The notes beneath the pieces were generated by a model, which made no database searches, was not told the DNA's origin, and saw only the letters and a list, made by a program, of their open reading frames with translations. From a virus, in the IMG/VR virus record IMGVR_UViG_3300044996_000496, positions 23,579 to 87,578 of that record: a DNA stretch of 64,000 nt. One strand, 5' to 3'. This document shows positions 1-64,000 of the stretch, piece after piece (the first letter of the stretch is position 1; every line of letters starts with the position of its first letter). Made by a program: the position numbers and the translations under genes.

Positions 1-1
1 A

Positions 2-157
2 CCATTTAAGGCTGTTTATATTCCAAGAATGATTTGGGTTGAGATGACATCCATGCAAAATAACTCAATAATTTTATGTTTAACAAATACTCATTATGAT
101 AAGCTTGATTATATTATAAATTATGAGGAGTTTGTATCATGCAAAAGAAAGTACTGA
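2..157 (+). CDS. Sugar 3,4-ketoisomerase (WxcM/FdtA-like), C-terminal fragment
   Basis: The reading frame is open from base 2 and stops with TGA at 155-157; the 5' part lies outside the window. The visible 51 residues match the end of the WxcM/FdtA/QdtA cupin family: a 'YIPRMIWVEM' strand where the family has a 'P..W.E.' pattern, then a hydrophobic strand, then 'YDKLDYIINYEEF', where the family has 'YDe.DYIRDYdeF'. Family members isomerise dTDP-4-keto-6-deoxyglucose to its 3-keto isomer before transamination. The 19-base overlap with the next gene and the aminotransferases downstream fit a nucleotide-sugar operon. Catalytic residues lie outside the window. It could also be the C-terminal half of a fused WxcM acyltransferase-isomerase. 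Confidence 0.72.
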   Translation, partial: PFKAVYIPRMIWVEMTSMQNNSIILCLTNTHYDKLDYIINYEEFVSCKRKY

Positions 158-1065
158 TTACTGGCGGTCTTGGTCACATTGGTTCATATTTAATTCATAA
201 CTGGAATAAGAATGATCAAATTATTGTAATTGATAATCTGTTAACGCAAAGATATTGTTCTTTGTTTTATTTGCCAGAAAATGTAAGATTTATTGAAAAA
301 GATGTAAAACATATTAGTGATGAAGATTTAAACGGAGTTACACATATTATTCATTTGGCCGCTATAGTTGATGCTGCAAATAGTTTTTCCGATCCGTCTA
401 CAATAATGAGTGTTAACTGTGAGTATACGATAAAACTTTTAGAACTTTCAGAAAAATGCAAATCACTTGAATTTTTTATTTTTCCGTCAACAACTAGTGT
501 TTACGGTTCAGGCACACCAAAACAGATCTTTACCGAAGATAATAGTACACTTCTTAACCCGCAGAGTCCGTATGCAGAGTCCAAAGTACTGGCAGAGCGT
601 GCTATAATGAAATCTAGTGTTCCTTTTCTAATATTAAGATTTGGCACAATATTTGGGCGTAGTATAGGAATGAGGTTTCAGACAGCGGTCAACAAATTAT
701 GTTTTCAGGCGGCATTTAATCAAAAATTAACAGTATGGAAAAAAAATATAGAATACTTTAGACCGTATTTAGGACTACATGATTGCTATAATCTTATCAA
801 TGGGTTGGTTTCTGGTAGGCAGTGCTTGAAATCTAGAAGTACATATAATGTTATAAGTTGCAATGAAAAACTTTCTAATATATTGAATATTATATGTTTC
901 TATGTCGGTAAATTAGCTATTGATTATGTTGATTCTCCGCTATTGAATCAAAATAATTATTTTGTTTCTGATGAAAAGATAAGAGAGTTTGGGTTTATTC
1001 CAGGCGACATGTTGGAGAATGGAATTTTTGAAACACTGTCTTATTTAGGTGTTAATAAAGTATGA
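139..1065 (+). CDS. NAD-dependent sugar epimerase/dehydratase (extended SDR)
   Basis: A 308-residue Rossmann-fold protein of the extended short-chain dehydrogenase family, the group of GalE-type UDP-sugar epimerases and RmlB-type dehydratases. The N terminus carries the NAD-binding glycine motif 'TGGLGHIGSYL', an acidic 'VIDN' after strand 2, the 'HLAA' motif near residue 73, an 'FPSTTSVYG' catalytic Ser/Thr region and the active-site 'YAESK' (YxxxK) near residue 145. The length is slightly short of GalE (about 340), and the C-terminal substrate half is divergent, so the exact sugar cannot be told. A GAGGAG ribosome site 9 bases before ATG 139 supports the start. It overlaps the preceding ketoisomerase by 19 bases and the next gene by ATGA. 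Confidence 0.85.
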   Translation: MQKKVLITGGLGHIGSYLIHNWNKNDQIIVIDNLLTQRYCSLFYLPENVRFIEKDVKHISDEDLNGVTHIIHLAAIVDAANSFSDPSTIMSVNCEYTIKLLELSEKCKSLEFFIFPSTTSVYGSGTPKQIFTEDNSTLLNPQSPYAESKVLAERAIMKSSVPFLILRFGTIFGRSIGMRFQTAVNKLCFQAAFNQKLTVWKKNIEYFRPYLGLHDCYNLINGLVSGRQCLKSRSTYNVISCNEKLSNILNIICFYVGKLAIDYVDSPLLNQNNYFVSDEKIREFGFIPGDMLENGIFETLSYLGVNKV

Positions 1066-1724
1066 AAAATATCGTATTTTTTGGTGGTTCTGGACAAGCA
1101 ATTGTAATGCGCGGTATTGCTGAAGATTGTGGATTTGGGATTATTGCTATTTTGGATGAGTTTTTAAGTACAAAAAGAGTTTTTGATGATATACCATTTT
1201 TTTGTGGACCTTCGTGTATTGATGAGTTTGTGGGTTCTGGAGAACTTACCAAAAACGGAGATATTTATTGTGCTGTTACGATAGGCAATCCAAATGGATT
1301 TAGACGTATTGAATTATACAATAAACTTAAAAATGAATTTGGTTTCTTGCATACTAGTTTAATAGATAAAACAGCGATCTTGCGTTCACCATATTTGATT
1401 GGTGCAGGGGTTCAGATTCATCCTGGTGTTGTTGTTATGCCTAGATCTATGGTTGGGTCTTTTGTTATATTAAATACAAAATCACTGGTAGAGCATGAAT
1501 GTATTTTAGAGGATGGAGTTGAGCTTGGCCCAGGGGCAATATTGTGCGGGTGTGTTACGGTGGGGAAGTGTAGTTGGATAGGTGCCGGGGCAGTTGTCAG
1601 ACAGCGTATTACAATAGGCGATAATTCTATTGTTGGAGCCGGGGCCGTGGTCGTTAAGGACGTCCCGAGTAATGTTATTGTTGTTGGTAATCCTGCTAGA
1701 ATATTGAAGTATAACAAACAATAG
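1062..1724 (+). CDS. NeuD/PglD-family sugar O/N-acyltransferase
   Basis: A 220-residue protein with the two-domain plan of NeuD/PglD enzymes. It has an N-terminal small Rossmann-like domain ('NIVFFGGSGQA', near residues 3-13), followed by a left-handed beta-helix built of hexapeptide repeats such as 'IGAGVQIHPGVVV', 'LGPGAILCG' and 'VGAGAVVVKDVP'. It ends with the typical 'VVGNPARIL' signature of hexapeptide acetyltransferases. Members transfer acetyl from acetyl-CoA to amino sugars or sialic-acid-like sugars. A catalytic-type His occurs in 'VEHECIL'. The start overlaps the stop of the epimerase (ATGA), implying translational coupling. With aminotransferases in the same operon, N-acetylation of an amino sugar is the likeliest reaction, but the acceptor is inferred. 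Confidence 0.85.
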   Translation: MKNIVFFGGSGQAIVMRGIAEDCGFGIIAILDEFLSTKRVFDDIPFFCGPSCIDEFVGSGELTKNGDIYCAVTIGNPNGFRRIELYNKLKNEFGFLHTSLIDKTAILRSPYLIGAGVQIHPGVVVMPRSMVGSFVILNTKSLVEHECILEDGVELGPGAILCGCVTVGKCSWIGAGAVVRQRITIGDNSIVGAGAVVVKDVPSNVIVVGNPARILKYNKQ

Positions 1725-1736
1725 AGGGATAGTATT

Positions 1737-2414
1737 ATGACAAAAAATGAATTTTGTGCTATTTTCAATTCTTTTGACACAACGAAAGTTACGTGTTCTG
1801 AGTGTTCGCATTATTCATTATGTTATTATAAACATTTTTCAGAATTATTAAATTCACAAAAGGTAATAAAAATTCTAGAATTCGGAGTTGATAAGGGGCA
1901 ATCTCTGCTTATGTGGAATAGATTATTCGCCAATTCAGAAGTGGTTGGTGTTGATAACAAAGAAGATAGGGTTGCGAATGCTGGTTTAATTTGTGCAGAT
2001 ATGGATATTACTGTTGTTTGTGGGGATCAGTCTAATATTTCGTTTTTGTCTGATTTGATAGATAATTTTGGGAAATTTGATATAATTATTGATGACGCTA
2101 GTCACATAAGTACTCAACAAATAACATGTTTTGAGTATATGTTTGAGCACGGTCTTCTCGATTCTGGGCTTTATGTTATAGAAGATCTTGGCACATCTTA
2201 TTGGTCGGACTGGTGTGACGGGGAAACGACAATGATAAAATATTTGCAAAAACTGGTTGACTCTGTGAATCATAGATTTTGGAAGCATGGGCGAATAAAT
2301 GTAAAGCAATTGCCAGGAACTCGCGTTGACGGAGCATCCTATCTTGAGGAAAATGTAACCAGTATATGTTTTCACAGAGGAATATGTTTTGTTCAAAAAG
2401 GTAATAATTTTTAA
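1737..2414 (+). CDS. SAM-dependent methyltransferase (CmcI/TylF-like class I)
   Basis: A 225-residue class I methyltransferase-like protein. The SAM-binding motif I is 'ILEFGVDKGQSL' near residue 42; 'VVGVDN' gives the acidic residue after strand 2. 'FDIIIDDASHISTQQI' followed by 'GLYVIEDLGTSYW' is the signature seen in cephalosporin-hydroxylase/macrocin-O-methyltransferase-like proteins found in many polysaccharide and antibiotic loci. The N terminus has a Cys-rich stretch ('TCSECSHYSLCYY') that could bind metal, which is not usual for the family. It probably methylates a hydroxyl of the sugar made by this operon. GAGGG precedes ATG 1737. Confidence 0.75.
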   Translation: MTKNEFCAIFNSFDTTKVTCSECSHYSLCYYKHFSELLNSQKVIKILEFGVDKGQSLLMWNRLFANSEVVGVDNKEDRVANAGLICADMDITVVCGDQSNISFLSDLIDNFGKFDIIIDDASHISTQQITCFEYMFEHGLLDSGLYVIEDLGTSYWSDWCDGETTMIKYLQKLVDSVNHRFWKHGRINVKQLPGTRVDGASYLEENVTSICFHRGICFVQKGNNF

Positions 2415-2434
2415 TTTTTTATGGAGTGGTTTTT

Positions 2435-3538
2435 ATGTTTAATTTAATGGATTTTGCCGCTGGTCCAAGTATGACGAGCTTAGAAGAATCGTATGTTTTA
2501 GACGCCATGAAGAACTGGTACGGCAAGGACGCATATAAATATTGTGAAATGTTCCAGAAGCAGTTTGCGGATTATCATGGCAGAAAGTACGGTGTTATGA
2601 CTACTAATTGCACATCGGCAATACACTTAGCTTTGATAGCTGCCGGGGTTCGTCCAGGTGATGAGGTTATTGTTCCAGAGCTTACTTGGACTGCCACTGC
2701 AGAGCCTATTGTCTGGCTTGGTGCTAAACCAGTTTTTTGTGATGTTGAGTATAGATCTTGGTGTATTAGTCCACGTTCTATTATAAATAAAATAACAAGA
2801 AAAACTAAAGCAATAATAGCAGTTGATCTTTATGGCAATATGCCGGATTTTAATGAAATTGTTGATATTTGTAATGATTATCATTTATCTTTAATAGAAG
2901 ATTCTGCCGAGGCGCTGGGATCTAAATATATGGGTAGATTGGCTGGTACATTTGGAGAATCGTCTGTTTTTAGTTTTCATAGAACGAAAACGTTGGTGTG
3001 CGGAGAAGGTGGAATATTGTTGACTGATGATAAAAAAATATATGATTGTGCTATGTATTTTCGAGATCATTGTAGAGATAAAAATAGAATGTACTATAAT
3101 TTAAATATTGGATATAAATACATGCCTTTTAATGTTCAGGCGGCTATTGCATATGGGCAATTGCAGAGAATAGATGAGTTAATTTCTATTAAGAGAAGAC
3201 ATCTTGATTTGTATAGGACTAGATTGGAGAAAATTGGAATGTTAAATATAGATAATGATAATGTGTATAATGGTGCGTGGATAACTTGTTTTATGCCTGA
3301 AAAGCGTCTTTATAAAGAGACTGTTGCTGAGACGGCAGCTAAATTTAATATACCAATAAGACCATTTTATTATCCGTTGTCTTCTTTGCCGGCTTATGGT
3401 GAATTTGCTAATAAATGTAAGTTAAATGAATCGTCATACTATTATAGTCAATATGGAATCAATCTTCCTGGTGCAATGATTTTAAGTGATGATATGATTA
3501 TGTATATTTGTGATATTTTGGAGAAATGTTATGATTAA
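2435..3538 (+). CDS. DegT/DnrJ/EryC1-family PLP-dependent sugar aminotransferase
   Basis: A 367-residue type I fold aminotransferase of the DegT/DnrJ/EryC1/StrS family, which adds an amino group to keto-sugar nucleotides using glutamate and pyridoxal phosphate. It shows the N-terminal 'TNCTSAIHLAL' phosphate-binding segment, 'GDEVIVPELTWTAT', the 'DSAEALGS' PLP-ring Asp region and the Schiff-base lysine in 'FSFHRTKTLVCGEGG'. The last three elements are near-canonical. GGAG at 2423-2426 sets the start at ATG 2435; an in-frame GTG at 2426 is rejected because it overlaps that site. With the ketoisomerase upstream this fits a FdtA-FdtB type pathway to a 3-amino (or 4-amino) deoxysugar. Confidence 0.9.
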   Translation: MFNLMDFAAGPSMTSLEESYVLDAMKNWYGKDAYKYCEMFQKQFADYHGRKYGVMTTNCTSAIHLALIAAGVRPGDEVIVPELTWTATAEPIVWLGAKPVFCDVEYRSWCISPRSIINKITRKTKAIIAVDLYGNMPDFNEIVDICNDYHLSLIEDSAEALGSKYMGRLAGTFGESSVFSFHRTKTLVCGEGGILLTDDKKIYDCAMYFRDHCRDKNRMYYNLNIGYKYMPFNVQAAIAYGQLQRIDELISIKRRHLDLYRTRLEKIGMLNIDNDNVYNGAWITCFMPEKRLYKETVAETAAKFNIPIRPFYYPLSSLPAYGEFANKCKLNESSYYYSQYGINLPGAMILSDDMIMYICDILEKCYD

Positions 3539-4490
3539 GTTATTTAATATTGGAAATTTTGAGATAAATACGTCTAGGTTTGATAATTTGTTGCATGGAA
3601 AAGTTGTTTTTGAGTTTGAGCGTAAATTTTCCGAGTATGTTGGCGCGAAGTATGCGTGTTCTTTTTCAAGTGCGAGTATGGCAATTTTTGCCATTTTTAA
3701 GTTATTTGATGATTTGCGTAGTATTATAAATATACCAACAATGATACCACATGTTGTTGTTAACTCAATATATAACGCAGGATACAAAATCAATTTTGTT
3801 GATAATAACCAGTGGGTGGGCAATTGCTACTTATTGCATACATTTCGAGATGGGGTTAAGATATTTGATTCTGCTCAACAGGTTGAACGTTTTCAATATA
3901 AAAATATGTGTAATGACAATGATATTATGATATTTAGTTTTTATCCAACTAAACCTATTGGTAGTTGCGATGGAGGGATGGTTGTTTCAAATGATATGGA
4001 TGTAATTAAAAGATTAAGAGAATTTTCAATTAATGGAACTGCATTTAGTACAAACAGTTGGGATAGGGTAATTACCATGTGTGGCGGCTGGAAAGTGTAT
4101 ATGAACTCAGTGCAGGCATACATGGCCAGTTGTAATTTAGATAATTTTGAGAATAAAATTGAAAAGTTAAATCAAATTAGAAAAATATATAATAAATTTA
4201 TTGGAGAGATTTCTGTTACAAATAATAGTAATCATTTATATAGAATAAGAGTAAGCAATAATAAAGAATTTTGTGCAAAAATGCTTAAAGCTGGAATTAT
4301 GTGTGGAATACACTATGAAACACTTCATAATCATGACAAGTATAGAGATATCTGCGTCAATGATGTTGGTTGTGATTTTGTTAAATCTATATTTGATTCC
4401 AAAACAGTGGCAAGCATACCATTTCACGATAATATGAGTTATAGCGAAGCAGAGTATGTCGTTAAAAGCGCTATTGCATTAAGTAATTGA
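3531..4490 (+). CDS. Second, divergent DegT-family aminotransferase-like protein
   Basis: 319 residues. The same fold as the preceding gene is recognisable: 'YACSFSSASMAIFAIF' in the N-terminal phosphate-binding position, 'DSAQQVERF' and the internal-aldimine lysine in 'FSFYPTKPIGSCDGG'. It is shorter than the family norm (about 370) and lacks a clear 'GDEVI' segment, so it is a divergent member; a sugar dehydratase-type use of PLP cannot be excluded. GGAG 7 bases upstream sets ATG 3531, overlapping the previous gene by 8 bases. The 3' end overlaps the oppositely oriented next gene by 12 bases, with no terminator between them. Confidence 0.75.
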   Translation: MIKLFNIGNFEINTSRFDNLLHGKVVFEFERKFSEYVGAKYACSFSSASMAIFAIFKLFDDLRSIINIPTMIPHVVVNSIYNAGYKINFVDNNQWVGNCYLLHTFRDGVKIFDSAQQVERFQYKNMCNDNDIMIFSFYPTKPIGSCDGGMVVSNDMDVIKRLREFSINGTAFSTNSWDRVITMCGGWKVYMNSVQAYMASCNLDNFENKIEKLNQIRKIYNKFIGEISVTNNSNHLYRIRVSNNKEFCAKMLKAGIMCGIHYETLHNHDKYRDICVNDVGCDFVKSIFDSKTVASIPFHDNMSYSEAEYVVKSAIALSN

Positions 4491-5354
4491 TTTTGATATT
4501 TCAATTATTTTTTTTGCCCAGTTGTTTCTGCTATATTTTTGAACCCCAATAAATCCATTATATCTTATTCTATTTCTTTCATCTGTATTTTTTAAGTAAT
4601 ATTGTATTTTTTCATTTAGATCACTTATGGAGTCGAATATGACCAAGTGTTCTTTATCAATAAATATGTCAGATCTTCCGAGCCAATCATTTGTTAGTAG
4701 AAATCCTCCAGCGGCCAATATTTTGTATACCCTATCCGACATACAGTTAGCTGTACACATATTGAGATTGATTTTACTTCTGCTAACAACGTTTGCATGC
4801 TCCTTGGCAAATGCGTTCTGGAATACCTGTATTTTTGTTGTTACAGAATTTATAAGATCTGCTCTGTAGCCGTATATACTCCCAATAAATGAAACATCTA
4901 TGTCCTGTTCAGTGCAATGTCTTGGCCTGTCAATGTCCTGGTCGAAGCCCTCTGGAACTAAAAAGGTATTTTTGTTGAGCCTGTATGCATCTTGATATAC
5001 TTGTGGTTTGTCACAGCATACAAATGAGCAGTAGAGGGCTTTTGTTCTAGCCTCGGCGTCCCAATTTGGTGTTGCATCCATAAACCATAGGCATGTTTTT
5101 GAATATTTATTGCACTCATGAATTACTCGTATGTTTACAAGATTTCCTTTGCTGAAGATAACTAAGTCTGGAAGTTCGGTTTTGCATACTTCAATTATTT
5201 CTAGGTCTCTTTTTTCCCTGCTGCCAAGCTCGTCTGCGCGTACCCTAAAATTGTATTTTATTACCTCTGCTCCGCTGTGTTCTAGTCCCCTGGCCTGCGA
5301 ATTGTTCGTTGACTTGTTAAGTTCGTCAAATACTGCAATAAATAATATTTTCAT
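4479..5354 (-). CDS. CgeB-like glycosyltransferase (GT-B, group 1 type)
   Basis: 291 residues, GT-B type. The N-terminal half has an alternating Rossmann-like pattern ('MKILFIAVFDELNKSTNNS', 'PDLVIFSKGN', 'CLWFMDATPNW'). The C-terminal half carries 'DVSFIGSIYGYRADLI', then 'RVYKILAAGGFLLTNDW' and a 'LVIFDSISDLNEKIQYYL' stretch. These match the CgeB/Glyco_trans_1_2 subgroup common in spore-coat and phage glycosylation loci. It likely moves a sugar from a nucleotide donor to an as yet unknown acceptor. GGAT before ATG supports the start. It is the last gene of a minus-strand group that overlaps its upstream neighbour by 4 bases. Confidence 0.75.
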   Translation of the reverse strand: MKILFIAVFDELNKSTNNSQARGLEHSGAEVIKYNFRVRADELGSREKRDLEIIEVCKTELPDLVIFSKGNLVNIRVIHECNKYSKTCLWFMDATPNWDAEARTKALYCSFVCCDKPQVYQDAYRLNKNTFLVPEGFDQDIDRPRHCTEQDIDVSFIGSIYGYRADLINSVTTKIQVFQNAFAKEHANVVSRSKINLNMCTANCMSDRVYKILAAGGFLLTNDWLGRSDIFIDKEHLVIFDSISDLNEKIQYYLKNTDERNRIRYNGFIGVQKYSRNNWAKKIIEISKSIT

Positions 5355-5719
5355 TTATTTTGGTATCCTTCATAAAATTTAATATCTTCTTCGGATATTT
5401 GTTTGTGATGATTTTTATCTATATGGGCATCAAGATAAACATTTATTGCTTTTAATAATTTTGGGCGTTTTATTCTGCATATAAAGTCTATTTTTCTTTT
5501 TATTTTTTTGATTTTATATGCATCACTAGTTGCCGATACCTCGTCTTCCATTTTCCAGAGTCTTATGTGCAATATTATTAGTTTTTCTAGCATTTCAGCA
5601 AAATTATCACTAAACTCAAGATCAAGATCGGACAGTGGCTCTTTGTAAAATCTTTGTGCAATTTCTTGTAATATTAAATCTGCTGCTTGTTCTATGTTTG
5701 GTTGTTTTCCGTTTGACAT
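5351..5719 (-). CDS. DUF4254-like protein of glycosylation loci
   Basis: 122 residues, predicted all helical. The central segment 'LHIRLWKMEDEVS' followed by 'IKKIKRKIDFICRIKRP' resembles the DUF4254 family pattern 'LH...WH.ED..R....iaeiKR.ID.lN..R', a family of unknown function that often sits beside glycosyltransferases. ATG 5719 is preferred because it follows the upstream gene's stop by one base; a longer form from 5761 would overlap that gene by 41 bases. It lies between GT9-like and CgeB-like genes, so an accessory role in glycosylation is inferred only from position. The family match is from memory of its motif and is moderate. Confidence 0.45.
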   Translation of the reverse strand: MSNGKQPNIEQAADLILQEIAQRFYKEPLSDLDLEFSDNFAEMLEKLIILHIRLWKMEDEVSATSDAYKIKKIKRKIDFICRIKRPKLLKAINVYLDAHIDKNHHKQISEEDIKFYEGYQNK

Positions 5720-5720
5720 T

Positions 5721-6653
5721 TTATTGATTTTCCAAGATTTCGTTGATTTTTGAGTATACACTATTAGGCTGCGGCTGTCTGCCGATTTCTTGAACTATTT
5801 TGATTTTTACATTGAAAGGGTTCCAGTCTCTGGTGTATCTGTTCAGATACTCTTCTATTCCGATAACAAGAACTCGCGGACATGAACACAGGGCGGCTAG
5901 ATTGATTGGCCCGCTCGGACATCCGATCATACATTTTGCATTGTTTAACATGTATATTTCATTTTCTAGATTAATTCCTCGCATGTCTTCTATCCCAGGT
6001 AATGATAGTGACCCATGTATATCTCCAATGGTGCATATTGATAGATTTTTGTGTTTTGATTTTTTTATTATATCAATTAGAGATAGCCAATTACCAACGT
6101 GCCAATTTTTGTTGGCGGAATTTCCTTTTGTAGTTGATCGTGCGTGTATTATTATATCAAATGTCTTTTGATTGTCCATTTTTATATTATATGGTATGAA
6201 TGATTGATTAATTTCGTAAAATTGATTTTGGGGATTATTTTGATTAGACCAAAACATTGAATTATAGTTAATAACCTCTTCATTCGGAGGTATCCATATA
6301 TACTCTTTTTTGTCGGTGCTGCAGAATGATAAAACGTAGTATTGTCCGCAGTTTAAGGGTGTATTTAGTACAGTAAACTTGGTTTTTATTGGTATATGGG
6401 AATTTATTGTGTCTAAAACACTTTGGTGCATGTGGTCAAATCCCCACATGCGAGACATTGATGTGTCTCCGTACATATATGTTTGATATGGTATAAATTT
6501 TTCAGCGAAGTCTTTGTATAATATTTTATGGTTTGGATTATCAACTACTGTTATTTCATATCCAATTTTTGATAGGTATCTAAGGTGGGCCTGCCAGCAG
6601 AATAGCTTCCACCCAAACTCTCCGACAAATGGGCCAGCTATTATTTTTTGCAT
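5721..6653 (-). CDS. GT9/heptosyltransferase-like glycosyltransferase
   Basis: 310 residues. The C-terminal donor-binding half is the recognisable part: 'LSICTIGDIHG', then 'LNNAKCMIGCPSGPINLAALCSCPRVLVIG'-type order of elements, equivalent to the 'l..a...ig.DSGp.HlAaalg.p.v.lfG' motif of GT9 heptosyltransferases, with Cys-Pro replacing the usual Asp/Thr. The N terminus starts 'AGPFVGEFGWKLFCWQAHLR', like GT9-related proteins with a 'GdfG..l...p.lr' loop. It likely transfers a sugar; acceptor unknown. No good ribosome site is visible before ATG 6653, which lies one base from the upstream stop, so coupled translation is probable. Confidence 0.6.
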   Translation of the reverse strand: MQKIIAGPFVGEFGWKLFCWQAHLRYLSKIGYEITVVDNPNHKILYKDFAEKFIPYQTYMYGDTSMSRMWGFDHMHQSVLDTINSHIPIKTKFTVLNTPLNCGQYYVLSFCSTDKKEYIWIPPNEEVINYNSMFWSNQNNPQNQFYEINQSFIPYNIKMDNQKTFDIIIHARSTTKGNSANKNWHVGNWLSLIDIIKKSKHKNLSICTIGDIHGSLSLPGIEDMRGINLENEIYMLNNAKCMIGCPSGPINLAALCSCPRVLVIGIEEYLNRYTRDWNPFNVKIKIVQEIGRQPQPNSVYSKINEILENQ

Positions 6654-6654
6654 G

Positions 6655-7188
6655 TTAAATTATTTTGTCTATAAACCCGAGCTTGAGTGCTCTTACTGGT
6701 GATAAATAAATATCATTGCCCTCTCTGAGCATTTTGTCTAATGTATTATAGTGCAGTTTGGTGTTGCTTGATATGATTTTGCAGTATATTTTGTGTATTC
6801 TGTTGAACTCTTTAAGCATTTCCTCCATTGCACGCAGGTTCGAGTCTGATATTTCAGTTTCTTTTATTCCATGCATCATTATTGTGCTTTGCTTAAACGC
6901 ATGTCTGTTTCCGATTGTTCCGGCAACAAGCGGTAGGACAGCTGCCGATGCTGCTATCCCGAGACAATATGTATTTATTTGACATTTTGCATTTTTTATT
7001 AGTTCATATATTCCTATTGAGTAGTATACATCCCCACCGTCGGATGATATAATTATATCTATTGGATCTGCTTTTTTATCCATAAAATCGAAATCATAAA
7101 ATTGTTTTGATATTTCCGAGCACGTTGATGAGTCTATTATTTTGCCAAAAAATATTTCTCGTTTTTTACGTGGTAATTTTTTTGTCAC
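6655..7188 (-). CDS. ClpP-like serine protease
   Basis: 177 residues with the ClpP/crotonase fold. The catalytic serine sits in 'GIAASAAVLPLVAG', the histidine in 'STIMMHGI' and a candidate aspartate in 'GNDIYLSPVRALKLGFIDKI', the position of ClpP 'DRD...s..EA..yGliD'. 'ISSDGGDVYYSIGIYELI' is the oxyanion-strand region ('iNSPGG'). The triad therefore looks intact. The GTG at 7188 is chosen because a GGGGGG ribosome site lies 6 bases upstream; longer in-frame starts run into that site. Phage ClpP-like proteases often mature heads, but a separate protease-scaffold gene exists here and this gene is grouped with glycosyltransferases, so its target is uncertain. Confidence 0.8.
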   Translation of the reverse strand: MTKKLPRKKREIFFGKIIDSSTCSEISKQFYDFDFMDKKADPIDIIISSDGGDVYYSIGIYELIKNAKCQINTYCLGIAASAAVLPLVAGTIGNRHAFKQSTIMMHGIKETEISDSNLRAMEEMLKEFNRIHKIYCKIISSNTKLHYNTLDKMLREGNDIYLSPVRALKLGFIDKII

Positions 7189-7277
7189 ATACCACCCCCC
7201 TTTATTACATAGATACATTATCAATTGCGTAATTTGTTATTATTCACTATATTATGTTGTGAACCGTTGGAGGGGGT
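7189..7277. promoter_or_regulatory. Divergent promoter region
   Basis: The only head-to-head intergenic gap in the window. Minus-strand genes run left from 7188 and plus-strand genes run right from 7278 for about 49 kb. On the plus strand TTGCGT (7224-7229) and TATATT (7248-7253), 18 bases apart, form a plausible sigma-70-type promoter, followed by a strong ribosome site. No minus-strand promoter is as clear. The assignment rests on position and loose consensus match. Confidence 0.4.
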
Positions 7278-7682
7278 ATGGATAAAAAATGTTCTTGCTG
7301 TGGGCATGAGATAAAAAAAATACACAAATGTGATCTTTGTGGGGAGGATGTGTGTAATAATTGTCTTATTGAGTGGACAGTTGCGCCTGGGTACATAAAC
7401 AATAATAACTGTTTTGAGTTTACGTGTGTATTTGATGCCACCGCAAATGAATATAACAGTGGGGTCGATGGGATGGGGTCTGTCTTCGGTTTGTGCCACA
7501 TGTGTTATGCGGCCAATCAGGATTTGTTTGTAGGATTTTGGAGAGATGCAACTAAAACAATAGTTAGTATATTGAATAAATTTATTGCAGATAATAAAGA
7601 GAAGATGAAAGAAGAAATTTTTAGGAGGGATGAGAGATTAAGTCAGATGGAGAGAAGTCTAAAGAGGGCGGCAGAGGATTAA
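7278..7682 (+). CDS. Small Cys-rich zinc-binding protein
   Basis: 134 residues. Four CxxC pairs occur: 'CSCC', 'CDLC', 'CNNC' and 'CHMC' (residues about 5, 19, 27 and 73), enough ligands for two zinc ions in a cross-brace-like arrangement. A helical, charged C-terminal tail follows (from about residue 85). GGAGGGGG directly precedes ATG 7278. It is the first gene of the long rightward block, where small regulators or host-takeover proteins are often found. No family is recognised. A FYVE/RING-like or DksA-like fold is possible but not shown. Confidence 0.6.
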   Translation: MDKKCSCCGHEIKKIHKCDLCGEDVCNNCLIEWTVAPGYINNNNCFEFTCVFDATANEYNSGVDGMGSVFGLCHMCYAANQDLFVGFWRDATKTIVSILNKFIADNKEKMKEEIFRRDERLSQMERSLKRAAED

Positions 7683-7729
7683 TTGAAAAAGATAAAATAC
7701 CAAGCAATATCGGGAAAAAACTGGGTTGC

Positions 7730-8002
7730 TTGGCAGATGTTTTACTATGTGATGAAGTAATTGATTTTGTTTCACAGGATTCATTTGAAAAGTTGAAATC
7801 TAAAGTAATTGCAAATCTTAGAAAACTGTATATTGATAACAAAATAGATTTGTCTAATGTTGACGATGATTTAGGCAGCGTTTCAGTTGCCGACAGAGAA
7901 AAAAGAATATTAAAAAACAAAACTAAAACAGAGCTTTTGAGGAAGGGAAATGCAGGGAAACGAGTTAACACTGGACAGAGGGGCACAGCGAGGATTTATT
8001 AG
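7730..8002 (+). CDS. Hypothetical protein, start uncertain
   Basis: 90 residues from TTG 7730, rich in Asp and Lys, with a basic C terminus ('RKGNAGKRVNTGQRGTARI'). No family recognised. The frame is open back to 7634 with no ATG, GTG or TTG before 7730, and the extra upstream residues look protein-like, so a non-standard start near 7682 or a coupled start cannot be excluded. The 3' end overlaps the next gene by 53 bases, more than is usual here, which lowers confidence that the full length is translated. Confidence 0.35.
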   Translation: MADVLLCDEVIDFVSQDSFEKLKSKVIANLRKLYIDNKIDLSNVDDDLGSVSVADREKRILKNKTKTELLRKGNAGKRVNTGQRGTARIY

Positions 8003-8420
8003 AGATGAGATGATTAGATTCCAAAATTTGCTTGGGTCAATTACTGAGTCTGTATATGAGGCAGAAGTTGCATACAAAAGACAAGAATTGTTTTGCAAAA
8101 TTTTGGAGAGGGCGTTATTGGTTGAGGTGTTTGAGTCCGAAGAGGCGAAGTCTAAAAATTGGTCAGTAGATATGAAAAAGGCCAATGCGTTTCTTGCATC
8201 AATATCTAGGGAAAAACTTCTCAGTCGCCATGGAATAGATAAAATAATCCCGCCAGACAGGGCAACCTTTTCATTGTCAGAGGAAAAAGCGGTAGAGTTA
8301 GAGCTTGAGGCTTTGTGGAATCGTCTTAGAAACCGCATGGCGGCTATAAATGTTACAATAGATGTAGCTAGGAGCGGACTTTCATACGATAAGTCGGAGG
8401 CTGAAAACTATGCCAAGTAA
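7950..8420 (+). CDS. Hypothetical helical protein
   Basis: 156 residues, almost entirely charged helix, with heptad-like stretches ('FSLSEEKAVELELEALWNRL') and a C-terminal 'GLSYDKSEAENYAK'. A good ribosome site (GGAAGGG) lies just before ATG 7950. It overlaps the next gene by 11 bases. No family recognised. Genes of this size and composition upstream of terminase genes are often packaging or DNA-metabolism accessories, but nothing in the sequence fixes a role. Confidence 0.55.
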   Translation: MQGNELTLDRGAQRGFIRDEMIRFQNLLGSITESVYEAEVAYKRQELFCKILERALLVEVFESEEAKSKNWSVDMKKANAFLASISREKLLSRHGIDKIIPPDRATFSLSEEKAVELELEALWNRLRNRMAAINVTIDVARSGLSYDKSEAENYAK

Positions 8421-8727
8421 TAGGGGTGAGTTGAATTTATCCGCATATGAGGAGATTATTACAGAGGCTCGTAAGCTGGCTGAGGAAAAGTATAAGGGTT
8501 ATGGTCCTGATAATATAGGGGCTTTTGCTGATTTTGGATGTTTAGTCAGGGCAAATGATAAAATACAAAGAATGAAAACAATTTATTTGCGTCGCTTTAA
8601 TTCAGGAGTATCTGAAGATAAAGCGTTGGTTGGGGCCGTTCCAGACGAAAAGATAGATGATGATATTAAGGATGCTATTAATTATTTAGTTTATATGTTG
8701 ATGTGTCGGAGGGGACAGTGGATGTAA
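8410..8727 (+). CDS. DUF1599 / nucleotide-modification-associated domain protein
   Basis: 105 residues. The pattern 'YGPDNIGAFADFGCLVRANDKIQRM' followed by an acidic helix and 'DAINYLVYMLMCRRGQW' matches the DUF1599/Nmad1 family ('DYG..Ni..fg..g.LVR..DKi.Rl ... D..nYa...l...g.W'). These small helical proteins occur in phages and near modified-nucleotide biosynthesis genes. They resemble MazG-like all-alpha pyrophosphatases in their D/E-rich motifs, so a role in nucleotide metabolism is plausible. GGAGG 9 bases before ATG 8410 supports the start, and it overlaps the previous stop. Confidence 0.7.
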   Translation: MPSNRGELNLSAYEEIITEARKLAEEKYKGYGPDNIGAFADFGCLVRANDKIQRMKTIYLRRFNSGVSEDKALVGAVPDEKIDDDIKDAINYLVYMLMCRRGQWM

Positions 8728-9995
8728 ATGTAAGTAGTGTAAAGAATAATAAAATATGTAGAATAATACGCAATTGTTATCTTGAGAAGAATTTGTCTTG
8801 TGATATTTTTGTTGCCGGAGAATATCTTGTTGGGCAGCTAATTGGAGATAATAAATTAAATGAAATAAAAATAGTTTTTGATGGGTCATTACCTGATGAT
8901 AAGATTAGACGATTTGTCGAATATGTAATATCTTCGTTGGGATGGGTACATAAGTTTGATGATCATGATTTGTTAAATTTGATGTATTTTGACAAATATT
9001 CTGATAATAATGTATTGTTTAGATTTGTTGTTGATATTGAAAATGTTGTTTTTATTTTTTATGTTTATAAGAGTTGTAATTTGTTAAATGATGTATACGA
9101 TAGAGTTGCCGGGGGATTAAGCAATGATCTAATTTGTTATGATGTTAAATTAGACGTTGGCGTTGGGGTGGCCAGAAGTTGGGAACAGAACATAATTTCT
9201 CCAAAGGGCGATTATATATCGTGGATTAGGGATGATTTTAGTAGAATTATGAAAGTGTTTCGTTATGCTTGTGATTATAATTGTGATTTGTCGTATATGC
9301 TAACTGGATTTATTGGACAACTCGTTGACTCAAAAGATTCTGAGTTTATTAACTATTTTAAGTTTGATAATTTTGCTGCGTATAGGGCAGAATTTATAAA
9401 ATGCATTATGTCGGACAATGCTAGTAAAATTTTCACTAGATTGCATGATTGTGGAGTTTTAAAGTATATTCTTCCGCAGGTTTCCATTCTATCAACAATT
9501 AAACAAAATAAACCAACAGCAAATAATGCATTTATTCACACAATGCAGGTTTTAAAGTTGTGTCCTAGAGATCTTGGGCTTAGAATAGCTGCAATTTTTC
9601 ATGATGTCGGGAAGTATGAAACCAATTCGGCTGTTGATGATAGATTTTATAGACATGAGGTGATTAGCTCAAATAAAGTAATCAAATGGTTTAAATGTAC
9701 TGGGTTTGGATCGCAAATTATTGATGGTAATGTTGAGTTTGTTGTTCCAGTTGTTCCAATATTAATTTCTAATCATATGCATATAGGTGGTTTGGTCAAA
9801 TCTGGTGTAATTACATCAAATGCGGTCTCAAGACTTCATACTAGGTGCAGAGGTGAGCATTTAAGATCTGTACTGTTAGCAATGTATGATAGACTATGTA
9901 GCGTTAAAGAAGAAAATAGGGTTAATGAGTCAATAGAATATTATAGGTTAATTTTTGAGCTTAACAAAAGGGAGCTTGAGCTTAAACATGGATGA
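8718..9995 (+). CDS. CCA-adding-enzyme/poly(A)-polymerase family protein with HD domain and decayed catalytic head
   Basis: 425 residues with the domain order of HD-containing tRNA nucleotidyltransferases: head (1-150), neck/body (about 165-270, including 'RIMKVFRYACDYNCDLSYML' and 'LHDCGVLKYILPQ') and HD phosphohydrolase (about 270-400; 'NAFIHTMQVL', 'AAIFHDVGKYETN', 'RFYRHEVIS'). The head keeps the fold but not the active site. Where the family has 'GGxVRDxLLG' it has 'AGEYLVGQLIG', and where it has 'DxD' it has 'NEIKIVFDG', so nucleotide transfer is unlikely. The HD ligands look intact, and in E. coli Cca the HD domain has cyclic phosphodiesterase and phosphatase activity. GTG 8718 is preferred over GTG 8703 because GGAGG lies between them. 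Confidence 0.75.
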   Translation: MDVNVSSVKNNKICRIIRNCYLEKNLSCDIFVAGEYLVGQLIGDNKLNEIKIVFDGSLPDDKIRRFVEYVISSLGWVHKFDDHDLLNLMYFDKYSDNNVLFRFVVDIENVVFIFYVYKSCNLLNDVYDRVAGGLSNDLICYDVKLDVGVGVARSWEQNIISPKGDYISWIRDDFSRIMKVFRYACDYNCDLSYMLTGFIGQLVDSKDSEFINYFKFDNFAAYRAEFIKCIMSDNASKIFTRLHDCGVLKYILPQVSILSTIKQNKPTANNAFIHTMQVLKLCPRDLGLRIAAIFHDVGKYETNSAVDDRFYRHEVISSNKVIKWFKCTGFGSQIIDGNVEFVVPVVPILISNHMHIGGLVKSGVITSNAVSRLHTRCRGEHLRSVLLAMYDRLCSVKEENRVNESIEYYRLIFELNKRELELKHG

Positions 9996-10158
9996 TGATA
10001 TTGTTGATGGCGATTCTGAGTTTATTGATGCCATAAGTGGGCCATGCATCAATCGTATAAAACGAAAAATGAAAAAGATAAAAAAGAAAAAATTATGGCC
10101 GGGGAGGAAGCAAATTATTGACAATGAAGAAGAGGGACAAGAAGGAGCCGATAAGTAA
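9988..10158 (+). CDS. Small charged hypothetical protein
   Basis: 56 residues from ATG 9988: an acidic N terminus ('MDDDIVDGDSE'), a very basic middle ('RIKRKMKKIKKKK') and an acidic tail. The basic block could bind nucleic acid. It overlaps the end of the previous gene by 8 bases and the start of the next by about 40. The ribosome site is weak (GGGAG 14 bases upstream), so it may be translated by coupling. No family recognised. Confidence 0.4.
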   Translation: MDDDIVDGDSEFIDAISGPCINRIKRKMKKIKKKKLWPGRKQIIDNEEEGQEGADK

Positions 10159-10576
10159 ATCTAAGGGGCATATTATTGTTGGTGAGATTTTAAAGAATAT
10201 GTTCCCTATCAGTAAAATTTATGAAGAATATAAATATAATAGATTGTTATTAATGTTTTATAAGAAAAATTCATTTGTGGTTAGGGATAATGCATTAATA
10301 GCAAAAGCTGGTCGCCTAAGGGCTGATTGGGTGGTTTTGGATAAAAGGTTGATAGTTGAAATTCAGGGTGATCAGCATTACGGTCCAGTTAGGTTTGGTG
10401 GAAGTGTCGATAGTTCTGAAATGAGATATTATGATCAAAAAATAAATGACAATACAAAAAGAATTATAGCAAATGAGATGAATTGGTTGTTGGTTGAGAT
10501 TCCATATATACATGGAGTTAGTTTGAATGAAAATTATGTGAGGGGGATAATAACAAATACCTTGTTGTCTTCATAG
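10118..10576 (+). CDS. PD-(D/E)XK-like nuclease
   Basis: 152 residues. The core 'LRADWVVLDKRLIVEIQGDQHYGPV' has the order D-X(n)-ExQ typical of PD-(D/E)XK nucleases. It is followed by 'YDQKINDNTKRIIANEMNWLLVEIPY', the 'rD..K......g..l..I.y' helix-strand found in Vsr-like and DUF559/DUF2726-like small endonucleases. It probably cuts DNA; position just upstream of the terminase genes suggests recombination or packaging-linked processing, or a free-standing homing-type nuclease. The start is TTG 10118 (GGAGG 10 bases upstream) or ATG 10124. Confidence 0.6.
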   Translation: MTMKKRDKKEPISKSKGHIIVGEILKNMFPISKIYEEYKYNRLLLMFYKKNSFVVRDNALIAKAGRLRADWVVLDKRLIVEIQGDQHYGPVRFGGSVDSSEMRYYDQKINDNTKRIIANEMNWLLVEIPYIHGVSLNENYVRGIITNTLLSS

Positions 10577-10584
10577 GTGTAGAA

Positions 10585-11001
10585 ATGCAGAAAGGTATTG
10601 TAACTTCTAATATTCTGGAAGGCACAGATAGACTGGTTGTGCCTCCTGCGTTTTTTATTGCAAATTTTAAATCCAGGGAAGCCGAACCATTTCCAGTTTT
10701 GTATTATCAGTACTTACAAAAACCATATCACATAAGAGCCTTGTGTCGTTGCAAATGTTGTAAAACGTATATGTGTGAAAAAGTGCTGGAATATGGTCAG
10801 TACATTGGAAAGTATCAAACCAAATTTGGTTATTTGTCTCCTGGGATGTATGAGGGGATTGAGTTGATAACCATACCATTGAAAGAGTATCCCGGCTCTG
10901 TTGGTAGATTGTATAAACGAGTAGTTAGAATAGAAAATGTAATTGACATGTACGATGGGAGGTTTTTTGCGCACATAAGGGAACTAGGTGATATAAAATG
11001 A
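10585..11001 (+). CDS. Hypothetical protein with Cys cluster
   Basis: 138 residues, mixed alpha/beta composition, with a tight cysteine cluster 'LCRCKCCKTYMCEK' near residues 53-66 that may bind zinc or iron. No family recognised. ATG 10585 has a modest AGGTG site. The end overlaps the next gene (ATGA). It lies directly upstream of the probable small terminase and is likely co-transcribed with it. Confidence 0.55.
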   Translation: MQKGIVTSNILEGTDRLVVPPAFFIANFKSREAEPFPVLYYQYLQKPYHIRALCRCKCCKTYMCEKVLEYGQYIGKYQTKFGYLSPGMYEGIELITIPLKEYPGSVGRLYKRVVRIENVIDMYDGRFFAHIRELGDIK

Positions 11002-11759
11002 TAGAAAAAAAACTAAAAGTTAGTCAAAGTGAAATTGATGAGGTTAGAGATAAATTAATTGGTGCCAAGATTGAAAATGATATGACTGAAAATGAAAAAA
11101 AAGAAATAATGAATGAAATTGATGTAAAAATACAAAGAGCGATAGATGGATGGAATACTGCTCCAAAAGAATTTAAGATGAGATGTATGATTTTGTTTGG
11201 TGTTGATGAGAGTTGGCTTCCAAGGAACAGAAGAACTCATGATCAAACAGAGGTTGATGATATAGATACAAGTTATGATAGGGAAATGTTGTCTGGGCTT
11301 ACAAATAGGGAAAAGCGTATATTTAAACAAAGAGTTGAATCTTATAAAAAGGAATTTGATTTAAATGACTCATCTGATTATGCCATGATACTGCAAATAG
11401 TTGCGGATGAAGTTTTGCAGAGAAGATATATTAGAGACATACTTTTAGAAAAGAAAAATGATGTCAGTAAGTTAATTGATTTATTAAATAAGCGATTATC
11501 TTCTAACTTGGAGACTCTTGGTATTACTAGAAGTAAGCGTAAAGAACTTCAAGAAGAGCAGGAGGGGCACGTTGCTCAAATATCTGACTCTCTTGACGAG
11601 AAGTTAAGAAGCATAGCGAAAATTCATAAAGAACATATGGAAGAAGAAGATATGTATATGAAAATGAAAAACAGTAGATCTGGTCCTGTTAATGTTATTC
11701 CGTCTATGCAAGAACTTCAGGAAACAGCTGAAGAGTTTGGGTACGAGGCGAAAAGCTAG
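10998..11759 (+). CDS. Probable small terminase subunit
   Basis: 253 residues, nearly all helical. Position immediately before the large terminase (one base between stop and next start) and the central region 'MILQIVADEVLQRRYIRDIL' followed by 'LGITRSKRKELQEEQ' resemble small terminases of long-tailed phages of Gram-positive bacteria, where a helical oligomerisation region precedes an 'LGltR.qR' segment. TerS recognises phage DNA and loads TerL. An N-terminal helix-turn-helix is not obvious, so the call rests mainly on synteny and helical pattern. Confidence 0.6.
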   Translation: MIEKKLKVSQSEIDEVRDKLIGAKIENDMTENEKKEIMNEIDVKIQRAIDGWNTAPKEFKMRCMILFGVDESWLPRNRRTHDQTEVDDIDTSYDREMLSGLTNREKRIFKQRVESYKKEFDLNDSSDYAMILQIVADEVLQRRYIRDILLEKKNDVSKLIDLLNKRLSSNLETLGITRSKRKELQEEQEGHVAQISDSLDEKLRSIAKIHKEHMEEEDMYMKMKNSRSGPVNVIPSMQELQETAEEFGYEAKS

Positions 11760-11760
11760 A

Positions 11761-13368
11761 ATGGCAGATAATAGTATAAAATTAATGAAACATGAAAGAT
11801 ATTATTTGACCAACAGTGAGCAACTTATTGATTTATATAGAGCGGATCCCGTTATGGCTGCTCATGATTTATTGGGTATTCGTTTAATTTGGTTACAACG
11901 TATTGCATTGAGGACAATGTGGTTTAAGTTGTATGTTGCTTTAAACTGGGGGCGCGGAACCTCAAAAACATTTATTTTGGCATTGTTTTGTGTATTAAAG
12001 GCGATGCTGTACCCAGGTATGCGTATAGGTGTTTTTGCCCCAAGTTTTAGACAGCAGGGATTTATTTTTGATGAAATAGAACGTATGATGTCAAATAGCC
12101 CATTTTTGCGTATGTGTGTTAAGGGCGGGAAAATATCTAGGGGCCAAGGAAGAATTTACATGCAGATAGGAAAGTCTATGATCGAAGCTTTGCCGACCGG
12201 ACATGACGGCGGGAAGGCCAGGGGTAGACGTTATGGTGTTGTGGTATGTGATGAGTATGCGCAAATTCTTCCAGATATAATTAAACTTGTTATAAGACCG
12301 ATGTTGAACATTAAAATTGGTGGAGTTTCTAACCAGTTTATAGTTGCCTCGTCTGCATTTTATAAATGGAATCATTTTTATGGATTATGGTGTCATTATA
12401 AAGTTATGGAGGAGAAGTTTCCAGAGCAGTATGGTGTTCTTGATTTTGATTATAGAGATATATTAATGACTAAGAATTCTCCGTTTGAAGTTGATACATC
12501 GATTATAGATGCACAAAAAAGTGACATGCCACATGAGCTTTTTTTGATGGAAAATTTGTCTGTGTTTCCAGATGAAAGTGTTGGATACTTCCCAGCAAAG
12601 CTTTTGGAGGAGGCCACACCGAAAAGAACTCCTATTGCAATAGAGCCAAATAAAGGGGATCACGACGGTATTTATACTCTTGGGATTGATTGTGCTCGAA
12701 CAAAGGGCGGGGACAATTTCTCTGTTGCTGTTTCTAAGGTAGTCGGTGGCAAAATACACTTGGTTAGGCTTGAGTCAATGAACGGCAAACCATTTCAGGA
12801 GATGGTATATCTAATTAGAGTGCTGCTACGTGATTACCCGATGGCGCGTATATATAATGATTATGGTGGTGGAGGTCAGGCAATAACCGATTTGCTTAAT
12901 GAGCCGTGGGCCGACTATTCTAGTGGGAGAAGAGTGGATTATCCGCCAATTTTAGATATAGATGAATATGACGAGTATTCATCATATGAGGGTAATAGGA
13001 TTCTTAAGCAGTTTAAATTTAGTAATGATAGTAAATCTGCTATATTTTCATCCTTTAAGGCAGATTTGGAAAATGGTGTGTTTAAGTTTCCACTCGGTGT
13101 TTTTAAAGATGATGATCCAGATGTAGAGAGAATTGGTCTTGAGATTAAATGTGCAAAATCCGAGTTTATGGTTGTAATGACTGAGCCGACTAGTCATGGA
13201 TATAGATTTGTTACTCCAGAAAATATGAGAGATGATAGGGCGACTTCCATTATTTTATCTCATGCTGCTGCAAGAGATATTATGAAAATAGAGAGAGAGA
13301 CTGGTGAAGTTGAAGATGTTCCAATGCCGTCGGTTGGTGTTTGGGTTGGGGATAGAAGTACATTGTAA
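11761..13368 (+). CDS. terL: Large terminase subunit (packaging ATPase/nuclease)
   Basis: 535 residues. The N-terminal ATPase has a variant Walker A 'NWGRGTSKT' near residue 62 and Walker B 'VVVCDEYA' near residue 160, with an SSAF coupling-type motif after it. The C-terminal RNase H-like nuclease begins at 'LGIDCARTKGGDNF' near residue 308, with a further acidic 'IYNDYGGGGQA' and 'DDRATSIILSHAAA' toward the end. These are all hallmarks of TerL. The protein pumps DNA into the procapsid through the portal and cuts it. ATG 11761 is chosen because it follows the small-subunit stop directly; an upstream in-frame extension would overlap that gene by 68 bases. Confidence 0.93.
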   Translation: MADNSIKLMKHERYYLTNSEQLIDLYRADPVMAAHDLLGIRLIWLQRIALRTMWFKLYVALNWGRGTSKTFILALFCVLKAMLYPGMRIGVFAPSFRQQGFIFDEIERMMSNSPFLRMCVKGGKISRGQGRIYMQIGKSMIEALPTGHDGGKARGRRYGVVVCDEYAQILPDIIKLVIRPMLNIKIGGVSNQFIVASSAFYKWNHFYGLWCHYKVMEEKFPEQYGVLDFDYRDILMTKNSPFEVDTSIIDAQKSDMPHELFLMENLSVFPDESVGYFPAKLLEEATPKRTPIAIEPNKGDHDGIYTLGIDCARTKGGDNFSVAVSKVVGGKIHLVRLESMNGKPFQEMVYLIRVLLRDYPMARIYNDYGGGGQAITDLLNEPWADYSSGRRVDYPPILDIDEYDEYSSYEGNRILKQFKFSNDSKSAIFSSFKADLENGVFKFPLGVFKDDDPDVERIGLEIKCAKSEFMVVMTEPTSHGYRFVTPENMRDDRATSIILSHAAARDIMKIERETGEVEDVPMPSVGVWVGDRSTL

Positions 13369-13382
13369 TTTCGGGTGGTATT

Positions 13383-15059
13383 ATGGAGAGTAAAGTTGGC
13401 GCTCGTCCTGACAGTAACCAGGTTTGCGTTGATAGGCGTAAGCGTGAGGTTAAGTTTGTAGAACAGGTTACTGGACAAAAGGTTGAATATGGTATGAATA
13501 GCAGGGACGAGCTTGGTGGTCCTGTTATTGTTTATTATTCTGGTGATGGTCAAAAACTCGGCTCCAGCAGAGATATGCACGATTCTTCAAAATCGCATGG
13601 TGATATTGATCCTGTTGTTGGATTTGTAGTTCCAAGAAAACAACAAACTGCTATTAAGTATTTAGACGAGGCTAGGGAGTATAATGATCAAAATGCAACA
13701 ATAAATAAACAAATGGAATTATCCAATAAATTATATTTAAATGAGGGAGTTATAGGAACTGCAATAGATATTTTGGTTGAGTTTGCTGTTACTGAACCAT
13801 ATTGGGAGAATGTAGATAACCAAAACGCTCTTGAAATATTAAATCAGTGGAAAGATTATTTAAATTACGGGAAACCGAATATAGTTCAGGGAATAGAGGG
13901 GTTGAGTCGCGAAATGGCTTTAGATTGGTTTATTTGTGGCAATGTTTTTCCGTTTGTATCTTGGAGTTCTAAGGCTGGAAGGCAATTTAAGTTAAGAAGA
14001 GACAATGTGTCTCTTCCAGATTCTATATCGCTTTTAAATCCTCTTGCTGTAGAGATTCCAGATGGACCAGTTGAGTTTGGGCAAAAAGTAATTTTTCTTA
14101 AATTAAGTGATAAAGTTAGGGATGCAATTAAATATAAAGGAAACGATGATATTGAATTAAAAATTATTAGGGATAATATGAGTCAGGAATTGATAAATAG
14201 TATAATTAAATCAAAAGATGATAAATTGTTTATTCCAATTGATCCAAGATATGTTTGTCACCTAAGGAGAAAGGGAAGAAGCTATCAGCCATATGGCGTT
14301 CCGTACTTGACGAGATCATTTGGCGCAGTTGCCCATAAAAGAAAACTGAAAGCTTTGGACGATGCTACTACAGACGGTTTGATAAATAAAATTACTGTTT
14401 TTAAGATTGGTGATAAGGACAATCCTAAAACATGGAAGCCAGAGCGTATACGTGCATTTGCTCGCTTGTTATCTAGCCCGACCGCTACAATGTACCTAGT
14501 ATGGGCGTATGATATTGATAAAATAGAGGTTGGGCCTAGTGGAGATGTGCTAAATTTTGACAAGAAATATGAGAACGCAAACAGGGATATCCTTGAGGCG
14601 CTCGGGGTGCCGACCACACTTATTCTTGGGGCGCAAGGCGGAAACCTGCAGGACATTTGGGTTACTGTTTTGGCACTTCTTGAACGTCTTGAAGATTTTA
14701 GAAAAAATGCTGCTATATATTTTAGCAATATTGGTAGAGAAATTATGATAAATAATGGATTTGGTAATATTTATCCAAAGCTAGAATATGGTCCGGTAAT
14801 GCTTAGAAATGAAGAAAAGGTTAAAGATCTTATACTTAAGCTTTATGATAGAGGGTTGTTATCGTTTAAGACAGCCATACGTGATGCTGGTTACAGTTAT
14901 GAGAAGGAACTAAAGATAAGGAGAGAAGAGGCCAAAGAAGAGCTTGATAAAGTTTTTATGCGCAGAGATCTGCCATATTCTCCTGCAAAAAATAAACAAG
15001 AATTAAATAGCCCAGAAGATGGGAGACCTAGCGATTCGAGTGATGATGGCGTAAAGTGA
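13383..15059 (+). CDS. Portal protein
   Basis: 558 residues, directly after TerL. The middle contains the typical portal order: a helical wing with 'NKLYLNEGVIGTAIDILVEF', a 'WFICGNVFPFVSW' strand pair, 'SISLLNPLAVEIPDG', the 'GVPYLTRSF' loop and 'LEALGVPTTLILGAQGG' before long stem/crown helices. The N-terminal 90 residues and the C-terminal tail look disordered. Portal dodecamers occupy one capsid vertex and serve as the DNA channel and assembly nucleator. ATG 13383 has a GGGTGG-type site. Synteny is the strongest evidence, with the 'NPLAVEIP' segment in support. Confidence 0.85.
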   Translation: MESKVGARPDSNQVCVDRRKREVKFVEQVTGQKVEYGMNSRDELGGPVIVYYSGDGQKLGSSRDMHDSSKSHGDIDPVVGFVVPRKQQTAIKYLDEAREYNDQNATINKQMELSNKLYLNEGVIGTAIDILVEFAVTEPYWENVDNQNALEILNQWKDYLNYGKPNIVQGIEGLSREMALDWFICGNVFPFVSWSSKAGRQFKLRRDNVSLPDSISLLNPLAVEIPDGPVEFGQKVIFLKLSDKVRDAIKYKGNDDIELKIIRDNMSQELINSIIKSKDDKLFIPIDPRYVCHLRRKGRSYQPYGVPYLTRSFGAVAHKRKLKALDDATTDGLINKITVFKIGDKDNPKTWKPERIRAFARLLSSPTATMYLVWAYDIDKIEVGPSGDVLNFDKKYENANRDILEALGVPTTLILGAQGGNLQDIWVTVLALLERLEDFRKNAAIYFSNIGREIMINNGFGNIYPKLEYGPVMLRNEEKVKDLILKLYDRGLLSFKTAIRDAGYSYEKELKIRREEAKEELDKVFMRRDLPYSPAKNKQELNSPEDGRPSDSSDDGVK

Positions 15060-15086
15060 TACATTAAAACTTAGGGGGTTAAACTG

Positions 15087-15464
15087 GTGGAGCGTACAGA
15101 AAATAAAAATGATAGTAATGGTAGATCATTTAGCATTATTGCCGTTATTACAATGTTAGTTGGATTTGCAACTATATGGAATGTGATGAACGCACAAATA
15201 AATTCACTTAAGAGTACCATTGATGCAATTGGTGTTAAGGCCGAGGCCCACTCATTTGTTGATAGTCACCCAGGTACTAGTGAAAGACTTGGCAGACTGG
15301 AAGAAAGATTATCAGCAACGGAGGCGTCAATTTGTCACACTCAAGATGTAGCCAATGTTAGACACCAGGAGATACAGATTGACACGCAAATGTTATGGAA
15401 AAAGGTTTTTGGTATCGATTATCCGTCCAGGGAGTATTGGCCGTTTAAAGGGGGATCAAAATGA
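15087..15464 (+). CDS. Membrane-anchored coiled-coil protein
   Basis: 125 residues. One transmembrane helix near residues 15-35 ('FSIIAVITMLVGFATIWNV') is followed by a coiled-coil region ('INSLKSTIDAI', 'RLGRLEERLSATEAS') and an aromatic tail. The layout resembles phage haemolysin-XhlA-like or spanin-like membrane proteins, but no such family motif is clear. GTG 15087 follows a GGGGG ribosome site. Its stop overlaps the start of the next micro-gene (ATGA), so the two are probably translated together, as for paired lysis proteins. Confidence 0.55.
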   Translation: MERTENKNDSNGRSFSIIAVITMLVGFATIWNVMNAQINSLKSTIDAIGVKAEAHSFVDSHPGTSERLGRLEERLSATEASICHTQDVANVRHQEIQIDTQMLWKKVFGIDYPSREYWPFKGGSK

Positions 15465-15568
15465 TTTTGTCATTTGTGTTGGTAGCGTTGGCGATTTTGT
15501 TTGCGTTTGAACCCAGGCTCGTTACCAACCATTTATATCATTTGGCTGATCGAATTTTTGGTAAGTAA
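15461..15568 (+). CDS. 35-residue single-pass membrane microprotein
   Basis: A short gene with strong support. AAAGGGGG lies just upstream of ATG 15461, the start overlaps the previous stop as ATGA, and the product has a hydrophobic helix ('LSFVLVALAILFAF') followed by an amphipathic basic tail ending 'HLADRIFGK'. The size and layout would suit a small holin, antiholin or lysis regulator, or a peptide partner of the coiled-coil membrane protein upstream. Function is not known. Confidence 0.5.
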   Translation: MILSFVLVALAILFAFEPRLVTNHLYHLADRIFGK

Positions 15569-15593
15569 TACTTATTTTCTTTAAGGAGGAAAT

Positions 15594-16388
15594 ATGTTTA
15601 AGAGAGTTGCTATAGCTATTATTTTATGTTTTGTTATGAGTTCTAATGTTTTTGCGGACGCTCTTTCAAACTATTATTTGCAACTTATTTATGAAGAGTT
15701 AAATGGAACTGCTCCATTGGGGCGCGGTGAAGCTGTAACTGACTCTATGCTCCTAGAGTGGATTCTTGATTCTTTGGAGGTTATAACTGTCCAAGATTCT
15801 ACTCAAATTTCTCTATATAATACTTTATTTGAGATTAAGGATTCTTTAGTATCTAAGTTAGATTCGGTAATTTCGTGTAATTTGATTTTGGCGGATAAGC
15901 AGGACTCATCTTTAGGCTGGCTTGGTTCTATAGATTCAACGGCCAATGATATGGAGGTTACTTTGAATGCAATACAGGCTTCTATCGATGATAGTGTTAT
16001 TGCCAAACTGAATCTTATCTTTAGGGAACTTGAACCCTCTGATACGATGGCGATATTCCAATATCCAAGTGCATCTCTTGAATTGAACGATTCTTTTACT
16101 GTTATTTTAGCGAATACGGATAGTAGCGTGTATTATCCTTCAAAGTTTTGGGGATATGATCTAGTAAAATATGGAACAAATGATGGACCAATTAGGGCCA
16201 TTTTACATTTTACAAGTGGTCATATTGATACTTTGGATATTCCATTTACTGGCCTGAGTCTTGGTGCGCAGGGGAGTTTTCTTCCTTCTGCCGTTTTTTA
16301 CCCAATGGAATTGGATTCGATTCGTATTAAGTGTACGGAGGCACTTGATTACTTGTCTATATTTTGGTTTGCTAAACATACTCAGTAA
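15594..16388 (+). CDS. Exported protein, paralogue A of the secreted island
   Basis: 264 residues with a clear Sec signal peptide (positive 'MFKR', hydrophobic core, 'SNVFA' before a likely cleavage near residue 22). The mature part has an Asp/Ser-rich helical region with repeated 'DS' turns (about residues 25-150) and a C-terminal beta domain containing 'YGTNDGPIRAILHFTSG', 'LSLGAQGSFLP' and 'MELDSIRI'. The same elements recur in order in the gene at 18178, so the two are paralogues. An excellent GGAGG site precedes ATG 15594. No known family is recognised. Export implies a role at the host envelope, or a virion protein that is routed through the membrane. Confidence 0.7.
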   Translation: MFKRVAIAIILCFVMSSNVFADALSNYYLQLIYEELNGTAPLGRGEAVTDSMLLEWILDSLEVITVQDSTQISLYNTLFEIKDSLVSKLDSVISCNLILADKQDSSLGWLGSIDSTANDMEVTLNAIQASIDDSVIAKLNLIFRELEPSDTMAIFQYPSASLELNDSFTVILANTDSSVYYPSKFWGYDLVKYGTNDGPIRAILHFTSGHIDTLDIPFTGLSLGAQGSFLPSAVFYPMELDSIRIKCTEALDYLSIFWFAKHTQ

Positions 16389-16400
16389 TGGAGTGTGAAA

Positions 16401-16511
16401 GTGGGCGACGACGAAGGTTGGGACATTTTCACCGTATGTTTTAGAAATTTTGTTATTTTTGTTGTTTGTATTTTTATTGCCGTTGTCGTTATTTCTTATG
16501 TTTGTAAATAA
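16401..16511 (+). CDS. 36-residue membrane microprotein
   Basis: GTG 16401 has GGAG 7 bases upstream and the frame runs to TAA at 16509-16511. The product has a short acidic N terminus ('VGDDEGWDIF') and then one very hydrophobic helix rich in Val/Ile/Phe ending 'SYVCK'. Despite its size, the ribosome site, the exact fit between neighbours (12 bases after one stop, 13 before the next start) and the acidic-outside/hydrophobic pattern make it likely to be real. It resembles the other microprotein at 15461 only in being a single-pass membrane peptide. Confidence 0.45.
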   Translation: MGDDEGWDIFTVCFRNFVIFVVCIFIAVVVISYVCK

Positions 16512-16524
16512 GGAGTGGTTTGAC

Positions 16525-17370
16525 ATGAGGGTTTTGAGTTTATTTTTAATTTTATTGTTTAGTTCTTTAAGTTTTGCCGATACGGCTCGACCTTTGATAA
16601 GCACGAGTTTTGAAGATGGTTTTGCCGGATTGGCCGGATTAGGGGCTGATACGTTAGAGTGGGGTATAGTGTTATACAATGGGGACGGCGCGAGCTGTTA
16701 TATTGATTCAACGGTTTCTTATTTGGGTTCTAAATCTTTAGCGGTTACTGGAGATTCTGGAGCAGCTGGCATAAGGTGCTGGGCTGAGATTTTCTTTCCT
16801 ATGAGCAAATGGTTACACGTTAGGTATATGGCTCGTTATGATCGGCCATTTGTTGGTCTTGGAGAGCATCCATCTGGATTGATACACTATTGGAATGACG
16901 TTAAAGATAACCCAATTGGTGATGGTAAAAAAATGTGCAGAATTGGTTTACAATCCTCAAGTGTAACCCTTATGTCGTGCGGACTGGAAGACACACTTCG
17001 AGTGTTGCCGTCAGATTCGTTGGCGCTTTATTTTGTTACACGCGATGATACATGTGGTTTGAATTCGCAGTTACCGACTAGGTGTTATGGAATTATCAAA
17101 AGGGATGAATGGCATCGTTATGACATAATAATGAAAAATGAGTCAAGTGGATATATTAAGCGTTATGTTGATGGCAAATTGGTTTATTCTGAATCAGCAG
17201 TATTGGATACATCTGCGGCGAATTATTTGCATCTTGGAATTTGGAATTCTTTTGGTACTCAGATTGGTGAAGGTTCTTATTATTATGATTGTTTATTAGT
17301 TGATACTTCATATAGTATTCCGTGTCGTGCGGCAGAGTTGGGGCTTGATTCGCTTCCGATGAGAAGGTAG
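16525..17370 (+). CDS. Secreted lectin-fold (concanavalin-like) protein, polysaccharide-lyase-like
   Basis: 281 residues. Signal peptide 'MRVLSLFLILLFSSLSFA' with cleavage before Asp 19. The mature protein has the pattern of the jelly-roll/concanavalin A-like superfamily: 'STSFEDGFAGL' opening strand, 'KSLAVTG', 'WLHVRYMARY', 'DEWHRYDIIMKNESSGYI' and 'RYVDGKLVYSESAV'. The 'W..yd....n..G....yvDGklv' motif is shared with LamG-like lectins and heparin-lyase-I-like polysaccharide lyases. Catalytic residues cannot be assigned. AAGGAG lies 9 bases before ATG 16525, so the longer in-frame start at 16450 is rejected. It probably binds or degrades surface glycan. Confidence 0.65.
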   Translation: MRVLSLFLILLFSSLSFADTARPLISTSFEDGFAGLAGLGADTLEWGIVLYNGDGASCYIDSTVSYLGSKSLAVTGDSGAAGIRCWAEIFFPMSKWLHVRYMARYDRPFVGLGEHPSGLIHYWNDVKDNPIGDGKKMCRIGLQSSSVTLMSCGLEDTLRVLPSDSLALYFVTRDDTCGLNSQLPTRCYGIIKRDEWHRYDIIMKNESSGYIKRYVDGKLVYSESAVLDTSAANYLHLGIWNSFGTQIGEGSYYYDCLLVDTSYSIPCRAAELGLDSLPMRR

Positions 17371-17378
17371 GTGTTGAT

Positions 17379-18161
17379 GTGAAGAAAATTATTGTTGGGA
17401 TTATATGTTTAACTTTTATTTCAAGTTTAGTTTTTCCGTCCTCTCGGATTTTTTATGCTGGCATGGAAACTGGAGATTTTAGTGAATTTTCTAGCACAAG
17501 AACGAACGGGACTGCAACATTAACAAATACTGGGGTATATCAGTTTTGCGGAACAAAGAGTGCAATGTCATCTGTCTCATCTGGTGTTAGTAGTAGAGCA
17601 TTTGCAAACAAAGGAATTACGTCATCCAGTTATTTGCATATCAAGACAAGATTTTGCAATCAGTGGGATTCTGGTGGCTCAAACCCTAAAACAATTTTTG
17701 GATGTTTTAAAGTTAGTGACGGAACAAATTCAAGATTGACGGTTCGTTTAAAAGATGCAACTCCGAGTAATTATAATAGTAACTTTACATTCAATGTTGC
17801 GGTAAAAGATTCTGCGGCTCATGCAAATATTTCGACCGACATTGCTACTCCATTGGTTACTGACAGTGTATGGTTTGATTTTGATGTTTTTATTTCAAAG
17901 GGTGTATCAGATGGAGAAATTTCTCTTTGGGTAAACGGAGTTTTACTGCTATCGCTTGATACACTACATACAAGTGGTGCCATGCCAGATAGTATTTCTT
18001 GGGGATGCATAGCAGGTTGGACCACTGGAGATATTGGTACTGTTTGTTTTGATGAAATTGTTATGGACACGATGAGTTGTGGCCCTCCGTGTGGTTTGGT
18101 TTTTAGAAATGGAATTAGACAGGTTTGGTCTGGGATGAAGAGTTGGTTTTCATGGCTATAG
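17379..18161 (+). CDS. Second secreted lectin-fold protein
   Basis: 260 residues. Signal peptide in the first 20 residues ('MKKIIVGIICLTFISS'). The mature part opens 'RIFYAGMETGDFSEF', the typical first strand of concanavalin A-like phage and bacterial lectin domains ('f..fEtGdlsew'), continues with 'YLHIKTRF', 'WFDFDVFIS' and 'EISLWVNGVLLLSL' (the inner-sheet 'G.i.lwvNG..v' strand) and closes with 'GTVCFDEIVMD'. It is a one-domain lectin fold, related in plan but not closely in sequence to the preceding gene. GTG 17379 has AGGTAGG upstream. Confidence 0.65.
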   Translation: MKKIIVGIICLTFISSLVFPSSRIFYAGMETGDFSEFSSTRTNGTATLTNTGVYQFCGTKSAMSSVSSGVSSRAFANKGITSSSYLHIKTRFCNQWDSGGSNPKTIFGCFKVSDGTNSRLTVRLKDATPSNYNSNFTFNVAVKDSAAHANISTDIATPLVTDSVWFDFDVFISKGVSDGEISLWVNGVLLLSLDTLHTSGAMPDSISWGCIAGWTTGDIGTVCFDEIVMDTMSCGPPCGLVFRNGIRQVWSGMKSWFSWL

Positions 18162-18177
18162 ATTGGGGGAGTGTTTC

Positions 18178-18948
18178 TTGAAAAAATTATTTAGTGTTCT
18201 ATTTTTCTTACTTGTTGTTTTTCAATCGTTTGGATTCTGCGATCAGGATTTTGATGCAATTTCTAATTATTATTTAAATGAAATTCACAAAATATATATG
18301 GGAACAGGAGTGGCGAGGACAGATTCTCTACTGTATGAGCTGATCCGCAGTGAATTGGGAAAACAGAAGCTTCAGGATACAACACAAATTAAGGTTTATG
18401 ATTTAGCCGATACAATATTAACTATATTTGTAACAAAAGCGGACTCTATGATTTTGTGTAATCTTGATTATGGTATATTACAAGACAGTATAAACGCTAA
18501 ATTATACGGAATTGATGGATCTTTTACTGCAGCAGAGGAAACACTAAATTTTATTCAAAATGTAATTGATGACAGTGTTTCTTCAAAACTTAATTTAATT
18601 GAGTATAACATTGCTCCGAAAGATACGTGTCTTATAAGGCTTTTCTCTTCTCTTGCTGCGGATTCTACGTTTCTTATTTATTACCCAGGATATCCGTCTT
18701 TTCGGTGGAGTTATAATTTTGTGAGATATACCACAAATGATGGTCCAATTAGGTTTTTGCTATATTTTACTAGTGGGCGTGCCGATACTTTAGACGCTCC
18801 GTTTACTGCCCTAAATATTGGTGCTTTGGGTGGATTTTTACCACAACCCGTTGTTTTTTCGATGGAGCTTGATTCTATTCGAGTTACTGCTACTGGGGCG
18901 TTGAGTTACTTGGAGGTTATTTGGTACGCGAAACATACTTTGCAATAA
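18178..18948 (+). CDS. Exported protein, paralogue A' of the secreted island
   Basis: 256 residues starting at TTG 18178, six bases after a GGGGGAG site. The signal peptide is 'LKKLFSVLFFLLVVFQSFG'. It shares with the gene at 15594, in the same order, 'SNYYL', 'QDTTQIKVYD', 'IDDSV..KLNLI', 'TTNDGPIRFLLYFTSG', 'LNIGALGGFLP', 'MELDSIRV' and the ending 'WYAKHT'. A Cys near the end of the signal peptide ('SFGFC') does not fit a lipobox well, so lipidation is unlikely. It closes an A-lectin-lectin-A' arrangement. Function unknown. Confidence 0.7.
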   Translation: MKKLFSVLFFLLVVFQSFGFCDQDFDAISNYYLNEIHKIYMGTGVARTDSLLYELIRSELGKQKLQDTTQIKVYDLADTILTIFVTKADSMILCNLDYGILQDSINAKLYGIDGSFTAAEETLNFIQNVIDDSVSSKLNLIEYNIAPKDTCLIRLFSSLAADSTFLIYYPGYPSFRWSYNFVRYTTNDGPIRFLLYFTSGRADTLDAPFTALNIGALGGFLPQPVVFSMELDSIRVTATGALSYLEVIWYAKHTLQ

Positions 18949-18964
18949 TTTATTAGCACAATAG

Positions 18965-18994
18965 TTGTTGATTTTATTGTTATTAATGTATATA
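18965..18994 (+). promoter_or_regulatory. Putative promoter before protease-scaffold gene
   Basis: In the 69-base gap before 19018, TTGTTG (18965-18970) and TATATA (18989-18994) are 18 bases apart, the same spacing as the candidate at 7224-7253. A strong AAAGGAG site follows. This would start a transcript for head maturation and capsid genes independently of the secreted island. The match is by eye in AT-rich DNA and could be chance. Confidence 0.28.
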
Positions 18995-19017
18995 GTTTAT
19001 GAAAGGAGTTTTATACA

Positions 19018-20811
19018 GTGGAAAACAGTTTGTCCGTAGGCACAGTAAGCGCACTTGACGGCACACTAGTTGTTGATGATTTAATTATTGCGTATGTTAA
19101 GAAAACTCCCAATAAAAATGAATGGTGTATTTATTCAAAAAGCGGAAAAAAGATGGGATGTTATAAAACTAAGGATGAGGCTGTTGAGAGACTTAGACAA
19201 ATAGAATATTTTAAACATAATAAAGCAAATGAATTTATTGATGTTGATGATGTTATTGCGTCATTTGTAATTTATAATTTAGTTTTAAATGGTAGTGAAA
19301 TTGATGTTTGTGATTATTTTGATGAATATTTGTGTGGATGTGATGAGTTAGCAGAGGGTGTTGATGTTACCGAGAATTATTTGCGTTTTAGGCAAACGGA
19401 ACCAGATAAATATGATTCTTTCAGAATTATTAACATAAGTGTTAAACAAGGTATTAAAGCCGTTTTGGGGATAATTAATGGACCACCAAAAAAAACAGAA
19501 ATACAATCTTATTTGTTTGATAAGAGTAAGTGGACGACCAAGGATGCGACAAAGTGGATTAAAGATCATGGCAAGAAAGCATCAGCGTCAGCTAATTCCA
19601 ATATGTTAAGAATAAAGTTTAATGTATCTGATGTGAAAATTGAACAGCCTGATGCTGTGGCGATTGCTAACATAGACTCATTTTTTGATGAAATTGATAA
19701 AAATAGACAAAAAGATTTAATGTATATAGCATTTAAGCTTGTTCACGAGGGCACGAATGCAAATTTAGATCATTTTTTGTATGATGAGTTAAAGTCTGCG
19801 CAAAAAACGCCTATAAATAAACCATTGAATTGGCTGCATTGGGAACCAAATATTGGTGTTATTTATGACGCGACTTTAGTTGACGCTACTGATATTGAAG
19901 GGGCATATATTGAGGCCCATGCAGTAGTTTGGAAGTATAAGTATCGCGATTATGCTATGGAAATCGAAAACCGTCATAGCGAGGGAGAGCTTTTCTTTAG
20001 CATGGAAGTATGGTATTCGCAGTCAGAGTGCCCAATTTGTAAGAAAACATACAGTGCTAGGGAAGAAGCTGCTGGCAAAACCTGTGAACATTTGGCTAGT
20101 AGATTTTACGAAAGAGCGGAAGACCCTAACATGGCAACATGTTACCGCATACTTCGAGGTCTTACATTTGGAGGTGCTGCTGTAGTTGATCTCCCGGCTG
20201 ATAAGGGAGCGGAGGCTTTGGCGGTTGCCTCCAAAAACAAAGCTGATAGTGATAAGGAGGTGTTTGATGCTATGAAGCGACTTGATGATGGGACGTTAGT
20301 TTATACTGAAGCAGAGATAGAAGAGCTTAAGGATAAGGTTAGAGCAAGCGTCCGCGAGGAATTGAGTAACGAGGGTGCCCATGCTAAGGAGTTGGAGGAT
20401 CGCGATAAACAGATAGCTGATCTGCAAAAGACAATTGAGGGCTTAAACACAGAGTTAGCCGAGGCACAGAAGAAGCTGGATGAAACAATAAAAGAATTTG
20501 ATGAGCATAAGTCTAGTATAGAGAAAGAAAAGCTTGTAGCGAAAAGAACGGCTAGTTTGATAGAGGCAGGATATCAGTTTAGTCAAGATGAAAAGGAAAA
20601 AGAAGCTGTTATTGCCTCGTTTGTTGCTATGGATGAGAATGCATTTGAATTTGTATTAAAGACAATTAAGGATAAGAATGAGGAAGTGGCAGCAGCTACT
20701 GCAAGTAGAAAAACTGGTGGAGTTCCAGTTGGTTCTACGGTAACTTCCTCGGGCGGAACAACGCTTGGGCAAAAGATGAGCAAGATTAAGGATTTATTGA
20801 CAAAGGTTTAA
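19018..20811 (+). CDS. Prohead protease fused to scaffold
   Basis: 597 residues. An N-terminal region of about 240 residues is of unknown role. The middle (about residues 250-400) has the order of herpes/HK97-type maturation proteases: a His in 'LNWLHWEPNIGVIYDATLV' (family 'H....iG.i'), 'IEAHAVVWKYKY', a candidate nucleophile Ser in 'LFFSMEVWY' and a tail 'LRGLTFGGAAVVDLPAD'. A zinc-finger-like insert ('CPICKKTYSAREEAAGKTC', then His) follows the Ser strand. The last 190 residues form a long coiled coil ('DRDKQIADLQKTIEGLNTEL'), as in scaffolds, ending in a basic helix. It is thus a single-gene protease-scaffold upstream of the capsid gene. GTG 19018 has AAAGGAG. Confidence 0.65.
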   Translation: MENSLSVGTVSALDGTLVVDDLIIAYVKKTPNKNEWCIYSKSGKKMGCYKTKDEAVERLRQIEYFKHNKANEFIDVDDVIASFVIYNLVLNGSEIDVCDYFDEYLCGCDELAEGVDVTENYLRFRQTEPDKYDSFRIINISVKQGIKAVLGIINGPPKKTEIQSYLFDKSKWTTKDATKWIKDHGKKASASANSNMLRIKFNVSDVKIEQPDAVAIANIDSFFDEIDKNRQKDLMYIAFKLVHEGTNANLDHFLYDELKSAQKTPINKPLNWLHWEPNIGVIYDATLVDATDIEGAYIEAHAVVWKYKYRDYAMEIENRHSEGELFFSMEVWYSQSECPICKKTYSAREEAAGKTCEHLASRFYERAEDPNMATCYRILRGLTFGGAAVVDLPADKGAEALAVASKNKADSDKEVFDAMKRLDDGTLVYTEAEIEELKDKVRASVREELSNEGAHAKELEDRDKQIADLQKTIEGLNTELAEAQKKLDETIKEFDEHKSSIEKEKLVAKRTASLIEAGYQFSQDEKEKEAVIASFVAMDENAFEFVLKTIKDKNEEVAAATASRKTGGVPVGSTVTSSGGTTLGQKMSKIKDLLTKV

Positions 20812-20850
20812 TTTAATTGTTTTACATTGCACTGCAGGGGGGTGAGATAG

Positions 20851-21501
20851 TTGATAAGTGTAAAGGTTCATGGATTGAATGATTTTGCGTATGCTGGTGA
20901 GGCGTTGACGAAAGGTAGATTTGTTTATTTTGCTGGATTTTTTGCCGCTGGTGACGCCGCAAAAGCAACTCCTGGGTATTCTTCAAATGGAGATAGAAAA
21001 GTTTTGGTTGCTAATGGATTCACTCTTCATGGAATTCCGTCTATTATGTTTACCGCTGGTGCTCCGACGCTTTCCGGCGGCATGGCCGCTCCAAAGGACG
21101 TATACCCGTGCAATAAGCTAGAGTATACAATTGAGGACTCAGATTATGAGCTAGATGCTATTGCATCAGGGGAGTCGTGCTTGTTCTATCGTTCTGGTCA
21201 ATATCAGACCGACCAGTGGTCACAGGGTGACGCAACTACAACTGACATGACTGCAGCAGAGTTTGGGGCATTGTTGTATCTTGATAATCTTGGTAGGCTA
21301 ACTCGTTCAACTGGATACACAATCAGTGGTTTCGTTGTAGCAAGATTTATTAATTTGACAGCAGAGCCTTCTGCAACTGGCGCTGGTGTTGCGTATCCAA
21401 ACTGGCAGTACAGTTTTTATACCTTGGTAAATCATGCACAGACTGGTACAGCCTCTAACTCGGCTAGATTATTGTGGTTTGATCTAATTTCCGCTGCTTA
21501 G
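20851..21501 (+). CDS. Probable capsid decoration/head protein
   Basis: 216 residues, beta-rich, Gly/Ala/Thr-rich, without charged helices. It lies between scaffold and major capsid genes, the usual place for head decoration or stabilisation proteins. Segments such as 'GEALTKGRFVYFAGFFAAGDA' resemble decoration proteins of the lambda gpD/DUF2190 type ('G..v..Gd.V.....v..a'). The start is TTG 20851, preceded by GGGGGGTGAG. A strong hairpin follows the stop. Confidence 0.55.
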   Translation: MISVKVHGLNDFAYAGEALTKGRFVYFAGFFAAGDAAKATPGYSSNGDRKVLVANGFTLHGIPSIMFTAGAPTLSGGMAAPKDVYPCNKLEYTIEDSDYELDAIASGESCLFYRSGQYQTDQWSQGDATTTDMTAAEFGALLYLDNLGRLTRSTGYTISGFVVARFINLTAEPSATGAGVAYPNWQYSFYTLVNHAQTGTASNSARLLWFDLISAA

Positions 21502-21506
21502 TAAAC

Positions 21507-21537
21507 CTTCAGGGGGGGGCAATACCCCCTCCTGAGG
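21507..21537 (+). terminator. 13-bp GC-rich hairpin before the capsid gene
   Basis: Arms 21507-21519 and 21525-21537 pair over 13 bp (two G-U pairs) with a 5-base loop. A weak T-run (21550-21553) follows. It may be a partial terminator, an attenuator or a 5' stabiliser of the capsid mRNA. Confidence 0.55.
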
Positions 21538-21568
21538 CAAATAGTTAGTTTTAAGGGGGTGAAATAGG

Positions 21569-22486
21569 GTGGATATAGAAAAATTAACTTACAGAGAAAT
21601 TGATATTGAATTACAAAAGGCATTGGCGTCTATAAACTGGAGGGATCCGCAAGAACGTTCGGCATTTGCTGAGACTATTGTGGAGGTTGTTAAGTATGAT
21701 GTTGAAAGAGACAATCTAATAGATTTGTTTGCCGAACAGGAGGTTATTCCAGTTGGAGCCTCGAAAGAATGGGTTGTTCGTAAGGGCATAAAAGCTTACA
21801 TTCATGAGCCTGGTTCATATGCTCCAAGATCAACGATTACTAACATTACCAACACAATCCAGTCTGAAATGGCATCGGTCCATCCTCAGATGGAGCTTGG
21901 CCAGCTAGAGTCCGGTCGCTATGGAACCGTTGCTGATATACGAAAAATGTGCAAGGATGAGCTTTTGGGAATGAAGTATGGCACAATTTGGAACGTTATG
22001 ATAGCGTCAATTGCTTCTAGTGATAGCAACTATCAAACGTATTCTGCAACAAATGATAATTTGGTTACAAAGAAAAACGTACTGGTTTCTGGTTTGAAGT
22101 GGGTAAATGATATAGGTCAAGGGGCTAAGGCCATAGTTGGTAGATATTCCCTTGTTTCTGACATTACTGAATTTGATGGATATTCAGAAACGTGGAAAGA
22201 GCAGGTAGACAGAGAGGGATTCCTTGGTGCATTTAGAGGAGTTCCTATTTTGTCACTTAAGCAATACACCAATGGTGATGGCATTAGGATGATTAATGCT
22301 GATAACGTATTTATTTCTTCAAATGGAACGGCCAAAATTGCAGTAACCCAGGAATTGCGCGTTGAGGAAGATAAGGATATTGATACATTGTTCTGGCATA
22401 TGCATATGTACGAGAAGTACGGATGTGCAGTGTTCTTCCCTGAGCGAAATTACAGAATTGCTGTTACAAGCAGTCCTTGGGGTTAG
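21569..22486 (+). CDS. Major capsid protein (HK97-like fold)
   Basis: 305 residues. It follows the protease-scaffold and decoration genes and has features of HK97-type shells: a helical N terminus, 'IPVGASKEWVVRKGIKAYIHEPGSYAPRS' region in an E-loop-like position, 'GMKYGTIWNVMIASIASSDS' spine helix, 'AIVGRYSLVSDI' and an A-domain-like 'FRGVPILSLKQYTNGDG'. The length is typical for the smaller members. GTG 21569 has a GGGGGTGAAATAGG leader. The gene is flanked by hairpins on both sides, as expected for the most highly expressed virion gene. The call relies on synteny and fold pattern. Confidence 0.75.
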   Translation: MDIEKLTYREIDIELQKALASINWRDPQERSAFAETIVEVVKYDVERDNLIDLFAEQEVIPVGASKEWVVRKGIKAYIHEPGSYAPRSTITNITNTIQSEMASVHPQMELGQLESGRYGTVADIRKMCKDELLGMKYGTIWNVMIASIASSDSNYQTYSATNDNLVTKKNVLVSGLKWVNDIGQGAKAIVGRYSLVSDITEFDGYSETWKEQVDREGFLGAFRGVPILSLKQYTNGDGIRMINADNVFISSNGTAKIAVTQELRVEEDKDIDTLFWHMHMYEKYGCAVFFPERNYRIAVTSSPWG

Positions 22487-22504
22487 TATTCGGCAAGTAA
22501 GCCG

Positions 22505-22524
22505 GGGCGAGATTTTTCTCGCCC
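22505..22524 (+). terminator. Hairpin after the capsid gene
   Basis: GGGCGAGA and TCTCGCCC pair perfectly over 8 bp around a four-T loop. An alternative hairpin (22522-22536) overlaps it and reaches the ribosome site of the next gene. No T-run follows, so it is more likely to trim readthrough or protect the mRNA than to stop transcription fully. Confidence 0.5.
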
Positions 22525-22548
22525 TCAGTTCGAGGGAAGGAGAGGGTG

Positions 22549-24942
22549 ATGAATGGTCAAATTGAATTTAACAAGGATCTTATAACGCTTCTTTGGTATG
22601 GAGATTCTCCGTGTGTATCAACTGGATTTGGCATAGTCAGTCAGAGTGTATTGTTTAGATTATGGCAAACTGGTAAATATAGAATAGTTGCCGTTGGAAT
22701 TAATGATCGAGGCGAAGACCACCCATTAAAAAAGCTCCCAAATTTCCATGTTATGCCCTGTCCTTATCTTGACAGGGATCCATATGGTTATCAAGTGTTG
22801 CCGGAAGCGATTAAGCGATTTAAACCAGATGTCATTTTTGCTTTAAATGACATTTGGTTACTTGCTGGCGATAGTGGTAAGGGGAATCTAAATTGGTGGG
22901 AGAGTTTGTTGCGCCAGCATGCCCCAGGTGTGCCGTGGGCAATATACTTCCCAATTGATGGTCGTCCTCTTGCTAAGGAGTGGGGGCGCGTTATGCGCTC
23001 CTCGTGGTCGCCTGTTGTATACAGTAAATACGGATATGATGTTATTAAAGATGAAATACCTGATGTTAATCCTGAGTTGATTTATCATGGAGTTGATCTT
23101 GAGACGTTTAGGCCGATAGGTGATAAAGAAAAAATACTTTTTGTTAGAAGACATTTGGGTATTCCAGAAGATCATAAACTTATTGGTGTAGTTGGCAGAA
23201 ATCAGCCAAGAAAGAACATACCGCTTGCTCTTAGGATATTTAAGTATTTTAAGGATGGGTATAAAAAATGTAAAAATTGTGGTGGATATGCATCATTACA
23301 TGAAAGATCGTGTGAGTTGTGTGGTATGAGTGATTTTGATAAAGTATATGATGGATTTAACAAAGTTTCTATGTATTTGCATATGAACTTAAGAGATGGA
23401 TTTGGATTTAACATTCCTAAGGTAATAGCTGATGAGAAGGTAAGTGGAATATCTTTTAATCCCGATCATCATATTGCTCATGGCGTTCCGGCTGAGGTTT
23501 TGAATTTACTATATAATTCTTTTGATGTTATGTTTTTGCCAACTATGAGTGAAGGATTTTGTCTTCCAATTTTGGAGTCAATGGCCGCTGGTACACCAGT
23601 GATAGCAACAGCCGGAACTGCCCAAAAAGAATTACTTGTGGATGGTGGCGGAATTCCAATTATTCCACAAGATTATATTATTTTAACCGATGCTGCAAAT
23701 GTAAGACGACATATTATGCGTATACCGGACGCAGTAAATGCTCTTGAAAAGATTCTAACTGATCAAAAATATCATGATGAGTTGGCAATAAAAGGGCTTA
23801 GATACGCAGCCTCTCGCGGGTGGGATGTGTCGGCTCAGCAGTTTGATGAGTTAGTTACTAAAATGTTGAATAAGCGTATATCAGTTGTTGATTCTTTCAA
23901 TGAAACTAAAGAACCAAAAATTTTATTCTATAGACCAATAGGTTCTGCTGGAGATATATTAATTACAACCCCAGTAATACACGCTGTTCGTGAATTGTAT
24001 AAGGATTCAGATATAGTGTATGCTGTTCCTGAAAAATATATAGAGTTATTAGATGGGAACGATGATATAAATAAAGTTATTCCATGTGATTTTATGTGGG
24101 ATGGCAGTAGAAGAAAGGGCGCTGCACAGTCAACCAAAATAGCTAAAGTTGATTTATTTGGAGTCGAGGATAGAATAGAGTCTGCTTTAGCTCCAAATGT
24201 TATTTTTAGTAGACAAGAGATTTATTCTAATCATTGCAAGGTAAAGCCAGAGAGTATGAAGTCGGTGTACAATATTTCTGCACAAGAAAAAGAGTGGGCA
24301 GATGCTCTAATTCCGCAGAACGGTGAGTACAAAATAGGTATAAAGGTTGACACCGAAGAGCCGTATTTGGCTATTAGTGCTGGAGAATGGATAAAATTAA
24401 TTGAGTTTTTCGTAAAACGTAATGATGAGAAAATTTATATTTTCGTACAAGATAGAGCGCATTTCCCAGTTGATGAGTGGATGAGGCTTGTTCCAGATGG
24501 AGTTACTGTTTTTTGTTTTGATAAAGAAGAAAAACCATACAGAAAAATGATAGCAGCAATGAATAATATGAATATGATCGTTTCTTGTGATGGAAGTTTT
24601 ATTCACTTTGCTGGGATGCTTGGGAAACCGCTTGTTGCAATTTATGGACCAAATGATTGGCGACAAAAGTTAAAACATTATAAGAATGTGTTTCCGGTAT
24701 TTAACTCAATGTGTCAAATGATGCCTTGCTGGAGAAATCAGAATTCTCCATGTAGATTAACTGGTCAACAAGAGAGTGTGTGTTTAAGGGAAATGAAGGC
24801 CGGGATGATAGTATCCGCTATAATTAAGGCAAAAAAAGAATCGCTAATATCTGAAAATAAATCAGTAGCAAAAACACAAGAAGAGATTCAAAGAAAAACA
24901 ATATTAAGGGAAAAAAGAAAGCAAAGAAGGAACAGAAGATAA
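22549..24942 (+). CDS. Two-domain glycosyltransferase: GT4-type fused to GT9-type
   Basis: 797 residues. Residues about 10-440 are a GT-B glycosyltransferase of the GT4 type: 'DSPCVSTGFGIVSQSVLF' acceptor loop, 'ELIYHGVDLETFRP', 'IGVVGRNQPRKNIPLALRIF' and the donor motif 'FLPTMSEGFCLPILESMAAG'. A zinc-ribbon insert ('CKNCGGYASLHERSCELCG', about 240-258) interrupts it. Residues about 450-765 are a GT9/heptosyltransferase-like domain: 'FYRPIGSAGDILITTPVIHAV' and 'IVSCDGSFIHFAGMLGKPLV'. The tail is very basic. It follows the capsid gene and probably glycosylates a virion protein in two steps. A GGAAGGAGAGG site sets ATG 22549. Confidence 0.82.
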   Translation: MNGQIEFNKDLITLLWYGDSPCVSTGFGIVSQSVLFRLWQTGKYRIVAVGINDRGEDHPLKKLPNFHVMPCPYLDRDPYGYQVLPEAIKRFKPDVIFALNDIWLLAGDSGKGNLNWWESLLRQHAPGVPWAIYFPIDGRPLAKEWGRVMRSSWSPVVYSKYGYDVIKDEIPDVNPELIYHGVDLETFRPIGDKEKILFVRRHLGIPEDHKLIGVVGRNQPRKNIPLALRIFKYFKDGYKKCKNCGGYASLHERSCELCGMSDFDKVYDGFNKVSMYLHMNLRDGFGFNIPKVIADEKVSGISFNPDHHIAHGVPAEVLNLLYNSFDVMFLPTMSEGFCLPILESMAAGTPVIATAGTAQKELLVDGGGIPIIPQDYIILTDAANVRRHIMRIPDAVNALEKILTDQKYHDELAIKGLRYAASRGWDVSAQQFDELVTKMLNKRISVVDSFNETKEPKILFYRPIGSAGDILITTPVIHAVRELYKDSDIVYAVPEKYIELLDGNDDINKVIPCDFMWDGSRRKGAAQSTKIAKVDLFGVEDRIESALAPNVIFSRQEIYSNHCKVKPESMKSVYNISAQEKEWADALIPQNGEYKIGIKVDTEEPYLAISAGEWIKLIEFFVKRNDEKIYIFVQDRAHFPVDEWMRLVPDGVTVFCFDKEEKPYRKMIAAMNNMNMIVSCDGSFIHFAGMLGKPLVAIYGPNDWRQKLKHYKNVFPVFNSMCQMMPCWRNQNSPCRLTGQQESVCLREMKAGMIVSAIIKAKKESLISENKSVAKTQEEIQRKTILREKRKQRRNRR

Positions 24943-26051
24943 TGAAAAAGCTAAATGTATTTTTCCCAGTGCCAAGAATTTATGGTCCATCGTTGCACGA
25001 GACAAAGAATAAGTTATTTGAATACGGTAAAGATTTTGCAAAAGAGGCTGACGATTGGATAGATGCTGATGTTATAGTTTTACAATTAATAGGAGACCCG
25101 GACAGAAAAAATTTAGTTCATCCGTCTGAGGTAGTTTTTAGTGATTTAATTAAAGTAATTATGGATAATATGAATCATATTCCAACTATTGTTTTTCCGT
25201 TGTGCAATATAAACAATACCAGCAATTGGAGATATTTATTTGAAAATGCTTCTATGATTTACAGTTATTTAGATGTTGATTATCAAATTAAGCACGTTGA
25301 TGGGCAATTATTACCATTTGTGTTTAATAAGTCAGTTGTTGTGCGAGAGCCTCTTGGGGTGGAACCTGGAGATTTTTTTAGAGAAGACGATATGCAAAAA
25401 CAATATTTAATTTATACATTTGGATTTGATAAAGAGACAGAATCAATAGACATAATTTTTGATGCAACAGTATTATTTAACTCAACCAGAGAAAATTTGG
25501 GTCTTCCGATATTGAAGATGTTGCATAGCGGGAGGGACTTTGGTTTTGATAGTAAGTATTATCAATTTGAGACGCCTGCTCCACAAAATCAAAAGGGTAT
25601 AGTTAGAGCTAGGTACAATAGTTCTTACTTTGCCAATGCGCTTAGAGCAGACGCTTGGGTTGAGGGTGGATTTGAGATGGCTAACATAGAGGCTCCGTTG
25701 TGTGGATGTCAACCTATAACTTATAATTTTGAGTGTTATCAGCATTGGTTTAAGGGTATTTCGGAATTTGTTAATGTTCCACTAAACACAGACCCAAGAA
25801 GTTTATCTAATAGAAAACACGTTGTTGAGCAATTGGTTAATATTTTTAATCGTGGAACTAATGGAAGAGATAAAATCTATAAGTATACTGTTTCAGTTAA
25901 TGATAGTGATGATGAAGATGAAAAAACTAAAGAAATTGGAAGTAAATTAGATTTGTTTGACGATAAAAGAAACATGATTTATGAAAGATTTTTGTGGGAA
26001 AATGTTGCAAGTACATTTTGGAAAGAGGTGTTGAATAAATGTGCAAAATAA
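24942..26051 (+). CDS. GT4-like glycosyltransferase
   Basis: 369 residues. The clearest part is 'NALRADAWVEGGFEMANIEA' followed by 'PLCGCQPITYNFECYQHW' (about residues 232-268), the donor-binding pattern 'e.gFE....EA...G.pvi' of GT4 enzymes. The N-terminal half keeps a Rossmann-like order ('NVFFPVPRIYG', 'ADVIVLQLIGD') but is divergent. Its start overlaps the previous stop (TAATG) and it overlaps the next gene by 13 bases, so the three glycosyltransferases form one translationally coupled unit. Confidence 0.65.
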   Translation: MKKLNVFFPVPRIYGPSLHETKNKLFEYGKDFAKEADDWIDADVIVLQLIGDPDRKNLVHPSEVVFSDLIKVIMDNMNHIPTIVFPLCNINNTSNWRYLFENASMIYSYLDVDYQIKHVDGQLLPFVFNKSVVVREPLGVEPGDFFREDDMQKQYLIYTFGFDKETESIDIIFDATVLFNSTRENLGLPILKMLHSGRDFGFDSKYYQFETPAPQNQKGIVRARYNSSYFANALRADAWVEGGFEMANIEAPLCGCQPITYNFECYQHWFKGISEFVNVPLNTDPRSLSNRKHVVEQLVNIFNRGTNGRDKIYKYTVSVNDSDDEDEKTKEIGSKLDLFDDKRNMIYERFLWENVASTFWKEVLNKCAK

Positions 26052-26776
26052 GTATTGTTACTGTTTTAAGAAATTCAGCTCATATATTTGATAAGTTTAT
26101 TGATTGTATTGCCAGTAACATGGGTTTAGATTACGAATTAATCTTAGTTGATAATCATAGTAGAAAAGATTGTGCTAGTTTTTATGATTATGTGTTGTGT
26201 AAGCATTCATTGCAAGATAATGTTTTATTTATTAATAATGATAAAAATTTAATGTTTACAAGAGCCGTAAACCAAGGATTGGAAAAATCCAGTGGACAAT
26301 ACATATGGTTGTTAAATCCAGATGTATATATCGAAAAGGATGTTGATAAAAAATCTGTTGATTTTTTTGTTAATCATTTAAATATTGGTATTGCTGGATA
26401 TAAACTTGTTAAAGTTGATGGATTTATTGAGCATGCCGGAATATGGGAAGAGGGTGGCGATCATAGGGGGCGTGGAGAGTTAGACGGTGCCGATAAGTAT
26501 AATACTCCAGAGTGTTGTAGGTGGGTTACCTTTGGCGCTGCCATGTTTACTCGTGATCTGTATATTAAGTTAGGAACATTGGATGATAAAATATATCCAC
26601 ATTTTGGATCAGACAGAGAGTATTGTGATAGGGCTAAAAAAAGTGGATACGATGTGTGGTATTTGCCGTATAAGTTAATACATGTTTATGGTAACTCTTG
26701 TAGACCTTATGTTTTTGATGATTTACCTGATTATCTTATGGAAAACGGGAAACCAGCAAGAAAAATATGGAAGTAG
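26039..26776 (+). CDS. GT2 family glycosyltransferase
   Basis: 245 residues, GT-A fold. 'KISIVTVLRNSAHIF' opens the Rossmann-like domain, 'ELILVDNHSRKD' gives the nucleotide-binding Asp, 'NVLFINNDKNLMFTRAVNQG' is the family motif and 'WLLNPDVYIEKD' carries the metal-binding 'NPD' (DxD equivalent). 'WVTFGAAMFTRDLYIKLG' and 'FGSDREYCDRAKKSGYDV' (catalytic-type acidic 'D.EyC.Ra...Gy') complete it. The closest known group is WbbL-like rhamnosyltransferases, suggesting a deoxyhexose donor. It is the third glycosyltransferase of the capsid-adjacent unit. Confidence 0.88.
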   Translation: MCKISIVTVLRNSAHIFDKFIDCIASNMGLDYELILVDNHSRKDCASFYDYVLCKHSLQDNVLFINNDKNLMFTRAVNQGLEKSSGQYIWLLNPDVYIEKDVDKKSVDFFVNHLNIGIAGYKLVKVDGFIEHAGIWEEGGDHRGRGELDGADKYNTPECCRWVTFGAAMFTRDLYIKLGTLDDKIYPHFGSDREYCDRAKKSGYDVWYLPYKLIHVYGNSCRPYVFDDLPDYLMENGKPARKIWK

Positions 26777-26791
26777 GATGGTGGATCTTTT

Positions 26792-27853
26792 ATGTCTTAT
26801 TCTGATATAACAATTACTTTTGATGCTATAGCTGAGGCAGAGTCTATAAACATTTGTAAGGCTGATACTGAAGGCGGGGTATATGCTGTTATAGCGAATG
26901 TTGCCGCAGACTCAACAAGTTATGTGGATAAATTTGGAACAATAGGAAGTTGGTACGCAGTAGCCCCTGTTATTAGTGGATTTGAGTATGGCTCTTTGAG
27001 AAACTGGCAAATGGGGTTTGGCCGCGATATAGATTTAATGGCGGATCAGGTAAGAAGATTATTGCCAGATCCCAAATCTACGTTTTCCCCGCAGACTCGC
27101 GAGGAGCTTGGCACTGCAAGTGGATCACTAGCATCTCCCACAGATGAGGAATTTGAGGTTGACTATTTGCCGATGGCTGCTTATGGCGTTTTTCTTTGGG
27201 TTGACCGATATCCATACGAATTAATTATTCATTCTGGATTTTTGGACTCTAATCGCAATCAGGCTATTTTGAGCAGGGAGAATGGTACGTTTGTTGTTCC
27301 GTATTGTAAACATTCTGGAACGGTATACGCTAACTATATTTGGGAAGAGCCTAAAGCATATAAATTTTCCGATTATGAGATAAGGCTGTTCTTAAAGGAC
27401 TCGGTTCCAGAAATCAATAGTATGTTTGGATGTTCGATAGCAACCAGTGGACTTGGTGACGATTTAACATTTACGTCAACCCTTACACCAACTCAATCGC
27501 AGGCTCTTGTTCTTATGGCTACAATATCGGCCAAGCAGGCGCTGAAGTCAACTGGTACTCTTGACGCAATTTACATAAAAGATGGAGACACGGTAATTGA
27601 TACATCTAGAGCACTAAAGACAGCAAGAGATGAAATTAGCGACTTACGGCATAGATTGCAGCAATTATTGGAAAATAGTTACATGTATGATCAGGTTGCA
27701 GAGTCAGCTGGATATTGGGTTGGATACCGTATAGACAATTATTCAACCGCCGTAGACGATACTCAAACTGGTTTGATTTCAATAGGGGCATATATGGAGT
27801 TGAATAACATAAGCGAAGGGAAGGCGCTTATGCAAGGATACGATAATTCATAA
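26792..27853 (+). CDS. Virion structural protein, likely connector
   Basis: 353 residues. The N-terminal 65 residues resemble an FN3-like beta sandwich ('INICKADTEGGVYAVIANV', 'SWYAVAPVISGFEYG'). A helix with 'DLMADQVRRLLPDP' follows, as in head-tail connector proteins of long-tailed phages, then another beta domain and a helical C terminus ('ARDEISDLRHRLQQLLENS'). It occupies the place of the first connector after the capsid gene, displaced by the glycosyltransferase insert. GGATGGTGG precedes ATG 26792. Exact position in the neck is not known. Confidence 0.5.
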   Translation: MSYSDITITFDAIAEAESINICKADTEGGVYAVIANVAADSTSYVDKFGTIGSWYAVAPVISGFEYGSLRNWQMGFGRDIDLMADQVRRLLPDPKSTFSPQTREELGTASGSLASPTDEEFEVDYLPMAAYGVFLWVDRYPYELIIHSGFLDSNRNQAILSRENGTFVVPYCKHSGTVYANYIWEEPKAYKFSDYEIRLFLKDSVPEINSMFGCSIATSGLGDDLTFTSTLTPTQSQALVLMATISAKQALKSTGTLDAIYIKDGDTVIDTSRALKTARDEISDLRHRLQQLLENSYMYDQVAESAGYWVGYRIDNYSTAVDDTQTGLISIGAYMELNNISEGKALMQGYDNS

Positions 27854-27867
27854 ACAATGGAGGAAAC

Positions 27868-28113
27868 ATGTCACTGCAAGCTGCTAGTCAAGCAACTATT
27901 GGAGTAAGAAAAGTGTTTGCGTACTGCGTGTGTATACTTAGCGTCACGCTTCTTGCATATTTTGATAAACCTATTCCAGAGCAGATTATATGGATTACTG
28001 GATTTTTCTTTGGCGCTAATTTAATTGGTCAACAAATTAGTAAATCATCCAATGGAGCCAATGGATCCAGTGTGAGTAATGGCAAAAGCGGAACAGCTGG
28101 TGGTGTTAGTTAA
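27868..28113 (+). CDS. Small two-helix membrane protein, holin-like
   Basis: 81 residues with two predicted membrane helices ('VFAYCVCILSVTLLAYF' and 'QIIWITGFFFGANLIGQQI', about residues 14-53) separated by a short polar turn, and a Ser/Gly/Asn-rich tail. The plan is like class II holins and also like small membrane proteins found in head-tail modules of large siphoviruses. GGAGG 4 bases before ATG gives strong translation. No endolysin gene is adjacent, so holin is a possibility only. Confidence 0.5.
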   Translation: MSLQAASQATIGVRKVFAYCVCILSVTLLAYFDKPIPEQIIWITGFFFGANLIGQQISKSSNGANGSSVSNGKSGTAGGVS

Positions 28114-28115
28114 TT

Positions 28116-28592
28116 ATGGGCGGTAAGTACGTTAAAGATCATCACGTAAAGTTGTTTCAAACAATTACAAGTCAAGTTCGCAGAGATCTTGGACGTACTA
28201 TATATATTTATGTTGTTAATTCGGATCCGACAGTTACTACCGAAGATGGATATGATCCAATTAATAAGGAGCAGGTAAACCCGTCTGATACTCTGGAAAG
28301 AGATGAAACTGTGTATACTATAACCGATGTTTCAATTAAGTACGGCCCAGAGTCTGAGCAATTTATTCTAACGCCAGGAGGTAGGCTCGAAGACGGCGAA
28401 GTAAGAGTAAAAATGGATTTATCAAAAGTTCTTGTTGATCCGTCTGATGTCAATGGGGACACATTATTTGATAGTGCAAGAATTATAGTTGTTGATGGTA
28501 GAGATTATGTTTTAAAGGGTAAACCAATCAAGGGGGGGCTTAGGGATCTATACTCTCTGGTAGCCAGACTTAAGCTGGCTGATGTGGATTAG
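28116..28592 (+). CDS. Head-tail adaptor/head closure-like protein
   Basis: 158 residues, beta-rich, with 'TLERDETVYTITDVSIKYG' and 'IIVVDGRDYVLKGKPIKG'. Position between connector and tail terminator and the size are those of head-closure proteins (SPP1 gp16-like), which have a small beta-barrel. No decisive motif is seen. It starts two bases after the previous stop. Confidence 0.4.
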   Translation: MGGKYVKDHHVKLFQTITSQVRRDLGRTIYIYVVNSDPTVTTEDGYDPINKEQVNPSDTLERDETVYTITDVSIKYGPESEQFILTPGGRLEDGEVRVKMDLSKVLVDPSDVNGDTLFDSARIIVVDGRDYVLKGKPIKGGLRDLYSLVARLKLADVD

Positions 28593-28600
28593 GAGACAAC

Positions 28601-28843
28601 ATGGAAAGAAATATTATAGAGGAAATAATTTTAGTTGATGATTCTGTTACTGGTGAGTTAAATATTGCTAAAAACTCTGCTATAAAGCATATCATGAGAG
28701 CGATTGAGTTAGTTATTCCAAGGGATCATCCAAAGAAAAGGGATATTAGAAGTATTGTTTTGGATGAGATAAATGCATATCATAGAATTGTTTGTAAGTT
28801 AATGAGTGATACCGCAAAGGATGTAGATAAATGTGGGAGTTAG
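28601..28843 (+). CDS. Hypothetical protein in connector region
   Basis: 80 residues, helical and charged, with no recognised family. GGAG lies 5 bases before ATG 28601 and its end overlaps the next start by 11 bases. Likely a small structural or assembly factor, judged by location only. Confidence 0.5.
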   Translation: MERNIIEEIILVDDSVTGELNIAKNSAIKHIMRAIELVIPRDHPKKRDIRSIVLDEINAYHRIVCKLMSDTAKDVDKCGS

Positions 28844-29678
28844 AGCATTTGTTGATCCAGAAATAGAAAGTACTTACGCAATTTCTTGTACATTTGCTGT
28901 TTCTGAAGGATATATTAAAAATCTTATGGACGCGGCTGATTATGTAAGTGCCGCGTTTGTTATTTTTAATAAATCACATGTTCGCAGGTTGTTTTCAGCA
29001 GGTGCTGCTGTTAATTTTTATAAACAAGCAAAATCTTTGTCTGATGGGTTGAAAAAGTTATCAAAAATATCAAATAACAATAGATCAAAAATAATGTTAA
29101 ATAGAATTGCAAAGAGAATTTGGAGAAATATTGTTAATAGATATGATGCATATCCAGACAGAACCTCTCCAAAGGAAACTAATCCCCTCAGGGGGGCCGG
29201 GGCAATTAGCAGAGTGCTTAAGGATCCAAGCGTGATGATTAGTGAAGTTAAGGAGCTAAAGCGAGGTCAATCTACACAAGCTATTAATGTTGGAATAGGC
29301 AATATAAGTGCTTTGAATGAGTCTACAAATTGGATTTATAGAAGACCAAGGGGCGCTGGGAATGAAGATGCGGAAGCTCAAAAAATGCCGTTTAGATCTC
29401 TTTATCCTGATTACAGTACGATATTTAGTCAAAAGATTGTTGGAAATGTTGAGGGATGGTGGGAGTTTCAACAGACTGGACCATTCCCGCCACCAAATTT
29501 TCAATCAAAAAATAGAAAATTTATGATTCTTGGAATGACTGGAAGACAGTTCAGTATCCACAGTGAGGATGTTGAGTTATTTGATAGTATTTCTGCTGAT
29601 GTGTTGTATAATAATTTATTATCGGAAGTAGTAAGAATTGCTAAAAAAGTTCATAAATATAAGCAGGCACAACAATGA
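28833..29678 (+). CDS. Hypothetical neck/tail-completion protein
   Basis: 281 residues, starting at GTG 28833 inside the previous gene. It has a helical N-terminal half with basic patches ('RIAKRIWRNIVNRY') and a mixed C-terminal half with 'GWWEFQQTGPFPPPNF', and ends with a Lys-rich helix. The place and the basic helical nature fit tail-completion proteins of the HK97 gp10/minor capsid type, but the protein is longer than usual and no motif decides it. Confidence 0.45.
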   Translation: MGVRAFVDPEIESTYAISCTFAVSEGYIKNLMDAADYVSAAFVIFNKSHVRRLFSAGAAVNFYKQAKSLSDGLKKLSKISNNNRSKIMLNRIAKRIWRNIVNRYDAYPDRTSPKETNPLRGAGAISRVLKDPSVMISEVKELKRGQSTQAINVGIGNISALNESTNWIYRRPRGAGNEDAEAQKMPFRSLYPDYSTIFSQKIVGNVEGWWEFQQTGPFPPPNFQSKNRKFMILGMTGRQFSIHSEDVELFDSISADVLYNNLLSEVVRIAKKVHKYKQAQQ

Positions 29679-31024
29679 AGTCTATAGCAGTATATCCAAA
29701 ATTTGAGACAAGTACTATTGTTGTTAATGGTTTACCTATTTTATATGGTTATTCTTTTGGGTATTTTATGGGATTCTCTAGAACATCTTATACTAGTTCT
29801 CGTTTGTTTGTTTATGATAATTCATTTGTTGATACTGATGGAATTGTGTTTGGTCAATCGCATACATATAATCCAAGACTTCCTGGTGGCATTAGGGATA
29901 ATTGGTATGTTATGAGAGGGTTTGTAAAATTTGATACAAAATGTATAGGAAATCTGTTAACGTCTGGATATAGATTTGCAAGTTGTCAATTGGTAATTAA
30001 TCCTAATTATGTGTATTATGATAATGACTGGAATTTGGTTATTTATTTTGATTCTGGAAAACGCGGGAACAGTGTATCTATGATTGATGCTGGAATGACG
30101 AACAATATTTATTATGATCAAAATAGTAATTATGCTATTTCTGGATATGATAATATAATTTTTTCTTGGAATGATGTTTTTATAGGCGAGACCGAGTTTG
30201 AGCCATATTTTCTTAAAAATTTATTTTGGGATTATTTTGCTTCTTGTTTTGATCAAGTTGCTGCAACTGTTTCGGTTAGTGGAAATTTTAGTGCGGGGTT
30301 AAATACATTTATTCAAATCCCATTATATTGTATTAATGTATCTGGATGTACTGAACTAAAATTTGTTAATGAAAACGAATTTAATCAATCAAGCCCAGGG
30401 GGCGCTGGTGAGACTACGGCATCGGAGTATATTTCGTGCGGTACTGATGATTTATATTTAAAATTTTCATTGTTTCAGATGAAAACTTTGCGTTTGACTG
30501 ATATGAGTGTAATATATACTATTCAAGATATGTTTAATAATGCTGCATCTATTAGCGGGTATCTTGATAACTCTGTTTCTGATGGTTACCCGGAAACGCC
30601 AGATGGTTTGTCGTTACCGGAAGTTGTCGTTGAACATCTGGCAACTGCCGATGATTCTGTTCAAATAGCTGGAGATTACATGTATTATGTTAGAGATTTT
30701 GGTATAGAAATTTTTGCTAAAAATTTTGGAGAATTAGATGATATAATAAATATATTGCATAGTGGATTTTCTGATACATTATGGTTTCCGATTTATGACT
30801 GGAATATGAGTCCAGATGGTCCTGCAGATATTTTACCGATAATTGGTTATTTTGAAATAACAGATATAAGGTCAGTGCCAATAAATGATAGAAGCGACCA
30901 TGTTAATTTAAAAAATAGATCATCTCTTATTATTAGCACAAGGTCGAAAATGCATAACTATAAATTTGATAATTTTTATTTAAATATTGGGTATTCAAAT
31001 TGGTATGATATGGTGAGGGCATAA
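29675..31024 (+). CDS. Hypothetical virion protein, aromatic and beta-rich
   Basis: 449 residues, beta-rich, unusually high in Tyr/Phe/Asn, low in Lys/Glu. The last 120 residues ('IGYFEITDIRSVPINDRSDHV') look like a distal-tail or upper-fibre type beta domain. The start overlaps the previous stop (ATGA). It is placed between neck and tail terminator genes, where structural proteins of this size are not standard in model siphoviruses. No family recognised. Confidence 0.5.
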   Translation: MKSIAVYPKFETSTIVVNGLPILYGYSFGYFMGFSRTSYTSSRLFVYDNSFVDTDGIVFGQSHTYNPRLPGGIRDNWYVMRGFVKFDTKCIGNLLTSGYRFASCQLVINPNYVYYDNDWNLVIYFDSGKRGNSVSMIDAGMTNNIYYDQNSNYAISGYDNIIFSWNDVFIGETEFEPYFLKNLFWDYFASCFDQVAATVSVSGNFSAGLNTFIQIPLYCINVSGCTELKFVNENEFNQSSPGGAGETTASEYISCGTDDLYLKFSLFQMKTLRLTDMSVIYTIQDMFNNAASISGYLDNSVSDGYPETPDGLSLPEVVVEHLATADDSVQIAGDYMYYVRDFGIEIFAKNFGELDDIINILHSGFSDTLWFPIYDWNMSPDGPADILPIIGYFEITDIRSVPINDRSDHVNLKNRSSLIISTRSKMHNYKFDNFYLNIGYSNWYDMVRA

Positions 31025-31026
31025 CT

Positions 31027-31548
31027 ATGACGTACTTAATGTCTCCAATAAGGATGGCGAGCCAGTCCATGGTTTACTACACAGTTAGTGGACTTATAGA
31101 CTCCATGTATTCGCCTAACTTGATAGCATATGAAAACATAATAATATCATATCCAGAATTGCCGGATAAACTGTCTAATTCTACGGTTGCTGTTAATATT
31201 CATAGATTATCTGAGTATGATTTTCAGTTGGGAGATAAAAACTCTTTTCAGAGAGATTTTGATATTACTATTTTTGTAACCGCAGATGGTTATAGAGATG
31301 ATGTTGGACAGGCGTTATTTGATCATTTTAAAGAAGCTGAGATATATTTAAAAAATTATAATAATGGATTCCCTCAGCCGTTCGGCGATGCTGCAGAACC
31401 CGAGACAATAGGTATAATAGAGGTTCAAAAGGGTCTTAGTATGTTTCCTATCTATACATATTATTCCACAGGAAGCGCAATTTCTCAGAATTTGTTAAAA
31501 CATGTTATGCGCATACAAGGTGTCGTGTGGATTACTTATGAAGTATAG
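31027..31548 (+). CDS. Tail terminator-like protein
   Basis: 173 residues, alpha/beta, with 'VAVNIHRLSEYDFQLGDKN' and 'DFDITIFVTADGYRDDVGQALFDHF', the strand-strand-helix plan of tail terminators. It lies immediately before the major tail protein, the conserved site of that gene. The identification is by synteny and predicted fold only. Confidence 0.45.
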   Translation: MTYLMSPIRMASQSMVYYTVSGLIDSMYSPNLIAYENIIISYPELPDKLSNSTVAVNIHRLSEYDFQLGDKNSFQRDFDITIFVTADGYRDDVGQALFDHFKEAEIYLKNYNNGFPQPFGDAAEPETIGIIEVQKGLSMFPIYTYYSTGSAISQNLLKHVMRIQGVVWITYEV

Positions 31549-31634
31549 TCCAAACTAAGTAGTTAAATTGTATATAAATGTAGAGAATTAGGGCACTTGT
31601 GTACCTTTAATTTGTTCAGGGGGTGAGATAAAAC

Positions 31635-32993
31635 TTGACAACTACAGCTAAACCAAAACGTGTACGTTATTCTGGTGTTGGCGTATTTGCTGATGGGACT
31701 CTACTAAGTAGAGTTCAATCATTAAGTAGTGACACAGATCTTGCTACTGAAAATTTGAACGAGTTAACTAACGCCAACATCGTTGAAGTATCTGAGGGTT
31801 TGCCGACGATTTCTGTTTCAGTAGAGACAAATGAGTTTGGATCTTGTCAAAACTTATATGCTTTATGTGGAAGAAATCCAATTGGATATGTTGGCAATAA
31901 TGCAGTAATTGATGAAACTAGCTTTGACGGAACATCTGTTGACTTTTCTATTTTGGTTGAGCAGGATAACGTTTTAAAGAGAAGTTCAATTATTGAAGGA
32001 GCATTTTGTTCTGCTGTTGCGTGGTCGTTTGATGTTGGTGGGGTCGCCACTGAGAACTACACGTTTGAGGCGGACAATAGAATATGGTATTTTAACCAGC
32101 GAAAAGAAACATATTCAGTTTATGCATATAGAATTAATGATTTTGGTAGTGGGTATGTTCTCTTGATATCTGGAGTTAATGCTTCTTCGTGGGGTGCTGG
32201 TATAGCCGTCGGCGATTTGCATGGTCACAATTTGATAAAAATTACTGAGGATAACGTAGATATTGTTTATAGCGGTGGAACATATGATAAGGGGAATGTT
32301 ACATTTGTATATTCTAGCAGTTATGAGGGACACCAAGGATTGCTAGTGTCTGGTTCAGATTGGGATGCAAATACATTTGCTTCTGATGGTTCTCGCTATA
32401 GAGTAATTTTTTCAGTAGATGCAATAGATAATAGTGTTACCAATACTAGAATTCCAACTACTGGATTTGGAACTATGTTCCCAGGATTGTCCAGTAGTGC
32501 AATTGGTGGTATACGTAAGGGTATGATACAGATTCTACTTGCTTCAGGTGCTAATATGCTTACTCCTTATTCTGATTCTGATGAAATGCTTAGGTTGCAA
32601 ACATGCTCCGTTGATGCTGATTTGTCAAGGGAGGCGCTGGAGGAGCTTGGTAACTACAAAGCCTTTGACCGCTCGTTGACGTTCCCGATTACTGTTACAG
32701 TTGGCTTCTCAGCACTTTCATCTGATCTTGAGGAATGGGCTAAATTTGCACATGTTGGTTTTACTACTGCCACCGATATCGATGTTACTGACTTCGTTCG
32801 TGCGGCTGGTGTAGTGATTTATATTTATGACGATAATGAAGGCGCTGCCTCTAGAAATTTGTTAAAGAAGATAGCGGTCGAGAATTTGCGTGTTACAAAT
32901 GAGTCATTCTCTGTCGATCAGGGCGGGAATGCTACTCAAGAGTTTACGTGTACAAGTGATAACTTTGCGGTTTCTGGCGGTATTTACGCTTAG
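31635..32993 (+). CDS. Major tail tube protein
   Basis: 452 residues. It starts at TTG 31635 after a GGGGGTGAG site. The Asn/Thr/Ser-rich beta protein has 'VEVSEGLPTISVSVETNEFG' near residue 50, and the C-terminal part has 'NLLKKIAVENLRVTNESFSV' and 'GGNATQEFTCTSDNF', strands typical of tail tube domains. It sits just before the frameshifted chaperone pair and the tape measure, the canonical place. It is longer than simple tube proteins (about 200-250), so an extra domain (about residues 120-330) is probably displayed on the tail surface. Confidence 0.65.
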   Translation: MTTTAKPKRVRYSGVGVFADGTLLSRVQSLSSDTDLATENLNELTNANIVEVSEGLPTISVSVETNEFGSCQNLYALCGRNPIGYVGNNAVIDETSFDGTSVDFSILVEQDNVLKRSSIIEGAFCSAVAWSFDVGGVATENYTFEADNRIWYFNQRKETYSVYAYRINDFGSGYVLLISGVNASSWGAGIAVGDLHGHNLIKITEDNVDIVYSGGTYDKGNVTFVYSSSYEGHQGLLVSGSDWDANTFASDGSRYRVIFSVDAIDNSVTNTRIPTTGFGTMFPGLSSSAIGGIRKGMIQILLASGANMLTPYSDSDEMLRLQTCSVDADLSREALEELGNYKAFDRSLTFPITVTVGFSALSSDLEEWAKFAHVGFTTATDIDVTDFVRAAGVVIYIYDDNEGAASRNLLKKIAVENLRVTNESFSVDQGGNATQEFTCTSDNFAVSGGIYA

Positions 32994-33009
32994 GCGTTTG
33001 CCTAACGCT

Positions 33010-33029
33010 GCGGCGGTTTGTGCCGCCGC
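33010..33029 (+). terminator. GC-rich hairpin after the tail tube gene
   Basis: GCGGCGG (33010-33016) and CCGCCGC (33023-33029) pair perfectly over 7 bp around TTTGTG, followed by TTAATT. A smaller hairpin (32994-33008) lies just upstream. The position, right after a major virion gene, suggests partial termination that lowers expression of the chaperone and tape measure. Confidence 0.55.
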
Positions 33030-33048
33030 TTAATTGGAGGTTTGGAAA

Positions 33049-33786
33049 GTGACGGAAAAGGCTGCTAAGAGGAATGTTGCTGCTAAAGATTTTACTGATC
33101 CCTCTACTGAAATGAATGTTTCCGATGAGGCGAAAGTGGAATCGGAAATTGTTTTGGGATACAGAAGAGTGGAAGTTAGCGAGTTTGCAAAGTTTGGTGG
33201 GAAGAAAGCTTCTGAAGATAAAGATAAAAAATATGTTAGAATACATAAAACAACCATAGGCCAGGAATCTACTTTAGATGCTTTTTATTCTGAACAATAT
33301 TCAGAAATGTTAAAAAATTCTTCTATTTTAACCGAAGAAGAAACTGAGTGTATTTTGTTAAAACGTGGGATGAATCTAGCAGAATTGCGAGAACAGTTAG
33401 ATGATTTGGATGAAGAGCAGAAAAACGTTATTAAGTCTTTGCAGGCGCTTAATGCAGAAAAAGCTAGTGAGAGCTTAATCGCAAAAGCAAAAAATCAAAG
33501 GGATGACTTGAAAAAGCAAAGAATTGAATTGTGGGAAAAAATTAGAAATTGTTATAAAAATACAATAGAAAGACGTTGTGAAGAATATAGAACATTATGC
33601 AAGTTGCAATTATGCGTCAAGGATGATAATGATAAATTATTGTGGAACTCTGTTGAAGAACTTAAAAACGAACCAGATGATGAATTTGTGGGGTCGATTT
33701 TAAGTAAGGCTCTTTATTTCTGGGTTGGTATAGACGAGACTTTTTTCGACAAATCGCTAGACGACCTCGCTGGTTTGACAGGATAG
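33049..33786 (+). CDS. Tail assembly chaperone, short form (gpG-like)
   Basis: 245 residues, starting at GTG 33049 with GGAGG 9 bases upstream (an in-frame TTG at 33034 overlaps that site). The body is charged and helical, with a coiled-coil centre ('LREQLDDLDEEQKNVIKSL'), and the C terminus ends 'DETFFDKSLDDLAGLTG'. It lies between the tail tube and the tape measure and has a slippery heptamer near its end leading into a second frame, as lambda G/GT-type chaperones do. These bind the tape measure and gather tube subunits. Confidence 0.7.
   Translation: MTEKAAKRNVAAKDFTDPSTEMNVSDEAKVESEIVLGYRRVEVSEFAKFGGKKASEDKDKKYVRIHKTTIGQESTLDAFYSEQYSEMLKNSSILTEEETECILLKRGMNLAELREQLDDLDEEQKNVIKSLQALNAEKASESLIAKAKNQRDDLKKQRIELWEKIRNCYKNTIERRCEEYRTLCKLQLCVKDDNDKLLWNSVEELKNEPDDEFVGSILSKALYFWVGIDETFFDKSLDDLAGLTG
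33741..33747 (+). promoter_or_regulatory. -1 ribosomal frameshift site T TTT TTC
   Basis: The heptamer is in the right phase of the upstream gene (codons ACT TTT TTC, with the heptamer starting at the last T of ACT). Slipping back one base continues into a frame that stays open to 34085. It matches the X XXY YYZ rule for programmed -1 frameshifting. No obvious stimulatory pseudoknot was found by eye. Confidence 0.65.
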
Positions 33787-34085
33787 CTGCGAGTTCCGAC
33801 GGCGGTCCTCAGATATTTAAAGGATCTATTTTAGATTGGACTAAAGAGCAGCTTGAGCTTTATAGATGGGCTGGTTTTTATTATAATTTAAGAATGATGC
33901 CCAATCGAGAGCGTCCGAGTAATGAAATAATAGACAGTGATTACTTGTTAGATAAGTGGTTGATGGAAAGAAATCTTGAAGAGCAAAAAGAAGCGATGGG
34001 TCTTCGGTCTCAAAAAACCGTAGGGAAAGGCAAAGACAGGGAATCATATAGCGAGAATATAATAGGTTCTCACGGGACTTATTAG
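33747..34085 (+). CDS. Tail assembly chaperone frameshift extension (gpT-like)
   Basis: A 112-residue extension reached by -1 slippage at 33741-33747, giving a fusion of about 345 residues. The frame has no ATG or GTG start before 33894, but protein-like sequence begins right after the slip ('RWFDRIAASSDGGPQIFKGS', 'TKEQLELYRWAGFYYNL'), which argues against independent translation. It continues with 'DYLLDKWLMERNLEEQKEA' and a basic, likely flexible end. In the lambda system the T part contacts the tail tube protein. The tape measure starts 23 bases downstream. Confidence 0.65.
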   Translation, partial: RQIARRPRWFDRIAASSDGGPQIFKGSILDWTKEQLELYRWAGFYYNLRMMPNRERPSNEIIDSDYLLDKWLMERNLEEQKEAMGLRSQKTVGKGKDRESYSENIIGSHGTY

Positions 34086-34108
34086 CTTAGTTTGGATGGT
34101 GTTTAGGT

Positions 34109-37100
34109 TTGGCCAATAACATAGAACTAGTTCTTAGTTCAAAACTTACAAATTTTTTGGCACAATTAGAAGTAGCTAGATCTGTATTTGGTAAACTAAC
34201 ATCTGAAATGAAAACAGATTTAGATGCTTTGTCGAAACGCTCCGCAGAACTTCTTAAAGCTATCTCTCAGGCAAAAAATACTCTTGCTAAAAAAGATCCA
34301 ACTGGCGAAATGTCCAAGAGTATGCAAAGGCAAAGTGAAAAATTTAAAGAACAACAAAGTCAATTAAAATTGATTTTACGGAGTTTGGATTCTTATGCTA
34401 AAAAAATGGAAAGGATTGCAACGGCGGCAGGAAACGCATCAGCTGTGTTTAAAACAAATAAAAAAGTAGCTGGCGCAATGGGCAGACCTGAGGTGCAGGC
34501 CAGATTTACTGCCACCGATCCGAATTTGGTTCTAAAATTGAAAGACGCTTTTGAGGCATTTAATAGAGCGCTGCTTGCGGTTATTGATACAAGAAAAATA
34601 TCCGTGCAAACATCTATTGAACACACAAAAGCATTAAAAGAAGAGCTTACCGCTCTTAATGTTCTTACAGGAAGGGCTAAAGTTGTAGCAAATGCAATAA
34701 ATAACAAAAATAAAGCTACAAGAGATTCGGCCAAAGCTACACAATCAGCGTCAGTTGAGCAGAGAGATTTTGCAAATATGATGGGTGTTGCTATTGGCAA
34801 AATTATACGCTATAGAATTGCCTATATTGCATTGAGCAGAACTGTTGAAGCATTTAAGGAATCTGCAAATTTATTTATTAAGTTTGAATATGAGCTTGGC
34901 CAAATTCACAAGGTGCTTCCAGACCTAAGGGCCGACATGGACGCACTAAGATCTTCCGCCACTGAGTTTTCTGCAAAATTTGGTGTTGACTTGCTTAAGG
35001 TAGTAGATATAATGAAAATTTGGGCACAACAGGGTTATGAAGTAAATGATCTAAACCAGTTAACGGAAATTACTTTACGCGCAGTTGTTGGCGCTGGTCT
35101 TGACACTACACAAGCTGTGGAAATGTTAACCGCCACGATGAGACAGTACGGATTAAGCATAGAGGAAACGATTGGCGTTATTGACAAAATTACATATGTG
35201 CAGGCAAAACATGCAGTTACTACACAGGACTTGGCCGACTCTATAAAAATCCTTGGAGCAACAGCGGCTGTTGTCGGAGTGTCCATTGATGAATTTCTTG
35301 GTCACGTTGCGGCAATGGGTGAGGTTACTCGTAAATCAGGTAATGCAGTTGCACAAAGCTTAAAAACAATTTATGCAAGAATTTATCGCCCAGAGGCAAT
35401 TAAGCAGTTTCAAAATCTCGGTATTGCAGTGCGATCATCGTTGACAGAGATCCGTCCGGTTAGCGATATTTTGTTTGATTTGAAGCAACAATGGGACGGG
35501 TTAACTCAGGCTCAAAAGCTTAATATTGCTATGGCTGCTGGTGGCGTTCGTAGGTATGCTGATTTTATTGCTATGATGGAAACATATGACGTTGCTCTTA
35601 AAGCCGCTAGTGAGTCTGCTACATCAATTGGATATTCTCAGAGAATGATGTCTATTGAAATGGATTTACTTTATCGTAAAATGGAACAGGCCAAGGCGTC
35701 TGTTAAGGCATGGGGGCAAGAGTATGGTAAAAACTCTACAGCTAAACTCGTTGAATTTTTAGTTGCCTCTCAAAGAGCCGCTGATAATATGGGCTTGTTG
35801 TCCAAGGGTGCTGCAAAAGGTGCTGCATCGTTTTCTGTGTTTGCTGTTAAGGTTGCCGCTGGTTTTGGGGCCATGGCGGCAATGCGCGTTGGAATTAGAG
35901 AATTGAATAAGTTAATGATTAGATCCGTTGCTTCTACTGGTGTATGGAATTTTGGTTTAGGATCTTTAGCTAAAGCGTATATTAATGTCGGAAAAAATGC
36001 TAAAGATATGGCCAGGAGTGCGAGGATAGCGGAACTTGATATTAGGGTTTTAAATGTTGGTATGAGCAGAGCCGAAATTGCTGCTCTTAAATTTGGAACT
36101 GCAATTAGAATTGCTTCAATAAATGTTCTTGCTTTTGTGTCCAGGGTTGTCATTGCGGCTGGTGCATTGGTTGCGCTTGCTGCCAAATTTGCAGTATGGA
36201 CACTGGTTGCTACAGGTGTGTCCTATGTTCTTGAAAAAATAATTAAAAAGTTTACTAAAGCAAAAGTAGAAATAAAAGAGTTTGACGATTCTGTTTTTGA
36301 TACAATTGTTACTACAAAAGATGCTATTGATGCATATGATAAACAGGCTAGCAGGGGCCAGATGTTAAGTAATCAGATTAAAAAAATGGCCGATTTATAT
36401 GATGGGGTTAATGCTGGTTCAAATGAGCATAAATATATATTGATTGAAATGATTGGAACAATTCAGAAATTAAATTCTGTTTTAGGAACGAATATTGAGT
36501 TTAACGGAGATACTAAAAAATTATTAGATGACTTAAATAATGCAGAAAAGAAAAGAATAGATTATTTGAATGATAGAGTTGAAAAAGAAGAAAAGTTGTT
36601 GTTAATACAAATAAAAAATCAAAGAGCATCGTTAAGCGGTAAAATAACATCATATAGAAAGGCTGGTCAAGCTCTCGATGAATTGTATAATAAGGCCAGA
36701 TTATTTGAGGTTAATGACACAAATATTTTATCTAAGCTTAGAGGAGAATTAAAAGATCCAGATAAACTTGGTAGAGATTTATCCCAACAGCTTAATGAGG
36801 TTTTTAAAGGAACTGATATTAAATTTGAATTTGAGCCATTTGCTTTCGGATATGATGAATTTAAAAATACAATTGCTGCCGCTGAAAAAGATTTGATTGA
36901 TTATGGTATTGTTTCTGAGGAAACAATGCATCGAATAGATAAAGCGTGGGAAGATTATTATACAAATGTGTTGCAATATGCCAGTGATGTGGACGCAGAA
37001 GCTATTATGGTAGCTCAGGAGAGAATGGACAGGCTTGCAGAATCTATAGACAAAATTGGTGAGAAACGAGCCACTCAATTTTTAGGCATGAGTGAAGATG

Positions 37101-39901
37101 AGTTCCAGGCATTTACTGATAAATACGTTGAAGCTGGGGCCAAAATAGTAGAAAGCGCAAGAATACAAATTCGCGAAGCTGATAAATTAAGGGCCAGTTA
37201 TGAAAGTTTTGGGTTAGGTTACGACAAAGTTGGAAGATCTATAGAGACATACGAGAGTGCGGTTGAGGCTTTAATTTCTAAGCAAATTCAACTTAGAGCT
37301 GCGGAATATGCTTCAAATAAATCAGCTGGAATTTATATGGAAACTATGGCTAAATTAAATAATAGAATGGGTGACGCTGCTAGCCGTGCAGAATTGTGGG
37401 AGGAAGTTTTAGAAAGAATAGATCATGCATTTGGGACTGCAGTAGGGGCTGGTCCTGGTGGCACGAGGTTTGGCACAAGTTTTGGTTTACCAGAAGGTGG
37501 TTATGTTGAGGCGGACGGCAGAAGTCAGCTTGAAGTCCTTCAAAAACTTGAAGAAGAAAAGACAAAAGTATCTGGAGAAGCAAATAAAAAAAGAATTCAG
37601 GAGGAAATAGATAGGTTTAGAACATTTATTTCTGAGGCTCATGCCTATTTATCATTTTATAATAATGTAGTTTCAAGAGCTTTAAATGATCCAAAAATGG
37701 CCGCGGAACTTAATCTTGATAAAATTATTCCAAGAATTGAGGCAATTAAAAAATCATATAGTGAACTTGGATTTACTGAGAGTGATCGAACAATGAAAGA
37801 AATTAATTTATTACAAGAAATGTTTTTTACGCTTAAAGTGCTTAAACCTCTTTATGAAGCTAACGTCAATAAGCAGCGTGAAACTGCTGCTACTTTGCGC
37901 GAGCAGTCTTATTTGTTTGATGAAGAACGCGCAAAAATGGAAGGAATAAATAAATTAGCAAGTCATTATGGCGGATCTCTCATTGGTACTTATAGAGAAC
38001 GATTAAACGCAATCGATCAAACACTTGCTAAAGAAATTGAGGAAACTAATTTAAAGGAAGATTTAACAGATAGTCAAAAAACATATAATAATATGATATC
38101 AACGAGTAATGCATTGCACTCTAAGAGTGTTGCTTTACTTGAATATGAGTATGAAGTTAGGGAACGCAATCTTGCAAAAATTGAAAAATTGTTAAATAAT
38201 ATTAATAGTGCAGAATTGAGTAGTATTAAGATGCGCGGGAATATGCAGAAAGCATTTGCAATTACCGAGTCTCAAAGAGCAAAGCAAAAAATAAATGAAA
38301 TTAATGAAGAAATAAGATTAAATGATTATTTAACAAATCTTAAAGCTAGAGTTATAAAAAGTGCTGGATTTGATCCAGATGTTGAAGCTGAGTTGCTTAA
38401 AGATTTATACAAAGAGTCATATTATACATTCGCTGATTATGAGAGAAAAAAGGCAGAGGTCGCTAACGAGGCCGCTGCTGCATATGTATCGGCTTGGTTA
38501 AAGGCTGCGGAAAGCGTTACTAGTGCTATTACTTCTATATTTGTTAATCTTCCAAGAAATAGATCAAGAATTTATGAATCTATTTATGACATGGAGGATA
38601 AGATATTTGAAAAAAGAAGAGATATATTTGATCTTGAAAAACGACTTACTGAACAAGAGGAAAAATATGCTAACGCAAAAGATAAGACCGCAAGCGGAAT
38701 AGCTATTGAAAATATTAATATGCAATTAGACGTTGAAAGACAAAGATTGGAAAGGTTAAATGATGAGATGTCTGATTTGCATGATTGGTGGAGGGCAATT
38801 TATAATACTGTTGGTGATGTTGCCACAAAAATAGCGGATATTTATGTAGAGTCAATTGCAGAGAATCTATCAAATGAAATGACGCAGTTGGTGAGCAGGG
38901 GCGCAAATGGTGGAATGATCGGGAAGATGGTTGAGGTTTTGGGAACTGTTGATAGGGCGCACTACGAGGCTCTGTCTACTCTTAAAACCGAAATGAGAAA
39001 CGATAATTTTGAATTTCTTAAACAAAAAAGAATGTGGGAACAGGAATACTTGAATAGGTTGCAATCCATTTATGCAGGTGCTCCAGGTGGAAGCAGGTCA
39101 TATGCTGCTTCGATGCCGGGGAGTGGTGTAGTAATTGGAACCGGGGTTGGGGTTCGATCTCCTGGGTTTGCTAAAAAATATAACTATTCTAGCGATTTAC
39201 CGTATGCCCCAGCCAACATAGCAAATGATTATAAAAGCATAATATCTGAAGGTGCAGAAAAAATTGGTGAACAAAAAATAGATCCCGATAAGGGAAAGTG
39301 GAAAGATGTTTTCGAGTATGCCGCGCAGCTTATGGCCGTTAGCATAGGGCAATCAATAGGTGGCGGGGGGCCTGGGGCTGGTACTGGTGCCGCCATAGGA
39401 TCGGCGTTGGGAATGATGTCTCCGCTTGGCCCAGTTGGGTCTGTTTTGGGTGGTGGGCTTGGTGGCTGGTTGGGCGGGTTGTTTGATAAGTCAAATAAAA
39501 AAGATCCATTAAGAGATCCAATTGTTGACAATACGGATGCAACTGATAAAAACACGGATGAGCTTTATAAAGTAAGTACAGCAATTAATGACTTAAGATC
39601 TGAAGTTATTAACGCTCCGTCTAGTTTTATTTTACCACCAGCTGCACGAATGCCGTTCTTTGCTAATGGTGGATATGTTTCTAGGGGTGGGGTTGGAGTT
39701 TTGCATAAAGGCGAAAGTGTTGTTCCAAGAGGCGTTGATATTGGCGGGATCCAAATTCACATTCATGGTAACGTAACAAATGATGTGATTGATCACGCCA
39801 TAAAGAAAGCAAAAGATGAGTTTGGAAAAGTAAACATGTCTGATGATAGATTTTCAAATCAGAGAAGGCAGTCATCGGGTTCTAGGGCTAGAGTTTTGTA
39901 G
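34109..39901 (+). CDS. Tail tape measure protein (TP901 family)
   Basis: 1930 residues from TTG 34109. The N-terminal coiled coil is followed by the TP901-type core at about residues 255-495: 'FEYELGQIHKVLPDLRADM', 'VNDLNQLTEITLRAVVGAGL', 'SGNAVAQSLKTIYARIYRPE', 'GVRRYADFIAMMETYDVAL'. Hydrophobic segments occur near 570-600 and 670-710, as expected for a protein that enters the host membrane during DNA ejection. Long coiled coils run to about 1600, and a Gly-rich hydrophobic stretch lies near 1750-1795 ('GGGLGGWLGGLFDKS'). Using the general rule of about 0.15 nm per residue, the tail would be close to 290 nm (an estimate). The C terminus may be trimmed. Confidence 0.93.
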   Translation: MANNIELVLSSKLTNFLAQLEVARSVFGKLTSEMKTDLDALSKRSAELLKAISQAKNTLAKKDPTGEMSKSMQRQSEKFKEQQSQLKLILRSLDSYAKKMERIATAAGNASAVFKTNKKVAGAMGRPEVQARFTATDPNLVLKLKDAFEAFNRALLAVIDTRKISVQTSIEHTKALKEELTALNVLTGRAKVVANAINNKNKATRDSAKATQSASVEQRDFANMMGVAIGKIIRYRIAYIALSRTVEAFKESANLFIKFEYELGQIHKVLPDLRADMDALRSSATEFSAKFGVDLLKVVDIMKIWAQQGYEVNDLNQLTEITLRAVVGAGLDTTQAVEMLTATMRQYGLSIEETIGVIDKITYVQAKHAVTTQDLADSIKILGATAAVVGVSIDEFLGHVAAMGEVTRKSGNAVAQSLKTIYARIYRPEAIKQFQNLGIAVRSSLTEIRPVSDILFDLKQQWDGLTQAQKLNIAMAAGGVRRYADFIAMMETYDVALKAASESATSIGYSQRMMSIEMDLLYRKMEQAKASVKAWGQEYGKNSTAKLVEFLVASQRAADNMGLLSKGAAKGAASFSVFAVKVAAGFGAMAAMRVGIRELNKLMIRSVASTGVWNFGLGSLAKAYINVGKNAKDMARSARIAELDIRVLNVGMSRAEIAALKFGTAIRIASINVLAFVSRVVIAAGALVALAAKFAVWTLVATGVSYVLEKIIKKFTKAKVEIKEFDDSVFDTIVTTKDAIDAYDKQASRGQMLSNQIKKMADLYDGVNAGSNEHKYILIEMIGTIQKLNSVLGTNIEFNGDTKKLLDDLNNAEKKRIDYLNDRVEKEEKLLLIQIKNQRASLSGKITSYRKAGQALDELYNKARLFEVNDTNILSKLRGELKDPDKLGRDLSQQLNEVFKGTDIKFEFEPFAFGYDEFKNTIAAAEKDLIDYGIVSEETMHRIDKAWEDYYTNVLQYASDVDAEAIMVAQERMDRLAESIDKIGEKRATQFLGMSEDEFQAFTDKYVEAGAKIVESARIQIREADKLRASYESFGLGYDKVGRSIETYESAVEALISKQIQLRAAEYASNKSAGIYMETMAKLNNRMGDAASRAELWEEVLERIDHAFGTAVGAGPGGTRFGTSFGLPEGGYVEADGRSQLEVLQKLEEEKTKVSGEANKKRIQEEIDRFRTFISEAHAYLSFYNNVVSRALNDPKMAAELNLDKIIPRIEAIKKSYSELGFTESDRTMKEINLLQEMFFTLKVLKPLYEANVNKQRETAATLREQSYLFDEERAKMEGINKLASHYGGSLIGTYRERLNAIDQTLAKEIEETNLKEDLTDSQKTYNNMISTSNALHSKSVALLEYEYEVRERNLAKIEKLLNNINSAELSSIKMRGNMQKAFAITESQRAKQKINEINEEIRLNDYLTNLKARVIKSAGFDPDVEAELLKDLYKESYYTFADYERKKAEVANEAAAAYVSAWLKAAESVTSAITSIFVNLPRNRSRIYESIYDMEDKIFEKRRDIFDLEKRLTEQEEKYANAKDKTASGIAIENINMQLDVERQRLERLNDEMSDLHDWWRAIYNTVGDVATKIADIYVESIAENLSNEMTQLVSRGANGGMIGKMVEVLGTVDRAHYEALSTLKTEMRNDNFEFLKQKRMWEQEYLNRLQSIYAGAPGGSRSYAASMPGSGVVIGTGVGVRSPGFAKKYNYSSDLPYAPANIANDYKSIISEGAEKIGEQKIDPDKGKWKDVFEYAAQLMAVSIGQSIGGGGPGAGTGAAIGSALGMMSPLGPVGSVLGGGLGGWLGGLFDKSNKKDPLRDPIVDNTDATDKNTDELYKVSTAINDLRSEVINAPSSFILPPAARMPFFANGGYVSRGGVGVLHKGESVVPRGVDIGGIQIHIHGNVTNDVIDHAIKKAKDEFGKVNMSDDRFSNQRRQSSGSRARVL

Positions 39902-39909
39902 GAGTACGT

Positions 39910-40344
39910 ATGTCAACAATAAATCGTATGATGTTTCAGTATTATGATCCAGTTGCGGCACAGGTGTACTCGTTGACGTTGCCAATAAATCCAATTGAAG
40001 TTGATTTTGCCGAATCGTCAAATTCAAACATTATTGATACAATAGATGGCGAGCCGATTGAGCAGTTGCCAGCTTTTGACTCAAGGCCAAGAACATTAAC
40101 GTGGAACAATTTACCAAATAAAGATAAATATTTGGCAATGCTGCAATTTTTTAGAGATATGCAGGCTGTCGAGTCCGGTGGGCAAATGCAGAGACAGGAT
40201 CTAGGAATTATTGTTGGCAATGTTTGGGAACCAATTAAAGTAATAGATGTTTCATATAGTTTAGGGAAAGGGCCTCCTTCAGCAAATAATTCTTTAAAAT
40301 TTAATTCTTTGATTGTTAAATACATAGTAAGGCAAAGCGAGTAA
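39910..40344 (+). CDS. Distal tail/baseplate-like protein
   Basis: 144 residues, beta-rich, with 'LPINPIEVDFAESSNSNIID', 'PAFDSRPRTLTWNNLP' and 'VWEPIKVIDVSYSLGKG'. Position between the tape measure and the tail-tip protein and its size fit a compact distal tail or tail-hub adaptor. The pattern 'N P.e......s....i.t..g......f......l.W' is like distal-tail galectin-less domains of siphoviruses. GGAG precedes ATG 39910. Confidence 0.5.
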   Translation: MSTINRMMFQYYDPVAAQVYSLTLPINPIEVDFAESSNSNIIDTIDGEPIEQLPAFDSRPRTLTWNNLPNKDKYLAMLQFFRDMQAVESGGQMQRQDLGIIVGNVWEPIKVIDVSYSLGKGPPSANNSLKFNSLIVKYIVRQSE

Positions 40345-40356
40345 AGGATGGGTTAG

Positions 40357-43300
40357 ATGAAGTACGTAGCTTCGAGTGACGAAGTAAACAAAATACATGT
40401 TGCAAGAAGAAAGGTTCCTATTTTTAAAATTGAGTATTTTGATTCTCCGTATATGGTTCCATCTCGCGGAATGGAAATGAGGGTTTATAATGGAACCGAG
40501 TTTGCCGGATCTGATCTTTCATTTGTTGGATACGATAACATACTGTCTCATGACTGGTCTAAAAACGGGCCACCTGGAACCGCATATAGTTATTGTGTCC
40601 AATGGCTTGGATACTTTTACGCAAAGTACAGCGGGGCATACACGTTCTTTTTGACATGCTCAGACAGTGCCAGAATATGCATGTCAACCTCACAATCAGT
40701 TCATCCGAGCGGATTGCAGGCTGGCGACATCTTATCTATGCAAATGGTTCATAATGCTATGGAGTCCATGAGTTCTAGGGACGACTCATGGGAAAGACAC
40801 ATTGATCCATATACCTATAAAGCCTCCATTGTTTTGACAGAAGGAACCTGGTATCCTATTAGAGTAGATTTTAAGAAATTTTATGAATCAGATAATAATG
40901 GACTTGGAACAATAGTTGTTCAATATATTGAGCCAAGGTATGTTGCCAACTCAAGCGGTGAGTATAGTGATAATGAGCCGTGTGCGTTTTATGACGTAGC
41001 AAACGAAATATGTAATGCTGTAGGAAGCAATGCTATAGCGTGTTCTGGGGCACATTGGGGAATTGATTGTTTTTATGGAGAGCTTCATAATGGTCAGGGA
41101 ACTACGGTAAGTGGTCATTTATTTCCAGTTATACATAAAAAGATTCTGAGCGCTGGAGTTGTTAATTATGGTAATGGTGATGGGTGGCGCAATGCTGCGG
41201 ATAGTATGGTTGATTTTATTCAACCAGTTGAACTTGGGGATATTATTGCAGCCCAGGGCAATAAGAGAACCGGGGAAGTTTCCCAATATCTTGTAACTAT
41301 TCCGTTAGGAACTAATTCTAGTTCTAGTTATTTTTTTGATGGAAGTGCTGATAATTTCTTTAGTACAAAACTTGGAACATATATAAGGAAAAATAGGTTA
41401 GTTAAAATATATTCGTCTTATCAAACAAAATGTAATAACTATTCCGCTGGAACGTGTTCACTTGGATATGACTTAACCGCAAGTGGTTTATGGTGGTCTA
41501 AAAATTTATGTTCGAATGGTGGTAACAATATTTGTCCACACTCAACTCCCACTGATAATGATTGGGTTGGTGTATTTACCGGTGTTATATCTGATTTTAG
41601 GATAAATAGATCTGATTCTACTATAACTCTTGTATGTGATGATTTCATGTCTTTTATTCAAACTTCGATTAATGAAAACTATCCAAATATTGCCTCGTAT
41701 GCTGCTGGTGGTGGTGTTACTGGTGATACTTTGTTTTTACATAATAAATTTAATTCATTTAGACCAAATGGAGAGTTGCAAAGATATTCTCGTGATGTTG
41801 TTAATGCATATGATGGTTGGCCAGTTGGAGACGCTATAAGAGATATTCTTACAAAATGTGGCATTGATCCAACTTTGCAATATGGAAGAAAAAAAATAAT
41901 TAATGTTGATGGGACATATAGTTGGGGAGATTATTTTATTGAGAGTAATAAGTACGTTTTATCAGCCCCAAAGAATTTTGGATATGGTGATAGTACGGTA
42001 ATAGCAGATGAGAAAGAAAAAAAAGATGATAAATATATTTGGGGAAGCGACTTTGGTTCGTATCTAAATGACATATATGGTAGAATCGCTGATTTTTATG
42101 GCGTTATAACAGGATTTACTGATGATGGTTATGCAAAGTTTTTGCCATATAATGTTTCTAAAATACTGCATCCATCTCAGATAGGGTGGGACAAGAGCAG
42201 CGGCGCTAGTTTAACTACTGATATAAATGCATATAGAGGAGCTTATTTAAATCTTGGGTCTTCGGATGACTGGGCGTCGGTTAATTTTAATGGCAGTAGT
42301 ATGGACTTAATTATGACGCTCGTTAGTGGAAATGTTCATAATAAATTTAATTTAATACACGATATGTTATTAAGCACTCAGTACTCATCTTTTAATAGCG
42401 TGTTTCGTAATCGTGGCGGATATGGTAAAATGGGTGTTGATTTTGATTATCTACATGTTGGACATATAATTGGTCATCATAAATATTCAAGAAATCGTAG
42501 TTCAGATTCACAAGTTAGTGTGAGCGGGATGACATATTATTGTTATTTTATTCCTAAGGTTACTATGGAAATTAATTCATTGTCTATGTTTTGTGAAAGC
42601 GCGTTTAGAAATAAAAATATTGGAATGAATGTAAATATTAGCATAGGGCACTCGTATTATGGAGCGGGTCACTCTAGTCCAACTGCCCCACTTTTTTATG
42701 TTCATCCAGCATTTAGAAATGGAAAACATACAATTATATCAAATTGGGATCCATTCGCAACTGATGTAGTTAGCGGAAGAACATCATTTGTTTTAACTAA
42801 AGAATTTGATTTTCCATATACCATTTCTGGAAATCAAACATATTTGATTGAATTTAAAACAGATGATATTGTGGCATATGGAACTCCATTAACTGATAGC
42901 GATATTGGGTTTTATAAGTATCAAATTCCATTAGATGGAATAAAAACTAGATTTTGGTTTAGCGATTCATATAATGATTCTGGAATTGCGCATATTATGA
43001 ATACTTATCTTCATGTTAGCGATGGTGGGGAATGTGTTGGATTTATGGGAGCGGCAGATACGACTATTGGAGATATGGGATATATGGATTCTACTACTAT
43101 ACACAAAAATGAATCTACAGTTGCGACTCAGTCTATGCCAGATATTGCTTTTTTGGGATCAAACATAAATAGTCTTGTAAGGGTTTGGGCTGTCCGTGAC
43201 GGCACAACTGTGTTTGATAAGTATGTTTGTCCGATTATTCCATCCGGTCTTGTTGGTGAGTGGGGTTTAATGAGATATTTTCTAGATGGTGAAGATATTG

Positions 43301-46300
43301 GATTTTATGGGTCTAACCCAACCGTATTTCCAATTAGTGCAATGGATTTGGTTGGCCAAAATGAATATGGAAGCATAAATTCTTATGGTAATTACACATT
43401 ATATGTTTCTGGTGGAAATGGATATTGCAATATTGAAGGAGTAAGAATATTTGAGATTGATACCGACTCTCCTTTGCATGAATTTAATACTTATGGGAGA
43501 AATGCTGATTTATTTGAGCTTGATGTAAATGCATCGACTTCCGATTTGCGTAATGACGTTATAGTTGTTGGCGGCGAAAAGGGAGCGGTAATTAATGAAG
43601 CAATCAACAGGACACTAAATAGTAATAACCCAAGAATAAGATATTATTTTTCTCGTATTACAGATATTTCGTCTATTTATGATTTAAATCATAGAGACAA
43701 TATTGGACTTAGAAAGCCAATAATTGTATATGAGCCATCTATTATTAGTGACGAGCAAGCAGATGCAATAGCTAATGCGGTTATACAAAAATATTCCAAA
43801 TCAATAAAAGATCTACAGTTTGTAATACCTGGGATGCCGGATCTTGAACTTGATGATTGTGTTTATGTGAATGATTCACATACTGGTATATTGTCTCATA
43901 ATGGTAAAAGACAATGGGTTTTGGGGATTTCTGATGAAATAAAAAATGGAAGTTTTATTACAACAATTGAGTCATCCTCGTCCAAGAGATGGAATAGTGT
44001 TGAGTTTAAAGATCCGCCAGATAGCTCATTGTTTGGCAGGAATTGTGTGGTCAATGTTAAATTAACAGATGACACAGGACTTGTTAGGATAAGCGGCAAT
44101 GGGTTTGGACCCGTTTATGATCCATACGAGTCCGAAGGGACATCCTATTGGCATGTTGGGGATCTTGATGCGTGGACTAGACAGCTAATGGGATCTTTTA
44201 ATGTTGTAATTCCTGGTGAATATTTAATTTATGTTATTCCTATGATAGATATAAAAAATAGCGATTTTTCTCATATAGAAAATACAAATTTTAGTAGTAT
44301 GTCAACCGAAATTCCTGTTGCATATTTACGTCCAGGCAAAAATCCATCATCTGAGATGGAGTGGTTTTATTTGGGTCCAGGTTCGTATGAGGTTTATTGG
44401 GATGGTGTTGACTATAGTGGGGTTACTCATGGATTTTATTCTATGTCAGCTTTGGCCAAAGAAGAGGATATGGCATTGAATCTCACAGATTCTCCTGTTT
44501 ATTGTCACGATGGGAGTTATTGTATTGTTTTTAAAAGACGAAATATCGGAGAATATTCTTATGCAAATGAGAAAGGTGATACTATTGTTTCTAGTCGTTT
44601 AAATAGTTTGTATAATGATTCAGATTATGGAGTTCAGACGCAAGATGGTGGGAATACACATTCGTGTTTTTGGGATATAGTTAAAGGGCCTGGTATTAGA
44701 CTTGAAGTTATTACATATAGAGATGATGATGTGCCAGGAATTCAATTAAATAACAATGTATTTCCGCACTCTTATGGATATAGATCACATGGTTGGCATG
44801 ATGTATTTACTTCAGATCTTACGCTTGGTCTAGCTATTCAAAATGATTTTTGGAATAAACTTTCTTCACATGGAGATAAGTCTTATATAGAATTTCATGA
44901 AAGCGATAATGGTGGCAGAGGACTAAAAATAGCATTTTATCCATCTGTTTCTGGAAATTTGGATTTGGGTAATAAGCGTTTAATGGCATGTGCGGTTAAG
45001 AATCAATTTTGGAGAGCTACATGGATGCTCCCAGAAACAAAATATTCTATGGATAAAGACTCAAATCTCAGGTGGCAGGGATCCGATCCAGGCGTAGAAG
45101 ATAGATGTAAAGCTTTGTCGTTTCATGGACATCCGGCGCATTGTGTTGGGCCTATAGTGCCGATTGTTGGTGATTCCATAGGAGGCGACGATGGCAGAGA
45201 CAGGGAAAATGTTTGGAGGCGTTTGACATATGGGCATATGACATTATGGAGCGATGCCCATCCAATGAATAATTTGACAAATGATAGCGGGTACATGCCG
45301 AAGTATCCGTTGGTTTATTTGGCGGACGGCGGCTCAAGCGTTTCTCACACTGATCCAATTTATAATTCGTATGTTGGTTCTGTTTTTGAGGGGCTAGAGG
45401 GTCTCGGTGATTATGCGGCCAGGGGAATATTGAGTTTAAAATCACCATTAAATGAATTTGATGTTGATGAGCTTGGAAAAATAGAAATGCTTGAATTTCA
45501 ACCAATTGGTAGTGTATCTTTATATATTGATATTAATCAAGATGCTTTTAAATTAGATGGAGATAAAAAACTTGCTAAATTTTCAATGTCTAAGTATATG
45601 ACACCTGATAGGATGTTTCCATCAAATTCTGATGATATAAATTCAAAAGAACTTATGGAGTTTTTTAGTTCTTTGAGCGATCCAAATAGTGCTGGAGTGT
45701 GGCCCAAGAGTGTTCTATTTGCTAATGCGTTTTGGTTAAAAATATCAATGTGGGATAGATCTGGTAGAAGTATATTGTTAGCAAGTGGATCCCATGTTGC
45801 GCAATATTTGGATAATACTGATATGAGATATAAGTTTATTGCTTTTAATGATTGTGGATTTGTTAACAGAGAAGTTATAGGAAATGCAAAATATAATATG
45901 ATGTTCGTCAATGGAGAAGTTTTAAATGAACATAGTGATAATGATGATCACACTTTTTGGTATTATGGGAAAACAGAGTTTGCTAAAACAAATGAATTTT
46001 ACATAAGAGCATTCTGGAGTCCGGTTGGTGATAGAATTTGGTGGGAAGATTACTCTAAATTCTCTAGCAAGGTTGTTGCTGGTGGAGCGTGGGGATTTGA
46101 CTCAATATGGGAATCAATATCGAAAGATCCAGAAAATTACCCAATTACAACTAGTGGATTTGTTTGGGTTGATACAATTAAGCTTGTTACAGAGTTAAAG
46201 GACGGCGATTCAGTTTCTGGGACCGGGGCAACAATTGACAGAATGCCAAATGGGGCAATAAAATGTAAATTGTTTAAAATGTATTATTTAATATCAAATT

Positions 46301-46401
46301 TAAGAACTTTTGTTAACTCCGCATCACTTGGTGACCTGTCTGTACTAACTCCGTTTCCACCATGTGGTCCGCTTGGTTCCGTTGATGCTGAGTATGAATA
46401 A
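40357..46401 (+). CDS. Giant tail-tip protein with N-terminal PA14 domain
   Basis: 2014 residues. Residues about 25-190 show a PA14-like beta barrel: 'RVYNGTEFAGSDL', 'WLGYFYAKYSGAYTFFLTCSD' and 'LTEGTWYPIRVDFKKFYESD', the 'g.ytF.l.sdDg..l..dg......l..G..ypi.v.y.e' order, although the usual Asp-Asp is changed to Asp-Ser. PA14 domains commonly bind glycans. The rest is beta-rich, with an 'IADFYGVITGFTDDGYAKFLP' stretch like hub proteins (about 570-600), a 'IIVYEPSIISDEQADAIANA' helix (about 1125), and 'PGMPDLELDDCVYV' as in baseplate hub domains. GGATGGG precedes ATG 40357. It is probably a hub plus receptor-contact protein. Confidence 0.65.
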   Translation: MKYVASSDEVNKIHVARRKVPIFKIEYFDSPYMVPSRGMEMRVYNGTEFAGSDLSFVGYDNILSHDWSKNGPPGTAYSYCVQWLGYFYAKYSGAYTFFLTCSDSARICMSTSQSVHPSGLQAGDILSMQMVHNAMESMSSRDDSWERHIDPYTYKASIVLTEGTWYPIRVDFKKFYESDNNGLGTIVVQYIEPRYVANSSGEYSDNEPCAFYDVANEICNAVGSNAIACSGAHWGIDCFYGELHNGQGTTVSGHLFPVIHKKILSAGVVNYGNGDGWRNAADSMVDFIQPVELGDIIAAQGNKRTGEVSQYLVTIPLGTNSSSSYFFDGSADNFFSTKLGTYIRKNRLVKIYSSYQTKCNNYSAGTCSLGYDLTASGLWWSKNLCSNGGNNICPHSTPTDNDWVGVFTGVISDFRINRSDSTITLVCDDFMSFIQTSINENYPNIASYAAGGGVTGDTLFLHNKFNSFRPNGELQRYSRDVVNAYDGWPVGDAIRDILTKCGIDPTLQYGRKKIINVDGTYSWGDYFIESNKYVLSAPKNFGYGDSTVIADEKEKKDDKYIWGSDFGSYLNDIYGRIADFYGVITGFTDDGYAKFLPYNVSKILHPSQIGWDKSSGASLTTDINAYRGAYLNLGSSDDWASVNFNGSSMDLIMTLVSGNVHNKFNLIHDMLLSTQYSSFNSVFRNRGGYGKMGVDFDYLHVGHIIGHHKYSRNRSSDSQVSVSGMTYYCYFIPKVTMEINSLSMFCESAFRNKNIGMNVNISIGHSYYGAGHSSPTAPLFYVHPAFRNGKHTIISNWDPFATDVVSGRTSFVLTKEFDFPYTISGNQTYLIEFKTDDIVAYGTPLTDSDIGFYKYQIPLDGIKTRFWFSDSYNDSGIAHIMNTYLHVSDGGECVGFMGAADTTIGDMGYMDSTTIHKNESTVATQSMPDIAFLGSNINSLVRVWAVRDGTTVFDKYVCPIIPSGLVGEWGLMRYFLDGEDIGFYGSNPTVFPISAMDLVGQNEYGSINSYGNYTLYVSGGNGYCNIEGVRIFEIDTDSPLHEFNTYGRNADLFELDVNASTSDLRNDVIVVGGEKGAVINEAINRTLNSNNPRIRYYFSRITDISSIYDLNHRDNIGLRKPIIVYEPSIISDEQADAIANAVIQKYSKSIKDLQFVIPGMPDLELDDCVYVNDSHTGILSHNGKRQWVLGISDEIKNGSFITTIESSSSKRWNSVEFKDPPDSSLFGRNCVVNVKLTDDTGLVRISGNGFGPVYDPYESEGTSYWHVGDLDAWTRQLMGSFNVVIPGEYLIYVIPMIDIKNSDFSHIENTNFSSMSTEIPVAYLRPGKNPSSEMEWFYLGPGSYEVYWDGVDYSGVTHGFYSMSALAKEEDMALNLTDSPVYCHDGSYCIVFKRRNIGEYSYANEKGDTIVSSRLNSLYNDSDYGVQTQDGGNTHSCFWDIVKGPGIRLEVITYRDDDVPGIQLNNNVFPHSYGYRSHGWHDVFTSDLTLGLAIQNDFWNKLSSHGDKSYIEFHESDNGGRGLKIAFYPSVSGNLDLGNKRLMACAVKNQFWRATWMLPETKYSMDKDSNLRWQGSDPGVEDRCKALSFHGHPAHCVGPIVPIVGDSIGGDDGRDRENVWRRLTYGHMTLWSDAHPMNNLTNDSGYMPKYPLVYLADGGSSVSHTDPIYNSYVGSVFEGLEGLGDYAARGILSLKSPLNEFDVDELGKIEMLEFQPIGSVSLYIDINQDAFKLDGDKKLAKFSMSKYMTPDRMFPSNSDDINSKELMEFFSSLSDPNSAGVWPKSVLFANAFWLKISMWDRSGRSILLASGSHVAQYLDNTDMRYKFIAFNDCGFVNREVIGNAKYNMMFVNGEVLNEHSDNDDHTFWYYGKTEFAKTNEFYIRAFWSPVGDRIWWEDYSKFSSKVVAGGAWGFDSIWESISKDPENYPITTSGFVWVDTIKLVTELKDGDSVSGTGATIDRMPNGAIKCKLFKMYYLISNLRTFVNSASLGDLSVLTPFPPCGPLGSVDAEYE

Positions 46402-46454
46402 CTTGTATATAGAGATAGGTAAGTAGGAGCGGTTTTTCCATAGGAGTGGTTTAA

Positions 46455-49400
46455 GTGCCTCGCAAGCGTCAAATAGACGAAATTAAAAGAATAATCACAG
46501 AAAATAATACTAGGCTTGGTAATATTGTGCCAGGAAAGCAAAGATGGACTTCAAAAGAGCCATCTAATATGGATACGGGTTATCAAGTAGACCAAAATCA
46601 AGGGGCCAATTTTTCGTGGTCTGTCTTGTATATTGATGAAAATATCGTAAGATGTTCAAGCTATTACCCAATTCCAATAGGTAGCAATGGAACGTGTATA
46701 GGCAGTGGTTCGCAGGATCCAACGGCTAGCGGATGTTACGAGGCATGTTGGCAAAAAGATGGACTTTGTATATTTGGCAATAGACCATCTATGTGGGGTA
46801 ATCCCACTCTTGGAGAACTAATAGCATCTGGATTTTCTCCAAATGATATGTATTTATTTGATGAGCTTGATATTTTAAGAAGTAGCGATATTAAATATAA
46901 AGTAATAACGTCAACAAATGGCGATTTTATAGATTCGCATATTCCACAAAATAGAAATGTTAGATATTCAACAGATATAAGAAGATCAGAGAATGGCACA
47001 GTAAAATTTGGAATAAAAACTTATGGAGAATCGGCGTGGAGAGTAGAGGTTAATGGTTTAATTGTGGCCAACAGTACGTCAAGGGTTGGAGAGGACTCTG
47101 AGGTTGAGTTTTTTGTTGGATCTGGATCTTGGTACTCTGTTGATATTTATTATGTAGCAAAACACTATTATGAGGCATCTAATAGAATTGAGATATATGG
47201 TGACATACTATCTCAAATTGATCACTTTAGATTTCCAGCTGATTTAAGCGCTCCATATGATCTTGCGGCAACGCAAGGGACAATGGACAAAGCCATACAG
47301 CTAAACTGGGATTCTGACTACGTTGGGCCTAATGCATATACCGCAATTTTTGTTTCTGGAAGCGTTGATCAGGCTACAAATTTTCCAAATTGGGAATTAA
47401 TTGATCTTGTTCCACTTAGTATTTTTAGCTATATTGATGACAACCTGTATGATGGTGAAATTAGATATTATAGATTAAGACATTTAAATTTAAATGGAGA
47501 TGTTTCCGATTTTTCTGATGTAATTTCTGGATATTCACGCTCTATAGTTTCTGCAAAATTAAAAACTGTATCCGTTGTTGCAAATGATGATAGCACCAGG
47601 AATACGATCTATGGAAGACCAAATGGTACATTTGCTTCAACTGACACAATTACGATAACAATGCAATCCAATGTTCCGCTGTCACAGCAGCCGGATGTGT
47701 GGCTGTATACACAAAATGGAATTGGTGGGCAAATTTCTACATTGGCTACATATGTATCGCAAACTGGAGTTGGGTATATGGAAACAACATATACCCTTGA
47801 TTTATCATATTTGTCAAGCGCGAATGATGGATTAGCTTTTGTAGTTGCGTCTGGTTCAACCTTGGATTCAATGGTAAATTGGAATGTATCTAATGCGAAT
47901 GTTGGTATTTTATTTGACGCACCAAATGGATTGTTAACTATTGACAATCTTGGGCCGACTTCTTCAACTGGTGGAGCACCTGAAATAGAGCTTTTAACCG
48001 GATATTGGCAAGAAGGCTCTGGTCTTCCAATCGCAATTGATAGAAACGTTACTATACAACCAACAAGAAATCAAGTTACTGGTAGACCCAATGTAATAGA
48101 CAATGAAACTATTTCTCCATTTTTCCATGGTGATCTTTATCAGGCTAGGTTTTTGAACTCTGGTACTGGTGGGCCAATTGGTGATTGGTCGGATTGGGAG
48201 CCATATTCGGAAGGTTCGATTAGGGCGTGGATTTTACCAGATAGTGATGAGCCAGAGATTTCTGGTAATCTTGTTTATGTTTATGCTCAATTTAGGGATA
48301 GAGTATACAATACACATGATCCAGTTTATGCAAGTGTTGTTATAGATACCGTTGCTCCTGCGGCTCCAACTGGGCTTGTTGCGTCTGGCGGCTTGAATGT
48401 AGTTGACGTTAACTTTATTAAAAACTCAGAGCCGGACATGTATGCATATTATATTTATGCCAGTGATGATTCTGCTGTGGATGGAGGTGGTGATTTTATA
48501 TCTGTATTAACTGGTTATCCAAAAATTGCTATGCAGCCTGGATCAACCTCATCTCGTGTTCATTTTATCGATTTTGTTCCTGGTAATACAATAAGATATT
48601 ATCAAGTTAGTGCTGTTGATTACTATTACAACGAGAGTGCTCGAAGTGTGGTCGCAAGCGGTAGCACTGCGGATACCGTTCCCCCGGCTACTCCATCTTG
48701 GGCCATAACGGATCCGTTGATAAGTTGGGTTGAAATAGACCTGGACTCTCAGACCCAGGTATCTTATATACAAGCAACATGGATAGCAAACGCTGAAAGC
48801 GATCTTAAGGGCTATAAATTTGAGTATAAACCATCAACTGGTGACGGGTGGAGCCAGCTTGATGTTGACGTAGATGGAACAGTAGCTACTGTTGAAGTAA
48901 CTCCTGGTTTAATTTATTATTGTAGAGTTAAAGCATATGATACATTGGGTAACATAAGCGATCCGAGCAGTGAGTTAAATATATTGGCGTCCGGGGATGT
49001 TACGCCTCCTGGCGAGTGTGTCAATTTAGAGTTATCATCGGCTGTTTCCATAAGCCCAGAGGGATTTTTGACAAGCACTATTTCTGCTCTATGGGACTCT
49101 CCTCCAGATAATGATATCAAGGGTTATTATGCAGAATTGTCTGTTAGTGGCGCAATTAGTACATATGGGTGGAACAGGGTTGTTGTTGATCATGTTAATG
49201 GTGTTACAGCTGATTATGGGTGTACTTTTCAAAACTTGGAGTCTGATACGGTTTATGTAGTCCGAGTTGCCGCCTTTGATCTTGTTGGTAACGTGGGTCC
49301 GTTTATTTCTGGTTATGCTTATGGTGGTAGGGATTACAATCCTCCGGTTAGACCAACTGGATTATCTGCTGATAGTCTGTATAATCAAGCTTGGCTTACC

Positions 49401-52400
49401 TGGGATGATAATTATGAGGTTGATTTATTTAAGTATTATGTGCTTAGATCCGATTCTCTCACCGTTCCATATGTAACTAGTGGATTTTTAATTCAAGCAT
49501 GTGAACAGGGTGATGGAGAAGTTTATATAGACGTTATTAGTGATGCTGCCGTTGTTGCTGGCAGAATGTTGTCCATTTCTCCAGATACAACAAATGAAGA
49601 TAATATTATAGTTAGTGGATATAATTCTACTACTGGTCTTACTGGATTATCTAATTTTGTTAAATATAGTCATAATACAAATATTCCTATAAGAATTTAT
49701 GATATTCGTTCTTCTGTTTATGCTTCTTATTTTATTGATTCTACTACCTCTACTAGATATTATTGTGTTTGTGCAGTTGATAAGAGTAGTAATATAAGCC
49801 GTAAATCTAATGATGATGGTGCATGGGTATCGTGTACCCCAGTTACTATTATTGACACATCTTTGGATATTGGATTTTTGCAATATCAAACAACAATTAA
49901 TATGTTGAAAAATGGTAGTTTTGAAATAGGTTCAGGCACTCTCGATGCTGATAAGAGGGATATATTTTGGAGTGATTATTGTGGAACTCCAACAACAGAG
50001 GATATTAAAACTGATTTTGGTATTGATGCTGCTTTCGGAAGAACTGTCGCAAAATTAGACAATGGAGATGGGTATTATCAGATAGTTCAAATACAGGGCG
50101 ATACTCCATATGTTCTATCTTTTTATGGGTGCTCTTCGGCTGGTTCTGGAACGTCTAAGGCTAGTATGTATCTTTATTATTCTTTAGACGGCTCGTCTTG
50201 GGATTTTAAGGCGGCATATTTAACTGATGCTTTAGTTCATTATGCTGGTGGATTTGATAGATTTATAATATATGATGAGGTTACGAGCGGTGGATACGTA
50301 AGCGCATCATATCATCGTTATGCCAAAATTATAGTTAGTGGTTATAATACAACTGGTGGATCTAGATATGCAATGATTGATGGAATTATGTTTCAAGCAG
50401 GAAACAATGTTACTCAATATATTGATTACTCGGATGAATTTGTATTAGGCACTGAGTGTATTACTGGAGTTGAAATTACATCTGGATCAATTACTGCTCC
50501 AAAAATAGCTGCCGATAGTGTTTTGGCAAAACATATTTTGGCTGGACAAATTGGAACCTATCATCTTACTGCAGCTATGAAGCCAATGTATTTTAATTTT
50601 GGAATTATTCCAAACTGGCTTGGTACAAGAAACACTCTTGGTATAACATGGTCTGGTGGAAAAGTTTTATTACCTTCAGGCGCAGGCGCTCCTGGGAATA
50701 CTGCAGCTACATGTTATATTGAGAATACTGTTCCATCTGGAAATTGGTTATTTAGTTCCCCAACTGGTCTTGGTAGTAAGGTTTATTATCCATATTTAGA
50801 GTATGATGCTGTTACTAGTACAAGTAATGGATTTATTGGAGAACCAATAAATGGTCACACTGCATATATAAGAATAACTGACGTTTTATCAAACACTATT
50901 TCAAATTATGGTGTTAGTCCACAAAAACGTTTACTTGGTTATATAGAAGTTTTTGAGAACGCAAACACTGAAATGACATTTAAAACAGTTTATGCAGGAA
51001 CCACTATAGATGGCAGGGGAATTAGTGCTTTAAGTATTAACGGTGTATCGATATCATCAGACACGTTAACCAGTAGGCACATTCAGGCTTACTCAATTAG
51101 TGGGTATCATCTTAGTGCAGATGTGCTTACAGCTGATAGAATAATAAGTATTATAAACGCTCATGCGACTTATGTTATATCAGGTAATCGTGTTGAAGGG
51201 CTTGGTGACCAAGATCCACCAGACTTTGAAACACCATTTTCATTTACCGCAACTGCACAGTCTGATGGATCTATTAAACTAAGCTGGGTTGCCGCTACCG
51301 ACAGCGACAGCGGTTTAGACGGATATAAAATATGGAGAATAGAAGGGTCTTCTCATGCGTCGGACTGGACGCTTTCTTCTCTTGTTGCCGATGTTAAAGC
51401 AGAATCTGCCGTCAATCCATACGAATACTGGGACGATAGCGCAGAACTTGTCCAAGGACAAGCTTATACGTATTGGGTTAGTGCATACGATAAAAATGGG
51501 AACGAGACAACTCCACCACAACGTATGACGACTCCATCTACTCCCACTGGAGTAACTGTTAACGACACTACTGCTCCAGGAATTGTTACGAAACCCGATG
51601 GAACCGCTGGATTTGAGTATGCTGGTGGTATTGGTAGAATTATTCTTCGATGGAGAATGCCATCCGATAAAGATATTGCATATGTTAAAATAGAACGATA
51701 TCCAGGCACCGGATCTTTTACCGATATTGCTCACGTTACTGGATGTACGTTTACTGATTTTATATCTAATGTTTCTGAGGCCACTGCTGCAACGTATCAA
51801 TATAGACTAACAGTGGTTGACGTTGATGGTAACACAAGCTCATCCTCTGTTACAAAAACAACTTCTGGAATGGTTGGTTACGTTCCCGGTGAAGGCGGGG
51901 GGAATCCGTCTCCTCCAACAAAATATTCTACTAATGGTTATGCTCTTGATGGGGATGGCGGCATAACTTTACAATTTGTTGAGCCTACGGACGCAACTAA
52001 AACAAGTATTGAAAGCTATAGAATAAAAGTAGTAGAAAAAAATCTTGGAACCATTGTAAATTCTGGTTTTTATGATTTTTATTATCCATATAATGGATAT
52101 AGTTACTTATCTTATCATATTACTGGATTAAAACCTAAATTTGGATATCCAAGAAATGAGATAAACGATTATTATTATGATTTTAGTATATATTCCATTG
52201 ATACTCAGGGCAATGTTGGGACAACTCCGTTAAATTATACAAATGTTTATGTTTATGATTATAATGTTCATCAGTATTCAACCGTTAATAACTTTAATGC
52301 AGTTATTAGTGGATTTGGAGTGCAACTATCGTGGTCGCACGATCCGACAAAAGTAATTGGAGCATATATACACAGAAAAAATAACGTAGACTCATCAACG

Positions 52401-54896
52401 TATCCAACATGGACTGATAAAGATGTTGTTATTCGCGTAATCGGAAGCGGATATCATGATAATAATCTAAGAAGATTTGATACATCTGATAGATATTATT
52501 CTTATGCTGCGTTTTCGTTTGACAAGTTTGATAACTATAGAACCGTAGTTAGTGGTAACGTTATCGGCACCAGGGGAACCGGAAACAAAACACATGTTAG
52601 ATTTGATAACCATGTTGGTGCCGATGATGTCGCGGGTTGGGCTAGAAATGATGGCACTCCAGCAAACTTTTCATATATTGAGGGCGGAAAGATTTATACT
52701 GGAACCGTTACTGCCGATAGAATGTCAATTATGTCAAGAAAATATACATCGAATATGGCTTATGATATTATTGTTTTTAATTTTGGATTTCCCGCTGTTC
52801 AATATATTAGATTGCGTTCATTTATTGGTAATGCCTCAAGTGGGTTAACGAACGCATGGATATGGATACACGGAGAGCCTGATCCAATATCGGTTTCTAG
52901 CATACCGTGGAGTACTGGTTTATCGACCGCGTATCCGTTATCGAACTTTTCTTCTGATGGTAATATTGTATATATTTATTACTATATTCCAGGTGTTACC
53001 AATGAAGAAAAATTTGTTTTAAAAACGAAAACGGAGCATGATGCAATTGTTGCTTTAGATATGAACGGTAGTGCATGTGATGATTATTTATTGCTATTAA
53101 TAGCAGATATTTCTAATATTAGTAATATACATTATACTGCACCGTATGGCAATGGAACGGATATTGATGGTGCGTGGCTAAGAACTGGTGAAATTGATGC
53201 GAATAGATTTAAAGCAGATTCTATATCTGTTAATAAATTGCTTATAGGTTCTACTGCGAATTTGTTAAATGAGTATCAGTCAGTATTTGAGAGTTTACCG
53301 TCTGGATGGCAGGGATATCTTACTTGGCCCGGAAAGGATGGTGTAGATAGTTCTATTGGAGATTTTATTGTTAACGAAGATACGGCAACTAGTTCTACTT
53401 CGATTATAGGTAAAAAATCAGCATATATGAAAATTAAAAAAAGTGGTGAAGGAAGTAGAACAATTGCATTTTTAACTAAAAATAATGATCCCAATAGCGC
53501 AACGTATACGCAATGGTACTTTAATGATCCAAATCCTACGTTAGTATCTGATATTTCCATTGAACCCGGAACGGCTGATAAAAGATATGTTTTGTCAGCA
53601 TATATTAAAATTAAAACTCCATTTGCCCCTGGGTCAACAACACCTAATGAGTTACAGGCGTATGTTGGAATTCAGTTTTACAAAGCAAATGGGAGTAAAT
53701 CGACTGGATTTATTACTAGTTATGTAAATTATAGCGCATATCCAAATAAATGGCAACGTACCAGTGTAGTTTGTAATAATATTCCGTATGATGTCACTAG
53801 TGCTAGGATTTATCTTGGGGCCTATGGTGGTGGGCATCTCGTAGTGCAAACTCCCAATGCTGAGGTATTTTTTGACGCTATACAGCTTGAGTATGTAGGC
53901 AGTTCTGGAGAGAAGAGTGAACCTGGGCCTTTTATGCCTCCGTCTGCAACGTATATTGATGGAAGCGGAATTAGAACTGGTAGAGTAGATGCAAATCTTG
54001 TTAGTATTAGAGGGAATACTTTTAATGAAGATTACCCTGTAATTATAGGTAAAGTAAATTCTGGTGAGGATACTGGTCTTGATAAATCTGGACTTATTTT
54101 AATAGGAAAGTGGGACTCTGCTCAAACTCCTGGCAGTGTTTCAGTCCCACCGTCTGGCGGAATGCTTGTTGCCCATGGCGATAGTGCAACGCTAGTTAGT
54201 AATCAAGGATTTTTTAGAATAGATGATACCGGAGTTATTAGGCATTATAAAACGTATACCGCTAGGCATGAATGTGGAATATTGGATGCATATGGAACAG
54301 GAACTGGAACATCATATTTTGGTTCTTTGTTAAGCTATATAAGTGATGTATCTATATTTCAAACTTATTGGGTTCCAAGCGGAGGCGCAAAAACAACCTG
54401 GGGATCATCTATTGGAGATGGCGACCATAATCTTTATGCTCCCAAGTATGTAGTTGATTTTCTTGAATCGTTAAGTAATTCAGATAGAGTTAAATACATT
54501 AGGGTATCAGCTGGTGATATCAATATAATGCCAGCTGGTTCATCGTCTAATCAAGTTTCTGATACATTAGGTAAAATGGCAATTTGTAGTGGCGGGCCTG
54601 GAGCCGGATATGGATACTTTGTTCATAATAGTCGATATATTAGTTATTCTAATTTAAGAACAGTTTGCGGGTTGAGCTTGAGCAGCTATCTAGGCTCTAG
54701 TAATTTTTTGAGGGTTGACGACACTCATTTTAGAGTAAAAGTAGATGCTTATGTTATGTATTATGACATTAGGGCTGCTGGAACTACTCCAGGGAACTGG
54801 GACGTTGTAACTCCTGGGTATGGTCTTCTCCGTCCGGCGTATGGGTCTCCTGCTCGCGGAGGAATCTTGTCTACCATTGTTAGTATAAATGTTTAG
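46455..54896 (+). CDS. Giant central tail fibre with FN3 and CBM-like domains
   Basis: 2813 residues from GTG 46455. FN3-type domains are recognisable at about residues 258-363, 631-745, 740-850, 850-965, 965-1130, 1580-1690 and 1703-1805, each with 'P..PtgL......v.l.W......di.gY.i' and 'Y.vrv.AvD..GN.S' patterns. Two jelly-roll domains like CBM4/9 modules lie at about 1145-1313 ('NMLKNGSFEIGSGT', 'SFYGCSSAGSG') and 2269-2478. Segments like 'SGSITAPKIAADSVLAKHIL' are typical of phage fibre necks. The protein probably hangs from the tail tip and binds host glycan. It is very rich in Ser-Gly turns. A neighbouring glycosyltransferase follows. Confidence 0.75.
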   Translation: MPRKRQIDEIKRIITENNTRLGNIVPGKQRWTSKEPSNMDTGYQVDQNQGANFSWSVLYIDENIVRCSSYYPIPIGSNGTCIGSGSQDPTASGCYEACWQKDGLCIFGNRPSMWGNPTLGELIASGFSPNDMYLFDELDILRSSDIKYKVITSTNGDFIDSHIPQNRNVRYSTDIRRSENGTVKFGIKTYGESAWRVEVNGLIVANSTSRVGEDSEVEFFVGSGSWYSVDIYYVAKHYYEASNRIEIYGDILSQIDHFRFPADLSAPYDLAATQGTMDKAIQLNWDSDYVGPNAYTAIFVSGSVDQATNFPNWELIDLVPLSIFSYIDDNLYDGEIRYYRLRHLNLNGDVSDFSDVISGYSRSIVSAKLKTVSVVANDDSTRNTIYGRPNGTFASTDTITITMQSNVPLSQQPDVWLYTQNGIGGQISTLATYVSQTGVGYMETTYTLDLSYLSSANDGLAFVVASGSTLDSMVNWNVSNANVGILFDAPNGLLTIDNLGPTSSTGGAPEIELLTGYWQEGSGLPIAIDRNVTIQPTRNQVTGRPNVIDNETISPFFHGDLYQARFLNSGTGGPIGDWSDWEPYSEGSIRAWILPDSDEPEISGNLVYVYAQFRDRVYNTHDPVYASVVIDTVAPAAPTGLVASGGLNVVDVNFIKNSEPDMYAYYIYASDDSAVDGGGDFISVLTGYPKIAMQPGSTSSRVHFIDFVPGNTIRYYQVSAVDYYYNESARSVVASGSTADTVPPATPSWAITDPLISWVEIDLDSQTQVSYIQATWIANAESDLKGYKFEYKPSTGDGWSQLDVDVDGTVATVEVTPGLIYYCRVKAYDTLGNISDPSSELNILASGDVTPPGECVNLELSSAVSISPEGFLTSTISALWDSPPDNDIKGYYAELSVSGAISTYGWNRVVVDHVNGVTADYGCTFQNLESDTVYVVRVAAFDLVGNVGPFISGYAYGGRDYNPPVRPTGLSADSLYNQAWLTWDDNYEVDLFKYYVLRSDSLTVPYVTSGFLIQACEQGDGEVYIDVISDAAVVAGRMLSISPDTTNEDNIIVSGYNSTTGLTGLSNFVKYSHNTNIPIRIYDIRSSVYASYFIDSTTSTRYYCVCAVDKSSNISRKSNDDGAWVSCTPVTIIDTSLDIGFLQYQTTINMLKNGSFEIGSGTLDADKRDIFWSDYCGTPTTEDIKTDFGIDAAFGRTVAKLDNGDGYYQIVQIQGDTPYVLSFYGCSSAGSGTSKASMYLYYSLDGSSWDFKAAYLTDALVHYAGGFDRFIIYDEVTSGGYVSASYHRYAKIIVSGYNTTGGSRYAMIDGIMFQAGNNVTQYIDYSDEFVLGTECITGVEITSGSITAPKIAADSVLAKHILAGQIGTYHLTAAMKPMYFNFGIIPNWLGTRNTLGITWSGGKVLLPSGAGAPGNTAATCYIENTVPSGNWLFSSPTGLGSKVYYPYLEYDAVTSTSNGFIGEPINGHTAYIRITDVLSNTISNYGVSPQKRLLGYIEVFENANTEMTFKTVYAGTTIDGRGISALSINGVSISSDTLTSRHIQAYSISGYHLSADVLTADRIISIINAHATYVISGNRVEGLGDQDPPDFETPFSFTATAQSDGSIKLSWVAATDSDSGLDGYKIWRIEGSSHASDWTLSSLVADVKAESAVNPYEYWDDSAELVQGQAYTYWVSAYDKNGNETTPPQRMTTPSTPTGVTVNDTTAPGIVTKPDGTAGFEYAGGIGRIILRWRMPSDKDIAYVKIERYPGTGSFTDIAHVTGCTFTDFISNVSEATAATYQYRLTVVDVDGNTSSSSVTKTTSGMVGYVPGEGGGNPSPPTKYSTNGYALDGDGGITLQFVEPTDATKTSIESYRIKVVEKNLGTIVNSGFYDFYYPYNGYSYLSYHITGLKPKFGYPRNEINDYYYDFSIYSIDTQGNVGTTPLNYTNVYVYDYNVHQYSTVNNFNAVISGFGVQLSWSHDPTKVIGAYIHRKNNVDSSTYPTWTDKDVVIRVIGSGYHDNNLRRFDTSDRYYSYAAFSFDKFDNYRTVVSGNVIGTRGTGNKTHVRFDNHVGADDVAGWARNDGTPANFSYIEGGKIYTGTVTADRMSIMSRKYTSNMAYDIIVFNFGFPAVQYIRLRSFIGNASSGLTNAWIWIHGEPDPISVSSIPWSTGLSTAYPLSNFSSDGNIVYIYYYIPGVTNEEKFVLKTKTEHDAIVALDMNGSACDDYLLLLIADISNISNIHYTAPYGNGTDIDGAWLRTGEIDANRFKADSISVNKLLIGSTANLLNEYQSVFESLPSGWQGYLTWPGKDGVDSSIGDFIVNEDTATSSTSIIGKKSAYMKIKKSGEGSRTIAFLTKNNDPNSATYTQWYFNDPNPTLVSDISIEPGTADKRYVLSAYIKIKTPFAPGSTTPNELQAYVGIQFYKANGSKSTGFITSYVNYSAYPNKWQRTSVVCNNIPYDVTSARIYLGAYGGGHLVVQTPNAEVFFDAIQLEYVGSSGEKSEPGPFMPPSATYIDGSGIRTGRVDANLVSIRGNTFNEDYPVIIGKVNSGEDTGLDKSGLILIGKWDSAQTPGSVSVPPSGGMLVAHGDSATLVSNQGFFRIDDTGVIRHYKTYTARHECGILDAYGTGTGTSYFGSLLSYISDVSIFQTYWVPSGGAKTTWGSSIGDGDHNLYAPKYVVDFLESLSNSDRVKYIRVSAGDINIMPAGSSSNQVSDTLGKMAICSGGPGAGYGYFVHNSRYISYSNLRTVCGLSLSSYLGSSNFLRVDDTHFRVKVDAYVMYYDIRAAGTTPGNWDVVTPGYGLLRPAYGSPARGGILSTIVSINV

Positions 54897-54911
54897 TATG
54901 GGGGTGATTGA

Positions 54912-55193
54912 GTGGCCACATCGCTAGAAATATCTAGAATAAATGAATTTATTGGGCGAATTGTGTATTTAAGTTCCCAAATAGAGGAACTAGAGTCCCT
55001 TGCCTCAACCATAGGTTGTCGATATGATTTTATAGTTTCTGGACTTGATTCTTATATTAGTGCAGAAACGTGGAACAATGTTCTTGGAGAAGATTCTGTT
55101 ATCATATCTGGCGGGGTTGACATTGCAAAGGAGCTTCCAGACTTAATTTCAGGGTGGAGAGCTAGAATGTCTGCGGTTGTAGAGAGTATATAA
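54912..55193 (+). CDS. Small hypothetical protein after tail fibre
   Basis: 93 residues: an N-terminal helix with heptad character ('INEFIGRIVYLSSQIEELES') and an Asp/Gly-rich end. GTG 54912 follows a GGGGGTGA site. It could be a fibre-associated or assembly protein; no family recognised. Confidence 0.5.
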   Translation: MATSLEISRINEFIGRIVYLSSQIEELESLASTIGCRYDFIVSGLDSYISAETWNNVLGEDSVIISGGVDIAKELPDLISGWRARMSAVVESI

Positions 55194-55195
55194 TT

Positions 55196-55915
55196 ATGAA
55201 ATATTCAATAATAATGTTAATTCATGATAATGTGGTTACAACTCGTAATTCTATTGAAAGAATTCACGAATATGGAGATCATCCAGACTCAGAATTATTC
55301 TTAATTTTTAATGGTGTTGGTGAAAGAATGCGTTCTGTTGTTATGGAAAATATTCCAGAATTTGTTTTTTGTAAAAATGTTAATATAATTGATAATAAAG
55401 AAAATATTGGGGTTATTGCAAGGAATCAGGCAATAGATCAATGTTCTGGTGATTATATAGTTTTTATTGATAATGATGTTTATGTTCAACCGGGATTTTT
55501 GATTAAGTTAGAAAGATTTTTTCAGTATGCTGGAGTTGGGTTTGTTAGTGCCCATGGTTGGAGGGCCAGAGTTATATCCGATGAATTTCAATTGTATAAA
55601 GACGATAAGTTAGAAAAGGGATCGGCAATAGATGTAGGATCCTGCTCTCTTGCGATGTATAGTATAGATAATAGAAATTTGTTAAAATTACCTGTGACAT
55701 TTTTGCAGTACGGAAGTGATGATATTTATATTTCGTTTAGATTATTAGAACATGGTTATAGTGGCATATTATCAACATGGAATAATATAGCTATTCATGT
55801 TGGACAAGCTTATGGTGGCATAAATTGTGGCAAGCTATATGAATCAAATTATTCAATCACAAAACGTGAATTTATGCCAAAAGTAAATTTACTTAAATTT
55901 GGAGGTAAAGAGTAA
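55196..55915 (+). CDS. GT2 family glycosyltransferase next to the tail fibre
   Basis: 239 residues, GT-A fold. 'YSIIMLIHDNVVTTRNSIE' opening, 'ENIGVIARNQAIDQCSGDYIVFIDNDV' with the 'N.G...arN.gi....g.yi.flDnD' motif and the 'DND' metal site near residue 98, then 'YGSDDIYISFRLLEHGY' as the acidic acceptor motif. It lies right behind the giant fibre and its small partner, and the next gene's start overlaps its stop, so it belongs to the virion operon. It likely modifies a tail protein. The sugar is not known. Confidence 0.85.
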   Translation: MKYSIIMLIHDNVVTTRNSIERIHEYGDHPDSELFLIFNGVGERMRSVVMENIPEFVFCKNVNIIDNKENIGVIARNQAIDQCSGDYIVFIDNDVYVQPGFLIKLERFFQYAGVGFVSAHGWRARVISDEFQLYKDDKLEKGSAIDVGSCSLAMYSIDNRNLLKLPVTFLQYGSDDIYISFRLLEHGYSGILSTWNNIAIHVGQAYGGINCGKLYESNYSITKREFMPKVNLLKFGGKE

Positions 55916-56259
55916 TGCCAGGAACCGATAGCACTAAACCAACGATAGAGGAATTAATTGACGCATTTGCTAAAGATTGGAAAAATAAAAAATATTCAAT
56001 TAAAAGTTTTAATCAAATCAAAATGATGGTACAAGATATAATAAAGATAGTGGAAACAGTGGATCCTGGTGATGGGCCAGTTAAAAAATCTTATGTAACA
56101 GAAATTGCGTTCGCCCTAATAACGATTATACCAATCAACATTAAGTTTCTTGGAGTGAAGATTCCTTCAATTTTTATTAAAATGGCATTAAAATCTATTA
56201 TTAGTAAGTTAATAGATGAAATAGTGGAACATTATAATGTAACTGGAATTTTTAAATAA
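55915..56259 (+). CDS. Hypothetical protein with hydrophobic C-terminal helices
   Basis: 114 residues: a charged N-terminal half and a hydrophobic region ('YVTEIAFALITIIPINIKFL', 'IFIKMALKSIISKLI') at about residues 62-100 that could associate with membrane. GGAGG precedes ATG 55915. It is the last plus-strand gene; its end overlaps the opposing gene by 8 bases. As the last gene of the late operon, a lysis role (holin-like) is thinkable but not shown. Confidence 0.5.
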   Translation: MPGTDSTKPTIEELIDAFAKDWKNKKYSIKSFNQIKMMVQDIIKIVETVDPGDGPVKKSYVTEIAFALITIIPINIKFLGVKIPSIFIKMALKSIISKLIDEIVEHYNVTGIFK

Positions 56260-57334
56260 TTTGTTCATTTTTATATTTTGGTAGTCCTTCTATATAGGAT
56301 GAGTGTGTTATTTTTGTAAATTTTGCCTTCTTTTGTAGGTCGGCTATTGAGCTTGCCCCGCTATAAGACAATCCGCGCTTGATTCCGGCGCATAGTTTAT
56401 ATATAATGTTTTCGGTTGGGCCAGAGTATTCAACTTCGGTTGAAATTCCTTCGTCTATTGCGTTTATGCCAATGCGGCTTTTTTGATTCCATCCAGATAC
56501 TTCAAATGTTGAGTTTCCTCTGTAAATGTGGCTGGTGCCTTCCTTATTCTTGGTCTCTGCTGCACTTGTTCCAGCCAGAAGCCTTCCTATCATGACAGCA
56601 TTAGCCCCAAGCCCAATGGCTTTAACAATATCCCCGGAAGACCTAATTCCACCGTCAGCAATGATTGGGAATAGCGATTTGGCTCTTATGTTTATTATTG
56701 ACTGAGCGAGCGGTAATCCATGTCCAGTTACTACTCTGGTAGAGCATACGCTTCCAGATCCAATCCCAACTTTAATACAGTCGGCTCCTGCACGCCAGAG
56801 ACTTTTGGCTCCGTCATGAGTAGCAACGTTTCCAGCGATAATAAAATACATGTTTGGATATTCTCGTTCATAGTATGATTTTATTTTCTTAATTGCATCT
56901 ATGCATTTTTGTGAGTGTGCGTGTGCTACATCGACGCATATTACCGCTTTTCTGTTGTGCTTTCTGAATGTATATTCCATTTTTATCGCTCTTTCTATTT
57001 CGTAATCCGTGATACCAACAGATATGCCGACTGACTCAAGCGGCTCAGTGGTGCTTAGTGATTTATTTAGTATATATATATTATCTTCAATTGACATAAA
57101 TCTATGCAATATTCCAAGTCCGCCAACTTTGGACATTGCTACTGCCATATTAAGTCCAGTTATGGTGTCCATATTGGATGATATTATTGGAATGCGTAGA
57201 AATAATTCATGTGAGTTGTTGTTGTTTTTTAGTGTTGTAGATATGTTTACATCTGATCTTGAGTTTAGTAAACTTTTTTGAGGTATAAGCAATAAATCGT
57301 CGAATGAAATTCCGCTATTGTAATTTATTTTCAT
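56252..57334 (-). CDS. IMP dehydrogenase / GMP reductase family enzyme
   Basis: 360 residues, TIM barrel without a CBS insert. It contains '[12 protein letters not shown]', '[15 protein letters not shown]', '[34 protein letters not shown]' in separate conserved blocks with the catalytic Cys in 'SVCSTR', '[18 protein letters not shown]' and '[13 protein letters not shown]' at the end. Lack of CBS and the length resemble GMP reductase, but the '[13 protein letters not shown]' loop and the '[12 protein letters not shown]' flap-like segment are shared by both, so direction (IMP to XMP, or GMP to IMP) cannot be fixed. It would steer the purine pool during infection. It is the last gene of the minus-strand metabolism operon. 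Confidence 0.85.
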
Positions 57335-57340
57335 TGTTTT

Positions 57341-58216
57341 TTACTCGTAGAGTTTTTTAAGTTCTTTAATTCTTTTTCTTATTTGTTTTCCCATTTGTTT
57401 ATCGCATTCCTCTTTTGATATTCCGATTTCTCTAATAATTTGTGACTTATAATATTCATATTCGTTTCTATGAGTATCTCGTATGAACTTAGTTGTCATA
57501 GTTTCTATTTTAGCAAACAACAGATCTTCGTTATCAGGGTGATCGTCATCCGCCTCTAACTTTGACTCTACTAAAGTTATATATTGTGGTTTAACAAATA
57601 CATTTGCAAATTCAAACATTAAGTTTTTGGCATTTTTTTCTCCAGATCTTGGTTTTCTTAATATTCTTGCCATTACCCATGTATTTTCGCCAGCAACGGA
57701 GTCAATTACTGGTGGTTCTGCAGTAATTAATATATTCTTAGAGTCGCTGTCTCTTAGGTTACTGGGCAGGTTCGTTAATTCAAATAACGTCTGAAACTTA
57801 AATGGTCCCTCGTATAATTTCGGAAATACCCCAAAATTCATGCTTTTAGCATATGTTTCTAGTCTTTCTCGTTTTACGAAATTATCGTCTTGATTTCTCA
57901 TGGCGAATACGTGATAAGTATCTCTGATTATTTCTCCATAGAATGTATATCTATACATTGGAATTAGTTCTTGAAATCTCCCATTTGCAAATGCGCGATT
58001 TACTAAATCATATTTAAATTTTGTATATTTTTTAGGCAATTCATCAAATGTATATTCTTTATTATTTACAAAAAATGATATCTCCCCTCGATTGAAATGC
58101 AGTGTAAATATTGATACTAAGTCAGTTTTTTCAGTTGCAATTACATTGTAACTTTTAATTGTATTTCTGCAATCTGATAAATCAAACACTTTTGGGAAAC
58201 GTGGTATTGCGTTCAT
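57341..58216 (-). CDS. RNA-ligase-like nucleotidyltransferase
   Basis: 291 residues. The N-terminal half fits covalent nucleotidyltransferases of the T4 RNA ligase group: 'PRFPKVFDLSD' lead-in, a motif I 'VIATEKTDLVSIF' with candidate nucleophile Lys near residue 30, 'YRYTFYGEII' (motif III-like 'GE'), 'YHVFAMRNQDDNF' (motif IIIa-like) and 'FGVFPKLYEGPF'. Motif IV is weak ('AGENTWVMARI'), and 'NVFVKPQYITL' may be motif V. A charged helical C terminus follows. It may seal broken RNA or DNA, or be a decayed member. GGAG precedes ATG 58216; it overlaps the primase gene by 4 bases. Confidence 0.5.
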   Translation of the reverse strand: MNAIPRFPKVFDLSDCRNTIKSYNVIATEKTDLVSIFTLHFNRGEISFFVNNKEYTFDELPKKYTKFKYDLVNRAFANGRFQELIPMYRYTFYGEIIRDTYHVFAMRNQDDNFVKRERLETYAKSMNFGVFPKLYEGPFKFQTLFELTNLPSNLRDSDSKNILITAEPPVIDSVAGENTWVMARILRKPRSGEKNAKNLMFEFANVFVKPQYITLVESKLEADDDHPDNEDLLFAKIETMTTKFIRDTHRNEYEYYKSQIIREIGISKEECDKQMGKQIRKRIKELKKLYE

Positions 58217-59361
58217 TTTGTAATCTCCTTTTCTTGCTCTTCCAGTAATTTTTTTGCTTTTGCGAATGTTATGTTTTTATAAAAAGCCAAAAATGAAATT
58301 GCATTTCCGTATTTCCCGCACCCAAAACAATAAAAAGTATTATTTGGATATATCACTAGTGATGGATTATTGTCATTATGTTGCGGGAATGGACAATAAA
58401 AAAATGCTTTTGATCCCTCCGACGGGTGTAGATCGAGATCGGATTTTGGTCTTGCGTACTTAATTGCAAGATCAAGTACGGTTATGCTGTTATCTGTTCT
58501 TACGTATTCTTTTTGTTGTGTTTGTGTTTTCTTTTGTTTCATTACATTTTTTCCGTACTCAGTATTCTTAAAAATGATTGGACATTTTACGCACTCTCTT
58601 AGTCTAGTTCTTCCGTGTGTACCTAACTTGTATAAGTCGTTGCAATCCATTCCATCAGGTAGTTCAACTAGGTATACATCTATAAATGATGATTGCTCTT
58701 CAGTAACTAATTCTCTTGCAAGCTTAAGGGCGGCTTTTTGCCCCGAGCTATTTAAGTCGTTGTCAAATATGATGTATATTTTTTTTAGATTTTTAAACCA
58801 ATTGCCAAATCTTTTGGGTGAGTACTGACACCCGAATAGTCCAACCGAAGGATAGCCCATTTGCACCATTGACAAACAGTCAAATGGCCCTTCGGTTATA
58901 TACGCCTCTTCCGTTTTGTCTAATATATCATGATTGTAGAAAATATTTATTTGACTTTTTGTATGTAAATGATGAATTAAAACCTTGTTCGATATTGCTC
59001 TTGACGTTATTGTTTTTACATTATTATTGAGCATCACTGGGAATATTATTCTTCTATTATGAAACAGGGGCATTGAGCCGCTATCTGCTTTATTAATAAT
59101 CAATCCGCATTCTATCAAATCTTTTTCTGTTATAAATTTTTTATCAATTATGTTTACTATTGGTTTTTCTGCTTCGTTTGATGATCCTATTCTAAATTCA
59201 TCCATTGTTTGGGCTGTTATGCCTCGTGCAAATAAATAATTTCTTGCTCTTATATCGTTTGATAAAATGTGCTCATAGTGTCTTGTGGCTAATTCTAATG
59301 CAGATATTTTACTTTGCGGTTTTTTGCTAATATTGTCAAGAATTGATATTGGATCTATCAT
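58213..59361 (-). CDS. DnaG-type primase with C-terminal zinc finger (permuted domain order)
   Basis: 382 residues. Residues 15-260 are a DnaG-like RNA polymerase core: 'YLFARGITAQTMDEFRIGSS', 'RIIFPVMLNN', then TOPRIM motifs 'AYITEGPFDCLSMVQMG' (Glu near 155) and 'IYIIFDNDLNSSGQKAALKL' (Asp-x-Asp near 200). Residues 323-375 are a complete CHC2 zinc finger: Cys323, His328, Cys345 and Cys348 in 'CPFPQH' and 'FYCFGCGKYGNAISFL', followed by the 'NITFAKAKKLLEE' helix. In all standard DnaG proteins this finger is at the N terminus. Here it follows the core after a flexible linker (about 270-310). All key residues look intact. Confidence 0.82.
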   Translation of the reverse strand: MIDPISILDNISKKPQSKISALELATRHYEHILSNDIRARNYLFARGITAQTMDEFRIGSSNEAEKPIVNIIDKKFITEKDLIECGLIINKADSGSMPLFHNRRIIFPVMLNNNVKTITSRAISNKVLIHHLHTKSQINIFYNHDILDKTEEAYITEGPFDCLSMVQMGYPSVGLFGCQYSPKRFGNWFKNLKKIYIIFDNDLNSSGQKAALKLARELVTEEQSSFIDVYLVELPDGMDCNDLYKLGTHGRTRLRECVKCPIIFKNTEYGKNVMKQKKTQTQQKEYVRTDNSITVLDLAIKYARPKSDLDLHPSEGSKAFFYCPFPQHNDNNPSLVIYPNNTFYCFGCGKYGNAISFLAFYKNITFAKAKKLLEEQEKEITK

Positions 59362-59984
59362 TTTTTCGCATCCAGATTTTCAAACGCAGTTTTTAACAAT
59401 TGCATAGTTGTGATAAGATCATCAATAGTTAGTTTGTTGTATATTATATTTCTTGATGAATGAGTAACTATAACTGTAATTTTTTGTTTTCCATGAGTTA
59501 CTGTAACTGGTTTATTTATTACATCTTGTAATGGTTTTGATAAGTCTAGATTTTTGCCTATTTCGTTGTAGCTTAGGAGCGTATACGCAACGCTTTTACC
59601 CAGCAATACCATTATTCGAGGAGCAACGATTGATAATTCTTGTTTTATATGTTTTTTGCATATTTCTAATGATCTATCTTTTTGATATAAACTTCTCCAC
59701 TCATAGTTTTTTGCGGGGCATCTTAATATTACGGTAAGCCCACATCGCTCAAGCATTTTCCCAGGCTCGTCAGTTACCCTTGACGCAGCAAGAAACAATC
59801 GGTTAAATACGGTTCCCTTGATTGGTATTCCGCATAATTCATCTGATTGTAGTATCTCATCTGAAACTATAATAGCTTTACAATTATCTGGATAATAACT
59901 TTGTACAAAAAATTTCCTATTCCACCACAATTGACAGTCTACACATGAAGCTACTCGTTTATTTATTTCTTTTAGGTTGAACAT
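59358..59984 (-). CDS. Degenerate family-4 uracil-DNA glycosylase-like Fe-S protein
   Basis: 208 residues from ATG 59984. The four cysteines that bind the [4Fe-4S] cluster in family 4 UDGs are present: 'ASCVDC' near the start and 'LRCPAKN' plus 'LEICKKHI' in the middle. 'CGIPIKGTVFNRLFLAASRV' matches 'G.PFvG.aG.lLd..L', 'APRIMVLLGKSVAYTLL' matches 'P.vi..LG..A...ll', and 'VTHSSRNI' stands for 'HPS'. The first catalytic motif 'GE.PG..E' is replaced by 'VSDEILQ', so the usual activity is doubtful. A TTG at 60011 would overlap the upstream gene more. It may act in uracil metabolism or as a UDG decoy. Confidence 0.65.
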   Translation of the reverse strand: MFNLKEINKRVASCVDCQLWWNRKFFVQSYYPDNCKAIIVSDEILQSDELCGIPIKGTVFNRLFLAASRVTDEPGKMLERCGLTVILRCPAKNYEWRSLYQKDRSLEICKKHIKQELSIVAPRIMVLLGKSVAYTLLSYNEIGKNLDLSKPLQDVINKPVTVTHGKQKITVIVTHSSRNIIYNKLTIDDLITTMQLLKTAFENLDAKK

Positions 59985-60396
59985 TTGTTCTTGTGATTGC
60001 GTAATATGCAACTGGTTTTAAAGAGTCTATATTTTTTACTATATTTTTTTGAGCTGGATCAATCACAATAATTTTATCTGCAACCGGAACAGCTATTACC
60101 CAGTGCCATATTCCTAAAGACGGCACAAAATTAACAGCAACAAGAGATAGTTTATTTATTTTGCTCCAGTCGCTTATTGTGACTGCTTTTGATAGTTTGA
60201 TATTAAAGTGAATAAGCGCTTTTCTTATAACTTTTGTTCTAGTATATCTTTTACTTGATTTTGGTAAATATTTTTTTATTATAGTCCATGATTTTTTATA
60301 TGTGGTATTTGCGATAATTGCAACGCAGGCAATACCGCAGTCATCTTGCCGTATTTGGTGTATGCGGCGTAGTGCTCCAGCTTTAAAGATGTTCAT
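59959..60396 (-). CDS. C39-like papain-fold cysteine peptidase
   Basis: 145 residues. 'IHQIRQDDCGIACVAIIAN' has the Gln oxyanion-hole residue and catalytic Cys of peptidase C39 ('Q.....DCG.AClaMi'). 'GIWHWVIAVPVADKIIVIDPA' holds the His and Asp of the triad. In bacteria C39 domains remove leader peptides at double-Gly sites and usually sit on ABC transporters; this is a stand-alone cytoplasmic form with no transporter. It could cleave a phage or host protein, or work as an isopeptidase-like enzyme. No good ribosome site is visible before ATG 60396. Confidence 0.7.
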   Translation of the reverse strand: MNIFKAGALRRIHQIRQDDCGIACVAIIANTTYKKSWTIIKKYLPKSSKRYTRTKVIRKALIHFNIKLSKAVTISDWSKINKLSLVAVNFVPSLGIWHWVIAVPVADKIIVIDPAQKNIVKNIDSLKPVAYYAITRTNVQPKRNK

Positions 60397-60405
60397 ATTA
60401 TATTT

Positions 60406-60750
60406 TTATTTGGATATTTCATCAGTAGTAAAAAATAAACTTTCCGGCAAGAAGCCCTTTAAATACTGTTCTATTGCAGATACAAGAACTTTAATTGCGC
60501 CAGCTATATCAGTTTCATTATAATCAACTGCACAATTTATTATTCTTGCAGCATTTACTTCTATTTCCATTTTTTCAATTGGTTCAAATTTGCTGGCACT
60601 GTGTCTAAAATCTACTATTTTTTCTACATTTGCATCAATTTTAGGAGAAAATATAGTAAATGTAACTCTAAATATTAATGCATTGCCATCTTTCCAAAAA
60701 CTTATCTTTTTTACCGAAAGGTGACTTTTGTCTTTATATAGATTATCCAT
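60406..60750 (-). CDS. Hypothetical protein
   Basis: 114 residues: a beta-rich N-terminal half ('ALIFRVTFTIFSPKIDA') and a helical C-terminal half ('DIAGAIKVLVSAIEQYLKG'). No family recognised. GGAT precedes ATG 60750 and it overlaps the upstream gene by 8 bases, so it is part of the operon. No function is suggested by the sequence. Confidence 0.5.
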   Translation of the reverse strand: MDNLYKDKSHLSVKKISFWKDGNALIFRVTFTIFSPKIDANVEKIVDFRHSASKFEPIEKMEIEVNAARIINCAVDYNETDIAGAIKVLVSAIEQYLKGFLPESLFFTTDEISK

Positions 60751-60961
60751 TTTTATTTATCCTTCTGTTTTCTATCTTCGCTTTTCTTATGTTTGCCTCT
60801 ATGTTGCGAACTTCTCCCTTTAGTGCATTAATTTCTTCAATAAGCTCCATCATATTTTTATCGAAGTCCTCGATAGGAGCCTGCACATTTTCTATTGCCT
60901 TTTTACCTCTAGTTAAAAAATGTCCATAGTCTGCTTCTGCCAGATATTTGTATGTTTGCAT
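60743..60961 (-). CDS. Small coiled-coil protein
   Basis: 72 residues, C-terminal coiled coil with clear heptads ('MMELIEEINALKGEVRNIEA'), basic end. A GGAGG site 4 bases before ATG 60961 gives strong translation. It could be an oligomerisation partner of a neighbouring replication protein. No family recognised. Confidence 0.5.
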   Translation of the reverse strand: MQTYKYLAEADYGHFLTRGKKAIENVQAPIEDFDKNMMELIEEINALKGEVRNIEANIRKAKIENRRINKNG

Positions 60962-60989
60962 TGTGCCTCCCGCCCGTGGTTATGCGCTA

Positions 60990-61025
60990 TTGCAGTTGCA
61001 CTACAACATTGTAGCCGCACTGCAA
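60990..61025 (-). repeat. Hairpin between ribonucleotide reductase and next gene
   Basis: TTGCAGT (60990-60996) pairs with ACTGCAA (61019-61025). After a symmetrical 4-base internal loop, CTACA pairs with TGTAG around ACAT. No T-run follows on the minus strand. It may be a processing site or an RNA structure that stabilises the reductase mRNA. Confidence 0.45.
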
Positions 61026-61029
61026 CTCC

Positions 61030-63156
61030 CTATGAGTTAGGTAGTGTACACCTGTCGCTCTCGCAATAGGAACTTGCGAGCGGATCTTCTTGTGCATCAA
61101 TAGTTTGCCAGTCTACTGGTTGTATGTGACTTATTTTTTGTTCATATTCCTCCTTACTTATTCCTTCATACGGTATTTGTGCATATGCCCCTTTTTCCGT
61201 ATGTGGCAACATGCTTACAGACTTTATTACCGGGGCAAATTGTGCTAACATATATGGTATTTGTGATATTTCGGATTTATCAAAATAGATTGTACAACTA
61301 ACTGAGTTGTCAGACCATTCTCTTTGAAGAGTGGCCAGCATGGAGAACTGCTCCCACGCCGACACACCGCTTGCTGCCCTAGCTTTCTTAAAATGTATTG
61401 GAAATTCAAATACATAAGATATTTCCGACTCAACCGGAACCATTCCATTTTTTGCGAATGATAAGTATTTATCAAATATTTTTCTATTATTGGACTTTGT
61501 TTGTGCGATCATTTCTAGCATTGGTTCATACGGATACTGTGCATTAATTAATTTTTTTGCTAATGAATTATTTTTGTTAATTATAATTCTTCTTATTGCA
61601 TATCTAAATGGCGGAAAATGAATTCCAGATGACGCTCCGACAAGTTGTGGCACGGTTCCGCCCGGTTTTACGGTTGTTAGTCTGATTGATGGAGGAATTC
61701 CTGCATCCGTATTGTAAATCTTGTTTTGTTCTTTAACGTGTTTGTACCCATCGCGCATCCATCTTATGCATTGTGCCATTCCCCACGTTTCAGTCCATTG
61801 TGCTATTCCAGATAGAGAAACTCCCATTCTATGATTTTTTGCTATTATTTTATTTGTTTGTTCGTCATGTGTCGGCAGCAAATAAACAGTTGAACAATAA
61901 AATGTAGCATAAGTCAATGCATCAAAAAATTCTTCTTTTGAGTTTGACTTCATGGGAAACACTTCGGATATGTTGCACACCTCTTTTGATTCTAGGGGGA
62001 TCTCTCCGCAAGGGTTTATGCCAGTTGCGGGGTCTGGGCACTCTTCCCACATTCTGGCATATTTTTTAAGATTTTGTATGTTTATTATTCCAGGTTCTCC
62101 GTTTTCAATTATGTAATCTGCTAGTTTTTGCATTTGTAAAAAGTCTTGTTTTGTCTCTAGTCTAACAGAGTTATTACTCATCCACGCAATTGGTTGTCTT
62201 TCGGGGAATATGTTGAAATTCTTGAGATTTAAAAACGTAAAATCATTGATATCTCCAAGACAAATTTCAGCACTTCGTCTTGAGCTTCCTGCTATTACAG
62301 CAATTCCTATTGAATTACATATATCGGCTACAAGTCTTGTCCATCCATAATAATGGCATGAATCGGATGTGGCAACAATATTAGAAAATCTTCCGTCACC
62401 AAATGTTTTTAAATATTTTTCACAGTATTCAATTATTTCTTTGTGCAATTGGCGAAGAGGTTCAGGGCCGGACGCCGTGCCTCCAAAGCTTTTTAGCTCT
62501 TCTCCTTGCGCTCTTATATTAGAGTAATCAAATTTTACTTTTGGTTTTCCAATTGTATAGCATTGAAGTAGTCTTCTTACGGAATCAACCCACCCCTCTC
62601 TGGAATCTTCTATAACAAATATTTCTATTTCATTCTCTTCTACTGCTTTGGGCCATTTGAGTTTTATTATCTCATTCGGACTATATTTTGTTCCGAATCC
62701 CACTCCAGTCCCATACATTAGGGATTCCATAAACCATGAGCAATCCTCTGCGAGATCCTCTACTTCTGTATATGCACAATTGTACAGCGCAAAACTTCCT
62801 CTTTCATAAATGAAGTTAGTCCCCATGGCAAACAATCCTCTGCCAGCGGGAAGCCACCTCATATTCAGCATTGATATCGCCATATGAAACGCAAAATCTT
62901 GCATTTGCTCTTCGTTCCACAGTAATTTATGTTTTTTGTACCACCATTTTCTTATGGTAAAAATTCCATTAATCACCCTTATTACAGTATCGTGCCAGCT
63001 TTCTCTGGATCCATCTTCTTTTTTTCGTGAGTATGTTCTTAGGTATACAACTTCTCCAAATCCAGATTCTGGAAATCCAAATTCATATTTTGTTAATCTT
63101 ATTTCTTTTTCTTTTTCGTCCCGTAACTTAAAACGTATATTTTGCTCTATGAACAT
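61030..63156 (-). CDS. nrdJ: Adenosylcobalamin-dependent ribonucleoside-triphosphate reductase (class II)
   Basis: 708 residues with the monomeric class II plan (Lactobacillus leichmannii RTPR type). 'LPAGRGLFAMG' and 'YNCAYTEVEDLAEDCSWFMESLMYGTGVGFG' blocks hold the first redox Cys. 'GINPCGEIPLESKEVCNISEVFP' carries the thiyl-forming Cys and neighbouring acidic residue. 'SIRLTTVKPGGTVPQLVGASSG' is the substrate loop, and the tail 'CESDRCTLPNS' has the C-x4-C pair that accepts electrons. It makes deoxynucleotides from ribonucleoside triphosphates with vitamin B12, without oxygen dependence. ATG 63156 is chosen over GTG 63174 because of GGGGG 8 bases upstream; it overlaps the RuvC-like gene by 10 bases. 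Confidence 0.93.
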   Translation of the reverse strand: MFIEQNIRFKLRDEKEKEIRLTKYEFGFPESGFGEVVYLRTYSRKKEDGSRESWHDTVIRVINGIFTIRKWWYKKHKLLWNEEQMQDFAFHMAISMLNMRWLPAGRGLFAMGTNFIYERGSFALYNCAYTEVEDLAEDCSWFMESLMYGTGVGFGTKYSPNEIIKLKWPKAVEENEIEIFVIEDSREGWVDSVRRLLQCYTIGKPKVKFDYSNIRAQGEELKSFGGTASGPEPLRQLHKEIIEYCEKYLKTFGDGRFSNIVATSDSCHYYGWTRLVADICNSIGIAVIAGSSRRSAEICLGDINDFTFLNLKNFNIFPERQPIAWMSNNSVRLETKQDFLQMQKLADYIIENGEPGIINIQNLKKYARMWEECPDPATGINPCGEIPLESKEVCNISEVFPMKSNSKEEFFDALTYATFYCSTVYLLPTHDEQTNKIIAKNHRMGVSLSGIAQWTETWGMAQCIRWMRDGYKHVKEQNKIYNTDAGIPPSIRLTTVKPGGTVPQLVGASSGIHFPPFRYAIRRIIINKNNSLAKKLINAQYPYEPMLEMIAQTKSNNRKIFDKYLSFAKNGMVPVESEISYVFEFPIHFKKARAASGVSAWEQFSMLATLQREWSDNSVSCTIYFDKSEISQIPYMLAQFAPVIKSVSMLPHTEKGAYAQIPYEGISKEEYEQKISHIQPVDWQTIDAQEDPLASSYCESDRCTLPNS

Positions 63157-63677
63157 TTTTTGCCCCCATTGCACTTGTCTTTTTTTAATCCAGAGTAGGC
63201 AACGGCTATTGCGTCATACTCGTCTGAGGTTAAGTTGTCCGATATTTGAAATTTAGTTATGATTACTTTTTTTACTTCGGTTTTTTGTGCTCTACCATTT
63301 CCTGTGATTATTTTCTTGACCGATTGAGGGGGGATGAATTTAGTCTCCAGCTTATGCTTGCCAGACGCTAGCCATAGAACCATTCCCTGTACCCATGGTA
63401 TGACCTTAGCCCCAGCACCCTGGTGAATAAAATAATCTTCTATTGTTATGGTCAGTTTATCGTTTTCATTAATTTCAATTTTAAGTAACTCAATAATTGA
63501 CTCTAGCCGTTCACGTATGTATTCGAGTCTTTCGCCTATTGTTTTATGCGTACTCTCTGGTGGATGTATTACTCCGTGATCAATCACTTCCTCTTTGCCA
63601 GAAGCGTGCTCCAGTTGAACAACGGCCCACCCAAAGTATCTAGATCCTGGGTCTATTCCTATGTTAATTTTTTTCAT
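63147..63677 (-). CDS. RuvC-like Holliday junction resolvase
   Basis: 176 residues, RNase H-like fold. 'NIGIDPGSRYFGWAVV' has the first catalytic Asp (residue 9), 'LTITIEDYFIHQGAGAKVIP' the Glu near residue 80 and the following Gly loop, and 'NLTSDEYDAIAVAYSGLKK' the last acidic pair near residue 150, all as in RuvC. It cuts branched DNA formed during phage recombination and prepares concatemers for packaging. The C terminus is Lys/Cys-rich. It lies upstream of the reductase gene in the same operon. Confidence 0.9.
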   Translation of the reverse strand: MKKINIGIDPGSRYFGWAVVQLEHASGKEEVIDHGVIHPPESTHKTIGERLEYIRERLESIIELLKIEINENDKLTITIEDYFIHQGAGAKVIPWVQGMVLWLASGKHKLETKFIPPQSVKKIITGNGRAQKTEVKKVIITKFQISDNLTSDEYDAIAVAYSGLKKDKCNGGKKCS

Positions 63678-63679
63678 AT

Positions 63680-64000
63680 TTACTCTTTATTGATTGCGTT
63701 TATCTTGTTCGCTATTTCAATCAGATCATCCTTGCTGGCCCCTCTTGAGTATTGCATACAAATGCTCATTTGCGGATTAAATGAGTCCGTTCCAACGATA
63801 CCGATATTAAATGGGCATCCATTGCAACATCTATAATGTTCATATATAAAAGATGGATGATATAAATTATTTGATTCCATGTGTTCCAGGTGTCGTATTA
63901 TGTCAAATAATTGTTTTATCTGCCAGTCTTCTACTTGATGATTTTTTATTGATACTTTTGGTTCTTTGGTTTTATATATAAGATTAAATCCAACACAATC
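63680..64000 (-). CDS. Hypothetical protein, 5' end outside window
   Basis: The frame is open from the window edge to the stop at 63680 (106 residues seen). An internal ATG at 63880 has no ribosome site, so the gene very likely starts beyond 64000. The visible part has a helical segment ('QVEDWQIKQLFDIIRHLEHM') and a Cys cluster 'YRCCNGCPFNIGIVG' with a later Cys ('SICMQYSRG'), which may bind a metal. No family recognised. Confidence 0.55.
   Translation of the reverse strand, partial: DCVGFNLIYKTKEPKVSIKNHQVEDWQIKQLFDIIRHLEHMESNNLYHPSFIYEHYRCCNGCPFNIGIVGTDSFNPQMSICMQYSRGASKDDLIEIANKINAINKE

Follow-up and report, generated by a model that had tools for sequence, protein, structure and literature searches.

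Bacterial DnaG primases (TIGR01391; PDB 2au3, 5guj, 1d0q) carry a CHC2 zinc finger at the front of the chain, followed by an RNA polymerase domain (RPD) built of DNAG_N and TOPRIM parts, and by a helicase-binding domain after TOPRIM. As cited in a review (PMC6163395), the finger acts in trans between DnaG subunits. In T4 gp61, whose finger is linked to the core by an 18-residue flexible loop, recognition of the start site and binding of the 5′ triphosphate fall to the finger, and each of the two parts docks separately on the helicase (PMC10359460). Standalone primase zinc ribbons encoded beside DnaG are reported for the group 2 jumbo phages in a 2021 survey (PMC7824862). Artificial constructs have served to study two points of mechanism, the cis or trans action of the finger and the effect of the linker on primer length.

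The window studied here is a stretch of 64,000 nucleotides of viral DNA taken from an IMG/VR record (G000). Its primase (P0001) carries the modules of a TOPRIM-type primase in the reverse order: the catalytic core comes first, an intact CHC2 finger comes last, and this order is recurrent in viruses. In the portion of the open-access literature that was covered, no account was found of a TOPRIM primase whose CHC2 finger is C-terminal.

Domain order and integrity of the window's primase

The primase gene sits on the minus strand of the window (Table 1), a strand left unstated in the initial annotation; over the same interval, the frame on the plus strand is packed with stops. Residues 1–382 are encoded by one open frame with zero internal stops. 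The Pfam matches to DNAG_N, TOPRIM (the Toprim_2 match spanning residues 154–243) and Zn_ribbon_DnaG/CHC2 were every one over its gathering cut-off, and their E-values, from 4.5e-10 to 2.8e-12, exclude chance matches. Three traits of TOPRIM-type (DnaG superfamily) primases are present: a DNAG_N plus TOPRIM fold, the catalytic acids and a four-ligand CHC2 finger.

Table 1. Coordinates of the primase, its parts and neighbouring genes in the window
Feature	Coordinates	Strand	Size or evidence
TOPRIM-type DNA primase, core first and CHC2 zinc finger last	58213..59361	-	382 aa
DNAG_N, N-terminal lobe of the RNA polymerase domain, residues 33–131	58969..59265	-	Pfam PF08275, E 2.8e-12
TOPRIM, residues ~153–244, Glu157, Asp200, Asp202, Asp239	58630..58905	-	Pfam PF13155, E 4.5e-10, and PF13362
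Linker, residues 266–291, predicted disordered, Lys/Gln/Thr-rich	58489..58566	-	pLDDT <50
C-terminal zinc-binding domain, residues 295–381	58219..58479	-	Pfam PF01807 (317–375, E 4.6e-12); 1d0q_A match
Next gene downstream	57341..58216	-	291 aa; ATG overlaps primase stop by 4 bases
Upstream gene, weakly family 4 uracil-DNA glycosylase-like	59358..60011	-	NCBIfam NF040953, E 2.8e-10, well under model cut-off
Class II (B12-dependent) ribonucleotide reductase, same gene run	61030..63174	-	phrog_367, E 7.4e-117; PF21995
RuvC-like Holliday junction resolvase, near contig end	63147..63677	-	Pfam PF02075, E 1.2e-17

Compared with bacterial DnaG, which shares the DNAG_N and TOPRIM parts of the RPD and the CHC2 domain, the finger is last (317–375), behind a core at 33–244. 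The NCBIfam dnaG model (TIGR01391) aligned to P0001 from residue 13 onward, starting at model position 107, showing that P0001 begins where an ordinary DnaG has just completed its finger. The score against this dnaG equivalog model, 141.6 bits, was below the cut-off of 283.6. P0001 also differs from DnaG in having no C-terminal helicase-binding domain, the RPD being trailed by the linker and the finger only. No helicase domain was matched in the chain with Pfam, whereas T7 gp4-type primase-helicases carry one of DnaB type. T4 gp61 is of similar size (342 versus 382 residues), consists of a finger and an RPD with a flexible joint, and has no DnaG-type helicase-binding domain. Relative to gp61, however, the domain order is reversed, and a linker of about 26 residues runs from the RPD to the finger that follows it. 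Primases of the gp61 type work with a separate hexameric helicase; none of DnaB type is encoded in the truncated record.

Residues were compared in an alignment of six primases, P0001 and five natural ones whose pieces were arranged by hand in the core-first order. R104, R121, K135, E157, G158, D161, D200, D202, D239, C323, H328, C345 and C348 were invariant. The initial annotation, which had read a core followed by an intact finger from this gene, is borne out by the Pfam order and by these conserved residues; the TOPRIM glutamate (Glu157), the Asp200-x-Asp202 pair and the zinc ligands Cys323, His328, Cys345 and Cys348 had all been correctly assigned. Some departures from the usual pattern were observed. 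The first ligand pair is spaced C-x4-H (CPFPQH), two residues longer than the usual C-x2-H (CPFH), the spacing of DnaG; the initial annotation had overlooked this. Motif III is partly divergent and is devoid of a KYLNSPET-like string. The C-x4-H spacing and the divergent motif III could mean a reduced or altered activity of P0001.

A structure was predicted with AlphaFold2, using an input alignment composed of natural core pieces and natural finger pieces. The model that the initial annotation had proposed as a check shows a confident core, a disordered linker (266–291) and a confident finger. Block-mean pLDDT values were mostly 80–94 in the N-terminal lobe, mostly 66–87 in TOPRIM and 84–91 in the finger centre. 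Some core rows of the alignment were misaligned past the DxD motif, which probably lowers the confidence of the late TOPRIM part. With Foldseek, the core matched the DnaG RPDs 5guj, 5vaz, 4edg and 1dd9 with E-values of about 1e-12, and the finger alone matched 1d0q, the zinc-binding domain of the B. stearothermophilus primase, with an rmsd of 2.0 over 85 columns. The top BFVD match was A0A218MKR7 (346 columns, rmsd 12.1). Another Foldseek lead, from Microbacterium phage Zeta1847 (405 columns), was discarded after an HMM check showed a core with no finger behind it.

Two ways in which the apparent order could mislead had been raised with the initial annotation. The first, a mis-read N-terminal finger, is contradicted by the Pfam placement of the finger, by its structural match to 1d0q and by the core-first relatives described below. 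The second, an assembly artefact or a frameshift that put two genes together in the wrong order, might be suspected because the contig is metagenomic, but it is hardly credible. The frame stays open through the joint, GC content is equal on either side of the linker (33.2% in the core part and 34.1% in the finger part), the start and the stop of the gene each overlap the adjoining gene by 4 bases, and the same order is found on the independent contigs L015, L228 and L229. Within G000, taken whole as far as it is sequenced, the only CHC2 match is that of P0001 itself; therefore, the sequenced record holds no leftover N-terminal finger gene.

Core-first primases and separate fingers in other viruses

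Using an alignment of natural DnaG pieces arranged in the core-first order, a scan of IMG/VR gave L015 as the best match among those listed, with a fused core-first ORF. A second scan with P0001 and L015 added two fused core-first ORFs, in L228 (361 aa, stop to stop) and L229 (305 aa), as well as L232:1953-2776, where a TOPRIM core followed by a CHC2 finger lies in two overlapping frames, which may represent a split gene or result from a frame break. The order from TOPRIM to CHC2 was confirmed by Pfam in L015, L228 and L229. These three fused ORFs stand on unrelated viral contigs. Exactly one CHC2 match per record was found for P0001, L015, L228, L229 and L232. The usual C-x2-H and C-x2-C spacings are retained in L228, L229 and L232. 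The L015 finger has lost its His ligand (CIFK) and may therefore not hold zinc as usual. All four relatives have a shorter N-terminal lobe than P0001. The gene next to the core-first primase encodes a D5-type helicase in L229; in L015 and L232 it is unassigned and carries a P-loop-like GGGKT/GGKS motif.

Among the matches listed, at least 152 fused ORFs were finger-first, in 79 genome contigs, 63 viral contigs and 10 phage or plasmid records, versus at least three core-first ones besides that of the window, the latter all viral; because the loci were chosen by similarity to the queries, these counts do not measure how frequent each order is. No close relative of P0001 was detected when viral contigs were scanned with single sequences of the primase, the ribonucleotide reductase and the terminase. 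The relatives examined from tblastn searches of phages and plasmids were all either partial or of the ordinary order, and no PHROG matching the finger places it behind a core in the stretches listed. Pseudomonas phage Jeremy, considered as a TOPRIM plus finger case, was rejected, as the HMM puts the finger at the front of the primase/helicase gene.

The core-first order was also observed with two separate proteins. In at least six viral contigs (L018, L047, L097, L099, L125, L126), the CHC2 finger has a small ORF of its own, located downstream of a TOPRIM-DnaB ORF, and each of these records has one CHC2 match only. Their cores form a single clade (100/99). These split primases resemble P0001 in that the coding sequence of the finger lies downstream of that of the core, and L018 and L047 share its C-x4-H spacing. 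In contrast to P0001, which is one chain without a helicase domain, they comprise two proteins, and the one with the core also carries a DnaB-type helicase. In another set (L098, L127–L132), the separate finger ORF precedes the core. The CHC2 finger of phages is thus modular, occurring N-terminally, C-terminally, separately upstream or separately downstream. As a consequence, annotation that assumes a finger-first order may mislabel core-first primases. The natural core-first fusions can be paired with the two-gene versions of other viruses to test the importance of the attachment point.

These two-gene layouts bear on another reading of P0001, that its finger functions, in addition or exclusively, as a subunit apart from the core, the two being freed by an internal start (e.g. 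Met274) or by cleavage in the Lys/Gln-rich linker. The six contigs with core and finger as adjacent genes, core first, are consistent with this reading, as are the two overlapping frames of L232 and the position of Met274 between the domains, in a disordered stretch. We nevertheless judge it rather improbable: P0001 is one unbroken frame, no clear ribosome-binding site precedes Met274, and L015, L228 and L229 are likewise single ORFs.

C-terminal CHC2 fingers were also seen without TOPRIM, in L016:3449-4309, L118:3737-4264, L119:461-1123, L120:3575-4186, L124:3551-4147 and L134:3512-4177. A D5-type helicase gene adjoins the TOPRIM-less finger protein in L016, L119, L120 and L124. Such proteins may provide D5-type replication systems with a finger subunit. 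In the primase of Bacillus phage Slash (L013:21141-22169), an N-terminal finger region is recognisable by eye and its cysteine ligands are lost, which suggests that this finger may be zinc-free.

Origin of the C-terminal finger

In a careful tree of 55 cores, those of L015, L228, L229 and L232 formed a clade (97/89) next to L237, a TOPRIM-AAA protein whose finger is on a separate ORF. The P0001 core occupied a long branch, apart from this clade and from cellular-type DnaG cores. Forcing P0001 together with L015, L228, L229 and L232 gave a tree worse by 18 log units, with an AU p value of 0.147. A single origin is not rejected at this value, and both one and two origins of the fused core-first primases are possible.

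In the careful finger tree (85 columns), all N-terminal fingers except one clustered (82/73) and were separated from those that are free, C-terminal or downstream. The P0001 finger grouped weakly (80/70) with the downstream fingers of the split phage primases. A quicker finger tree placed it instead beside the C-terminal-finger proteins; because the two trees disagree, its exact sister group is unsure. The separation of the P0001 finger from the N-terminal DnaG fingers favours the fusion of an independent finger over a permuted DnaG gene. The initial annotation had described the finger as moved to the C terminus, and this part of it is probably wrong, since the P0001 finger clusters with free downstream fingers and not with those of DnaG.

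A true circular permutation, or a local rearrangement that shifted the DnaG gene's own finger to the end, would be an alternative solely for how the protein arose, which could still work in an identical way. The P0001 core does retain a fairly full DnaG-like N-terminal lobe, as expected on this account. However, the N-terminal fingers stand apart from the P0001 finger in the careful tree and the P0001 core falls outside the cellular-type DnaG cores, both with modest support, and we regard such a rearrangement as unlikely. With the same modest support, we infer that P0001 rather represents an independently evolving finger gene fused behind a core. A core that had lost its own finger would have gained, behind it, a phage finger gene of the kind that is still a separate downstream ORF elsewhere.

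A broader proposal, which is doubtful, is that TOPRIM followed by CHC2 is a distinct primase architecture confined to viruses, which would have arisen by at least two fusions of a free finger gene behind a finger-less core. The reversed tether would then alter the presentation of the finger, with effects on the choice of start site, on the length of primers or on docking, for which a D5/AAA helicase would take the place of DnaB.

Proposed function and gene neighbourhood

Overall, P0001 is in our view quite probably the phage's primase of the DnaG/gp61 class, made of a catalytic core, a flexible linker and a C-terminal CHC2 finger in its ordinary role, with the finger gene fused behind the core. 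The protein would most likely be active in priming, its tethered finger acting in cis or in trans. The finger would do the usual job of a primase finger, reading the template start site and holding the 5′ end of the nascent primer. It would reach an active site, either on the same chain or on a neighbouring subunit, over the disordered linker of about 26 residues. The attachment point may matter little, because the finger of known primases is already mobile and flexibly tethered; with a finger as mobile as that of T4 gp61, it is plausible that such a tether could bring it into place even when anchored at the opposite end of the core.

No DnaB-type helicase was found in G000, a record that is incomplete and ends 4.6 kb upstream of the primase gene. 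Bacillus phage Slash has one of the known terminases nearest to that of G000, and its primase and a DnaB-like helicase lie in a minus-strand run after the tail genes. This layout suggests that the partner helicase of P0001 may lie past the contig end. A second primase could also lie there, and P0001 would in that case be an accessory or inactive TOPRIM-finger protein, the true replicative primase being encoded beyond the contig. The incompleteness of G000 and its want of a DnaB-type helicase, together with the divergent motif III and the unusual finger spacing, leave room for this explanation. It is nonetheless quite improbable, as P0001 retains the catalytic acids and the basic residues R104, R121 and K135, and its gene stands within a run of replication and nucleotide genes. 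Moreover, a single primase is enough in the T4 and T7 systems.

The 291-residue neighbour downstream of the primase gave no convincing family match in Pfam, PHROG or NCBIfam, and its single-sequence model (pLDDT 52) was too poor for use. The gene that follows this neighbour, two downstream from the primase and on the minus strand, encodes an enzyme of the IMP dehydrogenase/GMP reductase family (56252-57334; PF00478, E 1.1e-87). A protein resembling C39 peptidases of the bacteriocin-processing type (59959-60396, minus strand; E 9.6e-08) is encoded inside the replication gene run. The uracil-DNA glycosylase-like gene lies near the class II ribonucleotide reductase gene. As a sign of modified-base DNA, the adenylosuccinate-synthase family (PurZ-like) was sought in G000, and no member was found.

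Outside this run, the presumed tail region (34109-54896, plus strand) contains three very long genes of 1930, 2014 and 2813 aa. A glycosyltransferase of 798 aa is encoded near the structural region (22546-24942), and in L003:366-5302 a run of glycosyltransferase-, sugar-epimerase- and acetyltransferase-like genes also lies near the structural region.
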